A stretch of DNA of 64,000 nucleotides. It comes from a virus. The stretch spans positions 1-64,000 of the IMG/VR virus record IMGVR_UViG_3300030101_001745. One strand, given 5' to 3'. The translations under genes and the position numbers were made by a program. The notes beneath the pieces were generated by a model. It searched no databases. It saw only the letters and a program-made list of their open reading frames with translations, and was not told the origin of the DNA. Positions 1 through 64,000 of this stretch are shown here, in pieces (position 1 is the stretch's first letter; each line of letters opens with the position of its first letter).

Positions 1-2
1 TG

Positions 3-143
3 GACAGAGAGGCGAGTCGGTTGAGCAGATTGCTTGAAGTCGCAAGAAAATGGAAAGAAGAAATTGACAAACTAAATGAAGAGACAGATGAAAGAATTAG
101 ATTATTTGTGGAGGAAGGAATATGGAATGGAAAGAAATACTAA
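3..143 (+). CDS. C-terminal end of a charged protein (5' end outside window)
   Basis: An open frame runs in from the left edge and ends with TAA at 141-143, giving 46 residues. They are strongly charged, rich in Glu, Lys and Arg, with spacing typical of a coiled-coil helix. The next gene starts inside its end, so it belongs to the same operon. Too little is visible to name it; it could be the tail of a portal or another head protein, but nothing shows that. Confidence 0.55.
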   Translation, partial: DREASRLSRLLEVARKWKEEIDKLNEETDERIRLFVEEGIWNGKKY

Positions 144-244
144 GAAAGAATATGAAGCCTGATTACATTGACATAGATGGTGATGGCGACAAGAAAGAGC
201 CAATGAAAGACGCAGTTAAGGACAAAGGTGAGAAAGATGAGTGA
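122..244 (+). CDS. Small acidic protein with EF-hand-like Asp loop
   Basis: 40 residues beginning MEWKEIL, with an Asp-rich stretch DIDGDGDKKEP near residues 18-28. This resembles the calcium-binding loop of EF-hand or dockerin modules, although the second half of the loop is not canonical. The start overlaps the end of the preceding frame and the stop overlaps the next gene. The opening M-x-W-x-x-I is shared with two other small proteins here (2730 and 3079). Function unknown. Confidence 0.6.
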   Translation: MEWKEILRKNMKPDYIDIDGDGDKKEPMKDAVKDKGEKDE

Positions 245-473
245 AGAAAAAGGAGTAAGGGAACTGGAAAGGGAACTGAAGCAAGCAAGGATAGCGCAGA
301 AGAACGAGCATGATGCTCGCATCGAGAAGAACAAGAGTAGAGACTTCTCTGTAGGTGTAGGCATCGACAAAGATTCTACTGTCGAGAAGAAGATACCTAA
401 TGCTTCAGAGATTCCAGATGTCATTATCCTACCTAAGAAAAGTAAGGGAAGAAAAGAAAACATACCATTCTGA
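237..473 (+). CDS. Hypothetical small charged protein
   Basis: 78 residues. The N-terminal half is a charged helix rich in Glu, Lys and Arg; the C-terminal half is more extended. ATG 237 is chosen over the in-frame GTG at 228, because the GTG lies inside an AAAGGTGA ribosome-binding site that sits correctly for ATG 237. The gene overlaps its upstream neighbour slightly. I do not recognise the family. Confidence 0.6.
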   Translation: MSEEKGVRELERELKQARIAQKNEHDARIEKNKSRDFSVGVGIDKDSTVEKKIPNASEIPDVIILPKKSKGRKENIPF

Positions 474-483
474 GGTGAACAAG

Positions 484-2721
484 TTGTCTTTCATGGATAT
501 TCTAAGGAAAGACACGGAAGATGATGCGGCACGTTTGAGAGAAATGCTAGGTATCAAGGATGATGGTACATATGAACAAAGAACCGAACGTTCCGAAGAA
601 GAGAAACCAGAAGAGGAACCAGAAAAGAAACCGAAGAAAAAGGTTAACCCACTAGCAGAATCGACTCTTGATATTCCTGCATATAGCAGAGATAAAAGAA
701 CAGTGTTTGGTAGAGTTAGATACAAAGACGAGAAGATGCCTCAAGAGACTAGGGAAAGAGAAAAAATTAGTGGACGTAAGATAGAAAGTGCCTATGATAG
801 TTTAGGAAAGGAAATAGATGATTCGTGGCTACAAGTCTGGATTTGGTATTCAGACGATATCATGGGTGGGTTAGATTCTTGGACAAGAAATCTGTTTAAG
901 GCAGAAGAGAGTGCTGATGAAATTGAAGTTGAATTAGGTATAGAGAATCCGTTTAGTAAAAGTATCATGAGTGCAAGTGGTCTTACTTCACGTATGCGAC
1001 CAACTGGAAAGGAATTCAAGGAGGCTGGTGGTCGAGGTAAACTTAGAAGCCAACATCGGAGAGATTTTCAAAAGGTCGCCATGGATTATGACAAGGCAGT
1101 ATCTGAGGCATTGAAGGGAGTTGGCTATCAACCTGCAAGAGAACTCACAGACGCAGAGGTATCAGAACAAGAACGAGAGTCTGCAAGACAGAGAGAGGAA
1201 AGGGGAACAGATGAGGAAGGAAAACCAATTCCCATGCAGATGCCTAAGACTTCCGAGAAATATACACAGGAAGACATGTCAGTAATGAGAACGCTCCTTG
1301 ACAAGTTTGATGACGCGGGGGGAAAGATTCCAGAGATTCTCCTATTCCAAAGAAAGAGAGAACCACACACGATGACAATAGAAGACATCCCAGACGAAGA
1401 AGGTGGTGAACAAGAGAACACTCCGCCAACAACTAGGGAGATAACCGTTCAAGCACCTACTGGAGATGATTTCCGAGTACCCGGCATCAGCACAAGGAGA
1501 CTCAACAAATATGCAAGTGACCTAGGACTGTCCTCTGAGGAAGAGACAAAGAAAGTATCTGATACGCACAACACTACAGAAGAAGGAACCATAGTCGAGA
1601 GGACTTGGACTTTCAACCGATTGGATGCGGATAAGAAACTGCTTGAGATGCTTGGTAAGACACCAAAGGAAAGACAGGACATCAGAGATGCTATGATAAG
1701 AGATGTTCCAGAACCGGGTAAAGACCAACCCAAGCAGAAGATTGGTAGCAAGGTTACTACAAGGACTGGCCCAGTTGCTGGAAAAGTCTCAGAACTCTAT
1801 CAGAGAGTAAAGAACTTCTTCGATGAAGTATTCAACCTCCTATCTGTCGAACAATCACCTACCTTGGAGAGCGAGGTTCTCGATGTTACTGCTGGAATTG
1901 GTGAAAAAGGAAGAAAAGCGGCGAAGGAAAAGAGAGAGCGACAAGACCAACTTGGTAGGACACTAGCAAGAATTCTCAAGAACCATGCAGAAGGTAATGA
2001 AAAAACAGCAGGTGAAGCACTTTCAAAAATAAGCGCAGACAATCTAATTCTCATACAGAAGTTTCTCACTAGAGGAAATAAGAAGTTGGCCCGAACAGCA
2101 AGAGATGCATTGATAGAAAATTACAATGATAGCGAGTGGGATGCTAAGACGAAAAGATGGGTAAATAAGAAAACAGGGGAACCTGCATACAAGACATACG
2201 CAGGTAGGAGTACGCTTGAGTTAATTCCAGAGATACTCAACAAGAACAAGAAGAGAATACTTCCCGATAGAAGGACACAAGGACAGATACTCTCTGAGTT
2301 AGAAGAATTCTCAACTCCAGAATTCAACTTAACTAGGTTCGACCAAGGAGATGGTAAGCCTAGAAGAAAGGAATACACGTTGTCCGAGATAATGAAGGAA
2401 GTAAAGCAATTCATATCGGGAGAAGATAAGCAGATTCCACTACAAGGTAGTGCAGGTAATACTTACAGAAAATTACTATTCAAGGTAATGCAAAAATTGC
2501 GTACTGACTATGATGATGGTAAGACGGGAGAACTAGAATCTGATATTGAAATGATAGAATTCCTATATGCTGTTTTACGACACATAGGGAAGAGTAGAAG
2601 AATCTCTGATGTCGCATTGGAACGTGTGGAAGATATCGCCACTACGGAAGACATACCATTCGACACCGATAGAGAGTTTGATTTACCGCCTCTCTCTCCG
2701 GCTAGTAACGAAGAAGAGTAG
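484..2721 (+). CDS. Large hypothetical head-region protein
   Basis: About 745 residues, very rich in Glu, Lys and Arg. A Trp-rich stretch lies near residues 115-135 (WLQVWIWY, then a WTRNLF segment), and Pro/Glu/Lys linkers separate it from helical regions. TTG 484 has GAGGTGA five bases upstream; ATG 493 is the alternative start. It precedes a run of small helical proteins and the ligase-protease-capsid genes, which suggests a role in the virion or its assembly. I do not recognise any enzyme motif. It could be an internal head or portal-associated protein, but that rests on position only. Confidence 0.75.
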   Translation: MSFMDILRKDTEDDAARLREMLGIKDDGTYEQRTERSEEEKPEEEPEKKPKKKVNPLAESTLDIPAYSRDKRTVFGRVRYKDEKMPQETREREKISGRKIESAYDSLGKEIDDSWLQVWIWYSDDIMGGLDSWTRNLFKAEESADEIEVELGIENPFSKSIMSASGLTSRMRPTGKEFKEAGGRGKLRSQHRRDFQKVAMDYDKAVSEALKGVGYQPARELTDAEVSEQERESARQREERGTDEEGKPIPMQMPKTSEKYTQEDMSVMRTLLDKFDDAGGKIPEILLFQRKREPHTMTIEDIPDEEGGEQENTPPTTREITVQAPTGDDFRVPGISTRRLNKYASDLGLSSEEETKKVSDTHNTTEEGTIVERTWTFNRLDADKKLLEMLGKTPKERQDIRDAMIRDVPEPGKDQPKQKIGSKVTTRTGPVAGKVSELYQRVKNFFDEVFNLLSVEQSPTLESEVLDVTAGIGEKGRKAAKEKRERQDQLGRTLARILKNHAEGNEKTAGEALSKISADNLILIQKFLTRGNKKLARTARDALIENYNDSEWDAKTKRWVNKKTGEPAYKTYAGRSTLELIPEILNKNKKRILPDRRTQGQILSELEEFSTPEFNLTRFDQGDGKPRRKEYTLSEIMKEVKQFISGEDKQIPLQGSAGNTYRKLLFKVMQKLRTDYDDGKTGELESDIEMIEFLYAVLRHIGKSRRISDVALERVEDIATTEDIPFDTDREFDLPPLSPASNEEE

Positions 2722-2729
2722 GTGACAGT

Positions 2730-3077
2730 ATGGGTTGGGAAGATATAATCAAAATACGGGAACTGAATAACTTCAAACAAGCACAAAAATATCTAGAAGG
2801 TGTACAAAAAGATATAGACACCATGATATATTTTCTAAAAGAAGAAAATGGTGGATGGAGAAGGAATAGAAACAAGTTAATGATTCTCAATGATAATTCA
2901 TATATACAACCAGACTTTGAAGACGAAGTAAATCTGCTAATGGAACTGGTAGAGGAAGTTCGTGATAAAATCAAAGAATTAGAAGAGATGCCAGAAATGG
3001 ATGATTTTGCCTTTGCGTTAGAAAATCAACGTGCAGACACAGAAAGCGGATATTATGACCCGCGCTTTGAGGGATAG
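2730..3077 (+). CDS. Small coiled-coil protein
   Basis: 115 residues, almost entirely predicted helix with heptad-like Leu/Ile spacing and a charged C-terminal tail. It starts MGWEDII. ATG 2730 has AGGTGA a few bases upstream, overlapping the end of the preceding gene. One of three consecutive small helical proteins (2730-3632) before the ligase. It may be a head-assembly or scaffolding accessory; unknown otherwise. Confidence 0.7.
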   Translation: MGWEDIIKIRELNNFKQAQKYLEGVQKDIDTMIYFLKEENGGWRRNRNKLMILNDNSYIQPDFEDEVNLLMELVEEVRDKIKELEEMPEMDDFAFALENQRADTESGYYDPRFEG

Positions 3078-3078
3078 T

Positions 3079-3408
3079 ATGAGTTGGCAATCTATTCTAA
3101 AGGCTAGTTCGATACTGGAGAAACTAGACCCGAAGGAAAAGAAGAGAGTCAAGAAACTATTGCAATCATCTCAACCTACTGAGTTCTTTGGAAAGGACAT
3201 GACACAACTAGGTGACTTAATTACAGAGATGAAATCACTGGATATGATGAAGGGCGATGAGAGTCTGAACAAGAAAATAGAATCGTTCGATGAGAAGAAC
3301 CTAGAAATAGTTGCCTCTGCCGCAGAACTAAGGAAGGACTATGAGGTTCTCTACGGTCAGATTAGAAATATGATTTATCCAAAGAAGAAAGGAGATGGAA
3401 AGAAATGA
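3079..3408 (+). CDS. Small helical protein
   Basis: 109 residues starting MSWQSIL and ending in a Lys-rich tail. Predicted helical, with a Lys/Arg patch near residues 18-27 (EKKRVKKLLQ). ATG 3079 is preferred over an earlier in-frame ATG at 3031, because it directly follows the upstream stop and has GAGGGAT upstream. Its stop overlaps the next start (ATGA). Function unknown; probably works with the neighbouring helical proteins. Confidence 0.65.
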   Translation: MSWQSILKASSILEKLDPKEKKRVKKLLQSSQPTEFFGKDMTQLGDLITEMKSLDMMKGDESLNKKIESFDEKNLEIVASAAELRKDYEVLYGQIRNMIYPKKKGDGKK

Positions 3409-3632
3409 CAGAAGACAATGAAATGATGCTACTATTGAAAGAATTAGTGAATAAGGTAAAGAGTTTAGAAGAAGCAGTTTATCACAAGGATAATCTGTTG
3501 ATGAAGAGTGGAATGGTCGTGGTTGACAGTCCAACTCCCGCAATGGCTCAAGGTGGAGAGTTACCCACAGGAGATACGATTGCGAAGATGGATTGGGATG
3601 ACATTCACAATATGGTCGAGAGGATGAGTTAG
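3405..3632 (+). CDS. Small protein with C-terminal WDDIHN motif
   Basis: 75 residues. The N-terminal half is a Leu/Lys/Glu helix, the middle is a Pro/Gly linker, and the C-terminus ends DWDDIHNMVERMS. The same W-x-D-I-H-N ending occurs in the scaffold part of the protease-scaffold gene (8240-8297), which suggests that both proteins dock on the same partner. Translationally coupled to the gene before by ATGA and adjacent to the next one. Confidence 0.65.
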   Translation: MTEDNEMMLLLKELVNKVKSLEEAVYHKDNLLMKSGMVVVDSPTPAMAQGGELPTGDTIAKMDWDDIHNMVERMS

Positions 3633-4427
3633 ATGCCAGAGAGAGTAAGCAAAGAAGAGATGCTGGTGAGAGCCGCCATAATCAAAGCAAAGGAAAGCAT
3701 ACAGGAAGCAGAACATCTAGGAATCGTTGAGAATAAAGACCCAGTTATGGGAGAGGAAATCAAGGTCAAAAGACCAAAGAAGAAGCCAGCAGAAGAGAAG
3801 GTAGACAACCCTGTGTCCACAGATGACATCAACTCTGGATATGGTCATGTTGGAAGCGAGGAATACTTCGGCAAGGGATTGGACTCAGTTGCGAAGTTGT
3901 CTCCACAGTTGGAAGGACTCCTAGATGAATTGACTCAAGCAATACAAAGAGTGCAAGGGAAAGATAAGAGAGAACTAGAGGAAAAGATGCATGAGATTCT
4001 AAGTGACATCAAGGGTAGTCCTAGAGTATTAAGTTCCCCACCTTCTATGGATAACGAGTTTAGAAGCGAAGCAGACATAGAAGAGAGATTAGGTAAAGAG
4101 GATGAGGAAGAAGAAGAAGAAAAAATCTATCTCGATAAGTCGGTTGATGAATGGAAGACTCTTTTGAAATATAGAATAGAAGAGCCGATGAACCCGAAGA
4201 CCATGGGTGAAATGATAGGCTGTCCCAAATGCGGTGGTAGCGGAACGTTAGGAGGAAGGCCAGTTAAGACGTATGGTAAAGGTGGTAAGAATCCCGGCGG
4301 AATGCAGACATGTGATTTATGTCGCGGGTTAGGAAAAGTAAGCAGACTTACGGCGCGTCAACATAGTCAAGATGAATACAATAGGAAGATGGGTGACAAT
4401 ACTGGCCCAGCCCCGTCCAAAGCATAA
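3633..4427 (+). CDS. Zinc-binding protein with DnaJ-like Cys repeats
   Basis: 264 residues. The N-terminal two thirds are charged and probably helical, with an acidic run near residue 155. Near the C-terminus are C197-x2-C200-G-G-x-G and C227-x2-C230-x-G-x-G, the form of the DnaJ central zinc domain, here with only one pair of CxxC repeats. No J-domain HPD motif is seen. In phages such modules appear in small assembly or DNA-binding proteins. Position suggests a role in head morphogenesis or with the following ligase; this is inference. Confidence 0.7.
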   Translation: MPERVSKEEMLVRAAIIKAKESIQEAEHLGIVENKDPVMGEEIKVKRPKKKPAEEKVDNPVSTDDINSGYGHVGSEEYFGKGLDSVAKLSPQLEGLLDELTQAIQRVQGKDKRELEEKMHEILSDIKGSPRVLSSPPSMDNEFRSEADIEERLGKEDEEEEEEKIYLDKSVDEWKTLLKYRIEEPMNPKTMGEMIGCPKCGGSGTLGGRPVKTYGKGGKNPGGMQTCDLCRGLGKVSRLTARQHSQDEYNRKMGDNTGPAPSKA

Positions 4428-4439
4428 GGTGGATTCTGT

Positions 4440-7034
4440 GTGGTTGAAACAGGATTGATGTTTGAGAAAGAAACTGAGGATTTGACTAGAGCAATTCTTG
4501 ATTTCTTTGAGAAGACACGATACGCCTATCTTTCAGCCAGAGAAGACAAAGCAGAGTATGAGAAGGAATGGCACGAAGTCATAGATAAAATCAGAGATGA
4601 CTACGACTCGCTAAACAAACTGTCTGAGGAATTGAAGAAGTATCTAGAAGAGAAGGTTCTATTCGATAAGTCTGCTAAAGACCCAACCACTCTAGAAGCC
4701 AAGAAGGTATATGAAGCCGTAAAGGACATGAGGTTTCAGTCCAAGAAGGTTAGCGACCCGTTCTCTAAGAAGTTTGAAGGGGATGTAATAAACACCCTAT
4801 TGGAAAGTGACAGACTCTTCATCGCATTTATCCACTACGCACTACGTTCCCATTCCAATGCCCTTCCCGATAAAATATGGGAAGAACACGACATGGAGGG
4901 AGATGATATCACTCAAGGTGTAATGGGATTGGATTTAGAGATGGATGACATACCTCTCTACATCATAGAACACTATGGGGCAGAAGATGAAGACCAAAGC
5001 AGAATCAAGTCAAAGTTCAAGGGGGCGTTGAAGCAACTTGACAAGATGTTCAATGGTGTATACGAAGATGAACAATGGGATAATCTAGTTGAGTTAGACC
5101 TAGAGAAGAGCGAAGATGAGAAGAGCGAAGATGAGAAATCGGAGATAGATTTCATCATACCAAACAAGCCAATGTACAGGATATTTGAGTTGGATGACTT
5201 GAAGGAGTTGAAAGGATTTACTGGAGAGTGGTTAGTTCAAGAGAAGTATGATGGCATGAGAATACAACTTCACAAGAAGAAGGATAACATCAAGATATAC
5301 TCATACAATAAGAAGGATATTACTGACAAATGTGAGAAGCAAGTCGAGCAACTAAAGAAGAAGCAGTTCGGGGATTGCATACTAGATGGAGAGTTGGTTC
5401 TGTTTGAGGATGATGAACCACTACATCGGGCTTCTACCATTGCTCATGTTTTCAAGAACAAGAAAGGTGGAGAACTAAGAGCGCATGTGTTTGACATAAT
5501 GCAACATGAGGGCAAGGACATTCATGATGAACCATTGAGGGAGAGACATAACGTCCTTCTATACCAATTCAGCCAACACTCATCTGATGCTCTCGCTTTC
5601 CCATCGAAGAAAGATACCAGAGTTGCAGACTCAGTCAAGGAAGTAGGAGAGTATGCGAAAGACATCATGCAACTACCTGCATCGGAAGGAGTGGTAATCA
5701 AGGATATGGAGTCAACATATCCAATTACAAAGAAGAAGAATCCGAAGTGGATTAAGTGGAAAAAGTTCGTTGACTTGGATGTTATTGTACTAGATAAGAA
5801 ATCCACTAACAACGGAATGCATACTTACACTATGGGAGTAGGCCCGATTACTGCGGAAGAGGCTAGGACTTACACTACTACAGACATGGATGATAAGGCA
5901 TATGTTCCAGTTGGTAAGGCACTCAACACCAAGGTAAAGGTAAGTGTCGGAGACATAGTTAGAGTAAAAGTTGATGAAGTTAAGAAGAATAAGAAGGGAT
6001 TCAATCTCTACTCCGCTAAGGTAATAGAGATACCAGAGGTAACTCAATCTGACAAACTATCCACGTTGGAGAGGTTATCTACAAAGACAAAGAAATCCTT
6101 GACTTCAGACGCTATCATTGGAGTTCAACAACTCAGCCCATTCAAAATTACAACCGGATTAAGGGATAAGGACAATGAGAAGAAATCGTACATGATAACG
6201 GATAACGTACATGGTACTGCTGAGATAATTATGAAGAGTGATTTTGATGGTTTTACCATATATGGATTTGAAGGTGATTCACTCATGCAGAAGAACGCAT
6301 TGTACAATCTAGATATGTGGAAGTCTGAACTAGAGAGGATGTTGAAAACCAGAAGGTCAGAATTGAGAATCGCAATCAAGAATGAAATAATAGACATATA
6401 CAAGAACAAACCAACTGCCTTTCCTAAGATAGTTGATTTCGTAAAGAAGGAGTTCCCAGAGACATACGAAGAGGTTTTCCAGAGTAGCGATGAGAATCTG
6501 ATGAGTTGGATGAAGAAACAAGATAGTCTGAGATATCATCATCCCAACAAGTTTACTGCTATACCAGATGTTCTAGAGAAGGATGTCGAGGAATTAAAAA
6601 AAAGAGAAACAGGTTCGTTTAGCATCGTCTTAAGAGAAGATGGTAACTTGGATTTTATCATGAATGTTAATGACAAGAGAAACTTCTGGGAGATTGATAT
6701 AGAAGACACCGAGGACATATACGATTTGTTTGGTAAGTCTGGGAAGTTCCCTGCTATTGTAGGAAAGAAGTTAGGTCAACATAAGAAGGAGATAGACTCT
6801 GGTAAGTTAATACTAGGCGTACAGAAAGAAGGATACCATGAATACAAACTAGAAGGTGATAAGTTTGATACTAGATTCCACGTTAGAGTTGTACCTCTAG
6901 ATGAAAAGCAGACTTGGGTTGTTTGGACAGGTAAAAAACAAGAGATGTTGGATATGAAAGACGATACAAAACTCTGGGATATTACAGAAGATAAATATGC
7001 AGATTTGTCATTTCCAACTAAAAAATCAGATTAA
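4440..7034 (+). CDS. ATP-dependent DNA ligase with long N- and C-terminal extensions
   Basis: 864 residues. The nucleotidyltransferase core is clear: motif I K269-Y-D-G with the AMP-accepting Lys, motif III D316-G-E-L, motif IV E416-G-V-V-I-K, motif V W-I-K-W-K-K around 437-442, then an OB-fold region to about 540. It would seal nicks in DNA using ATP. About 220 helical residues precede the core, including a short acidic repeat (KSEDEKSEDEKSE). About 300 residues follow it, ending in a beta-rich domain that faintly recalls LigD-type phosphoesterase barrels; that comparison is weak. GTG 4440 follows GGTGG. It sits between head genes and the prohead protease, not with the replication genes, so it may act on packaged or packaging DNA. 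Confidence 0.9.
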   Translation: MVETGLMFEKETEDLTRAILDFFEKTRYAYLSAREDKAEYEKEWHEVIDKIRDDYDSLNKLSEELKKYLEEKVLFDKSAKDPTTLEAKKVYEAVKDMRFQSKKVSDPFSKKFEGDVINTLLESDRLFIAFIHYALRSHSNALPDKIWEEHDMEGDDITQGVMGLDLEMDDIPLYIIEHYGAEDEDQSRIKSKFKGALKQLDKMFNGVYEDEQWDNLVELDLEKSEDEKSEDEKSEIDFIIPNKPMYRIFELDDLKELKGFTGEWLVQEKYDGMRIQLHKKKDNIKIYSYNKKDITDKCEKQVEQLKKKQFGDCILDGELVLFEDDEPLHRASTIAHVFKNKKGGELRAHVFDIMQHEGKDIHDEPLRERHNVLLYQFSQHSSDALAFPSKKDTRVADSVKEVGEYAKDIMQLPASEGVVIKDMESTYPITKKKNPKWIKWKKFVDLDVIVLDKKSTNNGMHTYTMGVGPITAEEARTYTTTDMDDKAYVPVGKALNTKVKVSVGDIVRVKVDEVKKNKKGFNLYSAKVIEIPEVTQSDKLSTLERLSTKTKKSLTSDAIIGVQQLSPFKITTGLRDKDNEKKSYMITDNVHGTAEIIMKSDFDGFTIYGFEGDSLMQKNALYNLDMWKSELERMLKTRRSELRIAIKNEIIDIYKNKPTAFPKIVDFVKKEFPETYEEVFQSSDENLMSWMKKQDSLRYHHPNKFTAIPDVLEKDVEELKKRETGSFSIVLREDGNLDFIMNVNDKRNFWEIDIEDTEDIYDLFGKSGKFPAIVGKKLGQHKKEIDSGKLILGVQKEGYHEYKLEGDKFDTRFHVRVVPLDEKQTWVVWTGKKQEMLDMKDDTKLWDITEDKYADLSFPTKKSD

Positions 7035-7064
7035 CTTAAATAGAAAGAAAAAAAGGTGTCGAAA
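7035..7064 (+). promoter_or_regulatory. A-rich leader with AAAGGTG ribosome-binding site
   Basis: A short A-rich gap precedes the protease gene. AAAGGTG at 7052-7058 sits six bases before GTG 7065. This is why GTG 7065 is preferred to GTG 7056, which lies inside the ribosome-binding site. No convincing TATA box is present at the right distance. Confidence 0.45.
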
Positions 7065-8297
7065 GTGTTAGCATCAGGAGAACTGCTACTAAAAGCAAAT
7101 GAGGAAAGAGAATTTAGTATACTGAAGTCTGACGGATTAGTAATAGGAGGATATGCATCAATAGAAATCGTTGACAAGCAAAACGACCTTATCACACTAG
7201 ATGCATTGGATGAAGCAGTCAAGAAATACATGGGAGAGAAGAAGTACAGAAATGTAATGTCAAACCATTCAAATGTTCAAGTCGGGGAGGTAGTAGAGAA
7301 ATATCGTGATAAAAACGGAGTCTTACACAAAACCAGTGTGGATGACGTTGGATTCTATGTTGTTATCAAAATGAGAGATGACATAGAAAAAGCGAAGGAA
7401 ATTTCTAGAAACATCCGAAAAGGAACACTTAGGTCATTTAGTATAGGAGGGCAAGCGATTTCTAAGAAGCAGAGAACATCTGACGAGTATGGAGAATACA
7501 ACGAAATAGATAAGTTGGAATTACATGAAGTCACAATCTGCGAGAAAGGAATCAACCCAGAAGCGAAATTCGACATCTTGAAACAAGAGTCGGAGGTGAA
7601 AAACAATATGAGTGAAAAACTGGAAAAAGCACTTGAAGAGTTGAACGGCCTAATGAAGCAGGTTGAGCAACTTAACAAGGAAGAAGAAGATGAAAAAATG
7701 GCAAATTCATCGTACGAGAAGGAAATGATGGACGAGAAGAAAGCCGATGAAGGTGATGACATGGAAGAAGAGGATATGGATTCTATGGCATACGCGGATG
7801 ATGATGAGGACAAGGAAGAGAAAGCACTTGACCAAGACACCACAAGAGATTATGAGGCGGGAGAGGAAGTTGTTAGCGGTGGTTCACCGAAAGCAACACC
7901 TGCACCACTCTCAGTCTCTAAGGGTCTAGAGTCGGCTGATTTCTCTACTCTTGACCTTAGTGCCGAGAACGTAGAGAAGGCTTACGAGGCTTTCAAAGCA
8001 GAGCAGTTGGAGAAACTTGCTTACGACAACCTAAGCAAGACCTTCGGTGCTAGGTTCCAAGAGGAACTTGCTTTGAAGAAATCCGAGGCAGAGAGAAGCG
8101 AGTACGATGCTCGCGCAGACGTTGCTGGACTAAAGCAAGAGTTTGCTGAGTTGAGGAAGTCTCTCACTGAGAAGGATGAAGAAATTCGCAAGGCACAGGA
8201 AGTCGCCTTTGACCTACCTGAAAACTTCCCAACGTCAGTTGAGGAAGCATCTGGTCTGTCATGGGGAGATATACACAACCTAGCGAGGGGTGATTAA
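7065..8297 (+). CDS. Prohead maturation protease fused to scaffold
   Basis: About 410 residues. The first 180 are a phage prohead protease of the U35/S78-like type: His68 in SNHSN, Ser126 in SFSIGG, and a conserved LELHEVTIC strand near 155-163. Such enzymes cut scaffold and capsid precursors inside the procapsid. The rest is acidic, with coiled-coil stretches, a Ser/Pro linker and the C-terminal SWGDIHNL motif, as expected of a scaffold. Directly upstream of the capsid gene. A second in-frame start at 7608 has a perfect ribosome-binding site and could make the scaffold alone. Confidence 0.88.
   Translation: MLASGELLLKANEEREFSILKSDGLVIGGYASIEIVDKQNDLITLDALDEAVKKYMGEKKYRNVMSNHSNVQVGEVVEKYRDKNGVLHKTSVDDVGFYVVIKMRDDIEKAKEISRNIRKGTLRSFSIGGQAISKKQRTSDEYGEYNEIDKLELHEVTICEKGINPEAKFDILKQESEVKNNMSEKLEKALEELNGLMKQVEQLNKEEEDEKMANSSYEKEMMDEKKADEGDDMEEEDMDSMAYADDDEDKEEKALDQDTTRDYEAGEEVVSGGSPKATPAPLSVSKGLESADFSTLDLSAENVEKAYEAFKAEQLEKLAYDNLSKTFGARFQEELALKKSEAERSEYDARADVAGLKQEFAELRKSLTEKDEEIRKAQEVAFDLPENFPTSVEEASGLSWGDIHNLARGD
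7592..7599 (+). promoter_or_regulatory. Internal GGAGGTGA ribosome-binding site
   Basis: GGAGGTGA, a perfect match to the archaeal anti-Shine-Dalgarno complement, lies inside the protease-scaffold gene eight bases before an in-frame ATG at 7608. It falls exactly at the boundary between the protease domain and the scaffold. Confidence 0.7.
7608..8297 (+). CDS. Nested scaffold protein (internal in-frame start)
   Basis: 229 residues from ATG 7608 to the shared stop, preceded by the internal GGAGGTGA. The product would be the free scaffold: an N-terminal coiled coil, a very acidic segment, a Ser/Pro-rich linker, a second coiled coil and the C-terminal SWGDIHNL motif. Lambda makes its scaffold Nu3 the same way, nested in frame inside protease gene C. 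Free scaffold in excess over protease-bearing copies would suit procapsid assembly. The start is seen in the sequence; its use is inferred. Confidence 0.6.
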   Translation: MSEKLEKALEELNGLMKQVEQLNKEEEDEKMANSSYEKEMMDEKKADEGDDMEEEDMDSMAYADDDEDKEEKALDQDTTRDYEAGEEVVSGGSPKATPAPLSVSKGLESADFSTLDLSAENVEKAYEAFKAEQLEKLAYDNLSKTFGARFQEELALKKSEAERSEYDARADVAGLKQEFAELRKSLTEKDEEIRKAQEVAFDLPENFPTSVEEASGLSWGDIHNLARGD

Positions 8298-8299
8298 AT

Positions 8300-9721
8300 A
8301 TGACTGGATATATTAAGACAATGAAAGACCTTGAAGCAGCAACCTATGGAATGAGGGGCGCACAGGGCAATGCACTACTAAAGAGCGCAGGTGTAGTCGG
8401 AGGATTTGGAACACCACACGATGCAAGTGGCAGAGACTTTACTGCCGCCACTGGATTGTCCGACCTATACGGAGTCCTATACGGGCAGAAGGTTTGGTCA
8501 ATGCTGAATCAGGAAGTTAACGCACTTTCGATGATGGCAAAGCGACCTTACACTTCCTCTGGTTGGAGGGTTCTAAGGAGCCGACCATCCGGTGGGGCTA
8601 GTGCCGCCTTCGGAGTAGGAAGCGGAGCCGCAGGTTCTGCAACCCCTAGAGCAGACAGACTAGGTGGAGTCACAGAGAACGAGGCTCTAGCAGACATCCC
8701 TGCTCTGTCTCCAGAGTACACCAAACTCTACATCAGCCCTAAGACGATTGCTCATAAGTTTGAGTTCTCAGAGGTTGGTATGGAGATGGCCGCTATTGAT
8801 GACGGTGTAGGTGACATTCGTGCTATCGTTAGAGAGGACATGGGTAAGCACCACGCAGAGGTTCAGAACGTTATGCTTCTGATGCCACTAGAGCGATACT
8901 CGGATGTCGATGGCGCAGTCAACGGAGATGACATTACAGACAGCAACAAGACTGGAGTTATGGAGAACTACACTTCGCTCCACAAGATTGTCTCATCTGC
9001 CGAGGAAATCGGACAGATGTACCTAGACAACATAACGGCTAGGAGCGAGAACGATGGCGGAGTAACGGCAATTTCCCTTGCAGTAAGGAAGATTTTCGGA
9101 ACAGACAGAGAAGTTACGTCTGCCGCCGATGGTGGTGACGCAGGAAGCGTTGACGATGTTGTGATAAACAACACTGGAGACAGGACTTACCTAGATGCAG
9201 AGGTTGACTTCGGTACATCATACGCATCTGCTAGGGTTCTAACTCTATCAATCCTTAACGACATGATTAGGAAGATAAGGCAGAACGGCGGAAACCCGAA
9301 GGTGATGATTACTGGATACGATACTATCCAGCACATCTCTGACCTACTACAGAGCCAAGAGAGATTCATGGACAGGAAGGAGATTGTACCTACCCACAAC
9401 GGAGTTCGCGGGCCTAAAGGTGCTGAAGTCGGTTTCCGTGTAGCAACCTACTACGACATACCCATCATCCCAGCAAAGGACATGCCATCCACAACTGCTT
9501 CGTCAGTTACCAACGGATTGAGCGACATCCTTCTTCTGGACACGGACCATCTGTGGATGAGTGTGATGAAGCCTACTCAATACTTTGAGGATGGTATCGC
9601 TAACGGCAACCCATTCGGTGTTGACAGGCTTGGTAACACAGGTCTGTACAGAACCATGGGCGAGACTGCTTGCTCGTTCTTCAAGGGACAAGGTAAGATA
9701 ACCAACCTAAAGTCTGCGTGA
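8300..9721 (+). CDS. Major capsid protein (HK97 fold)
   Basis: 473 residues. Directly follows the protease-scaffold gene, as in most HK97-type viruses. It has a mostly helical N-terminal segment (about 1-60), a Gly/Ala/Ser-rich loop (about 95-120) and a long mixed alpha/beta region with strands and a central helix, as in the spine and A-domain of HK97 capsid proteins. Codon choice looks more optimised and GC-richer than in neighbours, which fits the most abundant virion protein. ATG 8300 has AGGGGTGATT upstream, built from the end of the preceding gene. The exact cleavage site used by the protease is not obvious. Confidence 0.85.
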   Translation: MTGYIKTMKDLEAATYGMRGAQGNALLKSAGVVGGFGTPHDASGRDFTAATGLSDLYGVLYGQKVWSMLNQEVNALSMMAKRPYTSSGWRVLRSRPSGGASAAFGVGSGAAGSATPRADRLGGVTENEALADIPALSPEYTKLYISPKTIAHKFEFSEVGMEMAAIDDGVGDIRAIVREDMGKHHAEVQNVMLLMPLERYSDVDGAVNGDDITDSNKTGVMENYTSLHKIVSSAEEIGQMYLDNITARSENDGGVTAISLAVRKIFGTDREVTSAADGGDAGSVDDVVINNTGDRTYLDAEVDFGTSYASARVLTLSILNDMIRKIRQNGGNPKVMITGYDTIQHISDLLQSQERFMDRKEIVPTHNGVRGPKGAEVGFRVATYYDIPIIPAKDMPSTTASSVTNGLSDILLLDTDHLWMSVMKPTQYFEDGIANGNPFGVDRLGNTGLYRTMGETACSFFKGQGKITNLKSA

Positions 9722-9733
9722 GGTGGTTGTTGA

Positions 9734-10117
9734 ATGGCAACCGTAGTAACGATACTTGAGGACCACAAGGGTATGACCACGCCTAGAGTATCTGGTGATG
9801 AGTATTTCGTAGATGTCTTAGTTGACATGGACGCATATCCCGGAACCGATGATGTAGGTATCCTAGTGAATGCCGCAGATTGTGGACTCAGCACCATTCA
9901 CCAAGTGATGGTGACTGGTCAGGACACCTTTACGGGACTAGTTGTCCCAGAGGTGTTGTCCACAGGTTCATACACAACGAACACAGGAAGCGGAGCAACT
10001 GCTTCTACGACTTCGTTCTGTCTGAACGTGCTACACGAAGTAAGTAACCAGATAGCAGAGCATACCGGAACCACAGATTACGGTTCTGTGCGCTGTCGAG
10101 TTTACGGCCTTCTCTGA
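9734..10117 (+). CDS. Putative capsid decoration/stabilisation protein
   Basis: 127 residues, mostly beta strand and Thr/Ser/Gly-rich turns, without signal peptide or membrane span. ATG 9734 follows GAGGTGGTT. Position immediately after the capsid gene and compact beta composition are typical of head decoration proteins that sit on the capsid surface. No family motif was recognised, so the assignment rests on position and composition. Confidence 0.65.
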   Translation: MATVVTILEDHKGMTTPRVSGDEYFVDVLVDMDAYPGTDDVGILVNAADCGLSTIHQVMVTGQDTFTGLVVPEVLSTGSYTTNTGSGATASTTSFCLNVLHEVSNQIAEHTGTTDYGSVRCRVYGLL

Positions 10118-10136
10118 GTAAAACATAAAGTAGTGG

Positions 10137-10164
10137 CCCTCTTCCTAGAGCATCAGGAAGGGGG
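10137..10164 (+). terminator. Strong RNA stem-loop after the capsid genes
   Basis: CCCTCTTCCT (10137-10146) pairs fully with AGGAAGGGGG (10155-10164), one pair being G-U, around an eight-base loop. It lies in the 75-base gap between the decoration gene and the next start. No T-run follows, so it does not look like a simple intrinsic terminator. It may protect or process the 3' end of the abundant capsid mRNA, or reduce read-through. Confidence 0.55.
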
Positions 10165-10192
10165 TCGCTACCCTCTATTACTAGGTGAGAAT

Positions 10193-10714
10193 ATGGCTAA
10201 GGTTAGACTAACTAACAGACCATTGAATGGTCGGGCAATGAGAATAAATTTTGGAACAGATAGGTACGTTGTAGGATACAAACAAGACGTAGACATACCT
10301 CTGAGATATGCTAGTTCGCTTCTTAGAGATGACAACTACACAGTAGTATTAGATTCAAGTGATGAGAAGGACTTGGCTACTATGTCAAAGTACAAGAGAA
10401 GCCATCTAATTGGACACTATGATGGATTGTCCGAGGATGATGATGGCCCGACCATGGTTAAGAAACTGTTCGGGAAGAGCAAGTCCTTCTTTGGTAGTAA
10501 GGCCAAGCCGGAGAAACTACCAGAGGCTAAGGAAGAGATTCATCCTCAAATGGAGAAGCCAGTCAAGGAAGAAAAGGAAGTCCTTGCCCCTTTGCCACCA
10601 AATCTAGAGAAACTCACCAACAAGCAACTCAAGGCTCTACTCGATGAGAGAGGAATCAAGGCAGACGGTAAGAAGTCGATTCTAATTGATGCGCTATTGG
10701 AGGCAGAAGGATGA
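10193..10714 (+). CDS. Virion-region protein with C-terminal SAP-like motif
   Basis: 173 residues. ATG 10193 is chosen because AGGTGA lies just upstream; a longer frame from 10133 would run through the stem-loop. The N-terminal 80 residues are a small alpha/beta domain, followed by a Lys/Glu/Pro-rich linker. The last 35 residues (LTNKQLKALLDERGI, then KKSILIDALL) form a SAP-type helix-extended loop-helix, a motif that often binds DNA and occurs in several head-neck proteins of tailed viruses. It may contact DNA or the portal side of the head. The motif is clear; the role is inferred. Confidence 0.7.
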   Translation: MAKVRLTNRPLNGRAMRINFGTDRYVVGYKQDVDIPLRYASSLLRDDNYTVVLDSSDEKDLATMSKYKRSHLIGHYDGLSEDDDGPTMVKKLFGKSKSFFGSKAKPEKLPEAKEEIHPQMEKPVKEEKEVLAPLPPNLEKLTNKQLKALLDERGIKADGKKSILIDALLEAEG

Positions 10715-11025
10715 CCACAGTAGCAACTAGCAAGATGCTAACTAATCCAAGCAACGTTAATGTGGTTGGTGGTAAGTCTCCACAGAAGGTTCGATTGAAT
10801 AGCATTCATATTAGTACAGATGGTGGTTCTACTGCACAAGTTCAGATATTTGACAGTCATGATGCCACTACTGCTTCTGCTGACCAGATAACAAGAATCT
10901 ACCTACCAGCCGCAGTAACGAATCTAGAGCATGACTTTCATGGGGCTTTGCTATCAGACGGAATATTAGTGAATGTATCGAATAACGCTTCTGCTACCGT
11001 CTGCATAACAATTAATTATAGTTGA
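10711..11025 (+). CDS. Small beta-rich virion protein
   Basis: 104 residues, dominated by beta strands with many Ser, Thr, Asn and Val and no charged helices, like capsid-surface or fibre-type proteins of marine tailed viruses. The start overlaps the previous stop (ATGA). Probably a virion component near the capsid genes; no specific family recognised. Confidence 0.65.
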   Translation: MTTVATSKMLTNPSNVNVVGGKSPQKVRLNSIHISTDGGSTAQVQIFDSHDATTASADQITRIYLPAAVTNLEHDFHGALLSDGILVNVSNNASATVCITINYS

Positions 11026-11034
11026 GGAAAAAAT

Positions 11035-11442
11035 ATGCCAAGCCTAGAAACAGACACCCGCATGATTATGGCGATACTGTTCGTAGGTTCGATGTGTGGT
11101 GTGAATGTATTCGCATACTCACAGTACGGAATATCCTTCCCATATGGCCCGGAGGCACATGCCATCTTATTTGGCATTAGTACGGTAGGTGGGATACTTG
11201 TTGTCAAAGTGGCATTCGATGTGTTCCTTAGCGATATGATTGAGGAAACCCTACTTAGGAGAGCCATTGATGGCTATTGGGGTAGAAAGGAAAGAGAAGA
11301 GCAGAACAAGAGAAGAGTACGAGAGTCGATGGCTCGCTTCCAACAGAACTACACTCCTTACGGAGATTCTACTCTTCCAACGGTGAAGGCCGAAGAACCA
11401 GAGACAATGACTCCTGCGTTCTTAACACTTGAAAACCAGTAG
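11035..11442 (+). CDS. Two-span membrane protein
   Basis: 135 residues. Two hydrophobic segments (about 10-28 and 41-63) are followed by a charged cytoplasmic-type tail rich in Arg, Lys and Glu and a Pro/Thr-rich C-terminus. ATG 11035 has TGAGGAAAA upstream. Membrane proteins are unusual between capsid and connector genes. It is the first gene of an island that also holds a second membrane protein and the Arf-like GTPase. It may remodel or mark the host membrane, or be an anchor for the GTPase; both are inference. Confidence 0.7.
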   Translation: MPSLETDTRMIMAILFVGSMCGVNVFAYSQYGISFPYGPEAHAILFGISTVGGILVVKVAFDVFLSDMIEETLLRRAIDGYWGRKEREEQNKRRVRESMARFQQNYTPYGDSTLPTVKAEEPETMTPAFLTLENQ

Positions 11443-11457
11443 ATGTGAGGAATATGT

Positions 11458-11682
11458 ATGGTCAGCGAAATCCTATTTGGAATGGATGAGTCTACCCTCG
11501 CATATGACTTACAAAGAGCGCACTCTGCTGATATCTGGTTTCTAAGGGCTAGGTTCTACCTATGGGGTGGAATCTTCTGTCTGGGTAGTTTTGCACTTGG
11601 ACAACTCCTAGCGGTTTATGGAATCAATACGCTATCAATGACATGGAATGGTCTAGTAGACTTCTGGAATCATCTGTGGTGA
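11458..11682 (+). CDS. Small membrane protein
   Basis: 74 residues with one clear hydrophobic span (about 33-55, with WGGIFCLGSFALGQLLAVY) and a short, Trp-containing C-terminus. ATG 11458 is preceded by TGAGGAA. Its stop is embedded in the GGTGAT ribosome-binding site of the GTPase gene, so the two are translationally coupled and probably function together. Confidence 0.65.
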   Translation: MVSEILFGMDESTLAYDLQRAHSADIWFLRARFYLWGGIFCLGSFALGQLLAVYGINTLSMTWNGLVDFWNHLW

Positions 11683-11686
11683 TATA

Positions 11687-12358
11687 TTGTCAGTAATGGC
11701 AGGTTTTGCCATATTGATAGTCGAGGGACTCAACAAACTATACCAACGTGTACATGCAATCAATTTCGGTATATATGGGGCTACCAGAGCAGGTAAGACC
11801 ACTATGAATCACCAGTTGAGAACGAGAGGTGATGTTCCAGATATTCGACATAGGACAGAAGGATTGCAACGTGCAAGCAGGAAGTACGTCAAACTAGACG
11901 GTGATGCACATACTGTGAAAACGGCTGATGTAGGTGGACAAACGGTATACTGGAATGACTGGTTGAACGATATGAGGAATCGAAGAGTCAAGTACATCAT
12001 CTTCATGATGGATGATAGACACATGGACAAGCATTATGATATCGAACAACAACTGTGTTGGACTTTCCTAGTGGATACAATTTGCAGTACAGAATGGAAC
12101 ATCAATGGTAAGAGAAAGAAGAAAAGAGAATCAGACTATCCAGTAGCAGTAGGAATATGGGCTAACAAGTATGACTTGTGGAAAGACAAGTATGAACATG
12201 ATGGGCCAATAGAACAGCATCCTATTTTCTCTGCATTCAGAGATGGCATTCAAAGATTGAACGACAAAGGAATACCTTGCTACAAATACATAGTAAGTGC
12301 CAAGACAGACTCTGAGATGGTCTACAGAGGTGTCCTAACCATGATAAAGGACTACTAG
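11687..12358 (+). CDS. Arf-like small GTPase
   Basis: 223 residues with the full set of small-GTPase motifs. They are G1 GATRAGKT at 31-38, a switch I candidate Thr near 58, G3 DVGGQ at 81-85 exactly as in Arf proteins, G4 NKYD at 160-163, and G5 SAK at 204-206. A hydrophobic/amphipathic N-terminal helix (about 5-20) precedes the G domain, a layout also seen in Arf proteins, where that helix binds membrane. A Lys/Arg-rich insertion lies near 141-147. TTG 11687 has GGTGAT four bases upstream; ATG 11696 is the alternative. Flanked by two membrane proteins and a zinc protein. Expected to bind and hydrolyse GTP at a membrane. What it controls is unknown. Confidence 0.82.
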   Translation: MSVMAGFAILIVEGLNKLYQRVHAINFGIYGATRAGKTTMNHQLRTRGDVPDIRHRTEGLQRASRKYVKLDGDAHTVKTADVGGQTVYWNDWLNDMRNRRVKYIIFMMDDRHMDKHYDIEQQLCWTFLVDTICSTEWNINGKRKKKRESDYPVAVGIWANKYDLWKDKYEHDGPIEQHPIFSAFRDGIQRLNDKGIPCYKYIVSAKTDSEMVYRGVLTMIKDY

Positions 12359-12370
12359 TTCGGTGAACAT

Positions 12371-13045
12371 ATGTCAATGTCATTCCAACCACCAAGTTTG
12401 ATAGGTTCTTCGACAACGAATGTAACCAATACGGCATTCATGGATAGAATGGAACATGCTAGAAGCGCGGGTTCCATAATGCAATATGAATACAAGAGCG
12501 TCAAGCCAAAGAAACAATTGAAAGAGATAATCAAGGTACTAACACCTGAGAAGAAAACATTCCTGAAAATACCATACAGATTCAAGTACAACATCAAAGA
12601 TAGATGTGTAGTGTGCGGTACACACAAAGTATGGGATGCAAGTGATAATCTTCGACCACCTCTACCATTACACAAGGTTCGCAAGGGATACCCAATGCGA
12701 GGAACCTACTGTGAGAAACATGCAGGTATACACAGGCAATACGAGATGCTAGAGCAACAGGTACTAGCAGAGGAACATGGATTGTCATTCAGCGCATACA
12801 TACCTAAGACCCCATCTATGCAGACTCTGAATCCATTGTCCTCTGGCCCTTTGACTACCTTGAAAGAAACTGATATCATGTCACTTTCTTCTGTCGGTTG
12901 GACAATTAAACCACCTACGGCAGAACAAGAAAACATCGAAGAAGAATTGTTTCGGTTGCTAATAGAGCAAAATACAATTAACCAACGAGTGAAAACGTTA
13001 TTGACCGAGGGTGCGAAGGTCACCATTAAGGAGAGTGATGCGTGA
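12371..13045 (+). CDS. Zinc-finger protein next to the GTPase
   Basis: 224 residues. A compact centre carries C-V-V-C (about 79-82) and, some 35 residues later, YCEKHAGIH, giving a Cys2...Cys-His type zinc site. The N-terminus is Ser/Thr/Asn-rich, and the C-terminus ends in a helical segment rich in Glu, Gln and Leu. ATG 12371 has GGTGA upstream. Tight spacing after the GTPase suggests they work together, perhaps as a GTPase partner or regulator; that is inference. Family not recognised. Confidence 0.7.
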   Translation: MSMSFQPPSLIGSSTTNVTNTAFMDRMEHARSAGSIMQYEYKSVKPKKQLKEIIKVLTPEKKTFLKIPYRFKYNIKDRCVVCGTHKVWDASDNLRPPLPLHKVRKGYPMRGTYCEKHAGIHRQYEMLEQQVLAEEHGLSFSAYIPKTPSMQTLNPLSSGPLTTLKETDIMSLSSVGWTIKPPTAEQENIEEELFRLLIEQNTINQRVKTLLTEGAKVTIKESDA

Positions 13046-13764
13046 TGGGGCTTTTTGGAACTAGTAACACATCTCTGTATAATCAAATGCAGAATAATCA
13101 ACAGGCACAGTTCAAGACAATGAACAATCTGTTGACTCTACAGGAGAATCACGTAGAGGATTTCTTTCAGTATCATGGTGAGGCATTTCTATCTGCATTG
13201 GCACAACTAGTGGGTGATGTGGTTAACAAGACTGTTAGTGAGATATTGACAAATCTCGCTTTCGTCACTTCCAACAATGGTAATCTTTCTCTATCTGTAG
13301 ATTCTACCAATGCTCTCAATGCTATCACACAGGCAAACATTGAGTTGGACATACAGACTCTTCTTGCTTCTGCGATAAACTCCGAAGTCATCATGCAGAG
13401 AAGAATGGCTAAGACGCAATACCTTGAGGCTCAAGGATTTGCTATGCCACAAGAACAGCAGGTCACACAACAGCAAGCAACGGTGGGTGGTATGCCCGGT
13501 CAGCCCAATACTAATGGTATAGACCCATCAATGATACAAGGTGGTAACGCCTCTGTCCAGATGAACAACGCGATGATGCAACAGCAAATGGCATTCAACA
13601 ACCAATCTGGATATCCCGTACCTCCTTCTGGATATGACAATATGAACAATCCATATTGGATAGACCCTGTATCCGGTCAGATGACATACACCCCGCCCGC
13701 AAGCGGGCTTGGTCTTGCTAATGCCGTCAGTAAGGGCATTGCTTGGGCCAAGTGGCTTGCATAG
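13045..13764 (+). CDS. Q/N-rich protein with hydrophobic helices
   Basis: 240 residues. Gln/Asn-rich N-terminus, a helical middle (about 45-135), and a long low-complexity Gln/Met/Asn/Pro region (about 140-215), then a short C-terminal helix. ATG 13045 overlaps the upstream stop. A Gln-rich, flexible composition suits a virion-internal or assembly protein. No family recognised. Last gene of the GTPase island. Confidence 0.65.
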   Translation: MGLFGTSNTSLYNQMQNNQQAQFKTMNNLLTLQENHVEDFFQYHGEAFLSALAQLVGDVVNKTVSEILTNLAFVTSNNGNLSLSVDSTNALNAITQANIELDIQTLLASAINSEVIMQRRMAKTQYLEAQGFAMPQEQQVTQQQATVGGMPGQPNTNGIDPSMIQGGNASVQMNNAMMQQQMAFNNQSGYPVPPSGYDNMNNPYWIDPVSGQMTYTPPASGLGLANAVSKGIAWAKWLA

Positions 13765-13773
13765 GTGAGGTAG

Positions 13774-16662
13774 ATGGTTCTGATTAAACAAGATAGATAC
13801 AAAGAAAAAATGATTATTCCGGGCGAGTTAATACGCCTAGAAAATCAGAATGTCGTTTTTGATAATCTTCCCGCATCAGCAGACTTTGAAGAATTCTTGA
13901 GAAACATAGCATTCCAGTATCTAACCGCTTATCCTTTCAAGAATCTAGGTAAGAATCAAAGTGCGAAGATGAACAAAGCAAGGAAAGTGATGCCACTACT
14001 TGCTGATGTAGATGAAAGTGATTTCGCAGATGCAAACATATCCACTAGGAAAAACAAGCCCGGTAGTTTTACAGATACTAAGAAAAAAAGATACTTCGAT
14101 ACATTCATGAAAAAACTAGGAAAGGAGAATCTTTCGCTATTGATAAAGATACTTCAAAAGGAAGATTTTCTAGCAAAGGAGTTGAATCTCTCCGAAGCCA
14201 CGATAAAACGTCTAGGTGGTAAGGAAGGAGAGAATCTAACTCTAGAGAGATTGGATAGCGAATCTACCATTCAGAAGGTAGTAGGCTATGAAGCAGGTAC
14301 AGGGCTTTCTCCTAGTGGTAAGATAACTGCGGTGACACCAGAGCAACAGAAAAAATATGAAGATGATATGAAGCAGTATGAAGCAGGTGAAATCAAAGAA
14401 AAACCCGAAGCACCCAAACCAGATTTCCAAGAAGCAGACAAGCCAAACAGAACCATATCCCTACTATCCAAGTTTGACAAGGGAGAACCAATAGTGGACA
14501 TAGGTAGAAACAGCGATACCTTTCAGATGTTTTTGGATAACATATCAATAGAAGGAGATACGATTAAAATTCAAACTGAGGATTACATCAAGGCTATCAT
14601 GGCTATTCATGGGTACTATGACCCAGCGAAGGATGAATGGCAATTTGAGATGAAGGATGCTCCAGAAGGAGCAGACACAGAAGAAATGCAGAACATGCTT
14701 GATAAAATCTTAACGGGAATGGATAAGTTTGAGGATGAACCTGTAGAAAGTTCTTCGGGCTTGAGACAATATATGAAGGAATATAAAAAATTCAAGAGAC
14801 AACTCAAGAGAATGGAGAAAGAGAACTTTCTCACACCAGAGGAAGTCGATACCTATTTACAGAACCTAGAAGATAAGATTGCAGATACTAAGCAAGCCAT
14901 AAAGGATATGCGAGGTGCTGAGACTGGTGCTGATGCTGAAACTGGCGAAGGTGACATCGAAGAAGAACCTCAAGAAGAGATTGAAGTGTTAGAAGCAGGA
15001 AGTCCAGATGAGGATGATGTTGCTGAAAAGATGATGAAGGCGATGGATATCATCAAATCAAGTGTAGGTCAAAGAAGAGAATTGAAGAAAGTAGATAACT
15101 ACAGTATAGAATATATTACTCCGAAAGATAATGGCAAATATACGTTGAAGAAATTCGATGGTACTGAATTAGATAACCTGTCACCTAGAGAGGCATACAA
15201 TGCAAGATTGACAGAGTTGACAGAAACCGACATTAAGAACGCCCTATTATCAAAGCCACCTAAAAGCGGTAGAGATGTACATGGGTTAAGGAGAATGATT
15301 CTATCAACCATAACACCTTCTAATGGCTCTATATCAATTGGGACTACTGAATTCAAAATCAACTATGCTCCGTTCCAAGGAGATGCGGGATATGATAAAT
15401 TCCTAATGTCACTACAGAGAAAGGACACAAAGGAAGATTCGCAGTTTATGGCATATGTACCAGAGTTGCTGAAAGCGACATTCATTCTTTTCAAATACAA
15501 TCAGTTGATTCAAAGTATGCCTAAGTTTGAACTTGCAAAGATGCTTGACAGATATACAGATGAAGACGAACTAGTGCAAGATTTGGTATCGTATGCGGCT
15601 TTGATTACTAACGATGCATACGCATTGAAGAATCCAGAAGGTGGAACTAGACTAGCAAGTAGATACAATCCAGATACCAAAGCATATGAGGAAATAGAAG
15701 AGGAAATACCTGCAATAAAAGACCACCCAGATTGGAAGAAAGCAGTAGAGAACCCACAATACACAGAGTTGTTCAATGCTTGGAAAAAGAAAATTGCAGA
15801 TGCACCTGATGAGATAGACATGGAGACAGGTAAGGTCAAGGAAAAACCGACAGAACCGGGTAAATTCTACGAAGCAGATACCATTGATGAAAAAGGCCGT
15901 CTTGTTGAAGGTAAAGATAGAGAAGACACTCCAATGGTTGAAAGTCAGATAATGGAAGTAGACGACAAGACTCCACCATTTAGAAAGTTCAGATTTGCTA
16001 AAGTTGACTTAAATGATTTTACACAGGGATATACAACTAAAACAGTAGCAGACCTAACTAAATTGGTTGAAGATATCAATAAAATTATCATGTACATAGA
16101 TAACATCGAACTAGCAAAACCAGATGTAGATAAAGCAGAGATGGAGCCACAAGACAAGGCTATCATAGATGGTTTGGGAACTGGAAAGACAAGTCTCTTT
16201 TACAGGCCAAAGGGAGATGTCGGTCTTAGTTACAGTCTATCGGAGTTGTTTACCACGATGTCGGGTGACTCAGCACATGAGGAAATTATGGCAAGTATAG
16301 GAAATAAGGGCCAAGGTCTTATAGAAATTTATTATGACCATAAGGACTACCTCAAGAAACTTCTAGAGAATGCAGGGGGAGTTCAGATAGATGATGATGA
16401 AGACCCATTCATACAACCCCAGATGAATCTAATGTGGCTAGGTAAACCCGTTGACAAGAACAAGGATAGCATACACCAAAGGCAACTTATCCGCACCAAG
16501 CCAGAAGTAAAGGCCGGGAGAAAACAATGGAGAGAGACATATGACTCTCGTAAAGGTGAGAAGAACATATTCGATAAAGAGAAAGCACAGGATGTGAATG
16601 CGCTCATGAAGATAAAGAACAATTATCAAGACTTAAGAAGAGTAATCAATAGCGGTGGTTAA
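13774..16662 (+). CDS. Very large hypothetical protein of head/neck region
   Basis: 962 residues, charged throughout (Lys, Glu, Asp), with long helical stretches, acidic Glu/Ala linkers near 390-415, and several alpha/beta segments. ATG 13774 follows AGGTGAGG. No enzyme motif, membrane span or repeat recognised. Composition resembles the 745-residue protein at 484. It lies just before the head-tail connector, so it may be an internal head protein, an ejection protein or a packaging accessory. That is from position only. Confidence 0.72.
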   Translation: MVLIKQDRYKEKMIIPGELIRLENQNVVFDNLPASADFEEFLRNIAFQYLTAYPFKNLGKNQSAKMNKARKVMPLLADVDESDFADANISTRKNKPGSFTDTKKKRYFDTFMKKLGKENLSLLIKILQKEDFLAKELNLSEATIKRLGGKEGENLTLERLDSESTIQKVVGYEAGTGLSPSGKITAVTPEQQKKYEDDMKQYEAGEIKEKPEAPKPDFQEADKPNRTISLLSKFDKGEPIVDIGRNSDTFQMFLDNISIEGDTIKIQTEDYIKAIMAIHGYYDPAKDEWQFEMKDAPEGADTEEMQNMLDKILTGMDKFEDEPVESSSGLRQYMKEYKKFKRQLKRMEKENFLTPEEVDTYLQNLEDKIADTKQAIKDMRGAETGADAETGEGDIEEEPQEEIEVLEAGSPDEDDVAEKMMKAMDIIKSSVGQRRELKKVDNYSIEYITPKDNGKYTLKKFDGTELDNLSPREAYNARLTELTETDIKNALLSKPPKSGRDVHGLRRMILSTITPSNGSISIGTTEFKINYAPFQGDAGYDKFLMSLQRKDTKEDSQFMAYVPELLKATFILFKYNQLIQSMPKFELAKMLDRYTDEDELVQDLVSYAALITNDAYALKNPEGGTRLASRYNPDTKAYEEIEEEIPAIKDHPDWKKAVENPQYTELFNAWKKKIADAPDEIDMETGKVKEKPTEPGKFYEADTIDEKGRLVEGKDREDTPMVESQIMEVDDKTPPFRKFRFAKVDLNDFTQGYTTKTVADLTKLVEDINKIIMYIDNIELAKPDVDKAEMEPQDKAIIDGLGTGKTSLFYRPKGDVGLSYSLSELFTTMSGDSAHEEIMASIGNKGQGLIEIYYDHKDYLKKLLENAGGVQIDDDEDPFIQPQMNLMWLGKPVDKNKDSIHQRQLIRTKPEVKAGRKQWRETYDSRKGEKNIFDKEKAQDVNALMKIKNNYQDLRRVINSGG

Positions 16663-16663
16663 T

Positions 16664-17761
16664 ATGGTCAAACTAGGTTCCCCAAGTGATTTTACGTCTA
16701 TCAACCCAAACTACACAATAGGAAATGGATTCTACACTACTCACACAGATGTTTCTAACTTACTCCAAATAGAGTCTTTTACAGATTTCTCTACACCAAC
16801 GAGAGCAGAGGTAGGTAAACTCATCAAGAGAGTAGAAGAAAAGATAGATGATGCAACCAAGCACTCATACAGACCACTAATCTACAAAGATGAGTTTTCT
16901 TCGTTTGAGGCAAATCGCCATCTTATGTATCCTGTAACCATGTACAGGGATTACATTGGTTTCGTGCAATTGGAATTTCCGAAGGTTCAGAAACTTGTGA
17001 GGTTAGAGATATGGCAAGGAAGCGATTGGGTGGACTTGGCTTCTGCTACTGCTAGTATCACAATGCCATCCTCTGCTACTACTAATTCGCAGACTTGGAA
17101 GATTACACTAACCGCAGGAACGTTCACCTTTGAGATAATAGAGGGAACTCATTTCTTTGACTCCTTCGGGCCAAAGACAACAGCCAGTCAATTGGTGGAT
17201 GCAATCAACGAGGTATACCCAATGAAGACTGCTAAGTTTACAGGAGAAACTGCGCGTAAGACTGTAACTGCCGTTGGAAACACATCAGTCAATATATCTG
17301 ATTTCTTCTATGCTACCAAAGATGGTGACAAGGTAACAATCTCATCATTGTTGATGGGCGATGATGGCTCTAGTTGCACCATTACTTCTGTTGATACGCA
17401 GAATGGGAATGCAGGAGTGGGAAGTGTATCTGGATTCACAGACCATGAGACACAAGGGAGGCTAGATGATTTCTGGCAGATAAGCCATGAAGGTAAGATA
17501 TTCTTTCACAGTAAGTATCCATTCATCAAGAATCACTCCATTAGAGTCACATATGTCGCAGGTGATGGAAGAGTACCTGCACCTATTCACGAAGCCGCTA
17601 CGAAACTAGTAGCCGCCGAAGTAATTAGGCATGATGACAATTCTATCCTTGTTGCTGAAACAGGTTCAAACATCGACTTGAAGACCAAGCACGATATACT
17701 AATTGAAGAGGCGAACAAGATTATTGATGGGAAGAAGAACATCATCCATTTCATATCGTGA
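16664..17761 (+). CDS. Head-tail connector (gp6-like) with inserted beta domain
   Basis: 365 residues. The N-terminal 80 residues (helix with RAEVGKLIKRVEEKIDDAT) and the C-terminal helical part (PAPIHEAATKLVAAEVIRHDD, then a Lys/Glu helix) resemble the two ends of phage head-tail adaptor proteins of the gp6 type. Between them is a beta-rich stretch of about 170 residues, larger than in most relatives. ATG 16664 is preferred over GTG 16655 because GGTGG precedes it. It would form a ring under the portal to join head and tail. Neck genes follow directly. Confidence 0.75.
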   Translation: MVKLGSPSDFTSINPNYTIGNGFYTTHTDVSNLLQIESFTDFSTPTRAEVGKLIKRVEEKIDDATKHSYRPLIYKDEFSSFEANRHLMYPVTMYRDYIGFVQLEFPKVQKLVRLEIWQGSDWVDLASATASITMPSSATTNSQTWKITLTAGTFTFEIIEGTHFFDSFGPKTTASQLVDAINEVYPMKTAKFTGETARKTVTAVGNTSVNISDFFYATKDGDKVTISSLLMGDDGSSCTITSVDTQNGNAGVGSVSGFTDHETQGRLDDFWQISHEGKIFFHSKYPFIKNHSIRVTYVAGDGRVPAPIHEAATKLVAAEVIRHDDNSILVAETGSNIDLKTKHDILIEEANKIIDGKKNIIHFIS

Positions 17762-17766
17762 TTCAA

Positions 17767-17973
17767 ATGGTAGAAGAAGTAAGAAGAAAATTGCTCAAAG
17801 CCTTGAAGATAGGCAGAGAGGCGGCGGAGAGAGAGATAGAACGAAACGCCATGCTTGCTGATTTGGGCCTTGGGGAGTTTTCTCTATCTGAGAGCGCATT
17901 GAATGAACAGGCTCTAAAGGCCGCAGATGAGGCGTTTGCCAGAAAAATGTCGGAGGCTTTGACAGATGGATGA
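17767..17973 (+). CDS. Small helical neck-region protein
   Basis: 68 residues, nearly all helix with many Glu, Ala, Arg and Leu. ATG 17767 has GTGATT four bases upstream, better than the in-frame GTG at 17758. Lies between the connector and the tail-completion gene and overlaps the latter, so it is probably a neck or minor head-tail component. Confidence 0.6.
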   Translation: MVEEVRRKLLKALKIGREAAEREIERNAMLADLGLGEFSLSESALNEQALKAADEAFARKMSEALTDG

Positions 17974-18541
17974 AGTGACGTTGGTACTACGTTTGCTATC
18001 TGATAGGTGGTCTGCCGCCGCTAGTGCGTTAGTTAGTGCTGGCACGATAACTGCTAGTCACGTTGAAACTCCTAGATTCATTGATGTTCGTTCTATTAAG
18101 CCAAATGAGGGCAGAAGGGTAGATGCAGACCAGAAGGCGATACTCATTGTATACGAAGATTCCAACACCACAGATTATCCAACGATAGACTATGCTGTGA
18201 GAAACGAGACATACACATTCACACTTCATCTTAGAGTCCTACATCGTAGGGATTTCGCAGATGGTTATCCTACTACTGAAACTCCAAGTGAAGCAAATAC
18301 AGAGGCTGGCCTAGTTTTCTCTAGAGATAGACTCAAGGCATTATACGAAATAGCGCGATATATTCTAGAAAATAACTCATTGAGGCCAACCGTCTATGTA
18401 GGTGGTGGGACTTCGGGAACCGTGGAAGGTAACGCAGACCTCATCAAACTTCAAAGCAGGTCGGAAGCCAATGACCGTGGAAAAAGGTTATTGGGCTACA
18501 AACTAGCGGTTGAGATGAAGCGGTTCGCTCGGACAGTATAG
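17966..18541 (+). CDS. Putative tail terminator/neck completion protein
   Basis: 191 residues with alternating strands and two helices, and a central stretch TFTLHLRVLHRRD typical of the small alpha/beta fold of tail-terminator proteins. Located between the head-tail connector and the tail tube, where siphoviruses carry the tail terminator. It would cap the tail tube and join it to the neck. The call combines position and general fold; no diagnostic motif. Confidence 0.65.
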   Translation: MDEVTLVLRLLSDRWSAAASALVSAGTITASHVETPRFIDVRSIKPNEGRRVDADQKAILIVYEDSNTTDYPTIDYAVRNETYTFTLHLRVLHRRDFADGYPTTETPSEANTEAGLVFSRDRLKALYEIARYILENNSLRPTVYVGGGTSGTVEGNADLIKLQSRSEANDRGKRLLGYKLAVEMKRFARTV

Positions 18542-18555
18542 GTGGGATAATTTCA

Positions 18556-20109
18556 GTGAGTAATGAGGTATTTATTGGCGCAGGTGCAATGACTACATTA
18601 GCCCCGGAGTGTGACATTTTTCTACATCAATGTGACATCTCTGGAGCAGTAGCAACATTAGATGGGGCTGTTGATGATGACTTTCTATTAGTTCCCGGTC
18701 TATACAAGGGATGTATTGCTAAAATTCACAATGGTACGGCGGCAGATACCCAATATCTTGTGATAAAGGACAACTCTTCTACGACTCTCACATTCGATGA
18801 GACTCTAGTAAAGAATGGTAGCAACCATGCTAACTTGGTCATTCTAGCGTTTGGCGCACCAGTACCGGGGCCAAAGAATGGAAACAAGACAACTCTACTA
18901 TCAGACCATTGGCTAGGACTAGTCAATACATTCAATCCGCCTTCGGTAGAAGTCGAGATGAAGCAATTGAATCTAGCAACTGGAAGCACACGCAACTTCG
19001 GATTCCAGTTCAAGGGCAATGAGACAGTAAGCGGTGGTTCTATTGACATTGCATTGAACAATGGTTCTTGGCTATACTACGCATTAGGTAAGTATGCAAT
19101 AGATACCACAATGGAAACTTCTACGCACATACATTCAACTAACGAAGGAACATACGTCAATCCGGGCGATGAGAGCATTGTCCGAGCAATAGGAGGGGCT
19201 TTCTATCCGCCTATACACACTAGCCTAACTCCAGCATATAGAGAAGGCACAGATACCACAGACCCAGATTTTCATCTTGTTCAAGCATCAAGCATTAGTA
19301 ATGGGGTAGAAAGTAAGTTGTACGAATACACATTCACAGAGGCAAACGGTTCGGCTCTTCCATCCTTCGCAATAGAGATGTGCTACGCCAAGGAAGGTAG
19401 AACTGCAACAGAGGTCGTTGATGATAACACCAACAACTCAAACATGTATGCAAGGGTCTTCACAGGAAACCAAGTAAACTCCCTTGCAATCAACTTTGAG
19501 GAAGGACAGGAAGTCAAGGCTTCCGTGGATTTCGTTACTAGGAGAGCGTTCGATGTTCCCGGTGCAAGTGCAAGTACCACCTTCGATGGTCACATACCAA
19601 ACAGAGGGAAACTACAGGCAAGCGAGTTGCTTAACTTTGGTACAGATGCAGAGAACCAACCCTTCATGTTCTCATCTGGGGCAATCAAGATATTCGGGCA
19701 GACCTTTGCCAGAGTAAAGAATGGTAACATTACCATCAACAATAACATAACCCCTCACAGATTCATAGGTAATTACAGTCGGGAAGTGACATCAATGCAC
19801 GTACCCGGACAGAGAACCTATGATGCATCATTTACACTATTAATCACAGACACCAAGGTATGGGATGAGTTGAGAACAGAGACAGAGCATTCCGGTGGAG
19901 TAATCGAGGTTTCCTTTGTCAAGGATTCTGGCGAACTTCTCAAGTTGCAACTCAATGATTACTTGGTACAGAACGTAACAGTTCCCCTACCCGATGACAA
20001 AGGTGCAGTTGAAGTAGAGTTGGCAGTATCTGCTAGAAGCCTAGGTACAGTCCAATACAAAGGAAGATGGCATGTATTGTCAATCGGAGGTGTTGCTACG
20101 AGCGAGTAA
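18556..20109 (+). CDS. Major tail tube protein
   Basis: 517 residues, beta-rich with Gly/Thr/Asn turns, long for a tail tube protein and likely to carry an extra domain. The last 100 residues (ending with an LQLNDYLVQ strand and an EVELAVSARSLG strand) fit the tube fold. Directly followed by the frameshifting tail chaperones and tape measure, the standard siphovirus order. GTG 18556 lies ten bases after GGTGGGAT. No sheath gene follows, so the tail is most likely long, flexible and non-contractile. Confidence 0.78.
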   Translation: MSNEVFIGAGAMTTLAPECDIFLHQCDISGAVATLDGAVDDDFLLVPGLYKGCIAKIHNGTAADTQYLVIKDNSSTTLTFDETLVKNGSNHANLVILAFGAPVPGPKNGNKTTLLSDHWLGLVNTFNPPSVEVEMKQLNLATGSTRNFGFQFKGNETVSGGSIDIALNNGSWLYYALGKYAIDTTMETSTHIHSTNEGTYVNPGDESIVRAIGGAFYPPIHTSLTPAYREGTDTTDPDFHLVQASSISNGVESKLYEYTFTEANGSALPSFAIEMCYAKEGRTATEVVDDNTNNSNMYARVFTGNQVNSLAINFEEGQEVKASVDFVTRRAFDVPGASASTTFDGHIPNRGKLQASELLNFGTDAENQPFMFSSGAIKIFGQTFARVKNGNITINNNITPHRFIGNYSREVTSMHVPGQRTYDASFTLLITDTKVWDELRTETEHSGGVIEVSFVKDSGELLKLQLNDYLVQNVTVPLPDDKGAVEVELAVSARSLGTVQYKGRWHVLSIGGVATSE

Positions 20110-20123
20110 GCAACATTAATCAA

Positions 20124-20169
20124 ATTCCACCAACATTGTTTGTTTGTTGGTTTGTGTTATAGGTGGAAT
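20124..20169 (+). promoter_or_regulatory. Leader with two competing stems over the chaperone ribosome-binding site
   Basis: ATTCCACC (20124-20131) is perfectly complementary to GGTGGAAT (20162-20169), which contains the ribosome-binding site of the tail chaperone gene. A second perfect stem, ACCAACA (20129-20135) with TGTTGGT (20145-20151), overlaps the first and excludes it. One fold would hide the ribosome-binding site, the other would leave it free. Confidence 0.55.
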
Positions 20170-20174
20170 AAAAA

Positions 20175-20528
20175 ATGAGTGAAATAGTAAATGACAAGAA
20201 TATGCTGTTCGCAAGAACAGAAAGCGAATGCCATGAATTGAAAGTAAGCCCGGATTCAGAACAGGTTCTGAAAGTCTGGGTAAAGGAACCTACTTGGCTA
20301 CAAGTAGAACAAGCCTTATCTTCTGTTATGCAGTTATCAGAGGATAGTATGAATCTAGACTTGAATAAAATGTACAGATTCATGGCTGAAGAATTTATCG
20401 ACAAGACCGAGCCATCTCTATCGACTACGGAGATTCTTAGGTTAAGCCCCTTCATCGGAGAACAACTAAAGGATATTCTCCCTAACCCATTCACCGATTT
20501 GATGGAGGCTGATACGGGAAAAGTCTAG
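20175..20528 (+). CDS. Tail assembly chaperone, short (G-like) form
   Basis: 117 residues, mostly helical and acidic, between tail tube and tape measure: the position of lambda gpG. Ends at TAG 20526-20528, two codons after a slippery heptamer. Tail chaperones bind and coat the tape measure protein during tail assembly and do not stay in the virion. ATG 20175 has AGGTGGAAT upstream, within a leader that can fold over it. Confidence 0.85.
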   Translation: MSEIVNDKNMLFARTESECHELKVSPDSEQVLKVWVKEPTWLQVEQALSSVMQLSEDSMNLDLNKMYRFMAEEFIDKTEPSLSTTEILRLSPFIGEQLKDILPNPFTDLMEADTGKV

Positions 20529-20746
20529 CGATACGTCAAGCATTAGAAGGAAGAGCGAGTGACCCTTCTGTGTCATTCTCGGTTCTTCTATACACATATT
20601 GCAAGACATTCGGCATAGACCCACACCACGCAAAACATACTCCATTGAGCCTAATGATGGAGATGTTGATGATACACGGAGAAGTAGAGAAATACAAATC
20701 GGATGAGATAGAAAAAGAGTCAAAGAGGATGAGAGAAAATGGTTGA
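20175..20746 (+). CDS. Tail assembly chaperone, -1 frameshift (GT-like) form
   Basis: Reading codons 1-116 in frame 0 and slipping back one base at GGGAAAA gives a 190-residue product. The 74 added residues begin S-L-A-I-R-Q and run without a stop to TGA 20744-20746. The extension has no start codon of its own and no ribosome-binding site, so it can only be made by frameshift. It overlaps the start of the tape measure gene by eight bases. As in lambda gpGT, the added domain would recruit tail tube subunits. Confidence 0.85.
20516..20522 (+). other. -1 ribosomal frameshift slippery site GGGAAAA
   Basis: The heptamer reads G GGA AAA in frame 0 and can re-pair as GGG AAA in the -1 frame, a canonical X-XXY-YYZ site. 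The frame-0 stop TAG follows two codons later. Both frames code for plausible helical protein. Confidence 0.88.
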
Positions 20747-22115
20747 TGTAGCATCATCCACTTCTGCATTGACCGAGGCTATTGCACAACTGAACGCCGA
20801 GACTGATAGCCTAGTAGTAAAGTTCGGTGAGATTTCAGATAGCAGTAAGGTATGGACAATAGCATCTAGGATTCTTTCGGGTTCTGGATTGTGGAAACTA
20901 CAGAATAGGATTCGTGCCGTAGGACAGACAATCAACGTTTTCAACGAGGCCAATAACAAGGCTCTAGAGAATCAGATGAAGCAGATGGAAGCCAACCAGA
21001 AGTTGGCTAAGACCATGATGAAACTCAAGAAGGAATACAAGGAGATAGGTCAATCCGATTACTTCAAGCAAATGAAGAAGGGATTGATGGCGAAGGGATA
21101 TACTGAGAAAGACGCAACCAAACTCGCAAAGGAACAAATTCAAGGACAATATGCTCAAGTACAGAAAGGTCTGGAAGGTAGGATATCTACCAAAGCAGGA
21201 TTCAGAGATTTTCTAAAGACTGGAAAGGTACAGGAATTATCAGCAGAAAGAGGAATGCTCAGAGATAAGAAGGGAAGATTCACCGGAAAGGGAATAACAG
21301 GCATAAGCCAAAAAATGTCTGATGCAGGTATAGGTGGATTTACTGCAAACATGCTATCAAACACATTCAAGAAAATGAAATGGACTAAAGAAATAATTAT
21401 GCAAGGTAAGTTCAGAAAGAAAGCAGAAGCAGTCAATGACTGGTTCAAGAAGAAACTGACTACGTTTGGCAGATTCTTAGATGTGGGTCTTTCCGTCTTA
21501 CTAAAACTAACTATGGGTCTATTGTTAATTACATTCTTTGTGATGATAGTCAGGAAGGTGTGGCCTAAGTTCACGGCTACACTAGACCAATTAGGTGGGC
21601 TGAAACCACAATTAAACCAAATATGGAGTGGATTGAAGGGTGTTCTTGGTGGTCTATTCACCATGTTCCAAGGTGTGTTCCAAGGAGACTTCGGTAAGGT
21701 ATGGAAAGGATTTACGAAGGTTCTGAAAGGATTCTGGAATATACTGCTAGGTGCGTTGTTTGGATTGGGTAAGATAATCATAGCGGCTCTAGTAGGACTA
21801 GGGAAGGCAATAGTCCATGGTTATCGAAGCATTGCCCCAAGTTGGCTAGGTGGATATGCGACTGGTGGGGTTACACCAAGAAGCGGAGTAGCGTTGGTAG
21901 GAGAAAGAGGGCCAGAGTTGGTATCGCTTCCAGCAGGTGCTAGAGTACACAACAACACAGAAAGTAAGAGAATGATGGGAGGACACACAATCAATGTCCA
22001 TGTGAATGGCAGGGTTGGTGCTTCTGATGCAGAGATACGAGACATCGCTACAAAGGTAGCAAGGGAGATAGGAATACAGATGAACAGAACGACAAGCGTG
22101 GTAGGTAGATTCTGA
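20739..22115 (+). CDS. Tail tape measure protein
   Basis: 458 residues. The first 200 are helical and coiled-coil-like. Hydrophobic segments lie near 249-275 and 331-360. The C-terminus has the familiar tape-measure ending GYATGGVTPRSGVALVGERG followed by PELVSLPAGARV. This sets tail length and helps DNA entry. At roughly 0.15 nm per residue (the usual rule), the tail would be about 69 nm, which is short for a siphovirus. Start overlaps the frameshift extension of the chaperone gene. Confidence 0.88.
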   Translation: MVDVASSTSALTEAIAQLNAETDSLVVKFGEISDSSKVWTIASRILSGSGLWKLQNRIRAVGQTINVFNEANNKALENQMKQMEANQKLAKTMMKLKKEYKEIGQSDYFKQMKKGLMAKGYTEKDATKLAKEQIQGQYAQVQKGLEGRISTKAGFRDFLKTGKVQELSAERGMLRDKKGRFTGKGITGISQKMSDAGIGGFTANMLSNTFKKMKWTKEIIMQGKFRKKAEAVNDWFKKKLTTFGRFLDVGLSVLLKLTMGLLLITFFVMIVRKVWPKFTATLDQLGGLKPQLNQIWSGLKGVLGGLFTMFQGVFQGDFGKVWKGFTKVLKGFWNILLGALFGLGKIIIAALVGLGKAIVHGYRSIAPSWLGGYATGGVTPRSGVALVGERGPELVSLPAGARVHNNTESKRMMGGHTINVHVNGRVGASDAEIRDIATKVAREIGIQMNRTTSVVGRF

Positions 22116-22831
22116 TGCCCGGTGAGAACTTCAATAACTTCAAGGTCTTCTTGGAATTACAAAGAAGAAATGACGAAGGCATGAATGATGGTGCGGTGAA
22201 CAGAATACCGCTATTCGTAGACAACCTCGGCATAACCACATCAAAGAGCGTAATGGCGATACCCGTTCCCTTCTCTGGTGCTATACAGGGAGAGTCTCTG
22301 AATCTAGCCTTCGATGTGGGTATGGCTCAGAAGACAATAAACATGTCCGGTCAACTACTAGGACAGACCATAGTGAAGAAGAGAGATGGTTCTGCGGCCA
22401 AGACCGTAAAGATGACTTCCTATGAAATGGCCCAACTCATACATTCGTATGTGGATTCAAGTACATTCCAAGATGACCAGAACATGAACAAACTAATCGT
22501 TCTAGGCCCAACCAGAGTAGGGTTCAACTTTGACTATCATGCCGGGGCAGAGAATGCAGATGTCTCAGATTTGAAGATGATGCCCTTCTCTTGGAAAACT
22601 AGGGGATACGACAACAGTTTCACTCGATATGATTATGATGCAGAAGCAGGGACTGGAGCAAACTCCGAATGGTTTACTCCCTATACTGGAGCAGAGGAAG
22701 TTAGCGTTGGCATAACTGGGTTTATTCAGAACTTCAACACGACCATGGATGGGTCTACGTTTCCTGCGGTTGGTTTTACAATGGACTTTACAGAAGCCTT
22801 CGTGCTATCGGAGAACTTCTTGGATGGGTGA
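22115..22831 (+). CDS. Putative distal tail protein
   Basis: 238 residues, alpha/beta with many strands. Immediately follows the tape measure, where siphoviruses encode the distal tail (Dit) ring protein. The start overlaps the previous stop (TGATG). Segments such as GVGITGFI-like strands and a final VGFTMDFTEAFVL strand fit a tube- or Dit-like fold. It would form the ring joining tail tube to the tip. Call based mainly on position. Confidence 0.62.
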   Translation: MPGENFNNFKVFLELQRRNDEGMNDGAVNRIPLFVDNLGITTSKSVMAIPVPFSGAIQGESLNLAFDVGMAQKTINMSGQLLGQTIVKKRDGSAAKTVKMTSYEMAQLIHSYVDSSTFQDDQNMNKLIVLGPTRVGFNFDYHAGAENADVSDLKMMPFSWKTRGYDNSFTRYDYDAEAGTGANSEWFTPYTGAEEVSVGITGFIQNFNTTMDGSTFPAVGFTMDFTEAFVLSENFLDG

Positions 22832-22833
22832 AA

Positions 22834-25800
22834 ATGGTCAATGCATACATCGAGGACTCATACAAATTGGTATTTCCAATATTGTGCAACGGTTATCTGA
22901 ACATTGATTATGATGCGCCGATTGCGCTTTCTGGAACTAAAGTCTCTACAGGAGTTCTAGTAAATGGTGCAGTAACCAATTCCTCTACAACTAACATAGC
23001 CGTGGATACGGTAGATGCTACTACCAAGTTCTCAAAGGGAGATAACGTGTATGATGCTGATGGGAATACAGTAGGGCAGGTATCTTCTGTTACGGCTACG
23101 CAGATTACCTTGACATCCAATAACGCTCAAGCACTAAGCAATGACGAGAACCTCAAACAAGACCTAACCTCAGTATCTTCTCTACGAAATAGGAGTATAT
23201 GGTCCGATGATGCGGAAGTAGGAGTAACCAATGGATTTGTGTTAGAGGCAATATTGACTCCTTACGATGTAAATGGCATTGGTTCTAGGACTGCGGGGCG
23301 ACATGGCGTTCTTGATTCTCAGAAAACCCCGCCTTATCCTAATGACAATTCCAGTGATGTTGCTGATAGAACAGCATATGAAAGCGTAGACTATCTTGGT
23401 TCTTCTGCATACCTACAACAAAAGATGATGATATTTCACAATGCCAACCTTAAATTCTATTTGCAAAACGTTACTTCTACTTCTTCACTTACGGGTAGTT
23501 CATACAACCAACCCGCAGAGTACAAGTTAGTTGCTGAGTTGACGAAAGGAGGAACTACAGAGAAGATTGAGAGTCACAAGATAATTACTGCAAGTAAGAA
23601 TCTATACGGATACTATGATAATACTGGTTACTACAACGGTATCACTACTAGTCATCGAAGGGTGACTACTAGCGCAACTGGTAGCAATCCGTCTGGTACT
23701 ATAACCATACAAGACTACGATGACTTGGAGAGAAACACAAAATCCACAGGTCAAATCGTCATCTCTGGAGATATAGCAAATTACACGAAACCTGTCAAAG
23801 CAACTGGAAGCATTACAATAGTGCAGAGAAACAATCTGAATACAGATGTAGTTGGTGCTACTGCTGAAGAAGGTACAGTACAATTCTACAATCAACCAGT
23901 CAATGCTGATAATACAAATGTCAATAATCACATTCTAGTAACTCATGAAAGCGGTAATCCTACTAGGAAGTGGTTTGCTCTACCGGGAATAACTAACGGT
24001 GCTGACCTAAGCGGTACTGCATCTGCTGGATTTACTTGGCCTTCTGGTGCTAAAGGATACTTGATAGGGGCTAGTGTGGAAGCAACGGCACAGAACTTCG
24101 CTGATGCAGTTAACGCCGATAACACAGGTTTTGCAGGTTCTGCTTCCAATCCTAGAGATGGTACTGCGATTACGTTCGGATTTAACGCACCCGAAGAAGT
24201 GACGCTGACGGTTGCTATCACAGGTAGCGCACCAAACAGAAAGGGAAATGATGGTGCGGTGCTGTCTGCGGGTAGCACACTGATAGCAAGCAATAACTAT
24301 ACTGAGGCAGATGGTTCAACTCAAGCAGGAGTAAAGATAATTCCTTTCAGTGGTGGGGTTAATGAGTTAATTCTAGGAGAGACTACTGGCTCAAATGACA
24401 ACACGATAAACTACTTCACGCTAACAGATAGTGCTGGCAATACGAAGAACTACTTTCCTGCACATGATTCCACACAAACCACTGGTTCCACTGGAACTAG
24501 AACGTTAGATGACAATAGTACCGTATCGGTAGTCTACTTTAATTTCGCAAGTAACGCAAATAACAATGGTGCGGCTACTGCTCTAGCAAATGTAATCAAT
24601 CACAACAACGGACACGGCAGTACGATAACTGCTGTTGCTAATGGCGCAACAGTAAACCTCACTCATGATTTAACTGGTGCGGCAGGTAATAACGCAACGA
24701 TAGCAAAAGCAAACATTGCCAATAGCGCGGCAACGATATCTGGTTCTAACTTCACAGGCGGAGTCACAGAAACTAATGCAAGCAGTACCCCATTCATACA
24801 ACTAGTAGACAATGCAGGTTCTCCTGTCACTAAGAAGTACGTTCCTGTAGCAAATGGTGGTGCAATTGCTACTGGTGGTTTAAATGGTGGCTCTATTGGA
24901 GATGTATCTGGAGGTATAGCATTCCAAGAGGGAGGAAGCGCATCTGCAACGGCTGATAATCTAAGAACCGCAATTGCTCATAGCAATGGTCATGCAGGTA
25001 GCATACTAACAGATTCGGCAGGTAGTGCCACAATTAATCTAACACAGAATACGATTGGAACAAACACCGCCGCCATAACTTTGGGTAATCTTTCCTCAAA
25101 TATCAGTAAGACTAACTTTAGTGGTGGTGGAACACCAGACAATTTTATCAGCGTTACAGATGCATCTGGTACATTGAAGAAGTACAAGGCTTCAACACAT
25201 GAGGTCACTGGAACAACCGATGGAACATACACCTTCTTCAAAGCAGAGACTAACAACGATACAACTGCCGCCAATCTAGAAACTGCCATAGATGGAGCAA
25301 ATGGTCATAATGGGACATTGATTACAACAAGGGCAAACAATGTGCTAACTGTCAAACTGAATCAAGCGGCTATGGGTAGTGCGGCTATGTCTGATAGCAT
25401 AACTGACTTGGCTACTGTGAATTTCTCAGCAGGAAACAATACGGAAATTAGTGTAGGTTCTGGAGAAGCAACAGAAATAGGGCCGGGGAACAAGATATAT
25501 GATTCATCAATACAGGAGTTAGGAACTGTTGCCTCTGTTAGTGGGGATACTATCACTCTTACTTCTGCTCCTGCATATACTGTAACTTCTACAATCTATA
25601 CAGACCAGAGAAAGGAAGCATTGTATCTTGAGCAAATATTCAAGGTGTCTCTAGTATATAATAGAAATAACCTAGAATTACATCTGAATAACTCTCTGGT
25701 AAAGCAGAAGGCACACAACGTAGCACCATTCTATCTTGATAAGAGTGATTGTCAAATAGGTAGGGGTTCTGGTAATTCAGAGCAATTCTTTGGTGAGTTA

Positions 25801-25902
25801 TTTGAAATTGCCATGCATAAGTCAAAACGCCCATCAACTAACACACATACACTGAGTCCCGGCTTTTCTGATATCTTGTTTTACTATACGTTTGGTGATT
25901 GA
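22834..25902 (+). CDS. Tail-tip protein: LamG-like halves around repeat insertion
   Basis: About 1022 residues. A LamG/concanavalin-A-like domain appears cut in two. One half lies near residues 120-200 (GFVLEAILTPYD), the other in the last 90 residues (FKVSLVYNRNNLELHLNN, then FFGELFEIAMH, then YYTF). Between them lie tandem beta modules with a repeated pattern of L-x-D-S-A-G, NGHxGxI and NFxGG. An early module (about 30-105) with GDNVYDADG and VSSVTATQITL recurs in the next gene. Probably a receptor-binding part of the tail tip. ATG 22834 lies very close to GGGTGA; GTG 22828 is possible. Confidence 0.7.
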   Translation: MVNAYIEDSYKLVFPILCNGYLNIDYDAPIALSGTKVSTGVLVNGAVTNSSTTNIAVDTVDATTKFSKGDNVYDADGNTVGQVSSVTATQITLTSNNAQALSNDENLKQDLTSVSSLRNRSIWSDDAEVGVTNGFVLEAILTPYDVNGIGSRTAGRHGVLDSQKTPPYPNDNSSDVADRTAYESVDYLGSSAYLQQKMMIFHNANLKFYLQNVTSTSSLTGSSYNQPAEYKLVAELTKGGTTEKIESHKIITASKNLYGYYDNTGYYNGITTSHRRVTTSATGSNPSGTITIQDYDDLERNTKSTGQIVISGDIANYTKPVKATGSITIVQRNNLNTDVVGATAEEGTVQFYNQPVNADNTNVNNHILVTHESGNPTRKWFALPGITNGADLSGTASAGFTWPSGAKGYLIGASVEATAQNFADAVNADNTGFAGSASNPRDGTAITFGFNAPEEVTLTVAITGSAPNRKGNDGAVLSAGSTLIASNNYTEADGSTQAGVKIIPFSGGVNELILGETTGSNDNTINYFTLTDSAGNTKNYFPAHDSTQTTGSTGTRTLDDNSTVSVVYFNFASNANNNGAATALANVINHNNGHGSTITAVANGATVNLTHDLTGAAGNNATIAKANIANSAATISGSNFTGGVTETNASSTPFIQLVDNAGSPVTKKYVPVANGGAIATGGLNGGSIGDVSGGIAFQEGGSASATADNLRTAIAHSNGHAGSILTDSAGSATINLTQNTIGTNTAAITLGNLSSNISKTNFSGGGTPDNFISVTDASGTLKKYKASTHEVTGTTDGTYTFFKAETNNDTTAANLETAIDGANGHNGTLITTRANNVLTVKLNQAAMGSAAMSDSITDLATVNFSAGNNTEISVGSGEATEIGPGNKIYDSSIQELGTVASVSGDTITLTSAPAYTVTSTIYTDQRKEALYLEQIFKVSLVYNRNNLELHLNNSLVKQKAHNVAPFYLDKSDCQIGRGSGNSEQFFGELFEIAMHKSKRPSTNTHTLSPGFSDILFYYTFGD

Positions 25903-28900
25903 ATGGGTGGAGTAAGTAAGGGCAAGGCAATATTCCCACTCAACGTAGGTGTGAAGGATACTGACATCACAGATGACAACGATGCATTTGACTATGCTGG
26001 ACACGCCGCAAAGAAGAGTGAAGCATACCTAAACGTATCAGTAAATCCTACACTAGTGCAGAACAACCTACAATACGAGAACTCTCAAAACGGGTCATCT
26101 TTGAAGTCGTCTGCTAACTTCATGGAAATAAGAGACACCTCTCACGGTGGTTCAATTAGCAATGACTCTACAAGTAGGATTGGTAATAGGATATATCCTA
26201 GCAATGCTACTTTGACTGACCATGCTCTAAACAGAGATGAGACTCATTCATTCAAAGTGAAGGTGTATGATTCGCAACTCACTAATTCCGAGACAAATAG
26301 AAAGTTCGTTTATTCTACCAGTGACTATCCTGCTACAGAGGAAGTCGGATTAGACATAGAGAACTATGATTACTTTATCTTGTTAAATCCAGATACAGTA
26401 GTTATGGGTACAGATGCAATCAGACCACACTTTGCGAAGGTAACTAGAATAATCTCCTTTGATGAGTTTGGAGATGGATTAGAATTCTCTCCTGCATATC
26501 CTACAGAAATAGGAATCAATACGAAGTTTGAGATTTACAAAGGACCAGCAAAGACAGCGACTGACATTGTTGCTGTGAGTTATGGTCTGAGAGGTGATGC
26601 TCTAAGCAATACGAATAAACACGATAGAGTATCACATGCTAGTAGGCCGACTTGGTATTTCTACGATGATAGATTAGATGAGAAAGACCAACTAGATTAC
26701 ATGACGAAATACAATCTAACTCATCTACGTTATTGGAGTGCTTTCACTACTGTATCAATGAATGCAGTAACATCACATGCCCAGTACGCTATAGGTAGTG
26801 ACTCGATAAAGTTCACAGTAACAGATGTGGCAAACAGACAGAAACTCTTGCCGGGTATGTCAATCTTCGACAATAGCGGGGTTTACCTTGGAAACATCAA
26901 GACCTTAGATGACACTAACAATCTAAGATTAAAATTAGATTATGCGAGAGTGCTGATAAACCAGAACAACTCACAGTTCAATGTAAAGATTGGTAAGACT
27001 ATACAGAACGTAATATTCAGAACCGAAGGAAAGTTCAACAATACAATACACAGTCTAGGAAAGGACAGACTAGAGGCAACTCTAGTAGATGCGAATAAGA
27101 CATCTGATGACTCCACTTCTAGTGATTTCTACAAATGGGAAACTGCGTTTCCTAAGATGCACAGGCATACCGCAAACTTGGATTCTACTTCTACTCTCAA
27201 ATTAGATGGTGACCTAACTGGACCGGGCAAGTACCTAACTTTTGAGAAAGCCAACTACAAGAATAATCAAATTCCATTAATTACACATGCACTATTGAAT
27301 CAACCTAGGAATAAGATGAGTCAACTCGCTCAATTCAAAGTAATGGACAATAGCGGATTGCAACACCTCAAGATGAAGGAAGAAACCGATTTGATTCTAG
27401 AGAGGAACATATACAATGGTAGTATGCAATTTATGAAGTTCCACGGCAAGGCATCCCGACATTCATCAAACACATCCACAATCGTCTTGTCGGACATACA
27501 AAAGAACACAGACCTAAGAGCCGTATTGGGTGCTGGCCCGAATGCAAATACAATAGTGGAGATAGATGGATACTACTATGTCGTCAATGTAGTAAACGCT
27601 CAATCTAATGGAGAGCAATCATTCACAATCAAGAACAAGAAAACAATTGCGGCAAACACATGGACAGGTAGTTCTGTAGCAGAAAACTTCTCATCAAAGG
27701 AAATGAAAGTAGCACCATACACAGGCGTATTGAATACTACATTAGAACCAGATACAGAATTTGACCTAGATTCATCTAGATTATCAATGTCAGATGTTAC
27801 GATAGATGAGAATGAATCTAAGTTATACAACTCTAGATTGGTTATCGGTACGCATAACAGGCACGATAATAGAATACAATATGGAGATAAGGATAACAAG
27901 TATCTGAAGATACAGGATGATAGTCGGGTCTTCTACCAACGTTCTAATGAAAACAAGAGCAGGTTCTATTACTACAACAGTAGTTATTCAATTAGCGATG
28001 TTGCCTTTACTGGCGTAATAGAGGATATTACTAGTGCCTCGGAGAATGGTCTAACTACATACAATGTGGTTGGTAGAGATGAAACTTCCAAACTCCTATC
28101 ACAGACAGTAAGCAAGAACACTACATTCATGGAAGATGTTATCCATACTTCATTACCACCTATTCTAAACGCAACTGCGATTACTGGTATAAGCAGTCTA
28201 AGCGTGACAACAGGTAGTGCTTCTGTGACATTCTCTGGCACTCCTTCTACTACTCCTGCGAAGTACGGCCTCATACTTAACCAAGCAGGGGAGTTAATTG
28301 GGGAGGTAAAACAATACTCATCTGGAACCATAACCTTGTATGATGGAGCATTCTCCACACCAACTACGACATCATCATTGAAGTATTATCATCCATACAG
28401 TCCTACATGGGTGAACTATGTTACAGGCACTAAGGCACTAGGAAGTAATGAGCAACACAATACTGGTACTGCGTCTTTTACCTCGATAAGCGAGAAAGCA
28501 ATTGATTTCAACTCTGGGCTATCTCTAACATTAGATGGAAATAATTTCGTTTATACAGTAATAAGAGGCTCATCCAATACTGGTTCCTATCTAAAAGATG
28601 GAACATTAGGATATGACATATCATCACCAAAGGCAATTTCTACCAATGATGCTATCTTCGCATTCAATGCAGGTAATGAAAACGGAGTGACATTGGATAA
28701 GATAGATATCGCTTCAATAAGCAAGGAAACCTTTGATGTGGTGAAGGTAAACGAGAAGGATGAATCTGAAACCAGATTGTCTCTATCTCCTATATTCCCC
28801 ATACTACTAGGAAGGGTGGACATAAATTCCTCAGATACAAGAGGAAACTGCAATCTGTATCTAGTCAACAACAATGCAGATACAGGTGGATTCATCCATA

Positions 28901-31900
28901 GATTACAATCAACTGCAAGTGGTACTGGCTACTTCGGGCCAAAGGAAACCATGAGGTACTGGGATTTGCAGAGATTTGCCAGAGGAACGATATACAGGAA
29001 TCATGACAGTATCTATCGGTTTGGCTCTAAACCACAGATGGTAACTGGCTACGCCGTGGCATATGGTGTCAAGGCAGATGGCAGTCTCATGACTCCAACT
29101 GCAACAGGAGACAGCAAACCGCTATCTGGTAGCAACACAATCAAGGGATGGACATATGTTGCTAACTTCTTCGGTAATCAAGATGACTATCCAATAGTAG
29201 AGTCTTATCCAACAATACGAGAAGAAACCAGTGTCTCAATGTCTGGATACGTGCCAAGTGGTTTGGAAAGTGACATACAATATAACTCCTTTGAGCAGAT
29301 AGACCCAAGAGCAGAAACATATGAATTACTAGCAACGGGTGATATATTTCCATATTCCAAATTGCGACATAACAATCTGGGATACCATACGAAAGACTAC
29401 AATGAATTTGGAGTTCTATTGGAATCAGAACCAAATCTCACAGGAGAAACAACTCACCAACACTATGTTGGTAAGACGAAGCAGACTCTCCAAACAGAGA
29501 ACATGTTTGAGGAATCATCCATTCAGACATCAACACAAACCACCAATCAGATGAGAAGGTTTGGAGTTATGAAACTAGTAGAGGCTACATTCGACTGGCA
29601 TTTCAATCCGGTGGACTATGAATCCTTACCAGACAAAGCAGAGGACATACCAACTGTGAAAACTTTTGACTATGTTCAGTTCTGCACACCAGTAGCAGAA
29701 ACTTCTACCAATAGCATATCATGGGACAATGATGGTGTGTATACTACCTCAAATGTGGATGCATCAGATGGTAGGGTGTTCTACCAGAAAAGCAAGATAG
29801 GCGCATTTCCCGCTAGTGCATACGGAAACATAGCGTTTGCGTCAGGTATCAATGGCTTCGTTGCATTGAATCAAGACACTACAATGTCATCTGTTCGATG
29901 GATAATGAATTCGATTACTGATGTATTAGACGCAGGTAGCGCAAATGGCCTATTGAGATATGATGGTGGAACACATGCAAGCGGCCTTCTGAGTTACTTC
30001 GGTGTGCAACCCTTCCGGCTTTTCGGAACTACGGACTTTAATATTGACAACCTCACTTCGCATACTGGAAGCACACAACTTAAGTTTCAAAGAAGAAGCA
30101 ACGCGCACAATATTCGTTTTAGTCACGTTTGGCTATGTACACCAACAGTAGACAGTAGTAATTTCAAATGGGCTAAGTCACTAAAGAGTTCTACTGGTTT
30201 CAATACGAGGTTTACGGGACACGACATAATCCTACCAATTGTCTCAGAGGAACATGCTGGAACTTGGTCTGGTAGTCCGAATTATGATTTCATACGAGAA
30301 CCAGACAAGAAAGATAGGAGACTCTCCGCCCATACGCACTTCTCTACTGGAACACATAAGCACATCTCTAGAGTGGTTGCCGGGTTGTACCACAGAGAAC
30401 TTAGCGATACGGATAGTGACCTTCGATTTAGGTTCGGGGTAGGGCAGACCGCAAACAATAGTGCTTCCCTAGCACACATCTATGAAGGATGCATTGGTGT
30501 ATTCAGAGGCTTCAAGCAAGGCTCAACCGTCATGGCGGAGAACTTCGGTACTGGAGTCATAGACAATGATAACATCGTGATGAGTACGGTGTTGTCATTA
30601 ACTACGGATTCTGTGTATAACACTTTCATTACTGGAAACACCTCGGACTATGACCAAGTAAGTAGGAACCTAATGATACAGAGATATGCTAAGAATGTCG
30701 ATACTCTACATCTGGAATATGAGGATGACGACACTACCATGATGCTCAATGTAGGTGGCTATGATACAAACTATGGTGTTTCGTTTAACGACCATGGATA
30801 TGGTTTCATTGGAGACTCCTTCCAAGCATTTTCATGGACAGGAAAGAGTGGTAATGATACACTCACAGGAGTATCGGACTTGAACAACGACTATCCAGTT
30901 GGAACTGATGTTCATGAAACAGAGTACAGTCTTGCTATGGTAGGAACAAAGGGTGCTGATTGCATTCTTTCAGACAAGTTGTTCTTACGGGTAAGTGGAA
31001 CTAGAAGTAATTTCAAGTATTATTCTCCACACTTTAGTCATCAAGTAGCAACACCGTCTGGAACACCTACGCATTATGAAACTGCGGGTGGTGTGATATC
31101 AGCACAGATGCTAGTTAAACCAACATTCAACATAGTCAACAATAGTGGTGGAATCACAGTACCTACAAGTAGCGATAACAAGGTAATCACATTCGTACTT
31201 AACTCAGATACTGAACATGCTTGGCTTAGTTACATGCCAAACCTAACGGGATACTACCTAGTCTCTGAGGACTTTACTGGTGATATAGAAGGCAATCTAA
31301 ACATACGAACCTCACCTAATGCAGATATGCCTAAGAAGATACACAAGATAGTCAATCACAGAGTCTCTGTAGCACCTAGTACAACTGCTACAGAAACACA
31401 AGAAATAACTCTAGATTCTGATTTCTCTTCAAGCAATGGTGCAAGATACAGATTGATGCGACCTTCTGAAGTCACATTCGATGAGCATGAAAATGAGATA
31501 AGGTTCAATGTGCTTCTAAATGATGGAAAGGGAAGAGATTGGAGAACAGGCGGTAGTAGACAATCAAACGCTACATTTTCCGAAAGCGTAAATCACATGT
31601 ACCTTCTTCTTGATATCGACAACGCACATAGCACCATAGAGAGAAGAACGGGTACTGATGCCATCGCTCCGTTCTCGGATTTAGCAGATGGAGACATATT
31701 GGATATGAACATCACAGATGGTACGGAATCCGTTAGAAAGAATATCGTAGTCAGGAAGACCGTTGCAATAAATGATGGGGAGAATCAACAGACCAAGACA
31801 GGTTTGACATTGGAATTCGATGGTAGGTTATCTGCTAATGGAGTCGTATCGTTTGGAGAGGTGTTTGAAGTCACCCTAGGAAGAAAGCCAAAGTTGAAGG

Positions 31901-33288
31901 ACATCACGAAATGTAGCATAGGAACAACCTACGCAATCGCATCTCAACTTGAGAAGGAGGTAGAGAACATCGTGACTCTTGCTGGGTTAGAGTACAATCC
32001 AAGTCGAAGTTTCTCCAACCCTACAGGTAATATTGTTAGTTCAGGCACTACCATGCTATCTACAGGAGTCATCGTGAATGGCACACATGGTAGTGCGGCT
32101 TCCACCATTACAGTAGATGGTGTTGATGCAACGACTATCTTTGCAGAGGGAGATTCTGTCTTCGATGATTCTGGGACATTCTTAGGGTTTGTTAGTAGCA
32201 CTACGGCAACGGCAATTAATTTAACCGCAGGACATCCAGTTGGTATCAGCGACAATGAAAATCTCCAGAGAGAGGGAATCACATGTACCTCTGCTATCGA
32301 GGGAATATCAGTAGGAGATGTAGTGTATTCCTATGATGGACATTTGATTGGAGAAGTTGCCTTAGCGGGAGTTTCTGGTTCGACAATCGCACTTAGGAAA
32401 AGATACTTCTCACCTGCTCAGTATGACGAACTTGTTCTTGTGAACAAGAAGACCTTTGCAACTAACTTGAAGTTCGATAACACGAACATGTACAACGCGC
32501 TGAACTCCTTGGTAGTAAAGAGAGGACTGGATTACAATATCAAGAATGGTGAATTCATAACAAGAAACATAGAAGATACTGGAAGCCTACGAAGATACGC
32601 ACTATCATACAAGGAATCCAATAGGCTAATCTCCGTCAAAGGAAACACATCAATGTTTGACAAGGCAAACAAGATAGTCGTTGTAGGTGATAAGGTGCAA
32701 TACGAATTGGAAAAGCCGACCAAGAAGCAGACTAGAACTGTAAAGGTTGTTGACCCAACGATAAAGAGTAGGGTAGATGCTGAGACAAAGGCAGTTGAAC
32801 TGATGAATATATATGATGGGGATGCAAGGAAGATAGATATTGAATTGCAGAAAGAAGGTCTTGAATTACTTGAAGCGGGAGATATTCTAAGAATGAACTT
32901 CCCTAACCATAACATTCCTGTTAACGATTACATAGTATTTGAAATTGAGAATGTTCTATCTGGAACATTGAAACTCAAGGTAGGAACGTTTGACAAGACG
33001 ATAGCAGAACGACTTAGCGAACTCTCAATGCAACAAGCAGATGACAGTACCACTTTACTAGGCAGAAATGCAGTAGTGGAATCATCTGGTAAATTCCTAT
33101 TCGATGCAATCAAATTAAAGAACATCAGTTTCTCCTACAACATAACCGGACCATCTAACGCGCTGTCTAGAAACTCAAACATGGGCTTCGATGACATAGT
33201 TGGATTTACGGAGGAAGTAGGGTTTGAACACAGCATTGTCACAAAGAAGTCATATAAGGATAGATTCTATGAGCAGGAGGATTACTAA
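25903..33288 (+). CDS. Giant tail-tip/baseplate hub protein
   Basis: 2461 residues, mostly beta, without membrane spans. The last ~350 residues (with GDILRMNFP, GTLKLKVGTFDKTIAERLSEL) resemble the C-terminal part of siphovirus tail-tip hub (Tal-like) proteins, which form the trimeric base of the tail. A small beta module near 2045-2125 (GDSVFDDSG, VSSTTATAINL) is shared with the gene before. The large middle probably holds carbohydrate-binding and insertion domains. ATG 25903 follows GGTGATTGA, the end of the upstream gene. I see no clear catalytic motif for wall degradation. Confidence 0.72.
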   Translation: MGGVSKGKAIFPLNVGVKDTDITDDNDAFDYAGHAAKKSEAYLNVSVNPTLVQNNLQYENSQNGSSLKSSANFMEIRDTSHGGSISNDSTSRIGNRIYPSNATLTDHALNRDETHSFKVKVYDSQLTNSETNRKFVYSTSDYPATEEVGLDIENYDYFILLNPDTVVMGTDAIRPHFAKVTRIISFDEFGDGLEFSPAYPTEIGINTKFEIYKGPAKTATDIVAVSYGLRGDALSNTNKHDRVSHASRPTWYFYDDRLDEKDQLDYMTKYNLTHLRYWSAFTTVSMNAVTSHAQYAIGSDSIKFTVTDVANRQKLLPGMSIFDNSGVYLGNIKTLDDTNNLRLKLDYARVLINQNNSQFNVKIGKTIQNVIFRTEGKFNNTIHSLGKDRLEATLVDANKTSDDSTSSDFYKWETAFPKMHRHTANLDSTSTLKLDGDLTGPGKYLTFEKANYKNNQIPLITHALLNQPRNKMSQLAQFKVMDNSGLQHLKMKEETDLILERNIYNGSMQFMKFHGKASRHSSNTSTIVLSDIQKNTDLRAVLGAGPNANTIVEIDGYYYVVNVVNAQSNGEQSFTIKNKKTIAANTWTGSSVAENFSSKEMKVAPYTGVLNTTLEPDTEFDLDSSRLSMSDVTIDENESKLYNSRLVIGTHNRHDNRIQYGDKDNKYLKIQDDSRVFYQRSNENKSRFYYYNSSYSISDVAFTGVIEDITSASENGLTTYNVVGRDETSKLLSQTVSKNTTFMEDVIHTSLPPILNATAITGISSLSVTTGSASVTFSGTPSTTPAKYGLILNQAGELIGEVKQYSSGTITLYDGAFSTPTTTSSLKYYHPYSPTWVNYVTGTKALGSNEQHNTGTASFTSISEKAIDFNSGLSLTLDGNNFVYTVIRGSSNTGSYLKDGTLGYDISSPKAISTNDAIFAFNAGNENGVTLDKIDIASISKETFDVVKVNEKDESETRLSLSPIFPILLGRVDINSSDTRGNCNLYLVNNNADTGGFIHRLQSTASGTGYFGPKETMRYWDLQRFARGTIYRNHDSIYRFGSKPQMVTGYAVAYGVKADGSLMTPTATGDSKPLSGSNTIKGWTYVANFFGNQDDYPIVESYPTIREETSVSMSGYVPSGLESDIQYNSFEQIDPRAETYELLATGDIFPYSKLRHNNLGYHTKDYNEFGVLLESEPNLTGETTHQHYVGKTKQTLQTENMFEESSIQTSTQTTNQMRRFGVMKLVEATFDWHFNPVDYESLPDKAEDIPTVKTFDYVQFCTPVAETSTNSISWDNDGVYTTSNVDASDGRVFYQKSKIGAFPASAYGNIAFASGINGFVALNQDTTMSSVRWIMNSITDVLDAGSANGLLRYDGGTHASGLLSYFGVQPFRLFGTTDFNIDNLTSHTGSTQLKFQRRSNAHNIRFSHVWLCTPTVDSSNFKWAKSLKSSTGFNTRFTGHDIILPIVSEEHAGTWSGSPNYDFIREPDKKDRRLSAHTHFSTGTHKHISRVVAGLYHRELSDTDSDLRFRFGVGQTANNSASLAHIYEGCIGVFRGFKQGSTVMAENFGTGVIDNDNIVMSTVLSLTTDSVYNTFITGNTSDYDQVSRNLMIQRYAKNVDTLHLEYEDDDTTMMLNVGGYDTNYGVSFNDHGYGFIGDSFQAFSWTGKSGNDTLTGVSDLNNDYPVGTDVHETEYSLAMVGTKGADCILSDKLFLRVSGTRSNFKYYSPHFSHQVATPSGTPTHYETAGGVISAQMLVKPTFNIVNNSGGITVPTSSDNKVITFVLNSDTEHAWLSYMPNLTGYYLVSEDFTGDIEGNLNIRTSPNADMPKKIHKIVNHRVSVAPSTTATETQEITLDSDFSSSNGARYRLMRPSEVTFDEHENEIRFNVLLNDGKGRDWRTGGSRQSNATFSESVNHMYLLLDIDNAHSTIERRTGTDAIAPFSDLADGDILDMNITDGTESVRKNIVVRKTVAINDGENQQTKTGLTLEFDGRLSANGVVSFGEVFEVTLGRKPKLKDITKCSIGTTYAIASQLEKEVENIVTLAGLEYNPSRSFSNPTGNIVSSGTTMLSTGVIVNGTHGSAASTITVDGVDATTIFAEGDSVFDDSGTFLGFVSSTTATAINLTAGHPVGISDNENLQREGITCTSAIEGISVGDVVYSYDGHLIGEVALAGVSGSTIALRKRYFSPAQYDELVLVNKKTFATNLKFDNTNMYNALNSLVVKRGLDYNIKNGEFITRNIEDTGSLRRYALSYKESNRLISVKGNTSMFDKANKIVVVGDKVQYELEKPTKKQTRTVKVVDPTIKSRVDAETKAVELMNIYDGDARKIDIELQKEGLELLEAGDILRMNFPNHNIPVNDYIVFEIENVLSGTLKLKVGTFDKTIAERLSELSMQQADDSTTLLGRNAVVESSGKFLFDAIKLKNISFSYNITGPSNALSRNSNMGFDDIVGFTEEVGFEHSIVTKKSYKDRFYEQEDY

Positions 33289-33620
33289 TGATAGTAGATG
33301 AAGGAAAAGAAGTATTGGCGACATATATCGCAAGCAATTTTACAACGGTAAAGATAGGTAATGGTGGAGATGATACTGCTGGTTCTCAGACAGATTTAGA
33401 TTCGTTTGTAGCCACTAAGTCTGCTACACCATCAAGGATAGGAACACAACTAGTTTGGACTGCATCTTTTACAGGTACAGACATTGGTACTCAAGGTGTT
33501 TCAGAATTAGGAATTTTCGATGGTAACGATAAACTCTTGAGCCGAGTCACCTTCACGAATACTGGAGTAGTGCCTACTACAGACACGGTGACGTTCACAA
33601 TTAGACTGGAGGTAGATTGA
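33288..33620 (+). CDS. Small tail protein linking hub and fibre
   Basis: 110 residues, beta-rich, with the pattern IGNGG followed by strands VTFTNTGVV and VTFTIRLEV that is common in small phage tail proteins located just before a fibre gene. Start and stop overlap both neighbours by one to three bases. Probably an adaptor or tail-tip accessory for the giant fibre. Confidence 0.65.
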   Translation: MIVDEGKEVLATYIASNFTTVKIGNGGDDTAGSQTDLDSFVATKSATPSRIGTQLVWTASFTGTDIGTQGVSELGIFDGNDKLLSRVTFTNTGVVPTTDTVTFTIRLEVD

Positions 33621-36600
33621 TGGTAAATAGTAATCCGGGCTTTCTAAGTACATTGTCTGCTACACCTAACACTCGCATAGTGGATGGTTCGGACAATATT
33701 CATAGTGGTATAATCAATAGCCTGAACGTTGCTACTGGTGGAAATGTTGCTCTTAGTGGGTTCAATATAACACAAGAAGATGGTGGGACATACACGCAGT
33801 ATGATGTGGCTTCTGGTAAGATACTAAGGAACGGGTTGTTAGTCTCAGTTTCTGCTAGGAACGACATTGCACCCGGAGTTGGTGAACGTGCAGGAAATGA
33901 CTGGTATGCTACTGTTGTAGTGGATTCATCTAACGTTATACAGATTAGAACAGGTGCAAGTTCAATCTCAACTGCATCTGTCTCTTCTTTGACTGCGGGT
34001 GATATTCCAGTTGCTATCATCAAGTATCCGGCAGGTTCAGACCACGATGCAGTAAACAGATTGGTTCAGTTCCTAGGATACGACCAAACCACAAAGGGAT
34101 TGAGCGCGATAAACAGTGGTTCAGAGACACTCAGAATCAATGCAGATGGAACCTTGACAAAGGGAGGTTCTGGGACAATAACGCTACCTGCAAGTGGTAC
34201 ATTAGCAACTGTTGACCAGATAGCATACACTTCGGCAATCTCCCAAGGCAATGCCGGATTAGTCCCAAGTGGTGGTGTGGCAACTGCTAACATAGCAGAT
34301 GATGCAGTTACATACGCAAAGATGCAGAATGTGTCTACCACGAATAGAATACTAGGAAGGGATAGTTCTGGAGCAGGAGTAGTAGAGGAAATCTCTCCCG
34401 CTAATTTGAGAACAATGCTTGGCATTGAAGCAGGTGCTACTGCTGACCAGACCGATAGTGAAATTGAAACAGCATACAACACACAAGTAAGTCAAGTATC
34501 ATCCTCTGAGAGAAATGCAGGTACGTCAACTTCCGTTAGAAGATTTTCTCCTGCTGACATAAAAAGCATGATTGATACTCATGAGACTGATACCAATACG
34601 GATACAGATGTTAGCGTAGCGAATCTAAAGGCTAGGTTAAACTCAGACATGGGTGGTGATTTCAACATAGGGACACAATCCAATGATACTGCTGTATTTG
34701 CAGGACATATGACTGTAGGAGGAAATCTCACAGTAAATGGTACAACTACTACGATAAACACAGAAACACTTGCGTTGCAAGACAATATGGTTCTTCTCAA
34801 TAGCAATTCTGCAAGTACCCCAAGCGAGAACGCGGGGCTAGAAGTAGAACGTGGAAACTCGACTAACGTTAAGTTGCGTTGGAACGAATCTAGTGATAGG
34901 TGGGAATTCAGCAATGACGGAAGTGCATATCATAACATCCCTGTATCTTCCGAGATTCCTAGTGCGTATATACACCCAACTTCTGATGTGGCAAATATAA
35001 CGACATCTGGAACCGAGGTAGTTGAAAACATATCAACAAATGCACAAGGTCACGTTACTGCACTATCAAAGAGAAATCTATCTCTCTCTGACTTAGGTTA
35101 CACAGGTGCAACTGATGCCAATAAGTATGTGCATCCTAACCATACTGGCGATGTTACTTCTAATGCAGATGGTACTACTACTATTGCCAATGATGCAGTA
35201 GTGACTGCAAAGATAGCAGATAGCAATGTTACAGAGGCAAAGATAGCAAATGGAGCAATCACGAACGGTAAGGTTGCTAGTGATGCGGCCATCGCTCAAA
35301 GCAAGATTAGTGGATTGACATCTGCTCTTAGTGGTAAAGAACCTAGCCTCACTATTGAGAATGGACTAACTAGAACAGGTTCGACCTTGAAGATTAACAT
35401 CAACGATGCTAGTGGTGGTTTAACCGAAGAAAACGGCATGGATAGAACTGCTGACTTCTTAATGTACGATGATGGTTCTGTCACTTCTGGAAATCCACTA
35501 AGAAGAATTAATCTTGCGAACGTCTTTGATAAGTTAGTAGCGGGTGACATACCCGACATTAGTTCTGCATACAGAGCAGTAGGAACAAAAATAGTTGATG
35601 CGGATATAGCATCCTCTGCTGACATACAAGTTGACAAGTTATCAGAAAGCAGTTCCACCAACAATAAGTTATTTACCGCCACTCTAAAGTCAAAGTTAGA
35701 TGGTATTGCTACGGGGGCGACTGTCGGTGCTGATTGGTCGAGCAATGTCAGCAACATATCTGTGGCAAATTCTCAACTGGCTGGAAGCATTGCAAACAAC
35801 AAACTCGCAAATTCAGCAATAACCATAAACAGTAATTCTCTGAACCTAGGTGGTTCTCTCACTCTAGATACTGGTGACATAGCGGAAGGAAGCAACAAAT
35901 ATTACACAGACGAGAGAGTTGATGATAGAGTCAATGCACTAATTACGGATGGAGAAGGAATCACAACCACATACAACGATGGTTCTGGTACTCTAACAAT
36001 TGATGCAGAGGTTGCTACAACAAGCAATAGGGGAGTTGCATCTTTCGACTCAAATAACTTCGATGTACCGTCTGGCGCAGTTGCTATCAAGGCTAGTGGA
36101 ATAACTAACACGCATCTAGCAGGTGGAATTGCACAGAGCAAGATTACCAACCTAGTAAGTAATCTAGCGTCTAAGATAGAAGACTTGAGTGACTTAAGCA
36201 TAACTGCTACTGCAACGGAGATAAATATTCTAGATGGAGTCACAGGTGTTAGCGCAACAGAAATTGGCTATCTAGATGGAGTGACATCTTCGATACAAAC
36301 ACAACTGAACACTAAACTATCTTCTGTTGCATTAGCAGACCTGACCGATATAACTGGTCTGGAAAACGATATTACATCTGTGAGTAATTCGCATGACACC
36401 ATTCCATCTGCGAAGGCAACCAAAGCGTATGTAGATGCTCAAGTGGTCGCGCCTTCTGCGTATAACCTACTAGCAGGTCTTTCTGCCACCAACAAGGCAA
36501 AAATCATACTTAGAGATGCTAGTAGCCAAGATGATGAAGTAATCCTAGAAGCAGGAGAGGGAATAGGAATTACACAAACTGGTCAAACCATAAACATCGC

Positions 36601-39600
36601 CAACTCTGAAAGAGGGGATGATGTACTATCCGCATCCTTTAATCAAGGTCTTCTTACTCTAACACAAAGGGACTCTTCGACAATCACGGCCACATTGTCC
36701 GATGCCACAACTGATGCTCATGGATTGATGACTGACGACCAGTTTGATAAACTGGCAGGAATCGAGGCATCAGCAGATGTCACTGATAAAGAAAATGTGG
36801 TCGCATCTCTCGCGCTTCTTGATGAGAGCGATACTCTCCATATTGGTGATGCTGACAATGACACTACTGTTCGCGTCCGTGGTAATCTCTTCGTAGATGG
36901 CACTACCACTACGGTAAACCAAACAGAAGTAAACGTGCAGAACGCATTTGTATTTGAGGGTACGACTGCTGATGCACATGAAACGACCTTATCCATAGTT
37001 GACCCAACAGCAGATAGAACAATCTCATTGCCAGATGTGACTGGTACGATAATCACCACAGGAGATACAGGAACTATAGCAACTGGTATGATTGCCGCTT
37101 CCGCAGTAACTACTGGTAAGATAAACAGCAATGCGATAAGCACAGGTAAACTTGCGGGTGGTGCAGTAACAACTGCTAAAATTGCAGATGACGCTGTAAC
37201 AGGTGCGAAGATTAATTTCATTGATGATTCGATTGCAGTTACTAACACACACATCATGGTAGCAGATGGTACTGATTACAATAACGTAGCAGTCTCAGGT
37301 GATGCTACACTTGCTAATGATGGTACTCTAACGATTGCTAATCTAGCAGTAGAAACAGGAATGTTAGCGAACCTAGGAGTAACAACTGCTAAGATTGCCG
37401 CAGATGCGGTAACTAGTGCTAAGATTGCAGATGATGCAATAGATTCCGAACACATTGCAGATGGAGCAATAGATACTGCACACATAGGAAACAATCAAGT
37501 TACTGTTGGTAAGATAAGTGGATTAAGTGATTTAGGTAGCGGCACTGTAATCAGTTCTGCTGAGAGAACCAAACTGTCTGGTATCGAGGCTTCTGCTGAT
37601 GTTACGGATGCTACGAATGTAGCGGCGGCAGGAGCATTGATGGATGGTGACTTCACTTCTAATGGTTTCTTGAAGAGAACTGGTGCAGGTAGTTATTCAG
37701 TAGACACCAACACATACATCACCTCACTGGCAACTACAGGTCTAACTGATATTTCTCAACTAGAAACCAACTTGGCAAGTATTACTGATGACCATGCTGG
37801 ACTTGTTACTGCTAAGGCAGTCAAGGCGTATGTGGATAGCATTCCCGGTGGCGTGGGTGGAATGTCATTCATATTGGAAGATGGAGATGGCACGGAACTC
37901 ACGGTTGCTAATGACAAGGAAATCAAGTTTGTACCATCCAGTCTTCTAACGATAAACTGGACTGATGTTGATAATGGAACGGATGCTGACCCATACGACC
38001 TGACATTTACGGTAGATAATGACCTTGCGAACTATGATAACTCAAACAGTTCATTCTCAACTACAACTGCATTGACTAATGCAACTGCGGCTACTGCCAT
38101 AACTGGAAAGGTTCTCACAAATCTAGGAACTGGAACTGGTGGAGCGATAGCGGCAACTGATACTATTCTAGCGGCCATGCAGAAACTAGAAACTAGAACT
38201 GCATTGAATGATGCTAAGGTAACTAACACCGATGTAAATGTAAACGAAGCCAACTTAAGAACAAGGCTTGCAGATATCAGTAGCAATGTTACGATTGGTG
38301 ATGCAACTGATGTAACTGTGACAACATCGGGAGCATTAGTAGTAACTGGTAACTTAACTGTTAATGGTACTACAACTACTGTTAATACCAACACTGTGAA
38401 CATAGGCGACAACATAATTGTTCTCAATTCTGATGAGACTGGTACTCCTTCACAGAATGCTGGAATAGAAGTGGAAAGGGGAACTGCTTCTAACAAAACC
38501 CTGACATGGGATGAAACTAATGATAAATGGACTGTTGGTTCTGAAACATTCGTAGCGGGAGCATTCACAGGAGATTTGACTGGGGATGTTACTGGAGATG
38601 TTACAGGAAATGCAGATACTGCTACTACTCTCGCTACGGCTAGAAGCATAGCAGGACAGTCATTCAATGGTTCTGCTGACATCACAATAGCAACTACTGA
38701 CCTATCTGATATTTCCGCATTAGATACTGACCTATCATCAGTAAGTGCTAACGATGATTCTCTTGCTACGGCTAAAGCCATCAAGACCTATGTAGATGCT
38801 CAAGTAGATACAGTAGATACGATTGCTGAATTGGCTGATGTTAATCAGAACAACCCTACTGCTGGACAGGTATTCATTAGAGATACTTCCTCGACACCAG
38901 CAAAATGGAAGAACGCACATCTAACAGCAGGAACGAATGTTTCAATCACCAATGGTGATGGCTCGATTACAATAGCATCTACTGACACAACGTTCACCGC
39001 CGCATCTAACAATGGGCTTGTTCTAAGTGGTACTGCTTTCAGCATTGACGACCCTGTGAACACCAACATTACTCTGATGAGTTCTGGTTCAGATGGAAGC
39101 GCATCAAATCCTGCACAGAGAAATGCAAATACTGCTGACCAATTACTAATCTGGGATGATAGCGCAGGTGAATGGGCTTACATAAATCTAGCACATCTGG
39201 CAGATTTTGCTGTAGATAATGGTGGAGCAGGTGGAATCAAGGCATTCAAGACAATCTCAGTTAGTGGTCAAGATGACATTGTTGCAGATGCTTCTGCTGA
39301 TACTCTAACACTAACTGCGGGTTCAGGAATTACAATAGCCAATACTGCATCATCGGATACCATTGCTTTCTCAGTTGCAAGTGGGGATATCAGCAACGCA
39401 ATGCTTGCGAATGACTCAGTAAGTTTCGGTGGTGTAAGTCTAGACTTAGGACAATCGGATGCAACCCCTGCGTTTGACTTGACAGATGCAACTAACTATC
39501 CAACTTCCTCATTGACTGGTACGATTACAAACGCACAACTTGCAGGTTCTATTGCTAATGCGAAACTAGCAAACTCTAGCATTACTGTAAGCGATGGTTC

Positions 39601-42600
39601 TAACTCAACGGCTACTGCTCTTGGTGGAACGATTACCTTTGCCGCAACTGCAAATGAAACCACAGTAGCGGAGAGTAGTGGCACAGTTACAATAGGATTA
39701 CCTGATGATGTAACAATTGCTAGTGACTTAACACTATCAGATGGTAAGGCAGAGATTACACAAAGCGATGGTTCAGCACATGGGTTGAAGGTTTACAGAA
39801 ACGATGATTCTACCAGTACACCGTTGGTGTATTTCCATGATGACCACGCATTCAACGACAGCCCTGTTCTTCATGTAAAAACAGATAGAACAGACGAACA
39901 TGGAGATGCCGCTATCTTTGAAGGCAGAGTGGGAATGGGTACTACTGCTCCCGGTACGAACCTACACATCTCAGACGACACGACCTCCTTAGTTACTGGT
40001 CTACTAGTCGAAAATGTAGGTAGTGATGGAGACTCAGCAACAGTAGCAGGTATCGAGATAAAGAATGGTGCAGGTACAGATAGCAGTACGCACATCGAAC
40101 AGGATGCATTTGGTCAAACAATGATGTATACTGGTCAAGGTGCTAAGAATCGTTTCTTGCTTGTTAGTGCTGATGCAAGCACTTTCACTGTTGATGGTGA
40201 TTTGAAGGTAGGCGGAAACGACATCAAATCATCTTCCGGCGATACTGTAATGACTCTAAGTAATGATGATGTTACCTTTGCTTCTAGAGTTACTATTGGA
40301 GATTCATATCTAACAGATGACGGGTCTAACTTTCAACTCTATGGTAATTCTGCATTCCAATTCTTTGCTCTTGGTCAATATGGCGCACACACATTCTACA
40401 CCAAAGATGGCGTAAATGGTGGAAGCAACGTAAAGCAATTCAAGGTTGATTATAGAGGATTCTTAGAATTAGGAAACAATAGAGACAAGAGTATCTTTGT
40501 TGAAGCAACTGCCCATGATGCGGCAGGTAAAGACCTCACAATATCTGCCGGAGATACTACTGCCGGAACTACAGACAACATAGCGGGTGGAGACTTAATT
40601 CTTGAAAGTGGACAAGGTAAGGGAACTGGTGCAGGTGGAGACATAATCTTCAAAGTCGCAAATGCAGGTAGTAGCGGAAGTTCATTGAACTCCCTAGCAA
40701 CTGCGATGACAATCTCAGATGATACTACGATTTCAACTGCTTCTAACTTTACAGTAGGTGGAAACCTAACCGTATCTGGAACTACCACGACTGTAAACTC
40801 AAACACAGTGAACATCGGAGATAGCATAATCACATTGAACTCTGATGAAACAGGTACACCTTCGCAAGATGGTGGTATAGAGATTGAGAGAGGAACCTCC
40901 ACAAACAAGTCATTCTTTTGGGATGAGAGCGAGGATGAATGGACAATAGGTTCTGAGAACTTCAAAGCAGGTAGTCTTGAGGGTTCAGGTGCGGCAATAA
41001 CTGCAATAAACGCAAGCAATATCTCAAGCGGAACTCTAGCCGCCGCAAGAGTTGCTACGTTAAATCAGAATACCACAGGTAGAGCAGGTGGATTAGATGC
41101 CGCTAATGACAGGGATTTGGCTCCCGAAGATTTGTCATATGCGAATGACTTCAACGTATTCTTCACTTCTAAGGAAGGATTGGAAGATGGTTCTACTTCT
41201 GGTAGCAATTACCAAGATGCAATTGTATTGAATACATGGTCTGATGGAACAGGTGGAGATGCAAACCTACTAGCATTCGACAAGTCCGAGATGAAGATTT
41301 ACCATTATCAAGCAGACCAAGCCGCTACAAATTGGGGTACTGCAAAAACAATCGCATACACTTCTGATATTACTGCGGCGGCAGGAGATGGAATCACTCT
41401 AGCGAATGGTGCGAATAACAGAATAGTAACTGCTACTGGTTCTGCGGCACTAACTGGTGAATCGAATCTCACCTACGATGGTTTCACTCTTCTCCTAGAA
41501 TCACAAGCAACTTCTGGTGAAGCACCTATCTTTGAATTATACAAAAACGATAGCGGCCCTGCTGTTGGAGAAGCGATGGGAACAATCAAGTTCTCTGGTG
41601 AAAATGACGCTGACCAGAAAGTGACTTATGCTGAGATTCAATCATTCATAGAAGATGAAACTGATGCTACTGAGAATGCCGCTTTGCAGTTCTTCGTGCA
41701 GGAGATGGGAACTCCAAGAGAGAATCTGAGACTTGCATCTAACCAAATTACATTCAACAATTCTGAGAGAAACGTAGATGTGCTAATTAAATCAGACGAT
41801 GGTTCGACAAACTTCTTCTCGGATGCGGGTAACAATCGTATTGGAATAGGAACTACAAGCCCTTCTGATGCATTACACATCAGAGCCGCTAGTGACCACC
41901 CACTTGTGATTGAAAACACTACCAATGCCGGATTCGCAGGTATTCAATTTAGTGACTCTAGTAATTCGTCTTATGCACAGAAGGGAGAGTTGAGATTTAA
42001 TCACGCAGACTCACAATCGGATGGCTCTGGTGCTTCGTTCCACTTTACATCTACTGAATCGTTAAATGTCATTATGCCAAAACTGTCAGTACATTCGACA
42101 TTATCCGGTAATGATGCTACAACACTAACCGGACAAACTGCATTCAAGGTAGACTGTGATGATGGGTCAGGACAAGGTGGAGGGCCGGGTTTCCAAATTA
42201 GACTAGAAGCAACTAATGACCACAATGGCCCCAATTATCAGAAAACCATCATGGGCGATGGTGGAGGTATGAGAGTTAAGAACATCTTTGGAAACTATGG
42301 ATTCTCAGAATGGTGGTTAGGTGGGACTGCTGATGGTAATAAGCCGATTATGTCTCTTGCGGCAGGTGGAAGCACAAGTGCAGGTGCGGCTCAAGATGGA
42401 ATATTAACACTCTATTCAACTACTTCGGCTTGGGCAAACAATACATATTCACCAACCAATAACACGGCAAAGGTCGTATTAGACGCAGGTGGAAACTCTT
42501 ACTTTACTGGTGGTAATGTCGGAATAGGAACAGCAAGCCCCACCGGAACACTAACTGTCACAAGTGCAGGACACGACATTATTCACTTAAACAGAACGGT

Positions 42601-44038
42601 GAACAATGTTGGTTATGGTGCAGGTATAATCGGAAGGCTAGGAAACTCAGCATCCACAACTGCCGCACATGAGTACGCCGGAATCTTCTTGCAGATAGAG
42701 GACAACACAGATGGTGCGGAAAAGGGTAGCATAGCATTCAACACATCAAGTGGTGGAACTGCGGCAGACTCAGGTAGCACTCATGCTATGCAGATTACAT
42801 CTGCGGGTAATGTAGGAATAGGCACTACGAGTCCTTCAACACCATTAGCCACTAACGCAAAAGGATTGGTTGTTGCTGGTACGGGCGGTCAATCGGGTTC
42901 CGCACAGGATGGTAGTGAAAGAATCCCAACAATTGTTCTCTACGATACTGTGACAGACTACGGTAGCAACACGGCAACAGTAGGAGAAGCAAGAGGTTCT
43001 ATCGAGTTCTATTCCTCAGAAACATCGAACAATTATCCGGGGATTGCTGCTTCTATCAAGGCAATCAACGAAAGCACATACAATAATGCTATGGGTCTTG
43101 GTCTGTTTACAAGTAATAACCTAGCAACTGCCACTGAGAAGGTAAGAATAGACGCTGATGGTAATGTCGGAATAGGCACTACGAATCCTGCTTTCCCATT
43201 AGAAGTTGATGGATTCATTTCAACAGCCAGTGGGATTGTCCACATGGGCGATACTAACAACACCATTTCGTTTGGTACTGACATTCAAAATTTCAATACC
43301 GCCGGAACAACGAGGATGAAGATTGATAGCGATGGTGACATAGGAATAGGCACTACGACTATAAATGCTAAACTGCATATTCGTGATGAGAATGATGGTA
43401 ATGACCAATTCTCCGGTATTCGTTTCTTCCCCGCAGATTCAGAGACAAGTGCTACTGATAATGACTTCTATCATAATATCACAGGTTTCAGAAAGGGAGG
43501 ATTGATGCTAAGTGGTGGACAAACCGGAAACTACACTAGAACATACGCAACTCTCAACAATGATGGTTTCAAGGTATTCACGAATGCAGGTGATAACACC
43601 GCAGTCAATATGTCTACACAACAAAGACTGTTGATTCCAACGGGTGGAGGTTCTGCTACACTTTCTGTTGGTCTAGATGTAAGCGGTGCGTTGACGGCTA
43701 CTACGAAGTCTTTCGATATAGAACACCCAACCAAAGAAGGAAAGAGATTGCATCACGGTTCTCTGGAAGGGCCGGAACACGGTGTCTACATCAGAGGTAG
43801 ATTAGAGGGAGATGTAATCGAACTACCTGACTACTGGCTAGGTCTAGTTGATGAAGATACAATCACAGTTCAACTAACTCCCAACAAGGGCTTCCAGCAG
43901 ATTTACGTTGACCATATAGAGGACAACAAGGTATATGTGGGAACACAAACAGATACAGCAATAGACTGCTTCTACTTCATACAAGCAGAGAGAAAGGACA
44001 TTGACAAGGTGGAGGTAGAATATGACGCTGTGGTTTGA
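33620..44038 (+). CDS. Giant tail fibre (about 3472 residues) with phage-type repeats
   Basis: Mostly Ser/Thr/Ala/Asp/Gly repeats expected of trimeric beta fibres. Recognisable modules are NLTVNGTTTT blocks (three clear copies, one partial), AVTxAKIADD-like ten-residue repeats, ILDGVT and GYLDGVT motifs, a GDLTGDVTGDVTG run, and six VGIGTTSP-type motifs before the C-terminus. The last 105 residues (with HPTKEGKRLHHGSLEGPEHG) form a domain I know from cyanophage and other marine phage fibres. ATG 33620 follows GGAGGTAGA and overlaps the previous stop. It is the likely main host-recognition fibre. The modules look acquired from or shared with bacteriophages. Confidence 0.88.
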   Translation: MVNSNPGFLSTLSATPNTRIVDGSDNIHSGIINSLNVATGGNVALSGFNITQEDGGTYTQYDVASGKILRNGLLVSVSARNDIAPGVGERAGNDWYATVVVDSSNVIQIRTGASSISTASVSSLTAGDIPVAIIKYPAGSDHDAVNRLVQFLGYDQTTKGLSAINSGSETLRINADGTLTKGGSGTITLPASGTLATVDQIAYTSAISQGNAGLVPSGGVATANIADDAVTYAKMQNVSTTNRILGRDSSGAGVVEEISPANLRTMLGIEAGATADQTDSEIETAYNTQVSQVSSSERNAGTSTSVRRFSPADIKSMIDTHETDTNTDTDVSVANLKARLNSDMGGDFNIGTQSNDTAVFAGHMTVGGNLTVNGTTTTINTETLALQDNMVLLNSNSASTPSENAGLEVERGNSTNVKLRWNESSDRWEFSNDGSAYHNIPVSSEIPSAYIHPTSDVANITTSGTEVVENISTNAQGHVTALSKRNLSLSDLGYTGATDANKYVHPNHTGDVTSNADGTTTIANDAVVTAKIADSNVTEAKIANGAITNGKVASDAAIAQSKISGLTSALSGKEPSLTIENGLTRTGSTLKININDASGGLTEENGMDRTADFLMYDDGSVTSGNPLRRINLANVFDKLVAGDIPDISSAYRAVGTKIVDADIASSADIQVDKLSESSSTNNKLFTATLKSKLDGIATGATVGADWSSNVSNISVANSQLAGSIANNKLANSAITINSNSLNLGGSLTLDTGDIAEGSNKYYTDERVDDRVNALITDGEGITTTYNDGSGTLTIDAEVATTSNRGVASFDSNNFDVPSGAVAIKASGITNTHLAGGIAQSKITNLVSNLASKIEDLSDLSITATATEINILDGVTGVSATEIGYLDGVTSSIQTQLNTKLSSVALADLTDITGLENDITSVSNSHDTIPSAKATKAYVDAQVVAPSAYNLLAGLSATNKAKIILRDASSQDDEVILEAGEGIGITQTGQTINIANSERGDDVLSASFNQGLLTLTQRDSSTITATLSDATTDAHGLMTDDQFDKLAGIEASADVTDKENVVASLALLDESDTLHIGDADNDTTVRVRGNLFVDGTTTTVNQTEVNVQNAFVFEGTTADAHETTLSIVDPTADRTISLPDVTGTIITTGDTGTIATGMIAASAVTTGKINSNAISTGKLAGGAVTTAKIADDAVTGAKINFIDDSIAVTNTHIMVADGTDYNNVAVSGDATLANDGTLTIANLAVETGMLANLGVTTAKIAADAVTSAKIADDAIDSEHIADGAIDTAHIGNNQVTVGKISGLSDLGSGTVISSAERTKLSGIEASADVTDATNVAAAGALMDGDFTSNGFLKRTGAGSYSVDTNTYITSLATTGLTDISQLETNLASITDDHAGLVTAKAVKAYVDSIPGGVGGMSFILEDGDGTELTVANDKEIKFVPSSLLTINWTDVDNGTDADPYDLTFTVDNDLANYDNSNSSFSTTTALTNATAATAITGKVLTNLGTGTGGAIAATDTILAAMQKLETRTALNDAKVTNTDVNVNEANLRTRLADISSNVTIGDATDVTVTTSGALVVTGNLTVNGTTTTVNTNTVNIGDNIIVLNSDETGTPSQNAGIEVERGTASNKTLTWDETNDKWTVGSETFVAGAFTGDLTGDVTGDVTGNADTATTLATARSIAGQSFNGSADITIATTDLSDISALDTDLSSVSANDDSLATAKAIKTYVDAQVDTVDTIAELADVNQNNPTAGQVFIRDTSSTPAKWKNAHLTAGTNVSITNGDGSITIASTDTTFTAASNNGLVLSGTAFSIDDPVNTNITLMSSGSDGSASNPAQRNANTADQLLIWDDSAGEWAYINLAHLADFAVDNGGAGGIKAFKTISVSGQDDIVADASADTLTLTAGSGITIANTASSDTIAFSVASGDISNAMLANDSVSFGGVSLDLGQSDATPAFDLTDATNYPTSSLTGTITNAQLAGSIANAKLANSSITVSDGSNSTATALGGTITFAATANETTVAESSGTVTIGLPDDVTIASDLTLSDGKAEITQSDGSAHGLKVYRNDDSTSTPLVYFHDDHAFNDSPVLHVKTDRTDEHGDAAIFEGRVGMGTTAPGTNLHISDDTTSLVTGLLVENVGSDGDSATVAGIEIKNGAGTDSSTHIEQDAFGQTMMYTGQGAKNRFLLVSADASTFTVDGDLKVGGNDIKSSSGDTVMTLSNDDVTFASRVTIGDSYLTDDGSNFQLYGNSAFQFFALGQYGAHTFYTKDGVNGGSNVKQFKVDYRGFLELGNNRDKSIFVEATAHDAAGKDLTISAGDTTAGTTDNIAGGDLILESGQGKGTGAGGDIIFKVANAGSSGSSLNSLATAMTISDDTTISTASNFTVGGNLTVSGTTTTVNSNTVNIGDSIITLNSDETGTPSQDGGIEIERGTSTNKSFFWDESEDEWTIGSENFKAGSLEGSGAAITAINASNISSGTLAAARVATLNQNTTGRAGGLDAANDRDLAPEDLSYANDFNVFFTSKEGLEDGSTSGSNYQDAIVLNTWSDGTGGDANLLAFDKSEMKIYHYQADQAATNWGTAKTIAYTSDITAAAGDGITLANGANNRIVTATGSAALTGESNLTYDGFTLLLESQATSGEAPIFELYKNDSGPAVGEAMGTIKFSGENDADQKVTYAEIQSFIEDETDATENAALQFFVQEMGTPRENLRLASNQITFNNSERNVDVLIKSDDGSTNFFSDAGNNRIGIGTTSPSDALHIRAASDHPLVIENTTNAGFAGIQFSDSSNSSYAQKGELRFNHADSQSDGSGASFHFTSTESLNVIMPKLSVHSTLSGNDATTLTGQTAFKVDCDDGSGQGGGPGFQIRLEATNDHNGPNYQKTIMGDGGGMRVKNIFGNYGFSEWWLGGTADGNKPIMSLAAGGSTSAGAAQDGILTLYSTTSAWANNTYSPTNNTAKVVLDAGGNSYFTGGNVGIGTASPTGTLTVTSAGHDIIHLNRTVNNVGYGAGIIGRLGNSASTTAAHEYAGIFLQIEDNTDGAEKGSIAFNTSSGGTAADSGSTHAMQITSAGNVGIGTTSPSTPLATNAKGLVVAGTGGQSGSAQDGSERIPTIVLYDTVTDYGSNTATVGEARGSIEFYSSETSNNYPGIAASIKAINESTYNNAMGLGLFTSNNLATATEKVRIDADGNVGIGTTNPAFPLEVDGFISTASGIVHMGDTNNTISFGTDIQNFNTAGTTRMKIDSDGDIGIGTTTINAKLHIRDENDGNDQFSGIRFFPADSETSATDNDFYHNITGFRKGGLMLSGGQTGNYTRTYATLNNDGFKVFTNAGDNTAVNMSTQQRLLIPTGGGSATLSVGLDVSGALTATTKSFDIEHPTKEGKRLHHGSLEGPEHGVYIRGRLEGDVIELPDYWLGLVDEDTITVQLTPNKGFQQIYVDHIEDNKVYVGTQTDTAIDCFYFIQAERKDIDKVEVEYDAVV
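34708..34925 (+). repeat. Fibre module NLTVNGTTTT, copy 1
   Basis: Encodes a block starting GGNLTVNGTTTT and continuing through LLNSNSAS, a GLEVERG turn and an RWNESSDRWEFS strand. The same block recurs at 38337 and 40752 with related protein sequence but different codons, which points to old duplication. Confidence 0.75.
35180..35310 (+). repeat. AKI ten-residue repeat tract 1 in fibre
   Basis: Encodes TIANDAVVTAKIADSNV-type repeats of about ten residues (DxAVxxAKIAxG), ending in QSKISGL. A second tract lies at 37080-37520. Such repeats form thin shaft segments in marine phage fibres. Confidence 0.65.
37080..37520 (+). repeat. AKI ten-residue repeat tract 2 in fibre
   Basis: Longer run of AVTTGKI, AVTTAKIADD, AVTSAKIADD and similar ten-residue units, interrupted by a short strand pair, ending in VGKISGL. 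Same type as 35180-35310. Confidence 0.65.
38337..38562 (+). repeat. Fibre module NLTVNGTTTT, copy 2
   Basis: Encodes GNLTVNGTTTTVNTNTVN, LNSDETGTPSQ, GIEVERG and TWDETNDKWTVGSE. Closest to the copy at 40752. A partial, more diverged copy lies at about 36880-36960 (NLFVDGTTTTVNQTEVNVQ). Confidence 0.75.
40752..40975 (+). repeat. Fibre module NLTVNGTTTT, copy 3
   Basis: Encodes GNLTVSGTTTTVNSNTVN, LNSDETGTPSQ, GIEIERG and FFWDESEDEWTIGSE. Near-identical in protein to copy 2, but with many silent changes. Confidence 0.75.
41839..43375 (+). repeat. VGIGTTSP motifs in distal fibre
   Basis: GxGTTSP-like motifs occur at about 41839, 42519, 42810, 43163 and 43339, with an earlier relative at about 39935. 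They are separated by globular stretches. This motif is typical of distal phage fibre regions before a C-terminal trimerisation or chaperone domain. Confidence 0.7.
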
Positions 44039-44468
44039 GGAACTCAAAAAGGAGAAGGATGCTTGCTACCGTAAGGTAAGAAGCAGATACAAGAAGTGGC
44101 CTTCTGCTTATGCTTCTGGTGCATTGGTTCAATGTAGAAAGAAGGGTGCGGCTAATTGGGGTAACTCAAAAAAGAAAAAGAAAGTAAAGAAGGCAGAAGG
44201 TTGCGGTTGTGCAGAATGCGAAGAAAAGAAATCTGATGGTCTTTGGAAAGATTGGGTAAGTTGTGCATCTTGTACTGATGACAAAGAAGGAACGGAGCCG
44301 TGTGGTAGAAAGGATGCATCGAAAGGAACAAAAAGAAGATGTAGACCAACCTGCTCTGCTTGTGAAGATTACAAGAGAAGAGGCGGAAAACCTAAGAAAA
44401 GAAAGTCTGGTACGTTTAGCAGAGAAGAAGACAAGGGACTTCGTGGTTGGTTTGAAAGGAGAGGTTAA
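44022..44468 (+). CDS. Cys-rich basic protein of a marine-phage type
   Basis: 148 residues. The N-terminus has KDACYRKVRSRYKKWPSAYA and SGALVQCRKKGAANWG, a motif I know from small proteins of cyanophages and other large marine phages. The rest is Lys/Arg-rich with CGCAEC, CASC, and CRPTCSAC clusters, probably binding several metal ions. ATG 44022 has GGAGGTAGAAT and overlaps the fibre end by 17 bases. Function unknown; perhaps a nucleic-acid-binding or virion-assembly protein. Confidence 0.7.
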   Translation: MTLWFEELKKEKDACYRKVRSRYKKWPSAYASGALVQCRKKGAANWGNSKKKKKVKKAEGCGCAECEEKKSDGLWKDWVSCASCTDDKEGTEPCGRKDASKGTKRRCRPTCSACEDYKRRGGKPKKRKSGTFSREEDKGLRGWFERRG

Positions 44469-44469
44469 G

Positions 44470-44760
44470 ATGACTTGGGAAAAAGTAGTAAAGAAAAAAT
44501 GCGGGTGTGGGCAAGACCCATGTAAAACATATGGTAGTGTAAAGAAATACGACATAGAGAAAGGAAAGGGAGAAAGACATTTCTACATGGAAAACGGTAA
44601 ACCGAAACAATACATTGGGCCTACACACAAACACCCAGATGGAACGCTAATGTCTGGTGAGAAACACGTAGAAGGTGAAAGTAAAGTTCTACAACACTTC
44701 TACGAATTAAGCGAAGATGCTTTGAGACATCTAAGTAAGGATACTACGGAGATAAAGTGA
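44470..44760 (+). CDS. Small protein with CGCGQDPC and THKHPDG motifs
   Basis: 96 residues. N-terminal KKKCGCGQDPC could bind metal; the middle holds THKHPDGTLMSG. ATG 44470 follows GGAGAGGTTAAG; a longer frame starting at 44263 overlaps the previous gene and is rejected. Similar small proteins accompany cyanophage fibre genes. Function unknown. Confidence 0.68.
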   Translation: MTWEKVVKKKCGCGQDPCKTYGSVKKYDIEKGKGERHFYMENGKPKQYIGPTHKHPDGTLMSGEKHVEGESKVLQHFYELSEDALRHLSKDTTEIK

Positions 44761-44761
44761 A

Positions 44762-45031
44762 ATGGAAATTTGGTTTGACGCAATGTGCAAATCTGGTAGG
44801 TGTACCAGAAGCACGAAGAAAACGTCATCCACGGCTAAAGGAAAGAAGTGGATGAAGTGTGTCAGGAAACCCGGTGGAGGATACAAGAGAGTACATTGGG
44901 GTCAAAGGGGAGTAACGGTTTCTGGTAAGAGAAAGGGAAAGAGAAGAAAGTCTTTCAGAGCAAGACACAAATGTTCTACTTGTAAAGGAGGAAACAATTC
45001 CCCGCGATGTATGGCTTGTAGAGATTGGTGA
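44762..45031 (+). CDS. Basic zinc-ribbon-like protein (RKSFRARHKC type)
   Basis: 89 residues, strongly basic. Cys pairs at the N-terminus and in the C-terminal RKSFRARHKCSTCKGG, then CMACRDW. The RKSFRARHKC element is shared with small proteins of cyanophages and some giant viruses. It lies third in the Cys-rich trio. The likely role is nucleic acid or protein binding in the virion; not established. Confidence 0.7.
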   Translation: MEIWFDAMCKSGRCTRSTKKTSSTAKGKKWMKCVRKPGGGYKRVHWGQRGVTVSGKRKGKRRKSFRARHKCSTCKGGNNSPRCMACRDW

Positions 45032-45036
45032 TTGCT

Positions 45037-45807
45037 GTGGGATTCTATAGTGGGCCAGTCATAGTTACTGATAGTCTCATCTTTAACTTCGATGCAGGTA
45101 ATGACAAATGCACAGATGCAGATGATGACCTTACTAGCATGAGGGATATAGGTTCAGTAGACCATTCTTCTAGAACAGATAGAGCAATGCATGGTGATGG
45201 TATAACTGCGAATATATCATTTCCAACCAACACAGGTGCAGTCAAGGCAATCAATACAGGAGTCACATTTCGTAGAAGTGATGGCGACTCTGCTGACCCT
45301 TCTAACTTTGAAAACAGAATAGATTTGGATGATGATATTCTATTTGCAGACCAAGATGCTTGGTCTTTTGAGTTTTGGGCGAAGCCCGATTCCGATTCAG
45401 AACATACGTTTCTGAGTCTAGCAGGTAGGGGAGCAACAAGTCCGTGGTTTATTTGGCAACATGGTAGTACCACATTCTATCCTCGCTATCGAGATAACAA
45501 CGGAAACTACTACAGAGATAGTTCTAACACAAATTGTGCTGACCCCGATGACTGGCATCAAGTTGTATTTACTGCTGATACTAGCAGGAACATATCCTTC
45601 TACAAGGATGGTGAATTGTTAGGTGGCTCTGTTCAAGCCGCAGATACTCAAACTCAGATAAACAGACTCATGGCAGGTTATTCATCTGGAACTTCTAGAT
45701 ATGGATTTCAAGGTAGTATGCTTTGCACTAGGATATACGCTAAGACACTATCAGCCGCAGAAGTATTGCAGAACTTCAATGCAACGAGAAGGAGAGTGGG
45801 AATATGA
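45037..45807 (+). CDS. LamG/concanavalin-A-like lectin, putative adhesin
   Basis: 256 residues. The core reads AWSFEFWAKPDSDSEHTFLS, then WHQVVFTADTSRNISFYKDG, then a final SMLCTRIYAKTLSAAEV stretch, the standard strand order of LamG/jellyroll lectins. No signal peptide. GTG 45037 is chosen because GGTGATT is five bases upstream. Tail-tip proteins with this fold bind host glycans. One of two LamG-like genes in the cassette. Confidence 0.8.
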   Translation: MGFYSGPVIVTDSLIFNFDAGNDKCTDADDDLTSMRDIGSVDHSSRTDRAMHGDGITANISFPTNTGAVKAINTGVTFRRSDGDSADPSNFENRIDLDDDILFADQDAWSFEFWAKPDSDSEHTFLSLAGRGATSPWFIWQHGSTTFYPRYRDNNGNYYRDSSNTNCADPDDWHQVVFTADTSRNISFYKDGELLGGSVQAADTQTQINRLMAGYSSGTSRYGFQGSMLCTRIYAKTLSAAEVLQNFNATRRRVGI

Positions 45808-46022
45808 AATACAGAATAAACGGAGTAGATTATACTGAAAGACAATTGGAAAATATACTCGGCGGTGCTGTTGCTAAGTATTGTGATGAAGAGGGAAACC
45901 CAATCGTGGAACTACAAGATGCCGCATTACTAGCATTAGAGCAAGGTAGCAGTTTTACCCCATTGACATTTGAAGAGGCTATGATTCAGTCTAGGTTATT
46001 GCATAAGGAGGAAGAGGAATAA
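45804..46022 (+). CDS. Small protein between two lectins
   Basis: 72 residues, alpha/beta with an acidic C-terminus. ATG 45804 overlaps the lectin stop, and its stop overlaps the next lectin start. Position between adhesins resembles small assembly chaperones for tail fibres. No family recognised. Confidence 0.6.
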   Translation: MKYRINGVDYTERQLENILGGAVAKYCDEEGNPIVELQDAALLALEQGSSFTPLTFEEAMIQSRLLHKEEEE

Positions 46023-46759
46023 TGGGTGTAGCAGGTGGGCCTAGAATACCACAAAGCGGTATGCAATTGAATCTCGATGCTTCCAATAGCAAGAGTTCTC
46101 CCGGTAGTGGTACAACGTGGTTCGATGTAAGTGGAAATGGCAGAGACTTCACTTGGTCATCTGCACCCACATATAACACAAGACCTGTTGTCGGTGGTTA
46201 TCAACAACCGGATTCGATTGATGCGGCTATGGCTAGTGGCCCCGCCGCGAATAGTTTTGGTATTGACTCATCAAGTGGTGCTTCTTTTATCTTCTATTGC
46301 ACTAATGATTCGCTAACGAGTAAAGGTGCATTCAAACTTCCTATGGGTTCAGGATTAAGCGGCGGAGCATCAAGAGGATATTCAATACATTTACCGTGGG
46401 GTAATGGCTACATCTATTTTGACACAAATGGCTCTACATCTACTAGTAGCGGGGGAGGTAGAGTGAACACCAGTAGCAATATAGGTAGTCATATCAATTT
46501 CTTTTGGGTTCATGCTTTTACCAAATCAGCCGATGGTGCTACCATGAAAATATACAGAGATGGTGAGGTAGTAGCATCTAGGACAAATGCAGGTGCTTGT
46601 CCAACATTGAATTCAGACGCATTCACTGTAGGTGGTACTGACGAATACACAAGTGGTTGGGATGCCAAGATGGGTGCTTTCCTATGCTACAACAGGGAAC
46701 TTAGTGCAGATGAGGTAAAGCAAATAACTGCCGCATTGCGTGGAAGGGATGGTGCTTAG
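46022..46759 (+). CDS. Second LamG/concanavalin-A-like lectin
   Basis: 245 residues. It opens with a Gly-rich turn and LNLDASNSKS, WFDVSGNGRDFTW strands, then FFWVHAFTKSADG and MKIYRDG, and ends MGAFLCYNRELSADEVKQI. This is the LamG jellyroll pattern, distantly related to the lectin at 45037. Probably a second receptor-binding protein or an alternative specificity. Confidence 0.78.
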   Translation: MGVAGGPRIPQSGMQLNLDASNSKSSPGSGTTWFDVSGNGRDFTWSSAPTYNTRPVVGGYQQPDSIDAAMASGPAANSFGIDSSSGASFIFYCTNDSLTSKGAFKLPMGSGLSGGASRGYSIHLPWGNGYIYFDTNGSTSTSSGGGRVNTSSNIGSHINFFWVHAFTKSADGATMKIYRDGEVVASRTNAGACPTLNSDAFTVGGTDEYTSGWDAKMGAFLCYNRELSADEVKQITAALRGRDGA

Positions 46760-48298
46760 ATGGCGGATAGCGATAAGGACATCCTGATTACTCCGAATGT
46801 GAGTCAAACTTCCCAACCAGAAATCAAACTGGTAGGTAAAGACAACTCCCCAATGTACCTCAAGGTATTGGATGATAACACCCTATCATTTGAAGGAACA
46901 GAGGGACAGGTTTTCTCAATCGGGCCTACAATGTCAAGTGGAGATATATTCAACGTGAGTGATATCTCTGGTGTGCAGAATATGGCCGTCAATGCCGATG
47001 GTTCAATCAAGATTATCCCAACCGGAACAAACCCATCTAGTAATTTGTATGTAGGAGATTTGAGACATTGCTTCGTCTACGCTAGAGGAACAGGAAACAA
47101 CAATGCGGCAAACTCTCTGATTTACGTTAATGGTAAGAAGATAGTAGATAGTGCTACTAGAGGTATGTATCTAACAATAATCAACCAAGTTGATTTGAGT
47201 GTTGTATCTTCTACTAACTATGATACATTTTCTAATCAAACCAACAACGACAATCTTGCTACTGCCATAGGAAATATGACAGACCAACAGATAGGAATTC
47301 TAGTCTCAGAGGATGCTTGGGAAACTAGCAATACTACTAATTCTGCGAATCTAGTGGCCGCGGCTAAGTTAGTTGGGCTTACAAAACTAGGCAACATAGG
47401 AAACGCAAATGCATCCAATAGAAGACCCTACGCGGCTATCTTCATGGGTTCGGGAGATGATGCGAATGCCGCTAACAAATTCGTAATTGAGAGAATGTCT
47501 GATGCTGATGCTGATGCTCCTATGGCTTCGATATCTGCTGTTCTAGTCTCGGATGGAACTCATGCTTCTATCATGGGTTCTAACAATGTAAATGCGATTT
47601 GGGGTGCAGATTCAAACCATGAGGAACCTGCTCTCATCGCAGACGAGGACAACAACATAGACATTCTAGGTGGTAGTGGTGGAAATGGACAGGTAAACAT
47701 CAGTAGAACAAGTGGTGCAACTGTCTTCCTACAAGCACAATCCGCAACAGGAATAGTGGGAACCTCAAGCAATCATACTCTAGCCCTTACTACAAATGGT
47801 TCTCAGAGACTCAAGATAAACAATGTCGGGGGAATCGAAGCAGTATCCAACGCGAACGGTTGGAATCTTTGGCATAAGGTGACTTGGGGCAAGAATGACT
47901 ATGGAACTTCCAATGGGGATGGTCATGGCCTCAAAAGAATGACATTCGATGATGACGAGGCAGGTTCGCCAGTCTATTCCGTACCTAGAGATATTACGAT
48001 AAGAGCAGTTGTCATTAGAACCAACGGTGTTGTTCTTTCCGGTACTACTGCTCAAGTGGTGAGAATATTCGCAAATGGAAATGCAGGGACAGGAACCCTA
48101 CTCGATGTTTCCTATAACGCCAGCCAATTCACAAGACACAACTCTGAGAACTCCAACGCAACTCATCATTCACTAGTGACCACAGGACTCAGTACCTCCT
48201 ACAATGCAGGTGATACATTAGCGGTAAGAAGAAATTCGGGTGCAGTTGATATGGGTGATTACATAGTGGATGTTTGGTTTAGTATTGATAATGCTTAG
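46760..48298 (+). CDS. Tail protein with ILEI/FAM3-like domain
   Basis: 512 residues. A beta-rich N-terminus (about 1-100) is followed by a domain (about 105-240) with the order IYVNGKKIV, RGMYLTIIN, FDTF-like YDTFSNQ, a helix, IGILVSEDAW, and RRPYAAIFMGSG. This matches the interleukin-like EMT inducer (ILEI/FAM3) domain, which in other tailed viruses is found in tail proteins and may bind sugars. The last 150 residues are a beta jellyroll-like region. ATG 46760 follows the previous stop with a GGTG upstream. Probably a receptor-binding protein. Confidence 0.7.
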   Translation: MADSDKDILITPNVSQTSQPEIKLVGKDNSPMYLKVLDDNTLSFEGTEGQVFSIGPTMSSGDIFNVSDISGVQNMAVNADGSIKIIPTGTNPSSNLYVGDLRHCFVYARGTGNNNAANSLIYVNGKKIVDSATRGMYLTIINQVDLSVVSSTNYDTFSNQTNNDNLATAIGNMTDQQIGILVSEDAWETSNTTNSANLVAAAKLVGLTKLGNIGNANASNRRPYAAIFMGSGDDANAANKFVIERMSDADADAPMASISAVLVSDGTHASIMGSNNVNAIWGADSNHEEPALIADEDNNIDILGGSGGNGQVNISRTSGATVFLQAQSATGIVGTSSNHTLALTTNGSQRLKINNVGGIEAVSNANGWNLWHKVTWGKNDYGTSNGDGHGLKRMTFDDDEAGSPVYSVPRDITIRAVVIRTNGVVLSGTTAQVVRIFANGNAGTGTLLDVSYNASQFTRHNSENSNATHHSLVTTGLSTSYNAGDTLAVRRNSGAVDMGDYIVDVWFSIDNA

Positions 48299-48306
48299 GT
48301 GATTGT

Positions 48307-48621
48307 ATGGTTGAACATGGGATAGAGGATGAAGAAACACCGAGCAATGTGACAGTACATTACAATGTAGGGCCGGGGCATCCAGAGTATGATGAGAACG
48401 GTCATATTAGTTTTGCTTGGGAAGACCTTAGAGCAAGGAGAGCCATGCGCTTGAAGAAAGTAGACATCTATCAAGGTGTATTAGTTTACAATACTCTAAC
48501 AGAAGAACAACAAAATGAGTTGGCTACATACAGACAGGCACTTCTAGATTTGCCAAGTGACTACGATGACCCATTTGAGGCAATGGCAAACCTACCAACA
48601 ATACCATCTTGGCTAAATTAA
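48307..48621 (+). CDS. Phage tail assembly chaperone-like (APC) protein
   Basis: 104 residues. C-terminal pattern LRARRAMRLKKVD, then LTEEQQNELATYRQALLDLP and a Pro-rich end is typical of the phage tail assembly chaperone family found next to fibre adhesins. It would help fold or attach the adhesins encoded before it. ATG 48307 has AGGTGATT upstream. Last gene of the rightward unit. Confidence 0.78.
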   Translation: MVEHGIEDEETPSNVTVHYNVGPGHPEYDENGHISFAWEDLRARRAMRLKKVDIYQGVLVYNTLTEEQQNELATYRQALLDLPSDYDDPFEAMANLPTIPSWLN

Positions 48622-48728
48622 CTCGCAATCCCACCATCGAAAGCGATTCAATCTTACTTTCTTCAACGGTAAATCCAAAATGCAACCCCATTGTAAATTA
48701 GTTTTCTAGATGACCCTTATAACCCACC
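48622..48728. other. Convergent junction of the two transcription units
   Basis: The rightward virion unit ends at 48621 and the leftward small-gene unit ends at 48729. The gap is AT-rich with short T-runs on both strands, but no strong stem-loop followed by a T-tract. I see no gene here. Confidence 0.6.
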
Positions 48729-48890
48729 CTAGAGAGAACGATTTTTGGCCCACTCCATGGCGAGGTAATCCAACCTGCCCAACCACGAAATTAGACCACT
48801 TGCAAACACAATCATGAAAGGAGTGTAGAAACTCAGAGGTATTTCAAAAGACAAGTCATGTAAGAAACTCATGTCCAGAATTTCAATCAT
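48729..48890 (-). CDS. Single-span membrane microprotein
   Basis: 53 residues starting MIEILDM, with one hydrophobic span (about 20-36, FYTPFMIVFASGLISWLG) and a charged C-terminus. Its ATG overlaps the stop of the gene before it (ATGA), and AGGAGTGA lies seven bases upstream. Unknown function, one of several membrane microproteins on this strand. Confidence 0.65.
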   Translation of the reverse strand: MIEILDMSFLHDLSFEIPLSFYTPFMIVFASGLISWLGRLDYLAMEWAKNRSL

Positions 48891-49009
48891 GGCTCTTCAC
48901 TCCTAAAATATTTGGCTATTTCTTTGAATTCATTTACTAGAAGAAACGAAGCGCAAAAAAGAAAGAAGCCCATTAGGATATAGACGGGAAGAAAGGGTGA
49001 GTATTCCAT
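48887..49009 (-). CDS. Single-span membrane microprotein
   Basis: 40 residues with one span (about 7-26, FLPVYILMGFFLFCASFLLV) and a charged C-terminal tail. Four-base overlap with the next gene indicates coupled translation. Too short for any family call. Confidence 0.6.
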   Translation of the reverse strand: MEYSPFLPVYILMGFFLFCASFLLVNEFKEIAKYFRSEEP

Positions 49010-49012
49010 AGT

Positions 49013-49111
49013 TTATCTTACCTGCGCTTTCCAATATTCCCAATCCCAATCTGGATGTTTTTCCATTAATTTTTCTAATCTAATATCATGCCTATCCTTT
49101 TCATTAGCCAT
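49013..49111 (-). CDS. Tiny charged protein
   Basis: 32 residues ending DWDWEYWKAQVR, rich in Asp, Trp and Lys. ATG 49111 is chosen because GGGAGGTTT lies seven bases upstream; a longer frame from 49204 crosses a perfect dyad and has no such site. First gene of a three-gene leftward unit. Function unknown. Confidence 0.55.
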   Translation of the reverse strand: MANEKDRHDIRLEKLMEKHPDWDWEYWKAQVR

Positions 49112-49142
49112 CTGGTAAACCTCCCGACATCCATGAAAGCGC

Positions 49143-49159
49143 GGTGTAAAAATTACACC
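49143..49159. promoter_or_regulatory. Perfect dyad GGTGTAA-aaa-TTACACC
   Basis: A perfect seven-base inverted repeat with a three-base spacer, lying about 32 bases before the start of the 32-residue gene and downstream of the TATA-like repeats. It could be an operator or an RNA hairpin in the leader. Confidence 0.5.
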
Positions 49160-49257
49160 ATAAATATTGTCGTTAAAATCTACACAATCTACCTTACTAC
49201 ACATTGAGATTTGGTTTTCGGAACTTCATATACTCTCGGATTTGATGTTTCGCAAAT

Positions 49258-49284
49258 ACTGAAGTTTCTCCGTAGTTCTTCAGT
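49258..49284. promoter_or_regulatory. Perfect dyad ACTGAAG...CTTCAGT
   Basis: Seven-base perfect inverted repeat around a 13-base spacer. It lies where transcription would begin if the last TATA-like box at about 49301-49307 is used, which is a typical position for a repressor operator. It could also form a leader hairpin. Confidence 0.5.
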
Positions 49285-49300
49285 TATTAAAATCGGCTTC

Positions 49301-49346
49301 TATATAGAAAACTACTTTTTCATATAAAAAACTACTTTTTCATATA
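49301..49346 (-). repeat. 20-bp tandem repeats with TATA-like boxes
   Basis: Two full 20-base units (49301-49320, 49321-49340) and a partial third, each ending ACTACTTTTT on the + strand. Read leftward they give three TATA-like elements (TTCTATATG, TTTTATATG, TTCTATATA), each 20 bases apart. They lie just after the T-tracts that close the replication operon, so they may be the promoter of the small-gene unit at 48729-49111. Confidence 0.55.
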
Positions 49347-49352
49347 GAAAGC

Positions 49353-49382
49353 AAAAAAAAGTGTTTAGAAACCAAAAAAAAA
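49353..49382 (-). terminator. Two T-tracts ending the leftward replication operon
   Basis: On the - strand there are runs of nine T (49374-49382) and eight T (49353-49360), starting 22 bases after the last gene of the long operon. Archaeal RNA polymerase stops at such T-runs without needing a hairpin. No other stretch on this strand within the operon has such a pair between genes. Confidence 0.6.
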
Positions 49383-49403
49383 GTTGACCCAATGGCCGGA
49401 AGA

Positions 49404-49541
49404 TTACTCTTCCCGCCAAAGGGCTTTACATTCTTTACATTCCCAGATTAGGATTTTTTCTAAAGAGCCAACTACATGGCCTTTGATTCTTCTTGGGATT
49501 GTTCTTTTTTCGCAGAACTTGCACTTACTGCGGAGGGACAC
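49404..49541 (-). CDS. Zinc-ribbon microprotein
   Basis: 45 residues with C7-x2-C10 and C35-x2-C38, the layout of a zinc ribbon, in a basic background. GTG 49541 has GAGGT about seven bases upstream and overlaps the end of the preceding gene. One of at least eight tiny zinc proteins in the replication module. Possibly binds nucleic acid or another replication protein. Confidence 0.62.
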   Translation of the reverse strand: MSLRSKCKFCEKRTIPRRIKGHVVGSLEKILIWECKECKALWREE

Positions 49542-49701
49542 GACCAGACCTCTGCTCTTCAAGAATCTGATTTTCCAATCTGGTCATATACTCGTCTATT
49601 GTCTTCTCATCATATTTGGAACTACCAAAGGTAGCAAAGAAAAGTAGGGACATCCCCATGATGAAAAATATCCCTAGAATCCACTCAAATGTCGTTGCCA
49701 T
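49525..49701 (-). CDS. Membrane microprotein
   Basis: 58 residues: one strong span (about 6-26, with FEWILGIFFIMGMSLLFF) and an acidic helical tail rich in Glu, Arg and Gln. Starts at ATG 49701, overlapping the exonuclease stop. An extended form from an upstream TTG is less likely. Function unknown. Confidence 0.6.
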   Translation of the reverse strand: MATTFEWILGIFFIMGMSLLFFATFGSSKYDEKTIDEYMTRLENQILEEQRSGRVPPQ

Positions 49702-50297
49702 TACCAATCAACTCCTAGGTCGAGGACTTCCTCTTGGTCTAATGAGAAGCCCTTGACTACTTTATTGTTCTGTCCATGTTCCCACAATTTGTAGACCAAT
49801 TCGCAATCCATGAGGCAGTATTCTGCTACCTCTGCATAACCGCCCGCTTTCCAGACTTTGGGAGCATCCTCGCTCTTCATCAGTTTCTCTGCACCTAGCG
49901 TATGGTGGACTAGATTATTCAAGGAATACCTCTCCTTGAATTCCTTTTGTAGTATGTGGCTAGTGTCAATGTATGCTTCCGCATCCATATACTTCTTGAT
50001 ACAATAGATGTCCATCGCATTCTTCAATACTGGTAGGTCAAACCCTACTATGTTGTGTCCTAGTAGTTTACCTCCCTTCTCAAAGTGGTCATCCAAGTCA
50101 AACTTCAACTCAGACATAGACTTTACAATCGTATTGGGGAGTTTCAAGTCATCCAATGCCTTGTCTATGTAGATGGTTCCTTTGTCTCCATCGTAAGTAC
50201 ATACAGTAGAGACTCGGAACATGTGGGTATTACCCCACCCACCTATCTCATGGGCGTAGTTTTTGGTTTCCAAATCAATTGCTAGTACAGACATCAT
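49701..50297 (-). CDS. DEDD-type 3'-5' exonuclease
   Basis: 198 residues with the three exonuclease motifs: Exo I AIDLET (D8, E10), Exo II GHNIVGFDLPVL (N82, D87), Exo III YCLMD (Y160, D164). A stand-alone RNase-H-fold nuclease related to the proofreading domain of family-B polymerases, which would remove nucleotides from 3' ends of DNA or RNA. It is separate from the polymerase's own exonuclease domain. ATG 50297 overlaps the upstream stop. It may serve recombination or RNA-primer and transcript processing. Confidence 0.85.
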   Translation of the reverse strand: MMSVLAIDLETKNYAHEIGGWGNTHMFRVSTVCTYDGDKGTIYIDKALDDLKLPNTIVKSMSELKFDLDDHFEKGGKLLGHNIVGFDLPVLKNAMDIYCIKKYMDAEAYIDTSHILQKEFKERYSLNNLVHHTLGAEKLMKSEDAPKVWKAGGYAEVAEYCLMDCELVYKLWEHGQNNKVVKGFSLDQEEVLDLGVDW

Positions 50298-50536
50298 GAT
50301 TCCTCTGTGTCAGCAGACCAGATAGAATCCAATTTCTTTTTAGCAGATTTAGCGGGGTCTGGGTCTTCTATTACAGATTCCCTAGCCATGAACGCAACAA
50401 GTTTGTCACCTGCTACGCTTATCATGGTCTTTACTTCCCAACCTTCCTGTCCATAAGTATTCAAAGATTCGATGATTATCTTCGGACCTTCTGCAACTTG
50501 GAAAACAAGATACATGTTTTCATATTGCTTCTTCAT
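50294..50536 (-). CDS. DUF4177-like small protein
   Basis: 80 residues. The first 45 carry a short alpha/beta pattern with YENMYLVFQV and a LNTYGQEGWEVKTM element like the GWE-motif of DUF4177 proteins; the C-terminus is charged. Coupled to both neighbours by overlaps. DUF4177 function is not known. Confidence 0.65.
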   Translation of the reverse strand: MKKQYENMYLVFQVAEGPKIIIESLNTYGQEGWEVKTMISVAGDKLVAFMARESVIEDPDPAKSAKKKLDSIWSADTEES

Positions 50537-52020
50537 TCTTTAACCTCCTTTTCGACAATCTTTGTGTAAACCGACCTTCCCTTCTTGGCCTCGTTGAATA
50601 CTCCAGTCTTAGCCAATTCTTTGTAGTTTCGGTATATCGTAGCCTGTCCTTTACCTGTTGATTTACGGACATTCTCCAATAACTGTTGCTTGTTCACTCT
50701 CCCTTCACTGTCTGCTACGGTTTTTAGGTTTTCATATTCTGCCTTGAATACTTTGATTCCTAATTTGTCTTGACCAGATATTCTCTCCTGTCTAAGTGAA
50801 GTATCCAACCACGATATGAGAGACTTGTAACATGCTCGTATCAATCTAGAAGACTGTTGAACGTGCTTGTCTGTGACATAGTATCTGTTCTTCTTGGTTC
50901 TGATGGTAGGGGCTTCTGTGATAGCACACAATACTGCCATCCTCGCCATGCTTCCTTGCATCCTAGTGATGAAGTTGTTAGCCAATGACAACACCGATGG
51001 CCTACTTGACTGAACATAATTCTCAAACTTCTTTGTTTCAGCCTTGATTGAATCTCTAAAGTTAGGAGCGAATCTCATTGTCTTCGTTCTATCCTTTCCG
51101 TTTTCTTCAAAGTGTTCTTTCAGACATTCATACACCTTTACTATCGCATCTCCAAACTGATTGATAGGTTGTGCGCTATCTGCAACTGTACCATATGAGT
51201 CTGCTACTTTTGCACGTAGTTCGTTCTGTAGTTCTATTGGTATCTCTCTGATGAAGAGTACCGACCTCTGCATTAAACCAGTCTCTGCAATAACCCTAGT
51301 CATGTTACTTGGGATGTAGGTAGTTGCGAAGATGCTTCTCTGGCAATCGCAAACTAGAACATGGCCCTTAGCCAACTTCTTCTTGATAAGGTGATTATTT
51401 CCATGAAGCGAATTCATGAACTTGTTCATGTACATCACAACGTTCTCCTTGTGTTGTGAACTCTTGAAGACACCAGAATACTCAAACTCGTCATATGCGA
51501 CTAATCCACTACCTTCCAATGCGCCATACACTTGTACGGGAACATCCACTACAGTAGCATTACCTTCATCGTCAGTCAACGTTTCTCTTTCTTCTGTTAT
51601 CGTTCCAATCAAACCTGCATCAGTTGTGTCTTCGACATCCATGATATCGAAGTTGGTTCCGTGGTTCGCATTGAGAACCTCAAACACATAGTTGGATACA
51701 GGGCCGAAGAAGTTGTACAATTCGGACTTTCCAGTACCAGATGTCTGCATCCATATCAATTGGATTCTGGTATCATCTGTCCTTCTTCCATGTGGTATTG
51801 CGGCCATGTCCTTACATATCTGACCTAGTAGAACAAAGTATGACAATGCCGCAGGTATCTCATTGTAGTAAGACACCTCTGATGCAGAATTGACATACTG
51901 CTCAACTAGGCTAGGTAACTTCCGTTGCCTTGCCTTCGGGACTTCTTTTGACAAAGACTCCCAATACTCACGTTCAACGTGAGCCTCTCTTGCTTCTCTT
52001 GCTATTTCTTTTTCATTCAT
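50533..52020 (-). CDS. P-loop ATPase, candidate replicative helicase
   Basis: 495 residues. Walker A TSGTGKS at 93-99 and Walker B LVAYDEFE at 173-180, followed by a sensor-like SNMTR stretch and an Arg-containing segment (about 240-255). This is the order in SF3/DUF3987-type and AAA+ helicases. The C-terminal 80 residues look like a winged helix (QQLLENVRKS, then ATIYRNYKELAKTG). No MCM is seen here, so this is the best candidate for unwinding or for loading a helicase. ATG 52020 has GGAGAT upstream; the longer frame from 52104 overlaps the ERCC4 gene and is rejected. Confidence 0.72.
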   Translation of the reverse strand: MNEKEIAREAREAHVEREYWESLSKEVPKARQRKLPSLVEQYVNSASEVSYYNEIPAALSYFVLLGQICKDMAAIPHGRRTDDTRIQLIWMQTSGTGKSELYNFFGPVSNYVFEVLNANHGTNFDIMDVEDTTDAGLIGTITEERETLTDDEGNATVVDVPVQVYGALEGSGLVAYDEFEYSGVFKSSQHKENVVMYMNKFMNSLHGNNHLIKKKLAKGHVLVCDCQRSIFATTYIPSNMTRVIAETGLMQRSVLFIREIPIELQNELRAKVADSYGTVADSAQPINQFGDAIVKVYECLKEHFEENGKDRTKTMRFAPNFRDSIKAETKKFENYVQSSRPSVLSLANNFITRMQGSMARMAVLCAITEAPTIRTKKNRYYVTDKHVQQSSRLIRACYKSLISWLDTSLRQERISGQDKLGIKVFKAEYENLKTVADSEGRVNKQQLLENVRKSTGKGQATIYRNYKELAKTGVFNEAKKGRSVYTKIVEKEVKE

Positions 52021-52022
52021 AT

Positions 52023-52718
52023 TTATATCTCCATTTTTGTTTCTTTGTTCAGAGTGTTTATTACTCTCTCTGCTAGAGTTTGGCCTACGCCTTCTATTTC
52101 GCACAATTCTGAAATTGTTGCTTCTCCTATTTCCATGATAGAACCAAATTTGTCTAACATGAGTTTAGCCTTATTCAGACTAATTCCTTTGATTGTAGTC
52201 AGAACATCCACCCTCAAATCGGTGGTGGTTATTCTCTTTACAATTCTAGGAGTGTATACTTCTCTGGTGATTGGTTGCATTTTACATACCGTACAAATCA
52301 CCTCTGCGGCAGTCAATGAGTCCTTGACCCATACTACACTACAATCGGTATCTAGTATTATTCTGCCTAATGCACCATAGAACTTTTTCCAAGTCAAGGT
52401 GCGTAGGACTTTTGGATTGATATCAGACTTGACATGTGCAAGATGTTGTCTGAATGCTTTGTCAAATGAACCGTGTACTATCACAAGGTTATTGTCAAAG
52501 GCTCTATCCATGTTATCTAGTTGCTTCCACAGTCGCTTGTTCTGTACTGACTGTAGGAAGTCGAAGGATGACTTCGCTTCAAAGCAGACGTTGTTGAAGG
52601 TATAGTCTCCAAACTCAATCCATTCTTTCTCAAAGGGTATGTTCATCTTTCTTGCTTTCTCTTCCACTTGTTCCGTTAGAACAGAATTTTCCCTACTGTC
52701 AATAATGAGTTTGTTCAT
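52023..52718 (-). CDS. ERCC4/XPF-type nuclease with HhH domain
   Basis: 231 residues. Nuclease motif IIDSREN (D7, R9, E10), then GDYTF (D38) and FEAKSSFDFL (E47, K49) instead of the usual ERK. The C-terminus has helix-hairpin-helix motifs (TIKGISLNKAKLML and ISELCEIEGVGQTLAERV). Such enzymes cut branched or flap DNA in repair and replication fork restart. Start overlaps the upstream zinc microprotein stop. Fits a role with the primase and clamp in this module. Confidence 0.88.
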   Translation of the reverse strand: MNKLIIDSRENSVLTEQVEEKARKMNIPFEKEWIEFGDYTFNNVCFEAKSSFDFLQSVQNKRLWKQLDNMDRAFDNNLVIVHGSFDKAFRQHLAHVKSDINPKVLRTLTWKKFYGALGRIILDTDCSVVWVKDSLTAAEVICTVCKMQPITREVYTPRIVKRITTTDLRVDVLTTIKGISLNKAKLMLDKFGSIMEIGEATISELCEIEGVGQTLAERVINTLNKETKMEI

Positions 52719-52849
52719 CTGAAAACCTCCCTGTGATTACATGAATTGCATTTCATTACTGCCTTCTGTATCTTTGTACCTGCTCTTTGATAGGGGAGTT
52801 TGGTAGCAAACATCCTACCTTTGCATATTGGACACTTAACTCCCCGCAT
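52715..52849 (-). CDS. Zinc-ribbon microprotein
   Basis: 44 residues: C6-x2-C9 and C34-x2-C37 in a basic chain. The second ATG (52849) is chosen because GGGAGG sits seven bases upstream. Overlaps both neighbours. Possibly DNA-binding. Confidence 0.62.
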   Translation of the reverse strand: MRGVKCPICKGRMFATKLPYQRAGTKIQKAVMKCNSCNHREVFR

Positions 52850-53006
52850 TTCTTTTCCTCCCATGTCTATCTACCTTAGAGTAATCTGTCATTGTCTGTA
52901 TCTTTTTACAGTCTAGGCAAATTCTCTTCTTCACATTGGGAGGTGATGGTAGTTTACCCCATCTATTACATGGGCATCTGTTATCCTTGAACCGAATGCT
53001 ACTCAT
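52836..53006 (-). CDS. Zinc-binding microprotein
   Basis: 56 residues with CPCNRWG near 11-17 and ICLDCKK near 29-35, C-terminus basic. ATG 53006 has GGAGGT six bases upstream and lies inside the primase end. No family recognised. Confidence 0.62.
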   Translation of the reverse strand: MSSIRFKDNRCPCNRWGKLPSPPNVKKRICLDCKKIQTMTDYSKVDRHGRKRNAGS

Positions 53007-53991
53007 CAGGATACCTCCAACACCTGCCAATACAATATCCTTGTGGTATTAGAACAGACTCGCAACCCGGAGCATGATACCCCTTCTGCACGATTCCCCT
53101 AACATATTTCTCACTTAGACCACGATTCCAATCAAGCCAGATACCCGGCTTCTCTGCTATTGTCTCCAATTCATCCATAACCATACTTACTATCTTCTCC
53201 TGTTGTGGTAGCCCGATGTGTCTCTCACCTATGCTTAGTAAATCTCTATACCATTGAATGAGATACACCCTAGCATAGTGACTAGGATTCTCAACTGTAA
53301 TGGCGTTCTGCAAGCATGGCAGGATAGGTAGGTTTGCCAGTTTGTCTGGCATTTCAATCTCGGTGTCTGATACACTAACTGGTTTGACTTTCGGCCAATC
53401 AATCAGTTTGCCACCATACACGAAGTCTTCCTGTACTTGTTTCTTCGCCATCTCAATGATAGTATCAACATTTGCCGTCTTATCCATATCTAGTGGAATA
53501 CAATAGTATCCATCACTACTTAGGTTGAGTGTGTTTGGTATCCTACGAAGTCTGGTGGTCTGAATGCCTGTCCTGTCTAACGTAGGATAATCCTTAGCCA
53601 ACTCGGTATAATACGCTTGAATGCTTCTGATATCATCTGCTCTCTTACCATAAGCGATGATGTGAAAACCTTTGCCAGAAAAGAATGGTCTGAACTTGAT
53701 ACCCTCGTCTTGAAACTTCTTACATACTCCACGGAAATCTCTGTGGGCATTATCCAATGGTTCACCGTGAGCATCAAAATCCAGAAACATCTTGTCTAGA
53801 ATAGCAGAACTATCTATCTTGGTATTGTCCGTGAACCTCTCAAACTCATACACGGTCATGTAGCAGTTCATTCTGCCATTGTTCATGTTCAACCATTTCA
53901 GATATTCTTCTCTACTCTTCACTAGTTTTCTTGGTATTTGCCTTGAGCCTTTGATGTGACTTCCGGCCCAAACTTCCCTTGGGTATCTCAT
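52999..53991 (-). CDS. Archaeo-eukaryotic primase with Fe-S-type C-terminal domain
   Basis: 330 residues. Catalytic core: FLDFDA with D71 and D73, SGKGFHI (105-111) and TLDRTGIQTTRLRR (D139, R147-R150), as in the small primase subunit PriS. The C-terminal half carries four Cys (226, 310, 320, 324) in the pattern of the iron-sulphur domain of PriL. So one chain seems to hold both functions: nucleotide transfer and product initiation. It would make primers for the split polymerase. ATG 53991 follows GGAGATGAT; longer frame to 54024 is less likely. Confidence 0.85.
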   Translation of the reverse strand: MRYPREVWAGSHIKGSRQIPRKLVKSREEYLKWLNMNNGRMNCYMTVYEFERFTDNTKIDSSAILDKMFLDFDAHGEPLDNAHRDFRGVCKKFQDEGIKFRPFFSGKGFHIIAYGKRADDIRSIQAYYTELAKDYPTLDRTGIQTTRLRRIPNTLNLSSDGYYCIPLDMDKTANVDTIIEMAKKQVQEDFVYGGKLIDWPKVKPVSVSDTEIEMPDKLANLPILPCLQNAITVENPSHYARVYLIQWYRDLLSIGERHIGLPQQEKIVSMVMDELETIAEKPGIWLDWNRGLSEKYVRGIVQKGYHAPGCESVLIPQGYCIGRCWRYPDE

Positions 53992-54250
53992 TCTTATCAT
54001 CTCCATTAAAATTAATATTTGCATTCATTAGTAATTCTTTGACTTCTATCGCTACGTCTTCCTTCAATCTGGTAATGAGGATTCTCTGAAAGTCCTCACC
54101 TATGTCCTGCCATACGAAATCTAATTTCTCCTTAGCAGACATATCTGTGTATATCCTTTCAGCGAACGTATCAACCAGAGCAGACATATCCTGCATCTCT
54201 GCAAAAGTCCATTGTTTTTCTTGTAGCATTTCTTCTATTCTATCTCTCAC
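53912..54250 (-). CDS. Helical protein upstream of the primase
   Basis: About 112 residues, nearly all helix and rich in Glu, Asp, Ile and Lys, with a basic C-terminal tail (KGSLGRKSHQRLKANTKK). GTG 54250 is preferred because GGAGTGAT lies just upstream; ATG 54265 is the alternative. The end overlaps the primase start by 80 bases in another frame. Might be a primase partner; unknown. Confidence 0.6.
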   Translation of the reverse strand: MRDRIEEMLQEKQWTFAEMQDMSALVDTFAERIYTDMSAKEKLDFVWQDIGEDFQRILITRLKEDVAIEVKELLMNANINFNGDDKNEIPKGSLGRKSHQRLKANTKKTSEE

Positions 54251-54381
54251 TATATCACTCCCCATATTTTTGCTATTAGTAATAGCGACAAGAGTATGTT
54301 TACTCCTGCGGCTATCGTTCTGAACAAGGCCATTCTAGCAAAACGGTCTTGACTCCAGTATTCCAATTCATCTCCATTCAT
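54250..54381 (-). CDS. Single-span membrane microprotein
   Basis: 43 residues: an acidic N-terminus, then a hydrophobic C-terminal span (about 25-42, AAGVNILLSLLLIAKIWG). ATG 54381 directly follows the zinc microprotein stop; GAGGAAGA is upstream. Too short for the usual gene callers. Function unknown. Confidence 0.55.
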   Translation of the reverse strand: MNGDELEYWSQDRFARMALFRTIAAGVNILLSLLLIAKIWGVI

Positions 54382-54498
54382 TCATTCTTCCTCTCTTATT
54401 TGTTCCTCTATGCATTTTCTACACCATCTATTTCCCATCATTATGAAATCATTACATGTCTCACATTTTACGGTGACTATGCCATTCAAACTAACCAT
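54382..54498 (-). CDS. Zinc-finger microprotein
   Basis: 38 residues with C12-x2-C15 and C26-x2-C29 and an acidic tail. ATG 54498 lies inside the polymerase C-terminal gene end, overlapping it by 13 bases. Likely translated by coupling. Confidence 0.55.
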   Translation of the reverse strand: MVSLNGIVTVKCETCNDFIMMGNRWCRKCIEEQIREEE

Positions 54499-55400
54499 TC
54501 CCCCAAGGCACTTTGATTTCTATCTTTCTTAATTGCCTGTAAGTCCCATTCCATTGCATGATAGATTGGTGTGGCTTTCTTTAGAACCGACTCTGCATAA
54601 TGTCTCCAATCTGGTTCATGCCATGACTCCGATAGTTCCTTCTCCGTTATGAAGGAGAAGTAGGATGGTCTTGTTGACCTACCAGAGAACGGATGTGTGT
54701 ATGTGGCGGGAGAGTGTGGGTCAATCCTAAAGTACAGATATGAATCTGTAATAGGTGTATCCGATATAGTATCGTGATACAATACACCCTCTATCCCAGA
54801 ACCGATGGTAGGTCGCTTTCCTTCTGATGTGACATAATCTGGTTTATCACAACACTCTCTTCCCATCTGCTTTCTCTCCATCAACTCATGAAGGGTAAAG
54901 TTACTCTTCCAACCGTTCTTCCTACAGTTGTTACAGATTACCTTGAACCTAGATTCTTTGTATCTCGTTCTTGTTAGAACATCGCTAACAGGAATCTTAC
55001 CTTTTAATACTGCATTGTAAAGACCATGTAGGTAATCAGTTACCTCTTCTTCACTACATGCATTGACCCACATGTTCAAGACTTGTGTTTGTGTCTCCTT
55101 ACCTAGTTTAGTGATAGACTGTCTCTTGGCAGTAAAACCAGTCATTGAGAACTCGTCTTCTTCAAGGAACTCCCCATCTTTCCAAGTAATCAACCCTGCG
55201 TTCCTGTTCTTTGTCACACCTACACCTAGAGTTTTGAAATACTTCTCAAACTCTAACTGTACAGGATGCTCATCCAAACCTAGAATGTTTGGAAACAACT
55301 TCTGTACTTCCTTGTTTATATGCTCTACTGCTTCCTTACCTTTCTCAACAGATTCACAATCTACATAGATGGAATCCGTGTGTCCATAAACTACCTTCAT
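54486..55400 (-). CDS. polB: Family-B DNA polymerase, C-terminal part (split)
   Basis: 304 residues starting MKVVYGHTDSIYV: the first residues are polymerase motif C (YGDTDS in most relatives, here YGHTDS with the catalytic TD kept). The rest is the remaining palm and thumb, including FTAKRQSITKLGKETQT and a Cys cluster near 156-185 (CNNC, CC). It must pair with the part at 55864-57543 to form an active enzyme. ATG 55400 has its own AAGGAGAGA site, so it is translated independently. No intein-like ends are seen. Confidence 0.88.
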   Translation of the reverse strand: MKVVYGHTDSIYVDCESVEKGKEAVEHINKEVQKLFPNILGLDEHPVQLEFEKYFKTLGVGVTKNRNAGLITWKDGEFLEEDEFSMTGFTAKRQSITKLGKETQTQVLNMWVNACSEEEVTDYLHGLYNAVLKGKIPVSDVLTRTRYKESRFKVICNNCRKNGWKSNFTLHELMERKQMGRECCDKPDYVTSEGKRPTIGSGIEGVLYHDTISDTPITDSYLYFRIDPHSPATYTHPFSGRSTRPSYFSFITEKELSESWHEPDWRHYAESVLKKATPIYHAMEWDLQAIKKDRNQSALGEWLV

Positions 55401-55633
55401 TATTCTCTCTCCTTGTAATTATCATGGTCTTTAGGTAACTTGTGTTGCCTTCTTTCCATCATGTTTCTAAGATAACCGCTAATGTTAGTGGCTCCTGTTC
55501 GGAAACGCTTCTCAGCAATCTTGTCTCCTTTCGGAACCATTTCGGCCATTAGGCCATCTAACCATGCTCTTCTTCCTACCCAATCTAATATTTCATATTC
55601 TACGTGTGCTACGCTTCTCGCTCTTCTTTCCAT
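55400..55633 (-). CDS. Small basic protein between the polymerase halves
   Basis: 77 residues, helical, with many Arg, Glu and Lys and a C-terminal basic segment. GGAATTGAT precedes ATG 55633. It overlaps both the zinc protein and the C-terminal polymerase gene. No homing endonuclease (HNH, GIY-YIG, LAGLIDADG) motif is visible. Unknown. Confidence 0.6.
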   Translation of the reverse strand: MERRARSVAHVEYEILDWVGRRAWLDGLMAEMVPKGDKIAEKRFRTGATNISGYLRNMMERRQHKLPKDHDNYKERE

Positions 55634-55812
55634 TTTATCAATTCCTTTTTTATTTTCATAATCATTTTTTCATCTAAATGTGGGAATGGATTCACCATTC
55701 TCAGATAGTCGTGTAGCCAATGTCCGATACATACTTTGCACACGAAACCATGTTCCGTCATACAACCCTCGGACTCTACATGACATACCGTACATCTAGC
55801 CACCTCTCCCAT
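55609..55812 (-). CDS. Zinc-finger protein between the polymerase halves
   Basis: 67 residues with C7-x2-C10, C17 and C25-x2-C28 followed by a His, plus a charged helical C-terminus. ATG 55812 has GGAGGAAG upstream. Might mediate contact between the polymerase parts; that is speculation. Unknown family. Confidence 0.62.
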   Translation of the reverse strand: MGEVARCTVCHVESEGCMTEHGFVCKVCIGHWLHDYLRMVNPFPHLDEKMIMKIKKELIKWKEEREA

Positions 55813-55867
55813 GTCGCTTCCTCCATGCTTTCCTCGCTTTGAAGTAAGACTCCCAAGTTTGGCTCAT
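55796..55867 (-). CDS. Very short basic ORF after polymerase N-part
   Basis: 23 residues (MSQTWESYFKARKAWRKRHG and three more). Its ATG overlaps the polymerase N-part stop (ATGA), and GAGGCGAT sits four bases upstream, the same signal that precedes the polymerase gene itself. Possibly a real microprotein or just a coupling leader. Confidence 0.4.
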   Translation of the reverse strand: MSQTWESYFKARKAWRKRHGRGG

Positions 55868-57543
55868 TCGTATCGCCTCGCTTGGTAGGCCGCTTCTCTA
55901 ATTGCTTCTCTAGCACTAGCAGTAATTGCCTCTGCTAATTCGATATCACACCAACCGTATCCTTGGAATCCAACAATCCCATAGAACGAAGCCATTAATC
56001 TCTTGACCGCTAGTTGGTTGTTGTTCCACATAACGTACTCGGATTTGTCAGATGCATTTTTCATATTCACCTTGTACTCATTCCTCAACTTCTTCAATCC
56101 CAAAAGAGAACGTGGCAGAAGTCCTAAGTCATCCGTCTTGAAGTATCTCATATTCGTGTGAGTTGATTCACTGAAATCCTTGGGAGTGCTGATATTTACT
56201 GCAAACTCAGTTGGTACTCTCGATTTTGTCTCCCACGAAATGTTTCTTGCAATCATCATGCTCGGATACAGACCCGCGAAGTCAAATGCGGCTACACCGA
56301 AATGTAGCCCATTTGTGCCTTCACTAAGCGGGTCATATACCATCGCCCCATCATATGACCTAGACTCTCCTTTCTTGCCTGTAGGAGCCTTCCAAGAAGC
56401 ATTACGCATGAAGTAAATTCCTGCCATCTTAGTCGCATGATGACATGCATCATACGGTGCTTTCAGAAGTCTCTGTAGAGATAGTATTGCTTCCGTGATG
56501 TGATTGGTAGTATCTAGTTCAACTAGCAATTCTACGTCTATCCTAGCATACTCCAGATAGACATCTGAATCCTCCAACCAAGCCCTAGCAAAGAATTCGT
56601 TCTTGTCTGGAAACCTATTACTCACTAGTTTCTTCTTTCCAAGAACGGTTTCACCTATGTAGTCAAGTGCCATTGAAGGCAATGTTCCTCTCTGAGAATC
56701 CAACCATTGTCTTTCAAACGCCGCATCTAGAGCAACACATATCCTACCCTTGATTGGTTGGTATGTAGGTGAGTAACTGTTCACCTTTCTCTTATCCATA
56801 GCGACTTGCTTTGTCTTCTTATCCCAATACACTCCACTAACTTCATCACAAGGAGAAAGCAGTTGAGCATCTAACTTGTTATGGATGAGCCTCTCAATCA
56901 ACTTAGGCAGGTCGAACTTCCAACCGAACCAAGAGATAAGCATGTCTGGGTCATGGAAGATGATATCGCTAAGGAAAGCCTGTAGCATCTTCTTCTCAGA
57001 AGAATAAAACTTCGCACCTTGTCCTAGCCCATCTGTGTCTCTACCATCTGGATACCAAACATATGTCTTGTACCAATTGTCATAACTGTCGTATGTAGCA
57101 ATACAAGTAATCGCGCCGTCATGTTCTCCACCTTGCATCCATTCCATATCCCAATACAACTTTCTCATTTCATACTCTGGAAAGAAATCCGGGTTCTCTA
57201 TAGCATACCTGTGATGATGTGCAACATCTCCTTCGTATGTGTCAATATTGTTTCTGTCAAACCAGTTTCTCATCAACTTAGCATAGTGTGGTTTTGGTGG
57301 TGACCAAGAAACTTGCTTTAGTCTATCACCGTCAAGATTGACGAAATCAGTCTTCTCGTATGATGGCTTCAATGTGAAACTACCATAGGCATCTCTACCC
57401 TTGCACTCATTCATCTCAACCTCACTATCCTTGATGTAGAACCTAGGCTTGAATTCATCGAAGGATACTTCCTTCGTCTGAACCTTCTTGTATTCATCTC
57501 TCCATCTAAGCAGTATTCCCTTTGTCGTAGTATCAATAATCAT
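55864..57543 (-). CDS. polB: Family-B DNA polymerase, N-terminal part (split)
   Basis: 559 residues. 3'-5' proofreading exonuclease motifs: WDMEW (D132, E134), SWFGWKFD (D211), YARID (D336). Polymerase motif A DFAGLYPS at 421-428 and motif B K514 with SFYG at 519-522. It ends about 37 residues after motif B, so motif C is absent; that lies in the gene at 54486. ATG 57543 follows GAGGCGAT. The PCNA-like gene is directly upstream. Together the two parts form the replicative polymerase. No frameshift or intein explains the split. Confidence 0.92.
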   Translation of the reverse strand: MIIDTTTKGILLRWRDEYKKVQTKEVSFDEFKPRFYIKDSEVEMNECKGRDAYGSFTLKPSYEKTDFVNLDGDRLKQVSWSPPKPHYAKLMRNWFDRNNIDTYEGDVAHHHRYAIENPDFFPEYEMRKLYWDMEWMQGGEHDGAITCIATYDSYDNWYKTYVWYPDGRDTDGLGQGAKFYSSEKKMLQAFLSDIIFHDPDMLISWFGWKFDLPKLIERLIHNKLDAQLLSPCDEVSGVYWDKKTKQVAMDKRKVNSYSPTYQPIKGRICVALDAAFERQWLDSQRGTLPSMALDYIGETVLGKKKLVSNRFPDKNEFFARAWLEDSDVYLEYARIDVELLVELDTTNHITEAILSLQRLLKAPYDACHHATKMAGIYFMRNASWKAPTGKKGESRSYDGAMVYDPLSEGTNGLHFGVAAFDFAGLYPSMMIARNISWETKSRVPTEFAVNISTPKDFSESTHTNMRYFKTDDLGLLPRSLLGLKKLRNEYKVNMKNASDKSEYVMWNNNQLAVKRLMASFYGIVGFQGYGWCDIELAEAITASAREAIREAAYQARRYE

Positions 57544-57544
57544 T

Positions 57545-58312
57545 CTATCGCCTCAAGTAAGGTGCTTTGACCAACAAAGAGTTAGCAGTAGTTATGATAA
57601 CCGGAGAGTCATCTCGCAAATAAAGAGTCACATAGTTGTCGCTTCCCAGAAACTTGGTAATGTTACCAGTAAACTCAACAGATGCACCATCACCACTTGA
57701 CTCAGCAACGAGTATGTCAGCAGTAAATCCGTCTGTCATACTACGTTGACTCGATAGGGTCAAGGACTCACCATCAAAGACAAACTTGTATCTAGCCAAG
57801 TTAGTGACATCACAACCCTTCACCGCATTGAGCAACTCCGTGGTTGGTATCTTCACCATGTTGTCATACTTGGTCTTACCAAACGTGGGGTAGTCTTCTT
57901 CTGAAAGGATTGCATCAAACCTCTCCCTAACTAGATTCACCATAGTGATTGCCGGATGCTCTACGACAACAGGTAACTTAGCCTTACTGTTACCATCGTC
58001 TAGAGTCACAAAGCCATCAACCGACATGGTGACATCATCCTCAAAGGGACTCAGATACTTACCCAACTTGGTGATATCCAACACACACGTTCCGTCTAGC
58101 GAATCACCATCCTCTTGCAATATACTATCTTTAATAATACAAGCAGTAGTGTTGTCACCATTGGTTAGTATTGTCTGACCATTCACCACTTCGATGTGAA
58201 CGTAGTTGGATAGTACGCCATTCTTTGCAGACTCACCATCGTAATACTTTCCTCTCATCTCTACTCTATCTAACATTTCATTAAATTCATTCTTCTTCAT
58301 TTCTATTCTCAT
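57545..58312 (-). CDS. PCNA-like sliding clamp
   Basis: 255 residues, two-domain alternating strand/helix layout with acidic faces. It ends in a hydrophobic strand and Arg pair (SLLVKAPYLRR), as clamps do. Size matches PCNA (about 250). Directly upstream of the polymerase and in a module with an RFC-like loader. It would ring the DNA and hold the polymerase. Sequence motifs of PCNA are weak, so context carries much of the call. ATG 58312 has GAGGAATA upstream. Confidence 0.78.
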   Translation of the reverse strand: MRIEMKKNEFNEMLDRVEMRGKYYDGESAKNGVLSNYVHIEVVNGQTILTNGDNTTACIIKDSILQEDGDSLDGTCVLDITKLGKYLSPFEDDVTMSVDGFVTLDDGNSKAKLPVVVEHPAITMVNLVRERFDAILSEEDYPTFGKTKYDNMVKIPTTELLNAVKGCDVTNLARYKFVFDGESLTLSSQRSMTDGFTADILVAESSGDGASVEFTGNITKFLGSDNYVTLYLRDDSPVIITTANSLLVKAPYLRR

Positions 58313-58448
58313 TTTTATTCCTCAAATATTCTTCATATTCTCCTTCCAATGTTCCCCAATCCTCACATTCGGAACATACTGTAGCACCATAATAGCACAG
58401 GTTCTCATGACAAACCGTACATTCAACTGCGTGTCTATTCTTCCCCAT
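58287..58448 (-). CDS. Zinc-finger microprotein
   Basis: 53 residues with C10-x2-C13, C18 and C25-x2-C28, then a Glu/Asn-rich tail. Its end overlaps the clamp gene start by 26 bases, and its start overlaps the upstream gene. Possibly a regulator or structural partner of the clamp; unknown. Confidence 0.58.
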   Translation of the reverse strand: MGKNRHAVECTVCHENLCYYGATVCSECEDWGTLEGEYEEYLRNKNENRNEEE

Positions 58449-58716
58449 GATTCATCGCCTCATATCTTGCAAGTCGTTGCTCTAACTCAAACTTACCAAA
58501 CTCTATCACAGACCGTAGAGATGTCTCAAACTTCTCATCTCCGAACAGGCTTGCCATTCTGTAGGGTATCACTATCAAACAGTCACATGCATCACAACAT
58601 CTACCATCAGCAACAGGTTGAGCATTGTTTCCATGTGTCCAATACACCTTACCATTGTGGCTTCTGTGTTCTATGTCTTTCTTACAAAGAACACATTGTA
58701 TAACTTCCTCACTCAT
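58435..58716 (-). CDS. Zinc-binding protein of a phage type
   Basis: About 93 residues. N-terminal CVLCKKDIEHRSHNGKVYW, then NNAQPVADGRCCDACD with further Cys, then a helical C-terminus. This Cys layout and the GxVYW ... NAxPV pattern are familiar from small proteins in marine phages. ATG 58716 overlaps the Cas4-like gene stop. Function unknown, probably nucleic-acid-binding. Confidence 0.68.
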   Translation of the reverse strand: MSEEVIQCVLCKKDIEHRSHNGKVYWTHGNNAQPVADGRCCDACDCLIVIPYRMASLFGDEKFETSLRSVIEFGKFELEQRLARYEAMNHGEE

Positions 58717-59579
58717 ACCCATCCCGCCATACTAGCAGTAGGACATATGCTGAAATAACTGCAACTAGCACAAGACCTTTCGTTGTACTTACCTTCAAAG
58801 GCATTATTCTCGTAAGCATGTACCAAGTTGGCGATGCCTTTCAACATAGCACTCTCACTAATCTTCTTCACCTTCTCCACTTGGATATGGTTTGCTACGG
58901 GAAAGTACCAACCCCAATGGGTCATCTCATATTGTGGGTCTATGCCCTTTTCTCTAAGGTGAGCATCAGTTGATTCATCAAATAGCAACTTGTAGAATGC
59001 CATTTCCTTTCTCATACCTGTAGCCTTATGTTTGCCCCATGCACCTGTTTTCAACTCCATGGGAATGTAACCACCTTCACTGAAATACAACCTGTCGATT
59101 ATACCTTGCAGGTGAACCAGATAGTTTCTCTTTAACTCAACATGGTCAAAGGCACTAGCCCTAACTAGAAACTCAGCATCCAACATTACTTCATTTAAGA
59201 CTGGTAGGAAATCCTCAGTTTCTCCTTCATCCTTAGCATCCATCAAACGATTAGCATCGAAACATGCCATCGAATAGTAGACATCTGTGTAGTCATCTAT
59301 TGGATAGAGACTGTAGTTGTATGCTATCAATTCCTCTAGTGTCTCCATACTCTCTGCCTTCTTCAAGTCGTAGACGTTGAAGTAATCCTCTCTGGCATTG
59401 TGTATGATAGTCCCTTTGGTCATAGCCTCAGTAGTATCCTGTGGTAGTCTCTCTCGATAGTTGAAGTGATATTTCTGTGGACACCAGTTGTATGAGCCTT
59501 GCGAAGATTTTGTTATCTTCAATATAGGCCCATCTGGATACTCATCTACCTTCCAATCATATGTGAATTCTCTCATCAT
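58713..59579 (-). CDS. Cas4-like RecB-family nuclease with Fe-S cluster
   Basis: 288 residues of the PD-(D/E)XK fold: H60, D162 in GIIDRLY, E175 and K177 in MELKTG. Four Cys typical of Cas4/AddB-type iron-sulphur sites: C33 near the N-terminus and C270, C273, C279 near the C-terminus. Such enzymes trim DNA ends for recombination or end processing. No CRISPR array or other cas genes are near, so it is part of viral DNA replication/recombination, as in several archaeal viruses. Confidence 0.85.
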   Translation of the reverse strand: MMREFTYDWKVDEYPDGPILKITKSSQGSYNWCPQKYHFNYRERLPQDTTEAMTKGTIIHNAREDYFNVYDLKKAESMETLEELIAYNYSLYPIDDYTDVYYSMACFDANRLMDAKDEGETEDFLPVLNEVMLDAEFLVRASAFDHVELKRNYLVHLQGIIDRLYFSEGGYIPMELKTGAWGKHKATGMRKEMAFYKLLFDESTDAHLREKGIDPQYEMTHWGWYFPVANHIQVEKVKKISESAMLKGIANLVHAYENNAFEGKYNERSCASCSYFSICPTASMAGWV

Positions 59580-59839
59580 TCTTTCAAGTCTCCTATGGGG
59601 TTATTCTTCTTCATTCCATACCACCCTTCTGTTACGAAGGGCAGACCCATATACTCAGCATAGTGCTTCTCTGTGCAGAAACCTCTGATGCCTACAGGCG
59701 TATCTTCAACGTAGAAGGTAGCAGGTTCATCGCACAATGCACAAGTGAACACTTCTCTATGTCTGAATTCAGCCAACTTACTTTTTGAAAGACCTATGAT
59801 TACTTTAGCACCTGTTGGGTCTGCCCTTCCATACTTCAT
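59576..59839 (-). CDS. Zinc-binding small protein
   Basis: 87 residues with CALCDEPATFYVED, then GFCTEKHYAEYMG, a Cys2...Cys-His zinc site, and a charged C-terminus. Overlaps the Cas4-like gene by four bases. Unknown. Confidence 0.65.
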   Translation of the reverse strand: MKYGRADPTGAKVIIGLSKSKLAEFRHREVFTCALCDEPATFYVEDTPVGIRGFCTEKHYAEYMGLPFVTEGWYGMKKNNPIGDLKE

Positions 59840-60019
59840 CTAAAGCACCTCGTAGAGCAGTATGACATTCACCAATATAGAAATCCAACATGCAGTCTTC
59901 CAGAAACCCTCTCTTTTGATGTGGAAGTTGTGCATCCACATAACTAAGTCATTGGCTTCCTTGTCCTTGGCCTTGTAGTATTCCTCATCCGTTTCGTAAT
60001 GATATCTCTTGACTGACAT
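59840..60019 (-). CDS. Single-span membrane protein
   Basis: 59 residues. The N-terminal 40 are charged helix, the C-terminal 18 (WKTACWISILVNVILLYEVL) are hydrophobic: a tail-anchored layout. Start overlaps the ATPase stop. It could tether replication proteins to the membrane; speculation. Confidence 0.58.
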   Translation of the reverse strand: MSVKRYHYETDEEYYKAKDKEANDLVMWMHNFHIKREGFWKTACWISILVNVILLYEVL

Positions 60020-60897
60020 CAGAACCTACCTTCCACAAACGGGGGGAACCCGAACCATTCGTTTTCCTTCTCCCCAGAGTTGACCTTGAAGGTTTCCCAA
60101 GTCTTACCAACTGCTGAAGGATTGGTCTTGCAATCTCTTAAGATAGCCTTGTAGGACACATCGTTTCCAAGAGTTACCTTCTCGCACCATACAGTCTGTA
60201 GCATTCTCTGTGGTGTGTTCTTGTGCCAATCTGCTTCCCAATGTGTTGGGCCTTCGCTTAGATTAGCACTACCATAGATAGGCTTCAGGTGTGTGATGAT
60301 GAACCTATGTGTATCTAGGTTCATGAATGTATCTTGTATTCTCTTGTAGATATCATTTCTTACCTTCCATTGGAAAGGTTTCACAGTCAGATTGATTGTA
60401 TCTCTAATGATGTCCTGTCTGTCTTGGTTCATGTTCACCAATGCTTCTCGCATTATGTCTCCAGAACCATCGTACACCTTGTCCATACCATCTATTGCAA
60501 CTGCCTTTACCTTGCCTTTCTCAATCTCTTCCTTGGTTTCATCTAGCCATGCTAGAGCATTCTCAAAGGTTTCATTCCAATCATACGTTCCATCTGCTCT
60601 CAGAACATTAGGAACGTAGATGTCTATTCCTTCATCTCTATCATGAGCAGAATCCCATGTAGCCAAAGCACCGTCATCGAAGTCAAGTACACGAACCGTG
60701 TACCCATCTTTCTTCTCCTGTTCGCTTCTGCAATCTAGAACGATACCTGTCTTGGTAGTCTTGGGATGCCCAAGGACTGCACAGAGAAGAAACTCATTGT
60801 CTCTCCTTTGTCTAGCAAGTCTCTGTTGCCTTATTGCTTCTCTTCGTTCTTCATAAGATATCCTATCTTCTTTCTTGTTCGTTGTATTCCATGCCAT
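60019..60897 (-). CDS. RecA/Sak4-like ATPase
   Basis: 292 residues, single RecA-type domain. P-loop GHPKTTKTG at 43-51 has T in place of the usual G before K, and Walker B is VKAVAIDGMDKV. A later stretch (HRFIITHLKPIYG) fits the RecA fold. Resembles AAA_24/Sak4-like single-strand annealing ATPases of tailed viruses more than full RadA. Likely helps recombination or strand annealing with the RPA-like protein. ATG 60897 is preferred because GGTGAT is upstream. Confidence 0.75.
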   Translation of the reverse strand: MAWNTTNKKEDRISYEERREAIRQQRLARQRRDNEFLLCAVLGHPKTTKTGIVLDCRSEQEKKDGYTVRVLDFDDGALATWDSAHDRDEGIDIYVPNVLRADGTYDWNETFENALAWLDETKEEIEKGKVKAVAIDGMDKVYDGSGDIMREALVNMNQDRQDIIRDTINLTVKPFQWKVRNDIYKRIQDTFMNLDTHRFIITHLKPIYGSANLSEGPTHWEADWHKNTPQRMLQTVWCEKVTLGNDVSYKAILRDCKTNPSAVGKTWETFKVNSGEKENEWFGFPPFVEGRF

Positions 60898-61159
60898 CAT
60901 TATCACCATTTTCATATTGTACCTTATCATTTCCTGTTATCTTTAGGAGTTTATTTAGTCCTTCATAGGACACTCTGAGCCTTATCTCCTTACCAGACAT
61001 GGTATGGAGTTTAACCCAGAACTCACCAGTTTCGTGGTTCTTCTTCCAAGTAGTGAAGTCAACGTTGTTCACAGGGACAGAATAACTGCCCCCATGAATT
61101 ACGTGGTCACCGCTTCCCATTGATGAGATTGTGAATGAGGGATAATATCCCTTACTCAC
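60863..61159 (-). CDS. Small beta-rich protein
   Basis: 98 residues, several strands (WVKLHTMSGKEIRLRVSY) and a C-terminal acidic/Asn-rich tail. Lies between the RPA-like and RecA-like genes with overlaps on both sides, so probably linked to single-strand DNA handling. No family recognised. Confidence 0.62.
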   Translation of the reverse strand: MSKGYYPSFTISSMGSGDHVIHGGSYSVPVNNVDFTTWKKNHETGEFWVKLHTMSGKEIRLRVSYEGLNKLLKITGNDKVQYENGDNDGMEYNEQERR

Positions 61160-62466
61160 TTGTCTCCCTCGCTAAAGCCTAGGTCATCAGCATCGGGTAA
61201 AATCCAGTCATCATCATCACCATCGCTAGTGATTGCATCTGGAACCGAGCCTGTGATACTGGTAGGTAGTAGCCCTAGTACATTGATTGATACTGGTCTT
61301 AACTCACCAGTCTCTTGGTCTGTACCTTGGGTTGTTCTTCCTACTACTACGACCTCAGAACCGATACCGAAGTTGATTGGTATCTTCTCTGGAATCCAAC
61401 ATGTCACACCTAGAGACTGTTGCTCCCCACCATAGTCGAAGTCACCTGCTCCGAAGGTAGTGATGTCATCTAGGTTGATTATCCTGTTTCCAGTCTTCTC
61501 TGATACATTCATGTTGATGCTATTCACAGTACCATCCGTGAAGACGAACCTATCTGTGTAAGCCTTCTCTTCGACAGTAGCGTGGTACGCCTCAAGGTCG
61601 ATTAGAGGACTGTAGTTAGCAGACGAATGCTCCATGAGTGCATCTTGGAATTCACTCACATCCTCGTCATCAAAGTCCATCTTCAACTCATGGGTGTTAT
61701 CTAGGTCATCGTCATACAGCAGAGAACCTAGGGTCGTTGCCTTAGCCCCATGTATCTTGCTTGGGTCGTTGCTATTCAAGACACAGGAGAAGTGTAGAAG
61801 CCTGAAGGTATCTGGTGTGAACTCTTCAGCAGATGGGCCTCGGTAGTGGAAGAACCACTTACCCATCTTACCATCTACCATTCCGAAGAATACACCTTGC
61901 ATTCTCCATTCCTCCTTTGGTAGAGGTTTTCCATACCGAGCCTTGTTCCAGTCTTGGTCAAGCGTGTCTAGGGGAATCACAAAGGTTCCCTCGCTTACCT
62001 CAACGTGGTTCTCAGGTAGTTGTGGTAGGTTCTTCTCTACTTCCTTACCTCGGTATGTCTGCTTCACATCATACGTTCCGTCAGACGTAGCAGTAGCGAT
62101 AGCAACAATACCCATGTTGTAGGCATTACTACCATCTCTCTCGTACTCAGCAACTGCTTTCTCCCTCTGAATCGCCATCATATCAAACGGGTCATCGGCA
62201 GTTGCAAAGAAGCCAGATGCTTGCTTGTAAAACGCATTGCTTCCACCGGAGTTACTGCTTCCGGCAGGTGCAGGTTTTGCTTGCATTGACCTCAAGTTGA
62301 CGAAATACTGTCGCCATAACGACAGAGCCAACTGCTCATTCTCGGAGGGGTCTACGTTGTTCTTTTCACAGATTGACGTAAACTTCTCCAATGCTTCTTC
62401 AACATCCATTCCTAGATGCTTCGCGGCATTTCCTATTTCTGTTTCCATTTTCTTACTTATTTCCAT
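61156..62466 (-). CDS. RPA-like single-stranded DNA-binding protein
   Basis: 436 residues. A helical N-terminus, central strands, and an OB-fold-like region near 310-400 (ending VVVVGRTTQG and PVSINVLGLL). The C-terminus is strongly acidic (DGDDDDWILPDADDLGF), as in SSB and gp32-type proteins that recruit partners through an acidic tail. ATG 62466 lies after AGGTGA; the GTG at 62475 belongs to that site. Position between ATPase and clamp-loader genes supports the call. Confidence 0.75.
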   Translation of the reverse strand: MEISKKMETEIGNAAKHLGMDVEEALEKFTSICEKNNVDPSENEQLALSLWRQYFVNLRSMQAKPAPAGSSNSGGSNAFYKQASGFFATADDPFDMMAIQREKAVAEYERDGSNAYNMGIVAIATATSDGTYDVKQTYRGKEVEKNLPQLPENHVEVSEGTFVIPLDTLDQDWNKARYGKPLPKEEWRMQGVFFGMVDGKMGKWFFHYRGPSAEEFTPDTFRLLHFSCVLNSNDPSKIHGAKATTLGSLLYDDDLDNTHELKMDFDDEDVSEFQDALMEHSSANYSPLIDLEAYHATVEEKAYTDRFVFTDGTVNSINMNVSEKTGNRIINLDDITTFGAGDFDYGGEQQSLGVTCWIPEKIPINFGIGSEVVVVGRTTQGTDQETGELRPVSINVLGLLPTSITGSVPDAITSDGDDDDWILPDADDLGFSEGDK

Positions 62467-62475
62467 TTTTTTCAC

Positions 62476-62715
62476 CTATTGTTTTCTTTTTTTTGTTTTT
62501 AGAATTTCCAATACGGCTTCGGCACTTATGACCACTCCGGCCAATATCCAAAACCAATCGGAATCTAATGTTAATACCCCTGCTAGTTTTAGCAAGGGGA
62601 GTATAGTTAGGAGTAATCCCCCAACTAGTATTATCTCATACCTTAGCATGAGATGTTTGAAGTCGTCAAAGTTAACTTCGCCGTCTTCATTCAAATCTAA
62701 TATTTTCTTCACCAT
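62476..62715 (-). CDS. EF-hand protein with two membrane spans
   Basis: 79 residues. An EF-hand-like loop DLNEDGEVNFDDF near 7-19 sits before two hydrophobic segments (about 31-50 and 56-70). ATG 62715 has GGTGATAATA upstream. This is an odd combination of calcium-binding loop and membrane anchor in a virus. Function unknown. Confidence 0.6.
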   Translation of the reverse strand: MVKKILDLNEDGEVNFDDFKHLMLRYEIILVGGLLLTILPLLKLAGVLTLDSDWFWILAGVVISAEAVLEILKTKKRKQ

Positions 62716-62732
62716 TATTATCACCATTCATA

Positions 62733-62819
62733 TTACCATCTTCCTCTCGGCCCGCTATCCATTAGTTTGTAAATAAATCTCCATACAACAAATATCAATA
62801 GAACCGTCAAGCCATCCAT
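62733..62819 (-). CDS. Very short membrane microprotein
   Basis: 28 residues: hydrophobic N-terminal span (LTVLLIFVVWRFIYKL) and a basic end. ATG 62819 overlaps the clamp-loader stop (ATGA). Ribosome-binding site weak. Plausible but not certain. Confidence 0.45.
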   Translation of the reverse strand: MDGLTVLLIFVVWRFIYKLMDSGPRGRW

Positions 62820-63736
62820 CAAATCAACTGTCCTATCATCCAAGAAGCCAGAACCTTTGGAGTCATATTACTGCTTCTCCATTCTGCCTCTCCGATGACC
62901 CTCAACATTTTGAATTTTCTATCGGAATCCATATCAGACTTAATAACAACATCATGGAGATTAATGCAAATCTCCTTCATTGTCGCAGAGTCTTGAATCA
63001 ATTTATGCACACCCGATATAGAATTGTCATAGTCATTAGAATTTAGATTAGATACTAGTGTTGTATATGGTTGAAGGGACTTGTCTATCTGGCTTGAGAG
63101 TGTCGAATCACTATTCACAGATGCCTGTAACTCGCCTATCCCCCTTCTCAAATCACCATGTAAGTGACTAATAAAAGTTGTCAAGTCCTCTATGGTGTAC
63201 CGATTCTTGTGTCCTTCTTGGTCTAGGATGTCACATAGGACATCCATGATGTGGTCATCACTAATCCTGCCGAAGCCATAGTTTGCACATCTAGATTGTA
63301 GTGGATAGATAATCCTGAACTTCTCATTGGCAGTCATGATGAATCTGCAATTATCAGCATACCTCTCCATGATTCTCTTGAGAGCGTTCTGCGAATCCTT
63401 GGTCATACCATCCATCTCATCCAATAGGATAATCTTGAATGGTGCATCACCGATGACTTGGGTAGAAGCAATCTCCTTGATTTTGTTTCTAACCGTATCC
63501 AACCTTCTGTCGTCTGATGCATTAATCTCAAAGAAGTTACCAGACTTGAATTCGCCTAGTATCTCATTGGACAAAGCAGTAGCCGCCGCAGTCTTACCTA
63601 CACCTGCTACACCATACAACAAGACGTTCATCATGTCATCTGGATTCTTCACCCATCTCTCAGCATCCATAACGAATCCCGGTTGTCCAACTATCTTGCT
63701 CAATCTATCTGGTCTATATTTCTCTGTCCACAACAT
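62819..63736 (-). CDS. Replication factor C small subunit (clamp loader)
   Basis: 305 residues. N-terminal LWTEKYRPDRLSKIVGQ is the RFC signature, Walker A GVAGVGKT 42-49, Walker B LLDEMD 104-109 and SRC motif 148-150, then the lid and collar domains. It loads the clamp on primed DNA using ATP. A single small subunit would have to form a homo-oligomer or use host RFC large subunit. ATG 63736 follows GGGGTGA; frame from 63790 rejected. Confidence 0.9.
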   Translation of the reverse strand: MLWTEKYRPDRLSKIVGQPGFVMDAERWVKNPDDMMNVLLYGVAGVGKTAAATALSNEILGEFKSGNFFEINASDDRRLDTVRNKIKEIASTQVIGDAPFKIILLDEMDGMTKDSQNALKRIMERYADNCRFIMTANEKFRIIYPLQSRCANYGFGRISDDHIMDVLCDILDQEGHKNRYTIEDLTTFISHLHGDLRRGIGELQASVNSDSTLSSQIDKSLQPYTTLVSNLNSNDYDNSISGVHKLIQDSATMKEICINLHDVVIKSDMDSDRKFKMLRVIGEAEWRSSNMTPKVLASWMIGQLI

Positions 63737-64000
63737 TATGCATTCACCCCGTACCATGATGTATACCACCAAGGTTTGTTCTTCTTCCAAGTAGCAATCC
63801 TTGCTTTGTCTTGGATGTAGTATTGTCTGTACTTATCTATCTCAGACATATCATCGAATCCCTTGACCTGTCTGCATTTCATGTTCTCTGAAATAGCAAT
63901 GGCAAAGGGAGTCAATCCTATGTCTGGTAGTGCTTCGACTACATCAATCCAAATGTGGTTGTAGTCATTCATTGTTAGTTCGCACTTGTGAGTCTTGCCA
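63736..64000 (-). CDS. Protein cut by the right window edge
   Basis: At least 87 residues open to the window end; ATG 63972 is in frame but has no ribosome-binding site, so the true start may lie beyond the edge. The visible part is alpha/beta with a Trp/Tyr-rich C-terminus (KKNKPWWYTSWYGVNA). The stop overlaps the clamp-loader start. Function unknown. Confidence 0.55.
   Translation of the reverse strand, partial: GKTHKCELTMNDYNHIWIDVVEALPDIGLTPFAIAISENMKCRQVKGFDDMSEIDKYRQYYIQDKARIATWKKNKPWWYTSWYGVNA

Follow-up and report, generated by a model that had tools for sequence, protein, structure and literature searches.

A family-B DNA polymerase encoded in two genes and broken just before motif C in magrovirus-like genomes

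Is a viral family-B DNA polymerase (PolB) that is divided between two genes just ahead of catalytic motif C a genuine property of a viral lineage, the trace of an inserted element, or an error of assembly? The question is raised by a 64,000-nt stretch of viral DNA (positions 1 to 64,000 of IMG/VR record IMGVR_UViG_3300030101_001745; hereafter, the window), for which an original prediction, made from the letters alone, proposed motifs A and B in one gene, motif C at the opening of a second, and three small genes in the gap.

Both halves, designated polB-N and polB-C, are minus-strand genes lying where the original prediction had placed them (Table 1), and the Pfam domains of a family-B polymerase are indeed divided over the two products: polB-N matched DNA_pol_B (E 1.3e-22) and DNA_pol_B_exo1 (E 5.1e-6), while polB-C matched positions 222–370 of the DNA_pol_B profile (E 3.8e-10). 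PHROG 262 (DNA polymerase) was the best PHROG for both products, matched at 18–558 by polB-N (E 5.6e-63) and at 574–715 by polB-C; nothing else in the record of 101,546 bases matched PolB. Motifs A and B lie in the first product and motif C within the first ten residues of the second, and all three small genes are present in the gap. For small gene 2, the match to Pfam zf-Tbcl_FmdE (E 0.13) was below the cut-off, and the family of small gene 3 recurs in other spacers. A longer open reading frame with a GTG start (55776-55916), which overlaps the 3′ end of polB-N, is probably not a gene.

Table 1. Features of the divided polymerase locus, in window coordinates
Feature	Position	Strand	Product or residues	Description
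polB-N	55864..57543	-	559 aa	N-terminal domain; 3'-5' exonuclease; palm portion bearing motif A; fingers bearing motif B
polB-C	54486..55400	-	304 aa	motif C palm strand, thumb, Cys-rich insert, C-terminal clamp-binding-like peptide
Small gene 1	55796..55867	-	23 aa (MSQTWESYFKARKAWRKRHGRGG)	ATG shared with polB-N stop as ATGA
Small gene 2	55609..55812	-	67 aa	CxxC...CxxC, zinc-finger-like
Small gene 3	55400..55633	-	77 aa	TAA overlaps polB-C ATG (TAATG)
Motif A, FDFAGLYPS	56260..56286	-	polB-N residues 420-428	placed by alignment
Motif B, KRLMASFYG	55978..56004	-	polB-N residues 514-522	Ala for usual Asn
Motif C, YGHTDS	55371..55388	-	polB-C residues 5-10	first Asp of YGDTDS replaced by His
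PIP-box-like C-terminus, QSALGEWL	54492..54515	-	polB-C residues 296-303	consensus of relatives QxxLxEWF
Putative sliding clamp gene	57545..58312	-		directly upstream of polB-N; assigned by position only

The record length (101,546 bases, versus 90–110 kb for the archaeal tailed viruses of the order Magrovirales, whose replication and morphogenesis modules run in opposite directions), the opposed directions of the two halves of the window, with a strand skew that flips near 48 kb, and the replication gene set, found on the minus strand, agree with a magrovirus-like virus (Magrovirales). Magroviruses are tailed viruses associated with Poseidoniales (PMC10768690), and their PolBs have been likened to those of the halovirus B5 group (PMC7544198). 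Scanning IMG/VR with each half retrieved hundreds of relatives, including 213 distinct contigs that carry both halves; smaller sets of 131 contigs (gene overlaps, C-termini and junction counts) and 94 contigs (occurrence of the zinc-finger family) were used where indicated.

The break is shared by every one of these relatives. All 213 distinct contigs are split at the identical residue, and in each of them a start codon precedes VVYGHTDS by two residues (ATG in 209, GTG in 3 and TTG in 1), so polB-C opens with M-x-VVYGHTDS throughout, and polB-N ends 18–21 residues past the start of the conserved TASAR helix. An initiator was also found at the same place in 78 of 78 matches to a YGHTDS DNA pattern that did not require a start codon. 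Neither a fused polB frame nor an intact magrovirus PolB occurs among the 213 contigs, the nearest intact relatives being those of haloviruses and of contig L290. In the intact PolBs of HVTV-1, HATV-2, VOLN27B and Hardygib1, the site is uninterrupted and consists of a helix, a short loop and the motif C strand; by alignment, the two magrovirus chains sum to about one residue less than the intact archaeal-virus PolBs. Because the intact enzymes align through the site with only about one extra residue, the chain is cut in the loop just ahead of the motif C strand, with no part lost. The partners are also inseparable: of the loci that include the polB-N 3′ end and extend beyond it by over 2.6 kb, 318 had polB-C and 0 lacked it (overlapping loci counted), so the dispensability of one half in relatives, which the original prediction had named as evidence against its reading, was not encountered. 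PolB in these viruses is thus two separate chains, always found together and both conserved, with no fused form.

An arrangement common to 213 of 213 distinct contigs excludes chance, and together with the continuity of the intact PolBs it rules out misassembly, the remnant of an intein and recent insertion as explanations of the break; the split is confirmed as real. Nothing beyond bare possibility speaks for an assembly error joining the two frames (a concern of the original prediction), a frameshift artefact, or a join at the RNA level by an intron or ribosomal bypass, and such explanations retain a negligible probability given 213 independent contigs, differing frames, spacer lengths of -4 to 2392 nt, the separate start codons of the internal genes, and the lack of any Rfam match to an intron, catalytic introns included.

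The break is near the known intein site of motif C, and either erratic loss or decay of an intein could have left two genes or the halves could still be trans-spliced. We take the known site to lie inside motif C, about six residues beyond the magrovirus break, which stands before the YGHTDS block and not within it. No intein sequence is found at either edge in any contig, as had been noted for the window, and the edges match intact PolBs to about one residue; moreover, neither an intein-bearing nor an intact magrovirus relative was found in the sampled contigs. There is precedent for such a route, in that a review suggests that an intein gave rise to the divided PolB3 of Methanobacteriales (Kelman et al. 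1999, via PMC4104785) and trans-splicing has been described in Nanoarchaeum (PMC4104785). Judged from sequence, present-day trans-splicing is effectively excluded and ancient intein loss is a possible cause of the split, and we consider an intein explanation of either kind unlikely.

Median dN/dS over 61 close pairs was 0.053 for polB-N and 0.051 for polB-C, and these equal values near 0.05 indicate that the two are equally maintained by purifying selection. A mirror-tree comparison gave r = 0.82 between polB-N and polB-C, with at most 0.06 in 500 permutations. Modelled separately, the predicted structures match complementary parts of solved PolBs: the AlphaFold model of polB-N resembles KOD polymerase (1wns, TM 0.71), and that of polB-C matches the C-terminal parts of Pol alpha, Pol delta and archaeal PolB, with Pol delta 3iay also matched in a profile search (E 7.4e-7). 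When polB-N was modelled alone, its N-terminal and exonuclease parts were confident and the palm stretch with motif A (393-439) had pLDDT values of only about 34-45. The underlying alignment was shallow (45 sequences), from which low confidence in the palm may stem. Low palm values would be expected if the sheet of polB-N needs partner strands from polB-C.

Motifs B and C are themselves non-canonical, which amends the original prediction. Motif A is conserved with small variation among relatives, whereas the YGDTDS or GGDTDS of intact relatives is YGHTDS in 213 of 213 contigs, and the Asn of motif B (KxxxNSxYG in intact relatives) is replaced by Ala or Ser in every one of the 213. The PolBs of haloarchaeal tailed viruses, by comparison, have one chain, YGDTDS or GGDTDS, and the motif-B Asn, and the magrovirus enzyme differs on all three. 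Exo I, Exo III and motif A are present, and the search pattern for Exo II matched 149 of 213, the remainder deviating from that pattern. The essential metal ligands of PolB are the Asp of motif A and the second Asp of motif C. Since the latter is retained despite His at the first position, polymerase activity is still plausible, although the altered motifs C and B could lower it.

At its C-terminus, polB-C has a PIP-box-like peptide, and a QxxLxEWF-like pattern was found in 122 of 131 polB-C C-termini. A published magrovirus map places PCNA with PolB-NTD/CTD in the replication cluster (PMC10768690), and the gene directly upstream of polB-N in the window is a clamp candidate by position. It was not recognised by Pfam, PHROG or PDB-profile searches, and its comparison with an HVTV-1 gene guessed to be a clamp gave a probability of 2.3%; because no profile recognises the candidate, we go only as far as suggesting that the polB-C peptide may bind a clamp.

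The spacer, by comparison with the break, is anything but constant. Its median length is 691 nt among the 213 contigs, and five contigs lack a spacer altogether (-4 or -1 nt) yet are still split. When the gaps of the replication operon were compared, the spacer was the least conserved and exceeded the others in length and variability: its median was 480 nt and 93% of spacers were above 90 nt, against medians of 4 for the gap before polB-N and 37 for that after polB-C. Spacer open reading frames of at least 45 aa were grouped into 83 families, most of them unrelated to one another, and 47 of the 83 occurred a single time. The window and contig L003 share more than 99% identity in each half, but are set apart by a 134-nt stretch immediately ahead of polB-C that carries a complete gene for a 43-aa CxxC protein. 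The stop codon of polB-N overlaps an ATG in 104 of 131 contigs, and in 130 of 131 the stop of an upstream open reading frame lies within 12 nt of the polB-C start. Instead of the independent start signals that the original prediction had assigned to the halves, the starts are thus translationally coupled overlaps, which fit a single coupled message as well as cassettes whose ends supply the following gene with a ribosome-binding site and an overlapping start. Such endings are seen in contigs L234 and L385, where a small open reading frame and a polB-N have a common 3′ tail.

Two explanations would give these small genes a causal or structural role. Under the first, a homing endonuclease or other mobile gene split polB and gave rise to the small genes, as the original prediction had partly supposed. 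The debated case of gene 43 in the T4-like phages 25 and 44RR offers a precedent (PMC2988022), and the spacer does gain and lose cassettes such as that distinguishing the window from L003. Against this, Pfam found no homing endonuclease among the spacer families, those families number 83 and are unrelated, five contigs are split with no insert, and the operon's other gaps show turnover of small genes too, to a lesser extent. We regard a mobile gene as quite unlikely, and recent insertion is not possible as the cause of the split. Under the second, the zinc-finger protein would be a required assembly factor or third subunit. It is encoded between the halves on the same message, and its family (F1) recurs in several lineages, but with only 26 spacer open reading frames among 94 contigs it can be no general subunit; the many spacers that lack it hold transmembrane, wHTH-like or coiled-coil-like open reading frames or are empty. 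Small CxxC proteins are scattered throughout this region, which also counts against a special role for the one in the gap, and assembly that depends on it is very unlikely, though it might have an accessory part in particular lineages. The small genes are therefore best described as lodgers of the gap, and not the cause of the split.

A different property of the gap emerged when the ancestry of the two halves was compared, as near-identical PolB-C genes were found paired with PolB-N genes only about 60–70% identical. The first 131 contigs, selected without regard to exchange, form the unbiased set; in it, pairs close in one gene and far in its neighbour made up 9 of 246 at the polB-N/polB-C junction, compared with 0/258 at the junction before, 0/371 at that after, and 0/312 and 0/251 further on. 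The enlarged set, biased by having been searched with recombinant halves, gave 43 of 753 at polB-N/polB-C, from about four events, and 0/694 at PCNA-candidate/polN, 4/704 at polC/RecB and 0/544 at RecB/primase. Counts for the RecA/clamp and SSB/RecA junctions were left out, as divergent protein classes swamp the measure there. One mosaic is L234, whose clamp candidate and polB-N belong to one clade (85–97% to L247), while its polB-C, nuclease and primase come from another (78–88% to L171 versus 55–68% to L247). Its type of polB-C occurs at 98–100% with two more polB-N types (L385/L435 and L381), making three in all, and another polB-C, 100% alike, is found with two polB-N types (L367 and L368). 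By identity plots, the switch falls either at the 3′ end of polB-N or within the spacer.

Chimeric contigs could produce the same incongruence. All the data are metagenomic, L234 and L381 are each a lone contig, and L368 lies on a contig of implausible length (184,733 nt), exceeding known magrovirus genomes. Against this, adjacent junctions are nearly free of incongruence in the same assemblies; in addition, the arrangement of L178 is found again at 94–95% identity in L366, which comes from a separate dataset, and L385 and L435 agree with each other. We therefore give chimerism an appreciable but minority chance. The sequence comparisons support recombination at the polB-N/polB-C junction, with almost none at its neighbours, and some of the apparent recombinants are represented by one metagenomic contig. 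Whether the split acts as a module boundary, at which recombination reassorts halves (with flanking genes) between lineages about 55–70% identical, so that mixed partners are tolerated and the replicase evolves by half-swapping, we judge to be an evenly balanced proposition.

PolBs in two genes are a known kind, and the magrovirus split itself is already known from a published map. The genome-map legend in the ICTV profile of Aoguangviridae names PolB-NTD/CTD for Poseidoniales virus YSH_150918 (ON649702; PMC10768690), with N- and C-terminal PolB genes in the replication cluster, and the window comes from the same kind of virus. The profile is silent on the break, its position, spacer content, motif changes and exchange of halves (PMC10768690). 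Within the limited literature searched, universality, the substitutions and the reassortment appear unreported.

Other divided PolBs differ in several respects. In Methanobacteriales, PolB3 likewise comprises two genes, and both chains are reportedly needed for activity, but it is a cellular PolB3, whereas the magrovirus enzyme belongs to the B5/T4-like viral group. The PolB of Nanoarchaeum equitans is also encoded in two parts, but these are joined by a split intein, of which the magrovirus halves carry no part. Closer in kind is gp43 (43A/43B) of the T4-like Aeromonas phages 25 and 44RR, likewise a viral PolB in two adjacent genes; in phage 25 the two parts copurify and show activity (PMC2988022). 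In 44RR, however, the break lies in the fingers before motif B, leaving motifs B and C in 43B, while that of magroviruses follows motif B. The closest annotated relatives, HVTV-1, HATV-2, VOLN27B and Hardygib1, have the same domain order and can be aligned through the break. The site of its break, its altered motifs, its universality and the apparent exchange of its halves thus set the magrovirus PolB apart from other split PolBs.

Overall, we assign a probability of roughly 85% to a two-subunit family-B replicase that is ancestral to the sampled magroviruses, expressed from one message, assembled non-covalently and encoded around a permissive spacer. The split, its universality and exact position, the purifying selection, the gene overlaps and the spacer turnover are observed, whereas assembly, polymerase activity and clamp binding are what we infer; the parts and how they are conserved suggest that both chains are obligate. 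A polycistronic message would carry the two halves and, between them, a changeable complement of small genes, linked by overlapping stop and start codons, and the two proteins would then associate non-covalently, with no splicing. The exonuclease, the fingers and the motif A carboxylate would be supplied by polB-N, and the motif C strand, the thumb and the C-terminal clamp-binding peptide by polB-C, such that the palm sheet would be complete only once the two meet. The spacer would serve as a permissive site in which small gene cassettes come and go, and recombination within it could swap whole halves between lineages.

Split family-B polymerases were earlier isolated cases; here, a whole abundant group of marine viruses would have used a two-protein replicase throughout its sampled history. 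The hundreds of natural pairs, both matched and mismatched, may help to show how a palm active site is built from two chains, and they bear on whether such a split is kept for regulation or merely tolerated. The operon in turn bears on why the gap accepts new small genes, and the magrovirus halves may yield heterodimeric polymerases for split-enzyme tools.

The near-identical strain L003 carries a 134-nt stretch (4867-5000), holding a complete gene for a 43-aa CxxC protein, that is missing from the window (at 55400-55403), although the PolB proteins of the two are >99% identical. Several further small CxxC proteins are scattered through the replication module of the window, and the Hardygib1 virus similarly has annotated CxxC proteins around polB.

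The order of genes around the two polymerase halves also varies among relatives. On one contig only, L101, the clamp candidate is followed by a small ORF, polB-C, a PD-(D/E)XK nuclease gene and polB-N, so that the order of the halves is reversed and each directly adjoins other genes. The Cas4/RecB-like PD-(D/E)XK nuclease gene has been relocated: it precedes the clamp candidate in the subgroup to which the window belongs, but follows polB-C in most relatives. The putative clamp gene (57545-58312) is conserved directly before polB-N, where a sliding clamp is expected; its product was not recognized by Pfam, PHROGs or PDB profiles.

Features of the replication module and of compared relatives
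Feature	Source	Positions	Remark
Further small CxxC proteins	window	52715-53030, 58287-58722, 59576-59839	replication module
Cas4/RecB-like PD-(D/E)XK nuclease gene	window	58713-59579	
Reversed-halves arrangement	L101	2585-5621	5,621-nt contig
Intact PolB	L290	2555-5275	65-kb contig

The magrovirus-type polB-C of L439 (NZMJ01000151.1; 51% identity) lies on a contig filed under a bacterial Maricaulis metagenome-assembled genome, where it is probably contamination. At 184,733 nt, the contig L368 (IMGVR_UViG_3300021958_000021) has about twice the length expected of magroviruses and could be a chimera or a joined assembly.

The intact PolB nearest to the magrovirus profile, a single gene with the motif YGDTDS, lies on the L290 contig, which seemingly encodes a TFB-like transcription factor as well and belongs to a different archaeal virus lineage.
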